IMG/VR virus record: IMGVR_UViG_3300023174_000621 | Location: 1 to 24,098 of that record | Reading direction: 5' to 3' (one strand) | Length of the DNA stretch: 24,098 nucleotides | Source: a virus | Shown: positions 1-24,098 of the stretch, in pieces | Layout of the letters: every line of letters starts with the position of its first letter | How positions within the stretch are numbered: the first letter of the stretch is position 1 | Made by a program: the position numbers and the translations under genes | Notes under the pieces: generated by a model | Databases searched by the model: none | Told to the model about the DNA's origin: nothing | The model's input: the letters and a program-made list of their open reading frames with translations, nothing else

Positions 1-127
1 GGATTAGGTAACTCTGTAGTTCAAGCATATCCTCATCCTGTTCAACGTATGGAGGATTGGCTAACTTATTTAAATAAACTGCGTTACCAATCTTTACCTT
101 GCCGTTGTTGTATGGTGTATCTTTCAT
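1..127 (-). CDS. Hypothetical protein, 3' end outside window
   Basis: Partial gene; 42 codons are visible, starting MKDTPYNNGKVKIGNAVYLN, with no stop before the window edge. Its ATG (127-125) overlaps the TGA of the next gene upstream in an ATGA junction, the signature of translational coupling used throughout this operon. The visible part is polar and not recognised as a family. It is the most downstream gene seen of the leftward operon that starts at 4362. Confidence 0.7.
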   Translation of the reverse strand, partial: MKDTPYNNGKVKIGNAVYLNKLANPPYVEQDEDMLELQSYLI

Positions 128-471
128 TCGTCAACCCCTACTTCACTTTTAACTTTCATCAAGCGTTTGTCAAGTCCCTCTACCTGTTCATACTTATTTA
201 AAACCAATCTATCAGATGTCATACATTTGCCATCTCTTGGTCGGTATAAAGTTCCAGTTACTGCATCCATAAGATATGCGGTCTTTTTCATATCGACCGC
301 TATATAGACTGGAGTTACTATTCGTTCTATGCCACTAATATGCCCAAGATAAAGATCTTTATCCCTAATCCAATCTCTTTTTGTAGAACTTTTTGGTCCG
401 ATTGGAAAACAACTGGAAGTTAAGGCTACCATCCCTTCCATAGACTTACGAATTGGCGTTGTTTTTAGCAT
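124..471 (-). CDS. Hypothetical phage protein, 115 aa
   Basis: Unrecognised protein of mixed composition with a basic N-terminus. It overlaps the upstream gene (446-658) by 26 bases and the downstream gene by an ATGA junction. The start is uncertain: ATG at 471 has only a weak AAGG-type site, and ATG at 441 also lacks a clear one. No membrane segment or known motif is visible. The operon position, downstream of recombination genes, suggests an early accessory role but does not prove one. Confidence 0.7.
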   Translation of the reverse strand: MLKTTPIRKSMEGMVALTSSCFPIGPKSSTKRDWIRDKDLYLGHISGIERIVTPVYIAVDMKKTAYLMDAVTGTLYRPRDGKCMTSDRLVLNKYEQVEGLDKRLMKVKSEVGVDE

Positions 472-658
472 AACTTCTTGCCTTTCTTACAGTTTTAATC
501 CCTATCTCTTGGGGTTTACGAGCCTCCATCATTTCATCTGCATATTTATATGCCAATACTGCTGGCTCTTCTCCAACATCATAATTGCAAGACAAAATTC
601 CATTTAAAGCAAACATAGCCATAAGATCACGTAGATACTCCTTGTCCTGATCGGTCAT
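446..658 (-). CDS. Small hypothetical protein, 70 aa
   Basis: Short, probably helical protein rich in Met, Ala and acidic residues. The ATG at 658 is preceded by GGAG seven bases upstream and overlaps the stop of the previous gene as ATGA. Proteins of this size and look are common in phage early operons, but no domain is recognised. The tight coupling on both sides makes a real gene likely. Confidence 0.75.
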   Translation of the reverse strand: MTDQDKEYLRDLMAMFALNGILSCNYDVGEEPAVLAYKYADEMMEARKPQEIGIKTVRKARSYAKNNANS

Positions 659-939
659 TTTGTTTTCTCCATGGCGTTAATACCATCAGCCAAAATATTC
701 GCTAGGTATTTACCACGCACCGCAATATGCTCAATCTCTTTGCATGAATCTATAACTGAGACTGCATCCTTAAGCGCACGGTTATACCCAGCCGTATATT
801 CGTCCTTACCATCTAGCATCATGGATACGGCATCACGGATAAGACTAGAAGCCTTCCGTTGCCCAGCCATCTTCTTTAACTTATCTACGTGTTCTGTGTA
901 TAAGTAAAGGTTGTATGGCACTAATTTCTTATCTGTCAT
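655..939 (-). CDS. Small protein with ribbon-helix-helix-like N-terminus, 94 aa
   Basis: The start at 939 is chosen because GGAAGAA lies just upstream and the ATG overlaps the upstream stop as ATGA; a TTG 12 bases earlier would give a slightly longer protein. The N-terminal part (about residues 8-45) reads as a beta strand (LVPYNLYLYTEH) followed by two helices, resembling MetJ/Arc/CopG-type folds. The rest is helical and acidic. Role inferred: DNA-binding regulator, low certainty. Confidence 0.72.
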   Translation of the reverse strand: MTDKKLVPYNLYLYTEHVDKLKKMAGQRKASSLIRDAVSMMLDGKDEYTAGYNRALKDAVSVIDSCKEIEHIAVRGKYLANILADGINAMEKTK

Positions 940-1361
940 GATTTCTTCCAAATCTCAAATGATTTCCGTAATTTATTAAATTCTTCTCTGACTGTTTCTC
1001 TTTCTTTTAATTCCTTACGAGACTGTATGTTTAGGTAATCAGCCAGCCATGATGCACATTGCTTTTCAGAACTAATCTCTTGTGGCAATACTGTCTTCTG
1101 ATTAATCCATTTCCAAAACTCAGGATCTCTGCACATCATGCCAGCCATCTTGACTGCGTGGTCTCCTGGAAACTCTAGTTCACGATTGACTGGTTGCTCG
1201 TTGTCCCCGATACGAACCATGACAACCATATACCTAGAGCCTACAAAGTCACGCATTAAGTCATCTGGCAGATCATCTGGATGAACCGCCAAGGAAAGAC
1301 CATAGCCATCTTTAGTTTGTTTTAAAGCAGTCTTAATTGCTTCGAACTGTATTGTGTTCAA
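936..1361 (-). CDS. Conserved-looking phage hypothetical protein, 141 aa (TTG start)
   Basis: The preferred start is TTG at 1361, preceded by GGAGG six bases upstream; an upstream TTG at 1385 has no such site. The reading gives MNTIQFEAIKTALKQTKDGY, then a segment rich in HPDDLPDDL and a hydrophobic strand (YMVVMVRIGD). The C-terminal third is charged, helical and probably coiled coil. This organisation matches unannotated proteins next to recombination genes in other phages (recalled, not searched). No catalytic motif is recognised. Confidence 0.75.
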   Translation of the reverse strand: MNTIQFEAIKTALKQTKDGYGLSLAVHPDDLPDDLMRDFVGSRYMVVMVRIGDNEQPVNRELEFPGDHAVKMAGMMCRDPEFWKWINQKTVLPQEISSEKQCASWLADYLNIQSRKELKERETVREEFNKLRKSFEIWKKS

Positions 1362-1779
1362 TTTGATCCTCCAAATACTCGACAATTCCTTTTAACTTAT
1401 AAGCACGAATAGAAGATTGCTGTAACTGAGCATTCAATTCTTCAACTTCTTTCTTATGTTCAGCCTCTAGTTTGTCAAACTTTTCCCTCCACTCCAAGCA
1501 CCAGTTATAGTGCTGTTCGTTTTCTTTAATTTGACTTTTGAGTGACTCATGTAATTCTTTAGAAAGTTTCTCCCAATCTACCTTTTTAATTGAGGCACGT
1601 TTCTTTCTAGCTAAAGAAGCTTTTTCTTGTTTCTCTATCTTAATAAGTGATTTTGCATACTGCTCAGGAGACACGCCCAGCTTTTTACCAAGCGCTATTT
1701 GAGTATTGGTGAGGCGCACAGTCTTAACCTTTGGTTTGTTCTTAGATCCAACGGGTCGTCCACGCTTTACACTTCCCAT
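1333..1779 (-). CDS. Basic coiled-coil protein with AT-hook-like N-terminus, 148 aa
   Basis: The N-terminus holds K-R-G-R-P (residues 5-9) in a Lys/Gly-rich stretch, resembling an AT-hook, the minor-groove DNA-binding motif. Residues 20-40 could form a short helix-turn-helix-like segment, and about 60-140 is a heptad-like Lys/Glu coiled coil. ATG 1779 follows a GGAG site that lies in the end of the upstream gene (13-base overlap). Likely nucleic-acid binding by composition; no enzyme domain is seen. Confidence 0.75.
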   Translation of the reverse strand: MGSVKRGRPVGSKNKPKVKTVRLTNTQIALGKKLGVSPEQYAKSLIKIEKQEKASLARKKRASIKKVDWEKLSKELHESLKSQIKENEQHYNWCLEWREKFDKLEAEHKKEVEELNAQLQQSSIRAYKLKGIVEYLEDQIEHNTVRSN

Positions 1780-2042
1780 GGTTGTTTCTCCTCAGTTTGG
1801 GGTTGGTCTTCTTTCTTGTATGGCTCAGATACTGCAAGTGAAATGTATGGATTGCCAGCTTTAGATTTGTAATTCCATCCAGCAATAGCAATTTCTACCA
1901 ACTGACCTTTTGATTTATGAATTAAGTTTTCTAAAAATACTTTGTCTACATGGACTGATCCACGCAAATTAGGTTGTTCGCCTACCCTGTCTTTATTAAT
2001 AAACATTGCACCCGTGTTGGGCTTTTGTTCGTATGCCATCAT
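1767..2042 (-). CDS. Small phage protein next to ERF gene, 91 aa
   Basis: Two consecutive ATGs (2042 and 2039) follow AAGGAG; the second has better spacing, so the protein may begin MAYEQKPNTG. The reading suggests a small beta-rich fold (AIAGWNYKSKAGNPYISLAV) with an acidic C-terminal tail. Such proteins beside annealing and nuclease genes are often single-strand-DNA-related, and an acidic tail is typical of SSB-like proteins, but no OB-fold signature can be confirmed by eye. Translationally coupled to the ERF gene. Confidence 0.75.
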   Translation of the reverse strand: MMAYEQKPNTGAMFINKDRVGEQPNLRGSVHVDKVFLENLIHKSKGQLVEIAIAGWNYKSKAGNPYISLAVSEPYKKEDQPQTEEKQPWEV

Positions 2043-2722
2043 TTCTCCTTAGTTAAATTTTCTTTAGCTTGTTTAAATCTAGTCAATACATCCTCATAAT
2101 CTTTTGGATATTCGGTCTTCATGGCGTCAAAAATGTTGCGGTTCTTTTGGAAGATTGATTTAATGTCTTCTTCCTTAGTAACCAAGGTCAACATCAATTC
2201 AACCGCCGCAACGACTGCTGGTAGGTTCTCGACACCATCTACCTTTAATTGCCAATCACCTGGTTCACCATCTAGCTTGGTATGCACCTTTGCTTTAGGC
2301 ACGATTGGCTTAAAGGGTGGTGCAAGACTTGGCTCATGGTTCTTAGGTTCACTAGCATCAACAAGATCGTTCTCCACAATCTCCATGCACATCAGCCATA
2401 GGTATCTGCGCATATAGGTATGAGTGCTACCTAGGTTCTGAATGGGCTGGGTCTTATCCATACTGGCAAAGACCATTGGAGATGTAAAGGTAACGAAGTC
2501 ATCCTTCTCACCATCAGCGTTATGGACTGTGAGGTAAGCAGTATCTTGGGTAAAAGATACCACACCACACAGACCTAAATCGTTGAAGATCGAAGTAACT
2601 TGCGGGACAAAATCTCCTAACTCAAAGTAATTAAACTTTGCGTAGGAGTTCTTGCCCGACTTGTTCAGCTTTGTATTGTGAAGCCTCACACGTGCTTCTT
2701 GTAGCTTTTTATATACGCTCAT
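2039..2722 (-). CDS. erf: ERF family single-strand annealing recombinase, 227 aa
   Basis: The N-terminal 130 residues match the ERF superfamily pattern: a start of type VYKKLQEARVRL, then the KSGKNSYAKFNYFEL segment, a VPQVTSIFNDLGL helix and the motif QNLGSTHTYMRRYLW, where ERF and related annealing proteins have a conserved GSxxTYxRRY-type signature. ERF proteins form rings on single-stranded DNA and pair complementary strands during phage recombination and genome circularisation. The start at 2722 gives MSVYKKL and makes an ATGA overlap with the small upstream gene. The C-terminal part is a Lys/Glu-rich helical tail. The exonuclease-like gene at 3029-3901 is in the same operon. Confidence 0.88.
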   Translation of the reverse strand: MSVYKKLQEARVRLHNTKLNKSGKNSYAKFNYFELGDFVPQVTSIFNDLGLCGVVSFTQDTAYLTVHNADGEKDDFVTFTSPMVFASMDKTQPIQNLGSTHTYMRRYLWLMCMEIVENDLVDASEPKNHEPSLAPPFKPIVPKAKVHTKLDGEPGDWQLKVDGVENLPAVVAAVELMLTLVTKEEDIKSIFQKNRNIFDAMKTEYPKDYEDVLTRFKQAKENLTKEK

Positions 2723-2874
2723 GCTATTTTCTCTAAATAAAGGTGGGTTAAGGTTTTTGCCATTGTGTAAACCTTCCAAGCCTCTTCAGATATATCTTTC
2801 TGAGGATCGACATATGACGAGTTTGATGCTAACGCCACCATAAATTTCAATGTTAATTCCTGTGATGTTTCCAT
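2719..2874 (-). CDS. Small hypothetical protein, 51 aa
   Basis: Complete short frame starting METSQELTLKFMVALASN and ending in an ATGA overlap with the ERF start. AAGGAG lies seven bases before the ATG. The sequence looks alpha-helical. The good ribosome site and coupling to ERF support a real gene; no family is recognised. It may serve mainly to couple ERF translation. Confidence 0.72.
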   Translation of the reverse strand: METSQELTLKFMVALASNSSYVDPQKDISEEAWKVYTMAKTLTHLYLEKIA

Positions 2875-2883
2875 AAATTCTCC

Positions 2884-3027
2884 TTAACACCCGATTGGTT
2901 TCCATGGACCATTAACTTTGGTATCCCAACAGCACATACCGCCACGCCCGTCAGATTCACATTTAACTTGAGCCATAACGCCTGTCGTTAATAAAGTAAT
3001 AAACACTGCAACAATTGCTTTTTTCAT
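2884..3027 (-). CDS. Small secreted cysteine-containing peptide, 47 aa
   Basis: Starts MKKAIVAVFITLLTTGVMAQ: a Lys-Lys n-region, a hydrophobic core and V-M-A before the predicted cut at residue 19/20, a classic Sec signal peptide. The mature part is about 28 residues with four cysteines (C23, C32, C33, C47), enough for two disulfides in the periplasm. AAGGAG is well placed and overlaps the end of the nuclease gene. Function unknown; an envelope-acting factor such as an exclusion or anti-host peptide is only a guess. Too short for most gene callers. Confidence 0.72.
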   Translation of the reverse strand: MKKAIVAVFITLLTTGVMAQVKCESDGRGGMCCWDTKVNGPWKPIGC

Positions 3028-3028
3028 A

Positions 3029-3901
3029 TCATTCTCCTTGATTAAAATTCTTCCACTGATCGCAGAAGTCCCTTACTAAACAGAAGTTTGCACAGCGAGT
3101 TCTTTCTCCTGGTCGCACTTCTATTTCGTAATCTTTGCCAAGCTCGGCTAATTTCTTTTCCGCCTCTTCCTTAATATCATGGACGGATGTTGCTCGTTTC
3201 CCACCAGTCTTGCGTATAGCGTAATAAGTCGCTTTCTCCCACATTTGCTCAGGTGTGCAGACAGGCAGATCTTCCCCTGTCTCGGAAGCGAAAAGCGCAT
3301 CGGAATGTAAACGGATTCTTTCCTTAATAAAATTCTCACGTTTTTCATAAGACCAAAGCGGTACATCAATGACCTTGATAGGCGCTTCTGGATATCCCTC
3401 TTTAGTTTGCGCATCCCGTCTACTCCAATCCCTGATGATGGCTATGATCTCCACCTTTTTTACAGGAATCTGTTTAATCTTTTCTACTAGCCATGCGTAG
3501 ATGTTTAACTGTTGTTCCCATTCAATCTTCTCGTTCATGACACCCCATGCACCCGTGGTCTTGTAGTCTGAAACTACGATCCCATCAGGTTCTATGCGCT
3601 GTAAGTCTACCGCACCCGATATGTTCCACCCATCTAACTCGGCATGGAGTCTTTGCTCAATGATGTGGTTTTCATCCTTGCCAAGTTCTAATACAGCATG
3701 GATAGCAGTTCCAAAGATAGCCCACACTTTATCTGCAACATCCTCTTCCAGTTGGTCATAGTAAGTGTTTTTGAGTTGGACAATGCGTGGGCTATTTATT
3801 AACTCGGTAACGGACAGATGTGCTTTACCCTTGGTGTATGTCGGTCTGCTTAGAACATTTACGAATGTCTGAGGCAGATTAAATTTGTTCGTTATTTTCA
3901 A
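3029..3901 (-). CDS. PD-(D/E)XK (RecB/Cas4-like) exonuclease, 290 aa
   Basis: Shows the ordered motifs of the RecB-type nuclease fold: G-T-A-I-H-A (His68), G-A-V-D-L (Asp99), V-V-S-D-Y-K (Asp112, Lys114) and Q-L-N-I-Y (Gln131, Tyr135). These residues would bind the metal and cut DNA. Cys215 and a C-terminal C-x3-C-x5-C cluster (270, 274, 280) recall the Fe-S cluster of Cas4/AddB-type nucleases. Starts with TTG at 3901 after GGAG, overlapping the preceding stop as TTGA. It probably resects DNA ends to supply single strands to the ERF protein (inference from operon pairing). Confidence 0.87.
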   Translation of the reverse strand: MKITNKFNLPQTFVNVLSRPTYTKGKAHLSVTELINSPRIVQLKNTYYDQLEEDVADKVWAIFGTAIHAVLELGKDENHIIEQRLHAELDGWNISGAVDLQRIEPDGIVVSDYKTTGAWGVMNEKIEWEQQLNIYAWLVEKIKQIPVKKVEIIAIIRDWSRRDAQTKEGYPEAPIKVIDVPLWSYEKRENFIKERIRLHSDALFASETGEDLPVCTPEQMWEKATYYAIRKTGGKRATSVHDIKEEAEKKLAELGKDYEIEVRPGERTRCANFCLVRDFCDQWKNFNQGE

Positions 3902-4035
3902 AGTAGTCTCCAGCCCACCATAAATACGTTGTAGAAAAACTTAAGGCAGAATCCTGCAAGAACGATGGTAAATATAGCCATGCTTACCAGTAAAAGCCAG
4001 CGACCAAAGTCTTTAATTAGTTCAGTTAAGTTCAT
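3898..4035 (-). CDS. Small single-pass membrane protein, 45 aa
   Basis: Starts MNLTELIKDFGRWLLLVSMA, then a continuous hydrophobic run to about residue 34 and a short basic and aromatic tail. That is one transmembrane helix. GGGG plus a short A-rich spacer precedes the ATG, and the stop overlaps the nuclease TTG start. The 5' end overlaps the upstream gene by 14 bases. Role unknown. Confidence 0.7.
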   Translation of the reverse strand: MNLTELIKDFGRWLLLVSMAIFTIVLAGFCLKFFYNVFMVGWRLL

Positions 4036-4186
4036 TGTTTCCCCTCATCTCTTGTAGTTTCATTTGAATATCATGATCTATCTTCTGTTTCATAAACTTG
4101 TGCATCATGGCTAGTTCTTCTTGTTGTTCTTTCTTTTCTTCAAAGTATCTGCGCTCTTCGATGCGAATCTTCCAACCTTTTCTCAT
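4022..4186 (-). CDS. Small charged helical protein, 54 aa
   Basis: Begins MRKGWKIRIEERRYFEEKKE and continues Lys/Glu/Gln/Met-rich, probably one long helix or coiled coil. AAGGA lies seven bases before the ATG, and the start overlaps the previous stop by one base (TGATG). Second gene of the leftward operon. No family recognised. Confidence 0.7.
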   Translation of the reverse strand: MRKGWKIRIEERRYFEEKKEQQEELAMMHKFMKQKIDHDIQMKLQEMRGNNELN

Positions 4187-4362
4187 CAGCAATTCCTTAA
4201 ATCTTTGGTTTTTTCAAGGCAGTAATCCATTAGCTGTTCAATCTCTTGAAATGCTTGCATAGCATGGTGATATGCACCCATATGATTGTTTTGCAGAAGA
4301 CATTCTTCAGTTCTCCGCAGAAAATCTCTGGCATTAATCAATGATTCAGCGTAATCTTTCAT
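4186..4362 (-). CDS. First gene of leftward operon, hypothetical, 58 aa
   Basis: Starts MKDYAESLINARDFLRRTEE after a good GGGAG site, about 25 bases downstream of the strong promoter at 4385-4413. The predicted product is helical, with several His and three Cys residues but no CxxC pairs. As the first gene after the promoter it should be among the earliest and most strongly expressed proteins of this operon. Function unknown. Confidence 0.72.
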   Translation of the reverse strand: MKDYAESLINARDFLRRTEECLLQNNHMGAYHHAMQAFQEIEQLMDYCLEKTKDLRNC

Positions 4363-4384
4363 GTATATTTCTCCCTTAAGTTAG

Positions 4385-4413
4385 ATCGTAAAATAAACTA
4401 ATGTGTGTGTCAA
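4385..4413 (-). promoter_or_regulatory. Strong sigma70-like promoter for leftward operon
   Basis: On the minus strand TTGACA (4413-4408) and TACGAT (4390-4385) are separated by exactly 17 bases. The -35 is a perfect consensus. Transcription would start near 4378 and read the genes from 4362 leftward. It lies in the divergent gap before the plus-strand gene at 4457. Confidence 0.85.
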
Positions 4414-4456
4414 CAGAATTTTTGTTCTCATTGCAATATATTATAAAGGAAAGAAA

Positions 4457-4774
4457 ATGGCAAGTACCCCAACGCAACGAAGCCTAAAACATATGCGAGA
4501 TCAGGGTTATTTATGTGAGGTAACGGAACGTTGGAATCCTTTTGCCAAGATCCGTCAGGATTTGTTTAACTTTGTCGATATTCTTTGCGTCAAGGAAAGA
4601 AAAACAGTTGCAGTCCAGACGACCAGTTACGGAAATATGTCTGCAAGGATGAATAAAATCAAGAGCTTAGACACATATCCTTTAGTTAAATCTGCTGGGT
4701 GGGAGATAGTAGTACATGGTTGGAAAAAAGATAAGTCTGGTAGGTGGATTGTAAGAGAAGTAGTTATGGAATAA
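4457..4774 (+). CDS. Restriction-endonuclease-fold-like phage protein, 105 aa
   Basis: ATG 4457 is preceded by AAAGGAAAG and opens MASTPTQRSLKHMRDQGYLC. The pattern 'two helices - FVDILCVKERKTVAVQTTS - GWEIVVHGWKK' matches a widespread group of small phage and prophage proteins with a PD-(D/E)XK-like core, in which Asp and a Q-x-T strand replace the usual E-x-K. Many are annotated as hypothetical or VRR-NUC/resolvase-like; activity is unproven and the canonical lysine is absent. It forms a single-gene transcript between the leftward promoter and a terminator at 4827-4876. Confidence 0.78.
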   Translation: MASTPTQRSLKHMRDQGYLCEVTERWNPFAKIRQDLFNFVDILCVKERKTVAVQTTSYGNMSARMNKIKSLDTYPLVKSAGWEIVVHGWKKDKSGRWIVREVVME

Positions 4775-4826
4775 ACTATCCTTGTCAGTAGTTTTTGTTC
4801 AACTTTTTTCTGCTGACGTCTCCCTT

Positions 4827-4876
4827 GGGGTGTGGTGTTTATTCTCCTCACACGTGCATCACACCCCCCCTTTTTT
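4827..4876 (+). terminator. Intrinsic terminator after 4457-4774
   Basis: GGGGTGTGGTG (4827-4837) pairs with CATCACACCCC (4857-4867), ten Watson-Crick pairs and one G-T, followed by CCC and six T residues (4871-4876). The loop is 19 bases. It would stop transcription from the upstream gene before the promoter at 4919. Confidence 0.72.
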
Positions 4877-4894
4877 AGTGGAAACGTTTCCACT
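4877..4894. promoter_or_regulatory. 18-bp perfect palindrome, candidate operator
   Basis: AGTGGAAACGTTTCCACT is fully palindromic with no spacer, centred on AACGTT as in LacI/GalR-family operators. It lies 24 bases before the -35 box at 4919, a sensible activator or repressor position. The inner 16 bases recur exactly at 18241-18256. Which protein binds it, host or phage, is not known. Confidence 0.65.
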
Positions 4895-4918
4895 TTATAG
4901 GGACTTTCCCTAATACTG

Positions 4919-4947
4919 TTGCATTTTCCCAAAGTCTTTCCTATACT
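4919..4947 (+). promoter_or_regulatory. Rightward promoter of the replication operon
   Basis: TTGCAT (4919-4924), 17-base spacer, TATACT (4942-4947). Transcription would begin near 4954, so the structured element at 4968 lies at the very 5' end of the transcript and the first coding region (5302) follows a leader of about 350 bases. The other rightward promoter (17399) also uses TTGCAT and a 17-base spacer. Confidence 0.75.
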
Positions 4948-4967
4948 GATTACGCTGAGTGGGAACT

Positions 4968-5047
4968 CGGTGTAAAATTCTGGACAGATAGACCGTTATG
5001 GTCTGTTGTTTCGCACAACGTAAGTTATGTCCAGGGAATTTACGCTG
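4968..5047 (+). ncRNA. Structured leader RNA: three-way junction
   Basis: The outer stem runs 4968-4986 against 5028-5047 (about 18 pairs including G-U, with a bulged A at 4977 and two bulged G at 5034-5035). Inside are two hairpins: AGACC-GTTAT-GGTCT (4990-5004) and GTTGT-TTCGC-ACAAC (5005-5019). Paired positions were checked base by base. No match to tmRNA, RNase P, SRP, 6S RNA or a tRNA was recognised. It starts about 14 bases after the predicted transcription start, so it is likely a cis-acting leader element; a free small RNA is the alternative. Confidence 0.65.
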
Positions 5048-5059
5048 TGTTATATCCTA

Positions 5060-5093
5060 GAAACGACAGACTATAGCGGTCTTTTTTCGTTTC
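5060..5093 (+). terminator. Terminator-like hairpin in leader (possible attenuator)
   Basis: AGACT-ATAGC-GGTCT (5068-5082) is a 5-bp hairpin with a 5-base loop, followed directly by six T (5082-5087). Flanking GAAACGA (5060-5066) and TCGTTTC (5087-5093) are also complementary. The inner stem is short, so termination strength is uncertain. Bases 5066-5082 can pair without interruption with 4990-5006, which would abolish the hairpin. Confidence 0.5.
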
Positions 5094-5301
5094 CAGCCTT
5101 GGTATGTTGAGCGGATAAAACGCCAGCGACATAGCGAGTAAGCAGACTGGGGGTAAGTGGATGTGATACTGCACAAGTAGGTGGCGAAGATAGTGCCTAC
5201 TCCACGCAAGACTGTCGAGTGCTGTGGCTCCGAAAGAGAAACGGTTAAAGGCGCACTAGGTAGGCTAAGTGCGCTCACCAAAAGAGAACCTTGATATAAC
5301 T
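5094..5301 (+). other. Untranslated leader, second half
   Basis: No convincing gene. Small inverted repeats are present: AGTAGG/CCTACT (5176-5181 and 5196-5201) and a clean hairpin GCGCACT (5251-5257) with AGTGCGC (5268-5274), loop 10 bases, ending 27 bases before the ATG at 5302. The latter could influence ribosome access to the sigma-like gene. No riboswitch class recognised. Confidence 0.4.
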
Positions 5302-5472
5302 ATGAGAGAAGATAAGAAGAATAAGGATTGGAACATGACTCAAGAAGAAGTCGCTCAGGCATTTGGGATTACTAGGAATTACGTGCAACAAATAGAAAAG
5401 CGGGCGATTGAGAAGTTACGGGCGGAATTAAAAAAACGTGGGATTAAAAAACAGGATCTATTGGAAGAGTAG
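5302..5472 (+). CDS. Sigma-70 region-4-like HTH protein, 56 aa
   Basis: The core MTQEEVAQAFGITRNYVQQI followed by EKRAIEKLR closely resembles region 4.2 of sigma70 factors (E-E-I-A-x-x-x-G-V-T-R-x-x-V-R-Q-I-E-x-x-A-L-x-K-L-R), the helix-turn-helix that reads the -35 box. Nothing of regions 1-3 is present. It could be a small transcription regulator that mimics or competes with region 4, or just a DNA-binding protein. Start: ATG 5302 gives 56 aa; ATG 5335 has a better AAGGA site and gives 45 aa; a GTG at 5269 is less likely. First gene after the structured leader. Confidence 0.75.
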   Translation: MREDKKNKDWNMTQEEVAQAFGITRNYVQQIEKRAIEKLRAELKKRGIKKQDLLEE

Positions 5473-5778
5473 ATGAAAACACCAATACCATTTTTAGGGT
5501 GGATAGAAGAAGATGATCTGCTAGAGTTTTTAAAACTAGAGCTAAATGGAAATTCATCTACATATACATTTGGTAAAAAACGCCTACAAGAAATTGTAGA
5601 AGAAATAGAAAACTTAAAACAAGAAAGAGATTTTTATAAACATGAACTTGAAAGAACAAATTACTCAACAACTAAAAATAATTCCCCAAGCAGTAATCAA
5701 TGGCGGACTAATGAGTTCAATTCATTGGAAGGAGAAAGCAGCAAAAGCCCAAAAAATGTTGAAGCACCCAAACCCTAA
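5473..5778 (+). CDS. Hypothetical protein, 101 aa
   Basis: Begins MKTPIPFLGWIEEDDLLEFL immediately after the previous stop (TAGATG), with GGAAGAG as ribosome site inside the upstream gene. Residues 1-65 are well structured, with a helical Lys/Glu-rich stretch; the C-terminal 35 residues are Ser/Asn/Pro-rich and overlap another open frame (5642-5827). Unrecognised. Confidence 0.7.
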   Translation: MKTPIPFLGWIEEDDLLEFLKLELNGNSSTYTFGKKRLQEIVEEIENLKQERDFYKHELERTNYSTTKNNSPSSNQWRTNEFNSLEGESSKSPKNVEAPKP

Positions 5779-5827
5779 GCGGTCTGACCTTGAACATATG
5801 CTGGATCAATTAAGACAATTTCAATAG
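5642..5827 (+). CDS. Overlapping small protein, 61 aa
   Basis: Frame +2 relative to the previous gene, overlapping it by 137 bases. It opens MNLKEQITQQLKIIPQAVIN and encodes a helical basic protein ending DLEHMLDQLRQFQ, with codon choice like its neighbours. Its own ribosome site is weak (GAGA far upstream), so expression could need coupling or frameshifting from the 5473 frame. Its stop lies ten bases before the next gene start. Confidence 0.5.
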   Translation: MNLKEQITQQLKIIPQAVINGGLMSSIHWKEKAAKAQKMLKHPNPKRSDLEHMLDQLRQFQ

Positions 5828-5836
5828 GAGAATGAA

Positions 5837-6646
5837 ATGAAAATGAAACAGAAGCTGAAGTTAGATCAAATAGTAATTGAAAAGGGAACGCAGACCCGTG
5901 AAGAGATAGATCAAAAGACTGTAACCGAATACGCAGAAGCCTTATTGAATAAGGAATCCCTGCCACCCGTGACAGTATTCTATGATGGGATCAACTACTA
6001 TCTGGCGGACGGATTCCATAGATACTTTGCTCACAAACAGGTCAAGGCTACAGAGATTGAGGCGGACATCATTAGTGGCACATTGCGTAGTGCCGTGGAG
6101 TTTGCCCTTGGGACTAACGACAAACACGGATTAAAAAGAACCAACAAGGACAAGCGTAAGGCAGTTCTAATTGCATTAGATGATGTGGAGTGGGGTTCAT
6201 TAACCAATCGTGAGATTGGGAAACTTTGCCGTGTATCCCATACCTTTGTTAACGATATAAAAGAAAGTCTTGAGAAGCCAAAAGAGAAAAAGAAAGAACC
6301 TTTACAGGCACGAAACAAAAATCAAAACAATCCAACCAATGTTGATACCGAGTTTACCCAAGACGATAAGGTTACAGAACTGCTTGTTACTCAAAAAGAA
6401 TTAGAAGAAGAGAACACAAAACTCTTAGATCAGTTGGCTCTCAAGGTGATGGATGTTAGTCCAGAACAAAAGAAGATGGCAGAACAAACCATCGAAGAAC
6501 TACGGGCTGATAACAAACGATTGGAACAGGAACTAGAGTCCATGACTACCAGCCGTGATGGTTATATGAGGGAAAATGCTGAGATGAAAAAGCAATTGAA
6601 TTGGTATAAAAAACAATTACAAAAGTTAGAGAAAGAAGCTGTTTAA
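5837..6646 (+). CDS. ParB/sulfiredoxin-fold DNA-binding protein, 269 aa
   Basis: Residues 8-75 carry a ParB-N-like fold with the signature A-D-G-F-H-R-Y-F-A (57-65), equivalent to the DGxHR nucleotide-binding box of the ParB/Srx superfamily. Residues about 120-143 (SLTNREIGKLCRVSHTFVND) form a helix-turn-helix as in KorB/ParB proteins. The C-terminal 100 residues are a long coiled coil. ParB-family proteins bind DNA sites and may hydrolyse CTP or act as nucleases; in phages they are often regulators or partition-like factors. TAGGAG precedes the ATG. Which of these roles applies here is not visible. Confidence 0.83.
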   Translation: MKMKQKLKLDQIVIEKGTQTREEIDQKTVTEYAEALLNKESLPPVTVFYDGINYYLADGFHRYFAHKQVKATEIEADIISGTLRSAVEFALGTNDKHGLKRTNKDKRKAVLIALDDVEWGSLTNREIGKLCRVSHTFVNDIKESLEKPKEKKKEPLQARNKNQNNPTNVDTEFTQDDKVTELLVTQKELEEENTKLLDQLALKVMDVSPEQKKMAEQTIEELRADNKRLEQELESMTTSRDGYMRENAEMKKQLNWYKKQLQKLEKEAV

Positions 6647-6654
6647 TAACTGAC

Positions 6655-6672
6655 GCTAGGCAGTTTCCTAGC
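6655..6672 (+). promoter_or_regulatory. Hairpin abutting helicase ribosome site
   Basis: GCTAGG-CAGTTT-CCTAGC is a 6-bp perfect stem with a 6-base loop, ending directly before AGGAG (6673-6677), the ribosome site of the helicase gene. It has no T run, so it is not a terminator. It may tune helicase translation or mark an RNA processing point. Confidence 0.5.
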
Positions 6673-6683
6673 AGGAGAAAAGT

Positions 6684-8192
6684 ATGCTGAAGTTGCGACC
6701 ACACCAAGTAGAGGTGGTGGAAAAGATTAGACAGGGATTTTCTGACGGCCATCGTTGCCAATTACTGTATGCCCCAACGGGCTTTGGTAAGACTGAGGTA
6801 GCCATGGCAATCATGAAAGCGGTTGCAGAGAATTATAAAAAGACCGCTATGGTAATGGATCGGATTGTATTGATCGACCAAACCAGCGCCCGTCTAGACA
6901 AATATGGGATAGATCATGGAGTCATGCAGTCTACCCATTGGAGATACCGCCCACACGAGAGGATTCAAGTCTGCTCTGCACAGACATTAGAAAGACGGAA
7001 GACCTTTCCTGATATCAATCTACTCATCATAGATGAATGCCACATAGCAAGGCGTGGCGTTAATAAGTTTATTAAAGACAATCCCCATATCAAAGTCATA
7101 GGACTGACTGCATCCCCTTTTACGAAAGGTCTTGGGAGTGTCTATACCCATATCGTAGGTGCTAAATCTACGGGAGATCTAGTAACGGACGGGTGGCTAT
7201 GCCCCCTGCGAGTCTTTATCGCAAAAGAAATAGACATGGAGGGTGCAAAAAAGGTAGCGGGCGAGTGGTCTGCGGATGATGTTACAGAACGAGGCATCAA
7301 GATTACAGGAGATATCGTTACGGAATGGGAGAAGAAAACCCTAGAAGTATTTGGTAAGCCTGTAAAGACGATTGTCTTTTGTTCAGGAGTGGCACATGGC
7401 AGACACCTACAAGCAAAGTTTCTAGAACATGGGTATCGGTTTGAATCCATATCCTATAAGGAAGATGATGACTTTAAACGGGATACCATCGAAGACTTTT
7501 CTAAGCCAGACACGGAGATACATGGATTGATTGCTACCGACATTCTGACCCGTGGCTTTGACGTAACGGATGTCATGATCGGGGTATCTGCCCGTCCATT
7601 TTCTAAGTCTTTCTCATCCCATGTCCAACAGTTAGGACGCATCATGCGAACCCATCCTGGCAAAGAGTATGGCTTGTGGCTAGATCATTCAGGGAACTAC
7701 TTACGATTTAAAGATGATTGGGATTCTCTGTATGAAGAAGGCGTAAAAGAACTCAAGGATGGTGGCGAGAAAGCCAAGAGAGAACCGACCGAAAGAGAAA
7801 AGAAAGAACTGAAATGCCCTGCTTGTGAAGCCCTATGGACTAGCAAGACAGACAAGTGCGACAACTGCGGACACATTCGTAAGAGGATGTCATCGGTCAT
7901 TAACATAGATGGTGAACTAGAAGAACTAGCCATATCTAATGCTAAGTTAAAGATTAGCCCACAAGATTTTTATTCTCAACTGCTCTACTACGCTAGGACT
8001 AGAGGCATCAAGGATGGGTGGGCATATCATAAAGTTCGCGAGAAGTTTGGTGCATTCCCAAGAGGGCTTGTGCCGACAGCAAAAGAACCATCCACAGAAA
8101 CTATGGGTTGGATTAAATCAAGATCTATTGCGTATCGTAAGGGTCAAGAGAAACTAACAAGAAAAATTGAAAACATAAGGGCATCTTCATGA
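6684..8192 (+). CDS. Superfamily 2 DEAD/DEAH-box helicase, 502 aa
   Basis: All main SF2 motifs are present: R-P-H-Q (Q-like/0) at 5-8, Walker A APTGFGKT (30-37), Walker B/II D-E-C-H (117-120), III T-A-S (142-144), IV IVFCSGVAHG (230-239), V IATDILTRGFDV (283-294) and VI QQLGRIMR (315-322). A C-x2-C...C-x2-C zinc ribbon (Cys378, 381, 392, 395) follows. This architecture fits phage DNA helicases related to RadD/UvsW/type III restriction helicases. It uses ATP to move on or remodel DNA, probably in phage replication or repair. ATG follows AGGAG; the end overlaps the next gene as ATGA. Confidence 0.93.
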   Translation: MLKLRPHQVEVVEKIRQGFSDGHRCQLLYAPTGFGKTEVAMAIMKAVAENYKKTAMVMDRIVLIDQTSARLDKYGIDHGVMQSTHWRYRPHERIQVCSAQTLERRKTFPDINLLIIDECHIARRGVNKFIKDNPHIKVIGLTASPFTKGLGSVYTHIVGAKSTGDLVTDGWLCPLRVFIAKEIDMEGAKKVAGEWSADDVTERGIKITGDIVTEWEKKTLEVFGKPVKTIVFCSGVAHGRHLQAKFLEHGYRFESISYKEDDDFKRDTIEDFSKPDTEIHGLIATDILTRGFDVTDVMIGVSARPFSKSFSSHVQQLGRIMRTHPGKEYGLWLDHSGNYLRFKDDWDSLYEEGVKELKDGGEKAKREPTEREKKELKCPACEALWTSKTDKCDNCGHIRKRMSSVINIDGELEELAISNAKLKISPQDFYSQLLYYARTRGIKDGWAYHKVREKFGAFPRGLVPTAKEPSTETMGWIKSRSIAYRKGQEKLTRKIENIRASS

Positions 8193-8962
8193 CTGTTCCA
8201 CACATAGTAGCATTTGGGGGTGGCGTAGATTCAACAGCCATGATTATTGGTTTGATTGAAGAAAAGAGACCAATAGATTTAATTCTGTTTGCAGATACGG
8301 GTGGAGAAAGACCTCATACCTACGATCACATTAACAAATTTAGTAAGTGGCTTACGGACAAAGGTTATCCTAAGATCGTAGTAGTCAAGAGGGTTAGACG
8401 GGATGGCAGTCTAGAAACATTAGAAGAAGAATGCCACCGCAGAAAGAACCTACCATCTATAGCGTATGGGTTTAAGTCTTGCAGTCAAAAGCATAAGATA
8501 GCGCCTCAAGATAAATACTTAAACAATTGGCAACCAGCCATAGATACATGGGCAAAAGGGTTAAAGTGCGTAAAGTATGTTGGCTATGACTCTAACGAAA
8601 GCCATAGAGCAGATAACGCTGCCAAACGATTAGATACTAAGTATGACTACCTCTACCCCCTGATCGAATGGGATTGGGATAGAGAGGAATGCTTAGAGAT
8701 TATTGATAAGCATGGCATCAAAAACGTAGGCAAGTCTGCCTGTTTCTTCTGTCCTTCTTCAAAGCCAAAAGAAATTATTGAACTTAAAAACCAATACCCA
8801 GATCTATTGGATAGAGCATTAGCCATAGAAAGCCAAGCAGAACTAACATCAATCAAGGGTTTGGGTCGCAGATTTTCTTGGATTGAAGTTGTCAAAGCAA
8901 GTGATTCGCAGATGGAGTTGCCTCTTGGCGGATTCGATTTACCTTGTGAATGCACGGAGTAA
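8189..8962 (+). CDS. PAPS reductase / adenine nucleotide alpha-hydrolase family, 257 aa
   Basis: The PP-loop F-G-G-G-V-D-S-T (9-16) is the pyrophosphate-binding site of N-type ATP pyrophosphatases and PAPS reductases. It is followed by LILFADTGGERP (31-42), typical of this family. Cys98 in K-S-C-S-Q-K-H-K-I matches the conserved C-(S/T)-x-x-x-K-I signature, and ACFFC (184-188) adds a CxxC. Real PAPS reductases reduce sulfate; phage members are usually of unknown function, and a DNA- or nucleotide-modifying role (as for DndC) is possible. Translationally coupled to the helicase (ATGA) and followed by the Toprim gene. Confidence 0.88.
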   Translation: MTVPHIVAFGGGVDSTAMIIGLIEEKRPIDLILFADTGGERPHTYDHINKFSKWLTDKGYPKIVVVKRVRRDGSLETLEEECHRRKNLPSIAYGFKSCSQKHKIAPQDKYLNNWQPAIDTWAKGLKCVKYVGYDSNESHRADNAAKRLDTKYDYLYPLIEWDWDREECLEIIDKHGIKNVGKSACFFCPSSKPKEIIELKNQYPDLLDRALAIESQAELTSIKGLGRRFSWIEVVKASDSQMELPLGGFDLPCECTE

Positions 8963-8964
8963 TC

Positions 8965-9750
8965 ATGAACTTTGAAAGATTTGCTGAGATGCACGGGTTA
9001 ATTATTCAAAGCCTGACCTTCGACAAATGGACAAGAGTGCCAACTACCACCCACCCACACAAGAAGAATGGTGCGTATATCTATGACGGGAGGACGGGTG
9101 CGGTGCAGAATTGGGCAGTCCATGAAAAGCCCGTATCCTGGCGAGGAGATAGCAAGCCTGACCCAATGTGGCAACAGAAAAAGAAGGACGCTGATGCGTC
9201 TAAACAGGAACGACAGATAAAGGCTAGTAAGAAAGCGGGATGGATACTGAACAACGCAGAGAAGAAGTGCCATCCTTACTTGGAGAAGAAGGGCTTTTCT
9301 ACTGAGAAAGGGTATGTATGGAACGACCTGTTGGTGATCCCAATGCGTATCGAGGGTAATCTTGTTGGGTGTCAATTGATAGACAAAAGTGGGAACAAGA
9401 AGTTTTTAACAGGACAAATCACACGAGGTGCGTCTGCCGTCTTTGACAATAAAGGATTGGACATTATCTGTGAGGGGTATGCGACCGCACTATCTATCCG
9501 TAGGACTATGAAGTTTCTCAGAAAGAGATACACGATTCATGTCGCATTCTCCGCAGGAAATATAAGCAACCTAGCCAAGAGATTAGATAAGTGCGTGATC
9601 GTTGCCGACCATGACGCAGTAGGTATAAAGACCGCCAAATCTACGGGCAAAAAGTATTGGATATCAGATGTAGAAGGGGAAGACTTTAATGACTACGAGT
9701 CTAGGGTAGGGACAGAACAGGCAAGCCTAACCCTCTCCTCTATTTTATGA
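8965..9750 (+). CDS. Toprim-domain primase-like protein, 261 aa
   Basis: The start at 8965 has GGAG five bases upstream, two bases after the previous stop. Residues 1-60 show no zinc-finger cysteines. The Toprim core has the catalytic Glu in L-D-I-I-C-E-G-Y (Glu170) and the D-x-D in V-A-D-H-D-A-V-G (Asp215, Asp217), followed by KTAKSTGKKYW. This matches phage and plasmid primases (DUF7146/Toprim class), which make RNA primers with a separate helicase. The gene ends in an 11-base tail-to-tail overlap with the leftward cluster. Confidence 0.87.
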   Translation: MNFERFAEMHGLIIQSLTFDKWTRVPTTTHPHKKNGAYIYDGRTGAVQNWAVHEKPVSWRGDSKPDPMWQQKKKDADASKQERQIKASKKAGWILNNAEKKCHPYLEKKGFSTEKGYVWNDLLVIPMRIEGNLVGCQLIDKSGNKKFLTGQITRGASAVFDNKGLDIICEGYATALSIRRTMKFLRKRYTIHVAFSAGNISNLAKRLDKCVIVADHDAVGIKTAKSTGKKYWISDVEGEDFNDYESRVGTEQASLTLSSIL

Positions 9751-9901
9751 CCTTGACCTTGTAGAAAATCTCAGGAAAAGTCCGCATCAACTTCTTGAGA
9801 TTATCCTCATCAGCCAACAGGCAAGCCTGACCCAATGCCTTGGCAAAGCCACCCTCTCGGTCAAGCCTATCTACCATATGGATTAGTTCGTTTCTACTCA
9901 T
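9740..9901 (-). CDS. Small hypothetical phage protein, 53 aa
   Basis: MSRNELIHMVDRLDREGGFA then a helical stretch and basic end. The ATG at 9901 overlaps the upstream gene by 8 bases; an in-frame upstream start would add 14 residues inside that gene. Resembles short 'L-I-x-M-V-x-R-L-D' phage proteins (recalled). Last gene of the leftward cluster; converges with the Toprim gene. Confidence 0.68.
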   Translation of the reverse strand: MSRNELIHMVDRLDREGGFAKALGQACLLADEDNLKKLMRTFPEIFYKVKVIK

Positions 9902-10115
9902 AATCAAAATCCACGCTAGATACTTCCCACTCTCCGTAGTCATTATCTTTGTAGTCTAAAAGGTCAATTGCGTAATCAATCGCCTCGTCTTCGTTTTTTG
10001 CATCAACAATGACTGTATTTCTTACAACTGTTTCTAAAGTAATAACATATGACCCACGCATTTTTCTCTCCATAATTTGTTCAATGAATCCATCAAATTG
10101 ACCGACCCAATTCAT
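9894..10115 (-). CDS. DpnD/PcfM-like small protein, 73 aa
   Basis: ATG 10115 follows GGAGG and overlaps the upstream stop as ATGA; an internal ATG at 10061 with GGAGAG is a second possible start. From residue 20 the sequence reads beta-beta-alpha (SYVITLETVVRNTVIVDAKN then EDEAIDYAIDLL), similar to small DpnD/PcfM-type proteins. Strongly acidic. Function unknown; two other genes in the cluster look alike. Confidence 0.7.
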   Translation of the reverse strand: MNWVGQFDGFIEQIMERKMRGSYVITLETVVRNTVIVDAKNEDEAIDYAIDLLDYKDNDYGEWEVSSVDFDYE

Positions 10116-10333
10116 ACAACCTCCGCAATTCTGTATTCCTCTGGTCTGTATTTGGTTTTTATCCAACCCTGTTGATATGCCTCATGCACCTCATCAAAAA
10201 AATCGTCTAAGGCATCTATTGCATCTTCATAACTATCAAAGTATTCGGGTTTAGATTCCCCGTTATCCTGTTCAATACCCCATGTATTGACCCACCCATC
10301 ACAAATTGTGTAGGTTTGTATCTCGTATTTCAT
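10112..10333 (-). CDS. Small acidic hypothetical protein, 73 aa
   Basis: Starts MKYEIQTYTICDGWVNTWGI; the ATG overlaps the upstream stop as ATGA. A beta-hairpin-like N-terminus is followed by an acidic helix (SYEDAIDALDDFFDEV). Similar in plan to the DpnD-like proteins of the cluster, but no family is certain. Confidence 0.7.
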   Translation of the reverse strand: MKYEIQTYTICDGWVNTWGIEQDNGESKPEYFDSYEDAIDALDDFFDEVHEAYQQGWIKTKYRPEEYRIAEVV

Positions 10334-10740
10334 AATTTGTCCCACATTTGATAGTTATCTAAAAGATCTTTGAGCAACATAAGATCTGTATGTTTATCTA
10401 ACAATCTTTTAATTTCTAAGGCGTCATCCCTGTCCATGCACACTTCAAAAGTAAACCAACCTGAACCATCTTCTTTATTTATTTTGTTGTGCATATGATA
10501 GATATTGGTCGCACTTTGTAGCATATTGTCTAATGTATCTAAACGCATCATTTCTGGATCGCAGTCGTTCTCTTCTGAAATATCTGTTGCTTTTTCCCAT
10601 GCCTGATCCCAACCCTTGTTCCAATCGGTCATATCAAACTCACCAAGATATTTCACATCACCATCTTCTAACTCGACTGCCATACAAACAGATCTTTTCA
10701 TATCTTCTAGGCTTTTTATATCTTCTAAGGTATATGTCAT
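10330..10740 (-). CDS. Acidic hypothetical protein, 136 aa
   Basis: Unrecognised acidic protein (many Asp, Glu, Met). It starts MTYTLEDIKSLEDMKRSVCM after GGGA with an A-rich spacer, two bases after the upstream stop. Mostly helical, with a WFTFEV strand near residue 95. No metal or nucleotide motif is visible. Confidence 0.75.
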   Translation of the reverse strand: MTYTLEDIKSLEDMKRSVCMAVELEDGDVKYLGEFDMTDWNKGWDQAWEKATDISEENDCDPEMMRLDTLDNMLQSATNIYHMHNKINKEDGSGWFTFEVCMDRDDALEIKRLLDKHTDLMLLKDLLDNYQMWDKL

Positions 10741-10741
10741 G

Positions 10742-10921
10742 TTATTTTTCCCATTGTGTTCCGCATACCAAACAAGTTCCCTCTGAATGAGGGGTTAGAT
10801 CCTCACAAGGTAGGCATCTTAGCCAAGCATCATGGTCTAATTCAAGGGTTTCACAAGCCCGATAAACCGCATACTGTCCTGCTTTGTTGTAAATCTCTAC
10901 TGCTTTTTCATAGTTAGTCAT
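10742..10921 (-). CDS. Small zinc-ribbon-like protein, 59 aa
   Basis: Found by reading the gap between longer genes. Begins MTNYEKAVEIYNKAGQYAVY and ends with C-L-P-C (36-39) and C-L-V-C-G (50-54), a CxxC-x10-CxxC zinc-ribbon pattern. The ATG overlaps the upstream stop as ATGA. Such mini zinc ribbons often bind nucleic acid or protein partners; target unknown. Confidence 0.76.
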   Translation of the reverse strand: MTNYEKAVEIYNKAGQYAVYRACETLELDHDAWLRCLPCEDLTPHSEGTCLVCGTQWEK

Positions 10922-11157
10922 AGTTCTATCAATGCCTCCTTAGTTAATGATGGTAGATCTATTGAGTGCGAGTAATCGTCCATGCCATTCTCTCCAACCT
11001 CGTAAACATTTATATGGAAGATATCGTTTTCGTTGTAGTCATGGACATTGATCGTGTATTCGGGAATGCCATACCACCAATCTTTACTTTTTAAGATCTC
11101 ATCCTTATGTTTCTTAATTAGATACAAGACCAAATACTCAAGTTCTTTACTAGGCAT
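10918..11157 (-). CDS. Hypothetical protein, 79 aa
   Basis: Starts MPSKELEYLVLYLIKKHKDE after an excellent AAGGAGG site that lies in the end of the upstream gene (8-base overlap). N-terminal helix, then Tyr/Asn/Asp-rich strands. Not recognised. Confidence 0.74.
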   Translation of the reverse strand: MPSKELEYLVLYLIKKHKDEILKSKDWWYGIPEYTINVHDYNENDIFHINVYEVGENGMDDYSHSIDLPSLTKEALIEL

Positions 11158-11587
11158 GGCTTTCCTCCTTGGGAAAAACCCATTCAGGTGATCCGTCTAT
11201 GACCCGTTGCCGATCTTCTTTCGTGGCATACCACTCAACATCAAAGATCTCGTTGCCGTCTTTATCATCTGACAACTCTACCCCGTATGGATATTCCTCA
11301 TGGCTAGGATCATCTACTAAGAATGCGTATGTAATCCGTTCAAAGTTATCGTTCACGACTGCACGAATCATGTCCCAATTGATACCGATATTTGGATCAT
11401 GGTATTTAGAGATCAATCCTAAACACTCTCTAGCCTGTTCTTCTGTCAGCCATTCATGCTCACCACGGATGTCATCCGTATGCCACCAATCTGCGACCCA
11501 ATCAGGGCTAGTCAATCTCTTGACATCATCCACGGATGGAACTTCTTGACCTTTTGGTAATTCAAACTCTAACACTATTTTTGGCAT
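11150..11587 (-). CDS. Acidic hypothetical protein, 145 aa
   Basis: Starts MPKIVLEFELPKGQEVPSVD after GGAGAGAG. Trp- and Asp-rich (WVADWWHTDDIRGEHEW), with a later beta-like region (YPYGVELSDDKDGNEIFDVE). Such highly acidic soluble proteins are common among phage proteins that bind host factors or mimic DNA, but no specific family is seen. Confidence 0.75.
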   Translation of the reverse strand: MPKIVLEFELPKGQEVPSVDDVKRLTSPDWVADWWHTDDIRGEHEWLTEEQARECLGLISKYHDPNIGINWDMIRAVVNDNFERITYAFLVDDPSHEEYPYGVELSDDKDGNEIFDVEWYATKEDRQRVIDGSPEWVFPKEESHA

Positions 11588-11732
11588 TCTCTCTCTCCTT
11601 TACTAGATATTGAATAACCTGAGAGTAAGATGGGGTGAACCCCATCTCCTCGGTCAGCGTTTCCCTTAACTTGGTCAACAACTCCATAGTTTCAGGGTTA
11701 ATTGATACATTAACTTTCTTCGGTTTCTGCAT
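11562..11732 (-). CDS. Ribbon-helix-helix-like protein, 56 aa
   Basis: Start at 11732 (MQKPKKVNVSINPETMELLT) follows GAGGAAG. A basic strand (KVNVSI) is followed by two helices and ends in YSQVIQYLVKER, the pattern of CopG/Arc-type DNA-binding domains. It overlaps both neighbours by more than 20 bases. A likely transcription regulator of the phage or its neighbours (inference). Confidence 0.75.
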   Translation of the reverse strand: MQKPKKVNVSINPETMELLTKLRETLTEEMGFTPSYSQVIQYLVKERENAKNSVRV

Positions 11733-12312
11733 TTTCTTCCTCGTCTTCCCACTCTGCCATGTTCCATGAGATACAAAACTCCTCATCTATCTCTGATGGA
11801 ATGTTCTTATTTACCCACTTTGAATTGCCTTTGATGTCGTAGGATTCATCTCTGCCGTTCTCCCAGATACCGCAAAAGCAACAACCTCCCTCGTAATACA
11901 TGGCTCTTATCTCAAATCCCATTTCGCACAATTTTGCGTATGCCTCGGTAGGCGGACTCCACGCAGAATCAAAACCAATTTTTATGGTGTTATTCTTGAT
12001 GTCCTTTAAGGTCAGTTTGTCATACCCATCTCCATGACCTATGTCCCACTTTGTCCCCCATTCTGCTACGCAGAAGTCATACCAATCTGTATAGCCAAAA
12101 AACTCCCTGTTCAGTTTTTGCTTTTCCTCCAAGAGTCTTTGCTCATAACTTTCTTTAGAGCCGACATTACCCGATACTGTGTCCGTTAGTTCCTTGGGGA
12201 TTGGAATAAACTCTCTCAATAACCCGTTCCTGTTATATCCCCTTACGACCCGTTTCATCATCATCTTGTCTTTATGGGAAATAGTTAGTGTATTACTGCA
12301 CCAATTAGGCAT
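11710..12312 (-). CDS. Api92/DUF1281-like ferredoxin-fold protein, 200 aa
   Basis: Starts MPNWCSNTLTISHKDKMMMK after GGAG: the M-P-N-W-C-x-N opening is characteristic of the Api92/YubB-like (DUF1281) family. Further family marks are F-D-S-A-W-S-P-P near the middle and the Y-Y-E-G-G-C-C-F-C-G segment. These proteins have a ferredoxin-like fold, occur on phages and plasmids and have no firmly known function. The C-terminal tail is very acidic (EWEDEEENAETEES). Confidence 0.85.
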   Translation of the reverse strand: MPNWCSNTLTISHKDKMMMKRVVRGYNRNGLLREFIPIPKELTDTVSGNVGSKESYEQRLLEEKQKLNREFFGYTDWYDFCVAEWGTKWDIGHGDGYDKLTLKDIKNNTIKIGFDSAWSPPTEAYAKLCEMGFEIRAMYYEGGCCFCGIWENGRDESYDIKGNSKWVNKNIPSEIDEEFCISWNMAEWEDEEENAETEES

Positions 12313-12469
12313 TTTGTTTCTCCTCAATAAGTAAAACTTCAGCAACAAATGGATCATTCAAATCATCAGCATTAAACATATTCCATGCCAAATCTTCCGC
12401 ATCTACTTCGTCATAGCCATCTACTTCATAAACTACACATCTTTCAATTACAACTTGATACTTAGGCAT
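12305..12469 (-). CDS. DpnD/PcfM-like small acidic protein, 54 aa
   Basis: Starts MPKYQVVIERCVVYEVDGYD with AGGAG upstream, then EVDAEDLAWNMFNADDL. Strand-strand-acidic-helix layout like the neighbouring gene 12483-12668. Overlaps the Api92-like gene start by 8 bases. Function unknown. Confidence 0.72.
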   Translation of the reverse strand: MPKYQVVIERCVVYEVDGYDEVDAEDLAWNMFNADDLNDPFVAEVLLIEEKQNA

Positions 12470-12482
12470 TTGCGTTCTCCTG

Positions 12483-12668
12483 TTAAGTTTTTTCAATATC
12501 TTTCACAACCTCTGTAATACTTCCTTCGTAAAATTCCCAATCAGTTTCATAGGAATCGTTTTCAATCTCTGCATCCATGATTAAATCTCTTGCCTGATCT
12601 TCATCATCAGCCTCAACTTCAATTTCAAAATACTCTTTTCTAATCATTACTCCGCTATATATTGGCAT
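12483..12668 (-). CDS. DpnD/PcfM-like small acidic protein, 61 aa
   Basis: Starts MPIYSGVMIRKEYFEIEVEA after GGGAG, followed by DDEDQARDLIMDAEI. It shares plan and motif order with the protein at 12305-12469, suggesting tandem duplication. Overlaps the upstream gene by 14 bases. Confidence 0.72.
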   Translation of the reverse strand: MPIYSGVMIRKEYFEIEVEADDEDQARDLIMDAEIENDSYETDWEFYEGSITEVVKDIEKT

Positions 12669-12819
12669 TCTGTTTCTCCCTTGCTTGTTTCATATTAAGT
12701 AAGCGACCATATCGCATCTTGTCTGTCAAATACCAATCCTGATATTCGACCTTCGTCTGCCTGTAATACCAATCTATTTGATTCATTTCTTTTTGGATTT
12801 CTTCAATCGTCTTCTTCAT
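12655..12819 (-). CDS. Small helical hypothetical protein, 54 aa
   Basis: Start at 12819 (MKKTIEEIQKEMNQIDWYYR) has GGAGAG in front. Charged, Tyr/Lys/Gln-rich, likely two helices. It lies between two overlapping acidic genes (17-base overlap upstream, 14 downstream). Not recognised. Confidence 0.7.
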   Translation of the reverse strand: MKKTIEEIQKEMNQIDWYYRQTKVEYQDWYLTDKMRYGRLLNMKQAREKQNANI

Positions 12820-12991
12820 TGTTTCTCTCCTTAAATCCGCATATACATAAATAGACTCCCTCACACTCAGGATCAAACCCAAAACTCTTGGCTAAATCAT
12901 CCCAATCTCTCATCTCAGGATCAACATACATCCATCCGCCTCTAGGTAAGACTGTGTATCCATTTGTTTCTACCTCGTCTTTAGTAAGCAT
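12803..12991 (-). CDS. Small acidic hypothetical protein, 62 aa
   Basis: Starts MLTKDEVETNGYTVLPRGGW after AGGAG. Contains C-E-G-V-Y-L-C-I-C in the C-terminal third, possibly part of a small metal site, but no full CxxC pair exists. Ends in an acidic tail (NNEEDD). Confidence 0.7.
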   Translation of the reverse strand: MLTKDEVETNGYTVLPRGGWMYVDPEMRDWDDLAKSFGFDPECEGVYLCICGFKERNNEEDD

Positions 12992-13000
12992 TCTTTTCTC

Positions 13001-13231
13001 CTATAACCTAGGGTCTTCATGAGCAACTTCGCCTTCAGGTTCTAGTTCAGCGTATCTAACCCATGTAGAACCTAAGACATCCCCATATACGCTAAAAATA
13101 TCCACGACCACCCCATCATCATCAAACTTGACCGAGATATAACCACCTGCTTTCCCGTTTTTGTCAAAATTGATAGCGAGTAGATCGTTATCTAATTCGT
13201 CAATACTGATATCAAATCCATGTTGTTTCAT
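13001..13231 (-). CDS. Acidic beta-rich hypothetical protein, 76 aa
   Basis: Starts MKQHGFDISIDELDNDLLAI after GGAGAGGG. Alternating hydrophobic strands (GGYISVKFDDDGVVVDIFSV) suggest a small beta sheet. Strong negative charge. No family recognised. Confidence 0.72.
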   Translation of the reverse strand: MKQHGFDISIDELDNDLLAINFDKNGKAGGYISVKFDDDGVVVDIFSVYGDVLGSTWVRYAELEPEGEVAHEDPRL

Positions 13232-13240
13232 GACCCTCTC

Positions 13241-13618
13241 CTACCAATTGGCTAATTTTTTGAATGCCTTTTTATACTCGGCATAATTTTTGAATGACCC
13301 AACTACCATACAATGCTCTAAAAACTTTTTATCCATAAAGAATCCTTGTGCTATCTCGTTATGAGATTTACCAAGATCCTTATAAGATTCACCCTCGTAT
13401 GCGTCTGCGATAACAAACTTCAAACTTTCCCAGAGATCGTGATCGTATCCATTCGGGCATAGATCTACCCCGTCTATCCTCCCGTATCCATCATAAGAAC
13501 CCTCGACTTTGCGACCATCAGGGTAAAGCACCACGACTGTATGCAGTTTCGGGTAATTGATACAATCCGCCACTACGGGCAGGTGTGTTTTTGCACAAGT
13601 TTTAGAAAAGAATCCCAT
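13241..13618 (-). CDS. Conserved phage hypothetical protein, 125 aa
   Basis: Start 13618 (MGFFSKTCAKTHLPVVADCI) is preceded by AAGGAG. The opening M-G-F-F-S-K-T-C-A-K-T is characteristic of a conserved but uncharacterised phage and prophage protein group (recalled). The middle part (YPDGRKVEGSYDGYGRIDGV) is the second typical block. Five Cys residues but no regular metal motif. Confidence 0.8.
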   Translation of the reverse strand: MGFFSKTCAKTHLPVVADCINYPKLHTVVVLYPDGRKVEGSYDGYGRIDGVDLCPNGYDHDLWESLKFVIADAYEGESYKDLGKSHNEIAQGFFMDKKFLEHCMVVGSFKNYAEYKKAFKKLANW

Positions 13619-13629
13619 ATATATCTCCT

Positions 13630-13878
13630 TTACATTACGGGCAAACAACTCTCTTTATCATCAGAGGTAAACAACGCACCCCCACCATTTCCCTCGTCAT
13701 CACGACTTGGAAAGAACCACAAACCATCTTCCGTTTGGAATGCCACAACCCTCTCATACCATCCCATGTTTTCCGACTCCTCTTTAGTTAGGTATCTAAC
13801 ATCCACGATCTTTTTATTTAATAAAAGACCTTTAGCAACCTTGTCCCAATGCTTTTCTACATCCTTAATTACATTCAT
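13630..13878 (-). CDS. Hypothetical protein, 82 aa
   Basis: Start 13878 (MNVIKDVEKHWDKVAKGLLL) follows AAGGAG. The middle includes VVAFQTEDGLWFFPSRDDEG. Mixed alpha/beta, no family recognised. Lies 11 bases from both neighbours. Confidence 0.72.
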   Translation of the reverse strand: MNVIKDVEKHWDKVAKGLLLNKKIVDVRYLTKEESENMGWYERVVAFQTEDGLWFFPSRDDEGNGGGALFTSDDKESCLPVM

Positions 13879-13888
13879 TACTTTCTCC

Positions 13889-14371
13889 TTAGTATTTAAA
13901 GCGTTTACCATCTACATCAAACTCGTATTCATTCGCTATGAGCATTTCATCTACTGACTCATCCGAATCCTGATACTCCATGTCCTTCACAATGTCCCGA
14001 ACCGCCTCATTTATTGCCTCGTTGAATGCTCTTAGGGGATCTCCTGATTTCTCCCATGTATCGCAAAATGTCCCCCACAAGGTGCAGTCAAGGCAATATC
14101 CCGTTGGGGTATCGTCTTTATTGAACTCTTTTAACTTGCGACCACGGAAATTGTGATTCTCTGCGTCTGTATCCATAAAACTGTAATTGCATGGGCTTAT
14201 CGAGTAATCCTTAATCTCCACCCCGAACTCATTACAAAATGACCGAATAGATTTAAGAGAATCCCCCCACCAAGGGTAATCATTACCCTCTCTAAACCAT
14301 GCACGGGCATTGTCTTTAGCACTATCGGATAACTCCTCGAACTTATAAACACAAACCTCAACTATCTCCAT
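13889..14371 (-). CDS. Phage conserved protein, antitoxin-like in old annotations, 160 aa
   Basis: Start 14371 (MEIVEVCVYKFEELSDSAKD) has AGGAGAG. The block Y-K-F-E-E-L-S-D-S-A-K-D-N-A-R-A-W-F-R-E recurs in many phage and prophage proteins, sometimes labelled 'antitoxin of toxin-antitoxin stability system' without proof. No toxin gene is adjacent. It contains C-L-D-C, with further single cysteines, and an acidic C-terminus. A 90-base gap with a dyad at 14418-14435 lies upstream. Confidence 0.78.
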   Translation of the reverse strand: MEIVEVCVYKFEELSDSAKDNARAWFREGNDYPWWGDSLKSIRSFCNEFGVEIKDYSISPCNYSFMDTDAENHNFRGRKLKEFNKDDTPTGYCLDCTLWGTFCDTWEKSGDPLRAFNEAINEAVRDIVKDMEYQDSDESVDEMLIANEYEFDVDGKRFKY

Positions 14372-14417
14372 GACTCTCTCCTGTATTGTGTTGCAATATG
14401 TTAATCGGATATATATC

Positions 14418-14435
14418 TTGTATTGTAGGATACAA
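14418..14435. promoter_or_regulatory. Dyad TTGTAT-N6-ATACAA, candidate operator or promoter
   Basis: Perfect 6-bp arms with a 6-base spacer in the gap before the gene at 14371. On the minus strand the right arm also reads as a -35 (TTGTAT, 14435-14430) with TATATC 16 bases on as a possible -10. A weak promoter overlapped by an operator is plausible. Confidence 0.4.
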
Positions 14436-14460
14436 TTTTCCACCATGTCCATATAGGGAT

Positions 14461-14595
14461 TTACCCTAAGCCTGACCCTCTTAAAAACTTTAGAAAATCC
14501 ACCCTCTCCCGTCTGCGTTTCTCCGCCTCTCGTAAGGGTTTGGAATATAGAATGCTCTTGATCTTGAGCATATAGCAGTCTTTTATTGCGTTCAT
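14461..14595 (-). CDS. Small basic hypothetical protein, 44 aa
   Basis: Start 14595 (MNAIKDCYMLKIKSILYSKP) follows GGAGAGGGTCAGGC. Strongly basic C-terminal half (REAEKRRRERVDFLKF), unlike its acidic neighbours, and ends RGSGLG, which is encoded by another copy of the AGAGGGTCAGGC repeat. Small size leaves doubt. Confidence 0.5.
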   Translation of the reverse strand: MNAIKDCYMLKIKSILYSKPLREAEKRRRERVDFLKFLRGSGLG

Positions 14596-14611
14596 GCCTG
14601 ACCCTCTCCCG

Positions 14612-14773
14612 TTAATCGTGAATGTTTTTGGAGTTAAAAAGATCCCTACCAAGATCAATCAATGCCTGACCTTGTGCCTCTGTCATGCCTCTATGCTCGG
14701 CAAATAGGTTAGGGGTTAGGTAATTATTCTTAAAATCTAGGTATTCGGATATTAAAAATTCTCTAGTGTCCAT
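14612..14773 (-). CDS. Small hypothetical protein, 53 aa
   Basis: Short complete frame starting MDTREFLISEYLDFKNNYLT and ending NSKNIHD. It has the same GGAGAGGGTCAGGC leader as the 14595 gene and overlaps the upstream gene by 11 bases. Unrecognised. Confidence 0.68.
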   Translation of the reverse strand: MDTREFLISEYLDFKNNYLTPNLFAEHRGMTEAQGQALIDLGRDLFNSKNIHD

Positions 14774-15155
14774 GCCTGACCCTCTCCTGTTTTTTGTCGA
14801 TATCGCCTCGAACTTTGCATTGTCTTGCTATTTCTTCGGCTCGTTCCCTCGCAAAATAATGCTCTAAACCTTGATATATTTTGGGTAGGTCTTCTGGTCT
14901 TGGGTCTGACATAATGTCTTCGATCAATGCCCTAGTTTGTGCCTCTCGAATTTCCCTCGGTGTTTCCGTGAAAAAATCCGCCTCTTTCCCGTTCATGGTT
15001 TGCTTATCGCTATGGGTTAGACCTATGGTATATCCATTAAATGAGCATACGATCAGATATTGCCCGATCTTATCCTGTATAACCTCATAATTCTTATTCC
15101 CGTGGTAAACCTTGCGACCCTCTGCAATTGCGTCTTTAATTTCTTGTAATGTCAT
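14763..15155 (-). CDS. Conserved phage hypothetical protein, 130 aa
   Basis: Starts MTLQEIKDAIAEGRKVYHGN, then YEVIQDKIGQYLIVCSFNGY and I-G-L-T-H-S-D: an order of blocks seen in many uncharacterised phage proteins (recalled). The C-terminal half is helical and charged. The 5' end overlaps the upstream gene by 20 bases, with GAGAGGG as ribosome site. Confidence 0.78.
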   Translation of the reverse strand: MTLQEIKDAIAEGRKVYHGNKNYEVIQDKIGQYLIVCSFNGYTIGLTHSDKQTMNGKEADFFTETPREIREAQTRALIEDIMSDPRPEDLPKIYQGLEHYFARERAEEIARQCKVRGDIDKKQERVRHGH

Positions 15156-15333
15156 TTTCTACCCTCTCCCGTTTCTTAATTAGTCTGTGAGCATATTCGG
15201 GCATATTGTCCCGATATTCTGTAAGCCGTTGCCGTGCCTCTGCCCGTGTCGTTTCTGCCGTTTCATCTTCCCATTGTCCGCAGTAAAGACCTTGGACAAT
15301 AAAAAGGTCTGCCGTTTTTCTTTGGTATGTCAT
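15136..15333 (-). CDS. Small hypothetical protein, 65 aa
   Basis: Starts MTYQRKTADLFIVQGLYCGQ, coupled to the upstream gene by ATGA. N-terminal strands and a Thr/Arg/Glu-rich helix resemble small phage proteins that describe 'time- or yield-type' folds only loosely; no firm family. Codons are richer in CCG/GCC than elsewhere on this strand. Confidence 0.7.
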   Translation of the reverse strand: MTYQRKTADLFIVQGLYCGQWEDETAETTRAEARQRLTEYRDNMPEYAHRLIKKRERVENDITRN

Positions 15334-15548
15334 GCCGTTGCCTCTATGTCATTGGTTTGATCGTTGTAATATCCGTCTATTTTGTAAAGTTCCCAAGCCG
15401 TTTCGCCGTGCCTGTTTTGACTGTCGCAGTAGAATTTAATAGCATCTTCTGCACTCTCACAGTCTGCCCAATACCTTAATTCCGCCGTGCCTATGTGACT
15501 GCCTTGTGAGTGATCTATAACTCTAAAAAATACTTTTTTCTCTTTCAT
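15330..15548 (-). CDS. Small hypothetical protein, 72 aa
   Basis: Starts MKEKKVFFRVIDHSQGSHIG. Strand, loop, strand, then helix (CESAEDAIKFYCDSQNRHG). Its ribosome site is AGGGGG rather than GGAG. Ends in an ATGA overlap with the next gene. Function unknown. Confidence 0.72.
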   Translation of the reverse strand: MKEKKVFFRVIDHSQGSHIGTAELRYWADCESAEDAIKFYCDSQNRHGETAWELYKIDGYYNDQTNDIEATA

Positions 15549-15557
15549 TTTTTCCCC

Positions 15558-15716
15558 CTAATCTTCTTCCCGTGGTTCTTCATTTGGTCTATAAGCAAGA
15601 TCGTAAAACCCCCGTTCTTCAGGTGGCACTATTACAATTTGCCCGTTTTCATCTCTAAATTCATGCCCGTAGGAATCTAAAGCAATCCCGTTTCTATCTA
15701 TGTAATAAAACTCCAT
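15558..15716 (-). CDS. Small acidic hypothetical protein, 52 aa
   Basis: Starts MEFYYIDRNGIALDSYGHEF, ends NEEPREED; Tyr, Asp and Glu rich. Ribosome site AGGGGGG four bases before ATG. Fits exactly between its neighbours (nine bases on each side), supporting a real gene. Confidence 0.7.
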   Translation of the reverse strand: MEFYYIDRNGIALDSYGHEFRDENGQIVIVPPEERGFYDLAYRPNEEPREED

Positions 15717-15725
15717 TATTCCCCC

Positions 15726-15917
15726 CTATATATTCGTGCCGTTGATTGTTGCGGTTTCAATTTTTGCCCAAGTTTTATTTTTTAATTCCATCAAAATAAG
15801 ACGCCTTGCCAATTGGCTAGTATTTAGGTCTAGTTCTTTACAATATGCATCTAGATCCCTTTTTTGATCTACTGACATCAGCAAACTAACATGGGCAAAT
15901 TTATCTTTTTTATTCAT
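15726..15917 (-). CDS. Ribbon-helix-helix-like protein, 63 aa
   Basis: Starts MNKKDKFAHVSLLMSVDQKR; a strand (HVSLLMSV) is followed by helices with D-L-N-T-S-Q-L-A-R-R-L-I, the usual second helix of CopG/Arc-type regulators. Basic N-terminus. Ribosome site GGGGGG. Likely a DNA-binding regulator, target unknown. Confidence 0.74.
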   Translation of the reverse strand: MNKKDKFAHVSLLMSVDQKRDLDAYCKELDLNTSQLARRLILMELKNKTWAKIETATINGTNI

Positions 15918-15926
15918 AATCCCCCC

Positions 15927-16325
15927 TCAAATCCATTCATGCCGTAGAGAATACCCATCACCAAATAAGCGATAACCTAGCCCGTGAACGAGGTGGTAGC
16001 CCATATCCATACCGCACCCCCCAACCTTATACCCGTCTTTTGGGGGTTCTTCCCCTCTGAGATAAGCAAAATATCCCGATAAGTAAATTTTCTTATCATC
16101 TTTAAAGGTGTAAAGGTCAATTCTCCGCATCATTCCAGAACGGGAAACATGGCGTAAAACTGTATAAACAGTATCGTCAGGTTTTAAGATCTTTAGTAGT
16201 GATTCCTTGGCACTCTCCGCCATTAATCGCTTACCCTCTGCATTGGTTAAAACCTCGCACCCTTCCCAATTTTGGGGGTTAGTGGTCTGCATAATATGCC
16301 CGTCTTTTAGTCGAATGTATTTCAT
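15927..16325 (-). CDS. Conserved phage hypothetical protein, 132 aa
   Basis: Starts MKYIRLKDGHIMQTTNPQNW after GGAG. Contains YTVLRHVSRSGMMRRIDLYT and the Gly/Met-rich G-G-C-G-M-D-M-G-Y-H-L-V block, a combination well conserved among unnamed phage proteins (recalled). The conserved Arg, His, Ser, Cys and Asp could form an active site, but nothing is established. Confidence 0.8.
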   Translation of the reverse strand: MKYIRLKDGHIMQTTNPQNWEGCEVLTNAEGKRLMAESAKESLLKILKPDDTVYTVLRHVSRSGMMRRIDLYTFKDDKKIYLSGYFAYLRGEEPPKDGYKVGGCGMDMGYHLVHGLGYRLFGDGYSLRHEWI

Positions 16326-16328
16326 TTT

Positions 16329-16592
16329 TTAAACTCCTGTATAGCGTTTGTAATTTCTAATGGCACAATCGTGATTAAAATTGCGTTCTTTAAATGTAAT
16401 CTTCCAACCCTTTGCCTCTGCTGATTGCATAAAAAGGCTAAGGTCGCAGTCTTCCTCTAAGTAGGCACAATCTTGATCTTTATAGGAATATCGGCTAATT
16501 TTTGGCCCGATTCCAAGATCGTCAATTAAATGGTGTGGAATTTGACCCCATCCATGCGAGGGATCAGAATAAAAAGTTAGTTCTAAGTTCAT
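16329..16592 (-). CDS. Conserved phage hypothetical protein, 87 aa
   Basis: Start at 16592 (MNLELTFYSDPSHGWGQIPH) follows AAGGAG. A-Y-L-E-E-D-C-D and the W-K-I-T-F-K-E-R block match an uncharacterised phage protein group. Probably alpha/beta. Lies three bases from the next gene. Confidence 0.76.
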   Translation of the reverse strand: MNLELTFYSDPSHGWGQIPHHLIDDLGIGPKISRYSYKDQDCAYLEEDCDLSLFMQSAEAKGWKITFKERNFNHDCAIRNYKRYTGV

Positions 16593-16605
16593 GAAAAAAA
16601 CTCCT

Positions 16606-16914
16606 TTAAAGGTCAATAGTTAATTGTTTAAAACTGATACCACCTACAAACTTCTCTAAAACTGTGGAATAGTCGCTAATGATGTCCAAACCATCATTAA
16701 AGTAATTGAGTGCTATAAACCCGATTTGCTCGTTATCGCTTTGCAAAATCAAATCTACGCAATCGTAAGCAAAGGCACTCTCCAAGATGTCCGCTAGATT
16801 GTCGGTCGGTTCAATGTCCGCCGAATCGTCAGCATATGCACCAACACGCAAGCCCGCATTTAATGCAGTTTTTACAATTCTTTCTGTTATTGCTTTTTCT
16901 ACTGATCCCAACAT
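16606..16914 (-). CDS. Hypothetical protein, 102 aa, first after promoter 16962
   Basis: Starts MLGSVEKAITERIVKTALNA with AGGGGG as ribosome site. Contains an acidic middle (ADDSADIEPTDNLADILESA) and hydrophobic strands. Probably the first gene read from the promoter at 16962-16990, hence expected to be strongly expressed. Unrecognised. Confidence 0.75.
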   Translation of the reverse strand: MLGSVEKAITERIVKTALNAGLRVGAYADDSADIEPTDNLADILESAFAYDCVDLILQSDNEQIGFIALNYFNDGLDIISDYSTVLEKFVGGISFKQLTIDL

Positions 16915-16961
16915 ATATCCCCCTATAAATACAATACATTAAAGAAAACTACATATGGTGA

Positions 16962-16990
16962 ATTTATTCCTTTATCTATAAGGGTGTCAA
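16962..16990 (-). promoter_or_regulatory. Leftward promoter of the accessory cluster
   Basis: Minus strand TTGACA (16990-16985), perfect consensus, then a candidate -10 TAAATT with an 18-base spacer (or ATAAAT with 17). Upstream of it are three tandem 10-bp repeats (16995-17024). It drives the genes from 16914 leftward. Confidence 0.7.
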
Positions 16991-16994
16991 TACC

Positions 16995-17024
16995 TTTTTA
17001 ACACTTTTTAACACTTTCTCACAC
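16995..17024. repeat. Three tandem 10-bp repeats upstream of promoter
   Basis: TTTTTAACAC at 16995-17004 and 17005-17014 are identical; TTTCTCACAC at 17015-17024 is a degenerate third copy. They begin four bases upstream of the -35 box of the leftward promoter. The 10-bp period puts all copies on one face of the helix, as expected for cooperative regulator binding. Confidence 0.65.
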
Positions 17025-17053
17025 TATGAAATAAGGGGATAAACCCCTCATTC

Positions 17054-17200
17054 CTATTGAGTGTTTTTAAGTTTTTCGAATGCTTGGACAATTGCACCAG
17101 CCATTAGTAAGGCATCTTTTGAGGTGATATCGGGAAACATTTCTTTAACTAACCAAAAAGCCCGCTTTAATCTCATTTCTAAGTAGTCGGCTCTATTCAT
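17054..17200 (-). CDS. Small hypothetical protein, 48 aa
   Basis: Start 17200 (MNRADYLEMRLKRAFWLVKE) is fixed by an ATGA overlap with the small membrane protein upstream and by GGGTGA. Helical and amphipathic. It ends about 60 bases before the promoter that serves the rest of the cluster. Unrecognised. Confidence 0.68.
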   Translation of the reverse strand: MNRADYLEMRLKRAFWLVKEMFPDITSKDALLMAGAIVQAFEKLKNTQ

Positions 17201-17286
17201 AGGATCACCCATAAAAAGGTCGCCAATACTAAATAACAGGTAAGGCACAGTAGTAAATACAGAATGCTATATGTGATTGTTTTCAT
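17197..17286 (-). CDS. Tiny membrane protein, 29 aa
   Basis: Starts MKTITYSILYLLLCLTCYLV and stays hydrophobic to its last residue, so it is one transmembrane helix with almost nothing outside. AAGGGAATT precedes the ATG, and the stop overlaps the next start as ATGA. Very short, so chance cannot be fully excluded, but ribosome site and coupling favour a real gene. Small hydrophobic phage proteins can be holin-like, toxic or exclusion factors; none is shown. Confidence 0.58.
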   Translation of the reverse strand: MKTITYSILYLLLCLTCYLVLATFLWVIL

Positions 17287-17505
17287 AATTCCCTTAGTAA
17301 TGGATTGCAATAATTTGCGTTCCTACATACCAAGACGATCCAAAAGGCAAAAGGTGAGGTTAGTATTTACCCTAATGTTTTTATATATAGTGCTGAGTTT
17401 GCATACAGTAAAGAATCGGTATATGATTTGTTCTTATTACATACCTACGATTTACCACTAGATTACATAACCAAGATAAACCTAAAAAGACCGCAATTTA
17501 TACAT
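17287..17505. other. Divergent intergenic region
   Basis: 219 bases between the leftward cluster and terS. It holds the rightward promoter at 17399-17427 and an AT-rich stretch (TTTTTATATATAG, about 17379-17390). No convincing gene; the leftward promoter for 17286 could not be pinned down. Confidence 0.5.
17399..17427 (+). promoter_or_regulatory. Rightward promoter of packaging/head genes
   Basis: TTGCAT (17399-17404), 17-base spacer, TATGAT (17422-17427). The start would be near 17434, giving a 5' untranslated region of about 70 bases before terS. The -35 hexamer and spacer equal those of the promoter at 4919. Confidence 0.72.
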
Positions 17506-18375
17506 ATGGCTAAGATCAGCAAGAGAGAAATAAAAGAGGGATTAGAGCAAATCCCAATAGAGCAATTACTACTAGGATCAGCCAATTCTAGAGAACTCAC
17601 CCATAAACAGAAGACATTCGCTAAACAGGTTGCACTTGGTAAACCTAAGACTGTGGCTTATCGTATCGCCTACGATACAAAGGGAAAGAAATCTACTCAA
17701 GCCGTAAATGCTCATAAGGTATCAAACAACGACAATGTGAAACTTATGATCGAGGCATATAGTAGGGCATTTGAGGCGAGGGAATACCAAAAACCCGAAA
17801 GATTAAGGGAGTTAGTAATACATCAACTGACAGAACTAGCCCTAAATCCTGAAGTAAAAGACGCCCAGAGAATAAGATCCCTAGAACTATTGGGAAAGGT
17901 TAGCGAAGTAGGTGCATTCACAGAACGCAAAGAAACACGGGTAATACACGAATCTAGCAAGATCAAGGAAAGACTATTAGACCAACTAAAAACTATTATC
18001 AATGTTGACGCCTCAGAGATAGACGATGGTGATAGTCTGCTCAGGGAATTATCAGGATCGAATCCGACAGAATCAGAACCCCAAGATCAAGACCCCACCA
18101 CTACCCGACCCCCCAAAATTGACCACGCCGAGCATGGAACTGTAATACATAGTATTCCCAACACTCAATCCGCCTCTTCTAACATCTCTGATGAAAAAAC
18201 GCATCTGCAAGCTACTGATTCTGAAGAAGAAAAAAGTGAAGTGGAAACGTTTCCACCTGATACCCCCCTTGAAGAATCTAAAGAAGAGGGGGTGGGGGGT
18301 GCAAATTTAGGAAAAGAGGGTAAGGGCGAAGATATAGAAACACCCCCCCATGCAAATTGGAAAGAAAAGGGGTAG
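17506..18375 (+). CDS. terS: Terminase small subunit-like protein, 289 aa
   Basis: Residues 30-82 (ELTHKQKTFAKQVALGKPKT then A-Y-R-I-A-Y...K-S-T-Q-A-V-N-A-H-K-V...V-K-L-M-I) match the N-terminal HTH domain of Terminase_2-type small subunits, which recognise the packaging site and load TerL. The middle is helical oligomerisation-like sequence. From about residue 195 the protein is a long acidic, low-complexity tail, unusual for TerS. Start 17506 is chosen because the TerS-like part begins there, though its ribosome site is poor; an upstream ATG at 17428 lies at the -10 box and is unlikely. The 3' end carries the palindrome at 18241 and repeats at 18300-18377. Confidence 0.83.
   Translation: MAKISKREIKEGLEQIPIEQLLLGSANSRELTHKQKTFAKQVALGKPKTVAYRIAYDTKGKKSTQAVNAHKVSNNDNVKLMIEAYSRAFEAREYQKPERLRELVIHQLTELALNPEVKDAQRIRSLELLGKVSEVGAFTERKETRVIHESSKIKERLLDQLKTIINVDASEIDDGDSLLRELSGSNPTESEPQDQDPTTTRPPKIDHAEHGTVIHSIPNTQSASSNISDEKTHLQATDSEEEKSEVETFPPDTPLEESKEEGVGGANLGKEGKGEDIETPPHANWKEKG
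18241..18256. promoter_or_regulatory. Second copy of the 16-bp palindrome
   Basis: GTGGAAACGTTTCCAC, identical to 4878-4893, here inside the coding sequence of the TerS tail (Val-Glu-Thr-Phe-Pro region). It is 131 bases before the next gene. A protein-binding site is the simplest reading. Confidence 0.6.
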
Positions 18376-18380
18376 GGGGT
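18294..18380. repeat. Purine-rich repeat region at the 3' end of terS
   Basis: An imperfect direct repeat of about 27 bases starts TGCAAATT at 18300 and again at 18351, each followed by a G/A run. GGGGGGTG (18294-18301) and CACCCCCC (18341-18348) form an inverted repeat. Packaging sites often lie in terS, so this is a candidate pac region (inference). Confidence 0.45.
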
Positions 18381-18386
18381 ATATAT

Positions 18387-18542
18387 ATGGAAAAAGAAGA
18401 GTTGGCTATACAGACTCTTAAGCATCTTCTTAGGAATGATAAGGATGCCCTGCTCCGTGTTATGACGTCAATCAAGCGGGCGATATGGGAAGAAGAGTCT
18501 AAGTGCCTGGCAAACAGGGTTATAGAAAGAGCTAAGAAATGA
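18387..18542 (+). CDS. Small hypothetical protein, 51 aa
   Basis: Start 18387 (MEKEELAIQTLKHLLRNDKD) has AGGGGG upstream. Helical, charged protein ending in an ATGA overlap with the next gene. Sits between terS and terL with the winged-helix gene. Not recognised. Confidence 0.7.
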   Translation: MEKEELAIQTLKHLLRNDKDALLRVMTSIKRAIWEEESKCLANRVIERAKK

Positions 18543-18775
18543 CGCCCCGCCAACAGGATATCTATCTGGTGATAGAGATGTGGTGGAAGAAGTACGGATA
18601 TAGTCCTTCTATAGATGAGATTATGATGGTCTCTAAAGACAAGAGTCGTAGTAACGTTTCTCGCCTGATTAATGAGTTAGTCAAGATCGGCGCATGTAAA
18701 AAGATCCCAAATAAGCGGCGGACGCTAAGACCTTCTGGAATTAAGTTTAGAAATCTAAGTGACTTACTTGAATAA
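18539..18775 (+). CDS. LexA-type winged-helix DNA-binding protein, 78 aa
   Basis: MTPRQQDIYLVIEMWWKKYG followed by Y-S-P-S-I-D-E-I copies the first helices of the LexA DNA-binding domain (L-T-x-R-Q-x-x-x-L-x-x-I...G-x-x-P-x-x-x-E-I). The rest reads as a recognition helix and wing (SRSNVSRLINELVKIGACKK). The LexA self-cleaving protease domain is missing, so this is a stand-alone DNA-binding unit, perhaps a late-gene regulator or packaging accessory. Coupled upstream by ATGA; its 3' end overlaps terL by 17 bases. Confidence 0.82.
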   Translation: MTPRQQDIYLVIEMWWKKYGYSPSIDEIMMVSKDKSRSNVSRLINELVKIGACKKIPNKRRTLRPSGIKFRNLSDLLE

Positions 18776-20258
18776 TTTAGAAAAACTAATAGCGCAAGCT
18801 CCTCCAGAGGAACAGGAGATACTCCTAAAGACAGCCTTGGAGTACCGAGATTCTCTTATGAGAGAGAAGGCGGAGAAGAACTTTCTGCCGTTTGTGAAAC
18901 AGATGTGGCCCAGCTTTATAGATGGCAGACATCACAAGGTCATGGCTAAGAAATTTGAGGAGATCGTAAATGGAAAAACTAGACGCCTTATTATTAATAT
19001 GCCTCCTCGTCATACTAAGTCTGAGTTTGCCTCCTTTCTTCTTCCTGCCTGGTTTTTAGGAAAGTACCCCAATAAGAAGATCATCCAGTGTTCTAATACT
19101 GCGGAATTAGCGGTCGGATTTGGACGAAAGGTCAGGAACTTAGTGGGTTCAGAGGTTTATTCCACGGTCTTTCCCAACGTAGGACTTAAGCAGGACTCCA
19201 AAGCAGCGGGTCGCTGGAGTACAAACCATGGAGGAGAGTATTTTGCTATCGGGGTCGGGGGTACGGTAACTGGTAAAGGTGCGGATTTACTGATTATTGA
19301 CGATCCACACTCGGAGCAGGAGGCTGCAATAGCGGCAACCAACCCAGAAATCTACGATAAAGTCTTTGAGTGGTACTCATCAGGTCCTCGTCAGCGTCTC
19401 CAACCTGGTGGAAGCATCGTTGTTGTTATGACACGCTGGGCAAAACGGGATTTAACGGGAAGAATTGTCAAAAGCTGGATCGATAAGGACGGGGAAGAGT
19501 GGGAAATCATCGACTTTCCTGCAATTCTCCCTTCTGGAAACCCGCTTTGGCCCGAATTTTGGAGCTTAGAAGAGCTAGAAGCCCTGAGATTAGAACTTCC
19601 GCTGTCAAAATGGAACGCACAGTACCAACAACAGCCCACTTCGGAAGAAGGAGCGATTGTAAAACGAGAATGGTGGAAGCTATGGACGGAAGAAAGACCG
19701 CCAAAATGTAATTTTGTGATTCAGTCGTGGGATACAGCCTTCACAAAAAACGAAAGAAGCGACTATTCAGCCTGTACGACTTGGGGTGTCTTTTATATGA
19801 ACGAGAATGAAAGCGATCCCAACGTTATTTTGCTAGATGCGTTCAAAGAACGGATGGAATTCCCAGAACTAAAGGAGCGGGCGTACCAATATTATATGGA
19901 ATGGGAGCCAGACGCCTTCGTTGTAGAAGCAAAAGCAGCAGGTTCCCCACTAATATATGAATTAAGACAGCGTGGAATACCAGTTCAAGAGTTTACTCCC
20001 ACTAGGGGTAATGATAAGATAGCTCGTATTAATTCGGTGTCAGATCTGTTTGCGTCTGGGAAAGTGTGGGCGCCAGCAAAACGATGGGCGGAAGAAGTAA
20101 TAGAAGAGATGGCAGCTTTTCCTAATTCAGAACACGATGACTTAGTGGACTCTAGTACACAGGCGTTAATTCGTTTTAGAAAAGGTGGATTTATTCGTTT
20201 GCAAACAGACGAACCAGACGATCCTATTTTATTTAGGCGTAAAGCAGCATATTACTAA
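18759..20258 (+). CDS. terL: Terminase large subunit, 499 aa
   Basis: ATPase: Walker A-like INMPPRHTKSE (79-89), Walker B ADLLIIDDPH (175-184) and the motif VVVMTRW (221-227). Nuclease of RNase H fold: I-Q-S-W-D-T-A-F (Asp325), V-V-E-A-K (Glu390) and H-D-D-L-V-D (Asp460, Asp461). This motor cuts concatemeric DNA and pumps it into the prohead through the portal. The GTG start at 18759 overlaps the previous gene; TTG at 18768 is the alternative. Full length for the family. Confidence 0.96.
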   Translation: MTYLNNLEKLIAQAPPEEQEILLKTALEYRDSLMREKAEKNFLPFVKQMWPSFIDGRHHKVMAKKFEEIVNGKTRRLIINMPPRHTKSEFASFLLPAWFLGKYPNKKIIQCSNTAELAVGFGRKVRNLVGSEVYSTVFPNVGLKQDSKAAGRWSTNHGGEYFAIGVGGTVTGKGADLLIIDDPHSEQEAAIAATNPEIYDKVFEWYSSGPRQRLQPGGSIVVVMTRWAKRDLTGRIVKSWIDKDGEEWEIIDFPAILPSGNPLWPEFWSLEELEALRLELPLSKWNAQYQQQPTSEEGAIVKREWWKLWTEERPPKCNFVIQSWDTAFTKNERSDYSACTTWGVFYMNENESDPNVILLDAFKERMEFPELKERAYQYYMEWEPDAFVVEAKAAGSPLIYELRQRGIPVQEFTPTRGNDKIARINSVSDLFASGKVWAPAKRWAEEVIEEMAAFPNSEHDDLVDSSTQALIRFRKGGFIRLQTDEPDDPILFRRKAAYY

Positions 20259-20266
20259 GGAATATT

Positions 20267-22696
20267 ATGATTGATAAAAGTCTATACCAAGCCCCAGTAG
20301 GGATTGATTCTATACCTACAGAACCCGATATCGAGATTGAGATTGTAGATCCTGAAGCTATAAAAATTGGGATTGACGGTATGGAAATAGAGATTGAGCC
20401 TGCCGAACCTTCAGATAAAGACTTTGACGCCAACCTTGCGGAGTATATGTCCGAAGGAGAGTTGACAGAGATTGCGGGGGATTTACTTGGAGATTTTGAA
20501 GAAGACATCTCAGCCCGTAAGGACTGGATTCAAACCTATGTAGACGGACTAGAACTACTAGGTATGAAGATCGAGGAACGAACAGAACCTTGGGAAGGTG
20601 CCTGCGGCGTCTACCACCCCCTCCTCTCTGAAGCACTCGTGAAGTTCCAAGCCGAGACTATTATGGAGACTTTCCCAGCGGCTGGTCCTGTTAAGACTGT
20701 AATTATTGGTAAAGAAACTCCTGAGAAAAAAGACGCTGCCCAGCGAGTTCAAGACGACATGAACTACCAGTTAACAGACGTCATGACTGAGTACCGCCCT
20801 GAACACGAAAGAATGATCTGGGGATTAGGACTATCAGGTAACGCCTTTAAGAAAGTCTACTTTGACCCTGCCTTAGACCGCCAAGTGTCAATGTTTATTC
20901 CTGCCGAAGACATCGTTGTTCCGTATGGAGCTTCTAGTCTAGAGCAGTCTCCCCGTGTTACTCATGTTATGAGAAAGACAGAAAACGAAGTTAAACGACT
21001 TCAATTTGCTGGATTCTATAGGGACGTAGAACTTCAAGAACCCAGCGGTGCATTAGACGAAGTTGAGAAGAAAATTGCCGAAAAGATGGGTTTTCGTGCG
21101 ACTTCGGACGACCGCTACAAGCTTTTGGAGATGCACGTAGATTTAGATCTTCCAGGCTACGAAGACGAAGAAGACGGAGAAAAAACAGGCATCGCTCTTC
21201 CGTATGTCGTGACGATTGAAAAGGGTACACAGACCATTCTGTCTATCCGTAGAAATTGGAGACCCGAAGATGAAACACACCAAAAAAGAAATCATTTTGT
21301 CCATTATGGTTATGTTCCTGGCTTCGGCTTTTATTGCTTTGGTCTTATCCATCTTGTTGGTGCTTTTGCAAAAAGCGGCACCTCACTTATTCGACAATTG
21401 GTCGATGCTGGAACCCTCTCGAATCTGCCAGGTGGCTTTAAGACTCGTGGATTGCGAGTTAAAGGGGACGACACCCCAATAAGTCCAGGTGAGTTTAGAG
21501 ACGTAGACGTTCCTTCGGGAGCAATAAAAGACAACCTAATGACTCTTCCTTACAAGGAACCCAGCCAAGTCTTATATTCCCTCCTCGGTACTATCGTAGA
21601 AGAAGGTCGCAGATTCGCCTCCGCAGGCGATATGAAGATTGCGGATATGTCTGCCAACTCTCCAGTCGGCACGACCTTAGCGATTCTGGAAAGAACCCTA
21701 AAAGTCATGAGTGCGGTGCAGTCCCGTATTCATTACTCGATGAAGCAGGAGTTAAAGCTTTTAAAAGAAATTATCCGTGACTACACACCAGACGAATATA
21801 ACTATGTTCCTGAAGAAGGCAGCCCTCGTGCGAAACAGTCGGACTATGACTTGGTCACAGTCATTCCTGTCAGTGATCCTAATGCGGCAACGATGGCGCA
21901 AAAGATCGTACAGTACCAAGCAGTACTCCAACTGGCTCAAGGGGCGCCACAGATTTATAACCTACCCCAATTACATAGGCAAATGCTCGATGTCTTGGGG
22001 ATCCGCAACCCGCAAAAACTTATACCGTTGGAAGATGACAAAAAGCCCAAAGATCCAGTTACGGAAAACATGGATGTCTTAACTATGAAGCCACTAAAGG
22101 CATTCATATATCAAGACCATGAAGCTCACATCATTACCCATACGAACTTCATGAAAGATCCATTAACGGCTCAAATTATTGGACAAAACCCACAGGCACA
22201 GATGATGGCAGCAGCCTTAAACGCCCATATAGCTGAACACTTTGGATTTAAGTACCGCCAGATGATGGAACAGCAATTAGGAGCGCCATTACCGTACCTC
22301 AAGGATGATGACGAAACTATTCCAGAGGACTATGAAGTCCAGCTTTCTAGATTGGTGGCTCAAGCCTCTGCCCAACTTCTCCAGCAGAACCAAGCCCAGG
22401 CTGCACAACAAAAGGCTCAGGAACAGGCTCAAGATCCAATTATTCAAATGCAACAACAAGAACTCCAGATTAAGGCACAGGATGTACAGAGAAAAGCCCA
22501 GAAAGATCAGGCAGACATTCAACTCAAACAAGAGCAACTCAATGTTGAGAGGGATCGTATTGCCGCCCAAGTAGAGATTGAAGGTAACAAGTTGGGAGTA
22601 AAAGTGGCTGCCGATAAGGACAAGCTGGATCGTTCTAGTGAATTAGAGGCAACCAGAATGGGTATTGATATTGCTAAATCAAGGAATAAACAATGA
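20267..22696 (+). CDS. Portal protein, large P22-like type, 809 aa
   Basis: Position directly after terL, length and sequence mark the portal. After an acidic N-terminal extension with Ile-Glu repeats (about residues 18-48), the core includes R-K-D-W-I near 85, R-T-E-P-W-E-G-A-C-G-V-Y-H-P, E-T-I-M-E-T-F-P-A-A and later S-A-N-S-P-V-G-T-T-L-A-I-L-E-R, blocks shared with portals of uncultured freshwater and marine phages (recalled). The last 110 residues are Gln/Ala/Lys-rich coiled coil, like the barrel helix of P22 portal. It forms the ring through which DNA enters. AAGGA precedes the ATG. Confidence 0.87.
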   Translation: MIDKSLYQAPVGIDSIPTEPDIEIEIVDPEAIKIGIDGMEIEIEPAEPSDKDFDANLAEYMSEGELTEIAGDLLGDFEEDISARKDWIQTYVDGLELLGMKIEERTEPWEGACGVYHPLLSEALVKFQAETIMETFPAAGPVKTVIIGKETPEKKDAAQRVQDDMNYQLTDVMTEYRPEHERMIWGLGLSGNAFKKVYFDPALDRQVSMFIPAEDIVVPYGASSLEQSPRVTHVMRKTENEVKRLQFAGFYRDVELQEPSGALDEVEKKIAEKMGFRATSDDRYKLLEMHVDLDLPGYEDEEDGEKTGIALPYVVTIEKGTQTILSIRRNWRPEDETHQKRNHFVHYGYVPGFGFYCFGLIHLVGAFAKSGTSLIRQLVDAGTLSNLPGGFKTRGLRVKGDDTPISPGEFRDVDVPSGAIKDNLMTLPYKEPSQVLYSLLGTIVEEGRRFASAGDMKIADMSANSPVGTTLAILERTLKVMSAVQSRIHYSMKQELKLLKEIIRDYTPDEYNYVPEEGSPRAKQSDYDLVTVIPVSDPNAATMAQKIVQYQAVLQLAQGAPQIYNLPQLHRQMLDVLGIRNPQKLIPLEDDKKPKDPVTENMDVLTMKPLKAFIYQDHEAHIITHTNFMKDPLTAQIIGQNPQAQMMAAALNAHIAEHFGFKYRQMMEQQLGAPLPYLKDDDETIPEDYEVQLSRLVAQASAQLLQQNQAQAAQQKAQEQAQDPIIQMQQQELQIKAQDVQRKAQKDQADIQLKQEQLNVERDRIAAQVEIEGNKLGVKVAADKDKLDRSSELEATRMGIDIAKSRNKQ

Positions 22697-22878
22697 CAGA
22701 AATTGACGTTTTAATGGGTCAGATAGACGAAAAAGCTGACCAATTAAAGAATGCTGTGGTGGTTGGCAATATGGATCACATACAGTATCAACGAGTTTGC
22801 GGAGAGATTCGAGGTCTGCTTATCGCAAAGGGTTACATATTAGACCTCAAAGACAAAATGGAGAGAATGAATGACTGA
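22693..22878 (+). CDS. Small hypothetical protein, 61 aa
   Basis: Starts MTEIDVLMGQIDEKADQLKN, coupled to the portal by ATGA. A helical hairpin-like sequence. Sits between portal and co-chaperonin; possible head accessory, no evidence beyond position. Confidence 0.75.
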   Translation: MTEIDVLMGQIDEKADQLKNAVVVGNMDHIQYQRVCGEIRGLLIAKGYILDLKDKMERMND

Positions 22879-23281
22879 ATTACTAATCGGATCGACCACC
22901 GATGATGTAAACGATATTACCGTATTGCCAGAGACGGACGAACAGAAGGCAAAACAGCTACCCAAACCATCTGGATATCGCATTTTATGTGCCATCCCAG
23001 ACGTGGAGAGGGAGTATGAAGGCGGCATCATAAAGACAGACGAAGCTGTCAGATTTGATGAACTTTTAACAACAGTCCTATTTGTAGTTGATTTAGGTCC
23101 TGATTGCTATAAAGATAAAGACCGTTTTCCCAGTGGACCTTGGTGCAAAAAAGGAGACTTTATCCTTGTTCGCCCCAACGCTGGAACTCGTTTAGTGATA
23201 CATGGGCGTGAATTCCGCATCATCAACGATGATTCTGTGGAAGGCATAGTAGACGACCCCCGTGGTATTAAACGTAAATAG
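22871..23281 (+). CDS. GroES-like co-chaperonin, 136 aa
   Basis: After a 33-residue lead, P-S-G-Y-R-I-L-C-A-I-P opens a GroES-type beta barrel. The Gly-rich E-Y-E-G-G-I-I-K-T (48-56) is a mobile-loop-like segment with the G-G-I-(I/V/L) tripeptide that binds GroEL; G-D-F-I-L-V-R-P-N-A-G-T-R-L resembles the GroES 'GDxVLF' strand. T4 gp31-type phage co-chaperonins help host GroEL fold the capsid protein, fitting the position between portal and scaffold. Overlaps the upstream gene by 8 bases, with GGAGAG. Confidence 0.8.
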   Translation: MTELLIGSTTDDVNDITVLPETDEQKAKQLPKPSGYRILCAIPDVEREYEGGIIKTDEAVRFDELLTTVLFVVDLGPDCYKDKDRFPSGPWCKKGDFILVRPNAGTRLVIHGREFRIINDDSVEGIVDDPRGIKRK

Positions 23282-23290
23282 GAGCCATAA

Positions 23291-24098
23291 ATGTCTGAAA
23301 ATAAGCAAGAAATGAAAGATTACACATTTCCAGATGAGGAAAAAATCGATATCGAAGTGGAAGACGACACCCCACCAGAAGATAAAGGTAAGACCAAATC
23401 TCAACCTGAGTATGTTGAAAGTCTCGAAAAAGACGAACTAGAAGAATACTCAGACGAAGTAAAGCAGAAAATTGCTGGTTTTAAAAAGATTTACCACGAT
23501 GAGAGGCGGGAAAAAGAAAAGGCGTTGCGTGAGCATCAAGAGGCTATTGATCTGGCAAAACGACTTCTTGAAGAAAACAAAGCTCTCAAAGGTAAAGTCA
23601 ATACCAGCGAAAAGGTAGCCGTTGATTCCTTTAAGACTTCCGCAGAGCGTGAATTAGATATGGCAAAGCGGGAATATAAGGAGGCTTATGAGGCTGGAGA
23701 CTCTGACAGATTAGTAGAGGCTCAAGAAAAAATGACGTCTGCTAGGATGAAGGTTGAAAAAGCTTCTAACTATGCTGACAACATTAATAAACGAACCTCT
23801 TTACAAGAAGAGGAAAATGATGTAAAAATACCTCAACAGTCTGAAAAACCTGTTCGTGACCAAAAAGCTTCGGCTTGGCAAGAGCGTAACTCTTGGTTTG
23901 GTCAAGATGATGAGATGACGAGTCTCGCCCTTGGGTTGCACGAAAAGCTAGTCAAGGAAAACGGGATGGCTTATGCCACGACTGACGAGTATTACAAACG
24001 TATTGACGAAACAATGCGTAAACGATTCCCCGAAAATTTCGAGGACGTAGAAGACGAAAAGCCTCGTTCGAAACCGAGTACCGTAGTCGCTCCTGCAA
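23291..24098 (+). CDS. Scaffold-like protein, 3' end outside window
   Basis: Starts MSENKQEMKDYTFPDEEKID after TAGGAG; 269 codons seen. Very acidic N-terminus, then long Lys/Glu coiled coil (REKEKALREHQEAIDLAKRL), typical of capsid scaffolding proteins, and it lies after portal and co-chaperonin where scaffold usually sits before the major capsid gene. A later W-Q-E-R-N-S-W-F-G segment and T-T-D-E-Y-Y-K-R-I-D are shared by scaffold-like proteins of related phages (recalled). Function inferred from composition and order. Confidence 0.75.
   Translation, partial: MSENKQEMKDYTFPDEEKIDIEVEDDTPPEDKGKTKSQPEYVESLEKDELEEYSDEVKQKIAGFKKIYHDERREKEKALREHQEAIDLAKRLLEENKALKGKVNTSEKVAVDSFKTSAERELDMAKREYKEAYEAGDSDRLVEAQEKMTSARMKVEKASNYADNINKRTSLQEEENDVKIPQQSEKPVRDQKASAWQERNSWFGQDDEMTSLALGLHEKLVKENGMAYATTDEYYKRIDETMRKRFPENFEDVEDEKPRSKPSTVVAPA

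Follow-up and report, generated by a model that had tools for sequence, protein, structure and literature searches.

An RNA module that comparative sequence analysis marks out as a well-supported structured family, absent from Rfam 15, occupies the predicted 5′ leader of an early phage transcript and recurs in dozens of environmental phage contigs. We studied it in a window (the whole stretch of DNA analysed, 24,098 nt), which is a fragment from an uncultivated tailed phage deposited as a virus record. Computation establishes the fold and its covariation, places the module at the start of a predicted transcript and reveals no recognisable second promoter behind it. With moderate confidence, we lean towards the view that the module attenuates transcription of the large RNA and the replication operon that follow, with a pairing between the 5′-hairpin loop and a bulge (loop × bulge pairing) opposing a long terminator hairpin (P2).

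The module precedes RF02932, an RNA family without an assigned function, and two further large non-coding RNAs. It thus gives a concrete handle on the roles of these RNAs, because it probably gates their synthesis and so decides whether they are made. Moreover, its fast-changing yet complementary loop-bulge pair makes a clean natural experiment in RNA co-evolution.

Genomic context of the leader

The window carries genes for an Erf-like annealing protein, an exonuclease, a ParB-like protein, a helicase, a PAPS-reductase-like protein, a primase, a terminase and a portal protein. The promoter that the first-pass annotation had placed at position 4919 is present in the sequence, with TTGCAT and TATACT boxes lying 17 nt apart. 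The non-coding stretch behind it (promoter at 4919–4947) runs to a small gene encoding a sigma-region-4-like helix-turn-helix protein (5302–5472). Positions 4954–5087 constitute the 5′ leader of the predicted early transcript, just upstream of the RF02932 RNA. The features of this region are as follows:

4919–4947, plus strand: sigma-70-type promoter, read from the sequence (TTGCAT at 4919–4924, 17-nt spacer, TATACT at 4942–4947)
4954–4971, plus strand: HP1, the 5′ hairpin with which the predicted transcript begins, from folding and a covarying homologue in relatives; UGGGA at 4960–4964 can pair with the bulge
4980–4986, plus strand: linker strand CUGGACA, pairing with the apical loop (second long-range pairing, in 12 of 30 representatives)
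4990–5012, plus strand: 5′ arm of P2, from folding, containing the small hairpin 4990–5004; 18 of 21 homologous pairs show double-sided changes
5013–5050, plus strand: inner hairpin P3 with the apical loop, from folding and alignment; UGUCCAG at 5028–5034 pairs with the linker
5051–5059, plus strand: 9-nt bulge of the 3′ strand, UAUAUCCUA; UCCUA at 5055–5059 pairs with the HP1 loop segment
5060–5082, plus strand: 3′ arm of P2, from folding, containing the small hairpin 5068–5082
5082–5087, plus strand: U-tract directly after P2, from the sequence; a T run is also found in the module loci
5100–5220, plus strand: Betaproteobacteria-1 RNA (Rfam RF02932), 77.9 bits against a gathering threshold of 49.4
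5221–5290, plus strand: conserved 3′ extension of the RF02932 RNA, with a phage-specific direct repeat at 5230–5240 and 5278–5288

The stretch 4954–5093 is one domain of a longer RNA, as RF02932 starts 12 nt past the U-tract. The RF02932 model match begins at 5100 and leaves the leader (4954–5087) uncovered, and no Rfam family matched the leader at E ≤ 1 either in the window or in one relative (L110). Conserved sequence continues beyond the Rfam model, to about position 5290.

A terminator-like hairpin (GGGGTGTGGTG/CATCACACCCC, followed by six T) can be read at 4827–4876, between the upstream gene and the promoter. GC skew was uninformative as an origin marker, since it tracks gene direction.

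Fold of the leader in the window

Two small hairpins had been described in the leader, AGACC-GTTAT-GGTCT (4990–5004) and AGACT-ATAGC-GGTCT (5068–5082). Both are present and their complementarity is exact, as are the 17 gap-free pairs, two of them G-U, between 4990–5006 and 5066–5082. The helix extends past these to 23 uninterrupted pairs (4990–5012 with 5060–5082, three G-U). The complementarity of the hairpin loops is real, but it is not independent evidence, because complementary arms that are each partly palindromic produce such loops automatically.

The long helix is the minimum-energy state, at −56.5 kcal/mol against −35.8 kcal/mol for the two-hairpin state (a difference of about 21 kcal/mol). 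The 140-nt stretch as a whole folds at −57.5, compared with a shuffle mean of −31.95 (z = −7.1; 0 of 200 shuffles as good). The first-pass annotation held that the long helix would remove a terminator. This turned out otherwise: the helix ends at 5082, where the second small hairpin also ends, and abuts the same six U, so that it is itself a terminator-like form.

The bases immediately behind the U-tract (5087–5096, TCGTTTCCAG) are able to pair with an inner segment of the P2 3′ arm (5057–5066, CTAGAAACGA); a similar pairing was seen by eye in L095 and L090.

The same architecture in other phages

Relatives were sought via the helicase (80 viral loci), via RF02932 in their records (21 of 49) and via a core DNA pattern; together with a scan using covariance model R1, this gave 109 non-identical RNA loci. 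About 45 phage loci carry the same leader architecture in largely different sequence: a −10 box, a short 5′ hairpin, a long one whose 3′ strand has a 7-nt bulge, a U-tract and a large RNA. Every module locus lies on a metagenomic contig, and the loci were collected by way of a single helicase family and short core patterns; the breadth of the module is thus under-sampled and relatedness is incompletely controlled.

For counting, we used a list of 40 module loci assembled by eye from folds, with 35 found automatically and others checked individually. A run of 3–9 T follows P2 in 40/40 of them, a count that is not independent, as the T run helped to locate P2. The P2-type stems are 20–25 bp long and near-perfect.

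Outside these contigs, BLASTN of the leader region of the window against 50,697 phage records gave no match. The leader and RNA regions of three relatives matched a single phage record, Acidovorax phage AP1, which had no module match. In AP1 (OM049504.1, about 11880–12045; L343), an unannotated RF02932-like RNA lies between the primase and the next gene. Module model R2 found nothing in 399 Burkholderiales genomes, a search with stricter filters and no positive control that shows little.

Covariation of the long helix and of the loop × bulge pairing

The alignment of 19 leaders (A2) comprises 46 pairs with 95% of cells paired, and its covariation is 0.662 against 0.250 after shuffling. Double-sided compensatory changes were observed in 36 of the 46 pairs, and all but one of the 7 loop × bulge pairs are among them. 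Taken alone, the seven loop × bulge pairs reach 0.842 against 0.249 shuffled, and their signal collapses when the partner is slid by a single column of the 19-sequence alignment.

The 5′-hairpin loop is complementary to the bulge in differing sequence from phage to phage (GTGAAGT/ACTTCAC, CTGGAAC/GTTCCAG, TTGATAC/GTATCAA, ATCGAAC/GTTCGAT, GTGAGAG/CTCTCAC and others). Among 30 representatives less than 80% similar, the summed score of loops with their own bulges was 255.6, while the maximum over 20,000 partner permutations was 204.0 (0/20,000 reached the observed value). Further loci, including some in contexts other than RF02932, show loop-bulge pairs as well, these having been picked by eye. 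A second pairing, between the linker and the apical loop, occurs in 12 of the 30 representatives (CUGGACA/UGUCCAG in the window) and was likewise reached by none of 20,000 permutations.

In the window itself the loop × bulge match is weak (UGGGA/UCCUA, 5 bp), relatives having mostly 6–8 bp and the close relatives L095 and L090 having 6 and 8 bp, respectively.

A covariation check had been proposed for the hairpins of the leader. It was passed strongly in the relatives, but the signal resides in the long helix and the loop × bulge pairing and not in the small hairpins, which are weakly conserved (69% of cells paired; covariation 0.278 against 0.189 shuffled). The arm palindromes were accordingly dropped as a conserved feature, their signal being weak and absent in many families.

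As a long inverted repeat adjoins the promoter, one may ask whether the element works at the level of DNA, as a cruciform or a protein-binding palindrome. We regard this as extremely improbable. G-U pairs are frequent at conserved positions, and the covariance model scores about 100 bits on the plus strand against about 30 on the minus strand; therefore the conserved entity is the plus-strand RNA. Covariation between loop and bulge is, besides, no feature of a palindrome.

Promoters and the RNAs behind the module

A TANNNT −10 box lies upstream of the 5′-hairpin loop in about 26 of 28 relatives, its end 10–15 nt from the loop, which makes HP1 the predicted 5′ end of the transcript. We also scored −10 boxes, counting extended −10 elements, directly before RF02932. 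Scores of at least 5 were found in 1/40 module loci against 15/27 module-less loci, and scores of at least 4 in 5/40 against 27/27. The gap from the U-tract to the RF02932 RNA is usually below 20 nt in module loci. Since these loci mostly have no recognisable promoter before the large RNA, the RNA is most simply made by read-through past the U-tract, and this is the main reason for the attenuator reading.

The same observations bear on two other explanations. In the first, RNase III would cut the long stem and thereby create the 5′ end of the downstream RNA, and the U-tract would not terminate. Such a processing element would fit near-perfect stems of 20–25 bp and the promoter that lies right at the start of the RNA in module-less relatives; it leaves the conserved U-tract and the covarying loop × bulge pairing unexplained, and we consider it quite improbable. 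Alternatively, the product could be a stand-alone small RNA of about 130 nt (HP1, long hairpin and U-tail) that acts in trans, the downstream RNA arising from occasional read-through. A compact covarying fold that has its own promoter at HP1 and ends in a U-tract would suit this role, as would the occurrence of the module before three different downstream RNAs, and the IsrK locus of phage Gifsy-1 works likewise (PMC4825925). Against it, the module stands directly before a large RNA without a recognisable promoter of its own in nearly all loci, an association partly forced by the way the loci were collected. We judge a small RNA unlikely, while giving it more weight than the processing site.

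Many RF02932 loci have no module, and the module in turn is not confined to RF02932. Model R2 finds it before a second large non-coding RNA in RF02932-less phages (L021, L073, L075, L349, L369, L408 and L421), with weaker matches in L352 and L077. In a further reading, the module is an inseparable 5′ part of a larger functional RNA, the kissing of loop and bulge being a tertiary contact and the U-tract a spacer. Conservation extends to the HP1 stem as well as to the loop × bulge pairs, and the two would be able to coexist, as this reading requires; yet the module is separable, being missing from many RF02932 loci and present before unrelated RNAs, so that we find an integral domain very improbable.

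Several observations concern the large RNAs themselves. The second one (GUGACCCGCNCCUCUGAGUA ... GGGUCAACGGGUAAG) is conserved at L073:1905–2310, L075:2642–3075, L021:4565–4895 and about 15 other helicase loci; it occupies the same position as RF02932 and is sometimes preceded by the module. In L405, a stretch that matched its pattern proved to be coding. In L420, a strong module copy is followed by a third non-coding stretch, GC-rich and located at 1520–1745 (minus strand), and a replication-protein-like gene lies further downstream. Searching the second and third stretches against Rfam gave no match beyond chance. In L006 (2440–2870), an HNH endonuclease-like gene, recognised by eye from the translation, lies between the module and RF02932.

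The direct repeat in the 3′ part of RF02932 is specific to each phage (AAAGGTATCAT twice in L167, CCAGGCGGATAAA twice in L091). The mean longest shared word is 6.8 nt, compared with 4.9 nt after exchange of copies among phages (5,000 permutations, maximum 5.4).

A possible attenuator

An attenuator had been proposed among other resemblances. An attenuator-like 5′ leader with alternative states and a U-tract is supported, and a GC-containing hairpin followed by a U-tract (P2 and the T run) is found in the 5′ leader of the window and of the module loci; the conserved parts are nonetheless the long helix and the loop × bulge pairing.

We predict that P2 with the U-tract terminates transcription, that the loop × bulge pairing opposes this and that the ratio of outcomes is regulated. 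Transcription would start at HP1. As the RNA emerges, the HP1 loop, joined by the linker in the subgroup of the window, would pair with the bulge and the inner strand, trapping the 5′ arm of P2 and leaving it with only its own small hairpin; this would be the read-through form. Once the 3′ arm emerges, the two arms of P2 would join in the long helix directly before the U-tract, giving the terminator form. The ratio of the two forms might be set by a phage or host signal, or by folding speed alone.

Folding of successive prefixes of the window gave a compatible order. HP1 and the small hairpin of the 5′ arm form first; for prefixes ending at 5059–5066, the best fold pairs 4960–4986 with 5028–5059 around that small hairpin; from about 5072 onward, the P2 helix is best. 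Because the two long-range pairings are colinear in the prefix hairpin, loop × bulge and linker × apical loop may form one antiterminator helix in this subgroup. A comparison of pre-terminator folds in 30 loci favoured the nested pairing in 30/30, a result of little weight, as the compared sequence was cut close to the HP1 stem.

Some findings count against the attenuator. The terminator form is favoured by about 20 kcal/mol at equilibrium, and a switch could therefore operate only through kinetics or with the help of a factor. A 23-bp helix with an interior of about 47 nt might take longer to close than short terminators usually do. About 18 of the 30 representatives lack the linker pairing; in families with a short linker, only a pairing of 7–8 bp could oppose P2, and it could equally be a kissing contact within the terminator form, because the HP1 stem is conserved too (2 of 3 pairs covary). 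A conserved HP1 stem agrees with a kissing contact inside a single folded RNA no less well than with a switch between exclusive states. The 5-bp loop × bulge match of the window also speaks against an attenuator, as does the automatic search, which picked a partner other than the HP1 loop for its bulge.

A more speculative extension, to which we give little credence, treats the 7-nt loop-bulge pair as a phage-specific barcode. The terminated leader might then act in trans on related leaders, and the synthesis of early or replication RNA would be subject to RNA-based exclusion or to self-limitation. RF02932 and the two undescribed classes of large RNA might be interchangeable parts of a single system by which these phages control replication.

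Comparison with known systems

The P4 CI RNA and C4-type antisense immunity RNAs are encoded by phages and regulate early expression through base pairing between RNAs, using sequence specific to each phage. The module resembles them in using phage-specific sequence in RNA pairing. We found no antisense partner RNA for it, and among the phage antisense RNAs of this kind that have an Rfam family, none matched the window or the scanned relative L110. RF02932 adjoins the module downstream and marks the same transcript, its Rfam model spanning 5100–5220 alone.

A resemblance to the put RNA of phage HK022, which suppresses terminators lying downstream, had been suggested as well. Put is an RNA of about 70 nt with two stem-loops, present in two copies downstream of PL and PR, and acts on RNA polymerase via the β′ zinc-binding domain (PMC9378689). 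Like put, the module is structured and opens an early phage transcript, as predicted here. In layout it departs from put, since its roughly 135 nt hold HP1, the long hairpin, the loop × bulge pairing and a terminal U-tract, where put has two stems in about 70 nt. As to paired copies, counts of RF02932 in these fragmentary records gave one in most of them and two in G001.

IsrK of prophage Gifsy-1 is both a small RNA and an mRNA; it has a promoter and a terminator of its own, occurs as a short and a read-through isoform and adopts alternative structures, and it acts on translation in a locus controlling a Q-like antiterminator (PMC4825925). Phage or prophage origin, a promoter, a terminator (putative in the module) and predicted alternative structures are points of likeness, and the architecture of the module is compatible with two isoforms, as predicted here. 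The two differ in that IsrK acts on translation and in that no pairing of a 5′ loop with a bulge is described for it in the published abstract (PMC4825925).

With attenuators that have mutually exclusive terminator and antiterminator hairpins, the module shares a 5′ leader, a U-tract after a stable hairpin and an upstream pairing that may compete with that hairpin. Unlike attenuators in general, it has a very long putative terminator stem, and the candidate competitor is a 7-nt phage-specific match between loop and bulge at the 5′ end of the transcript.
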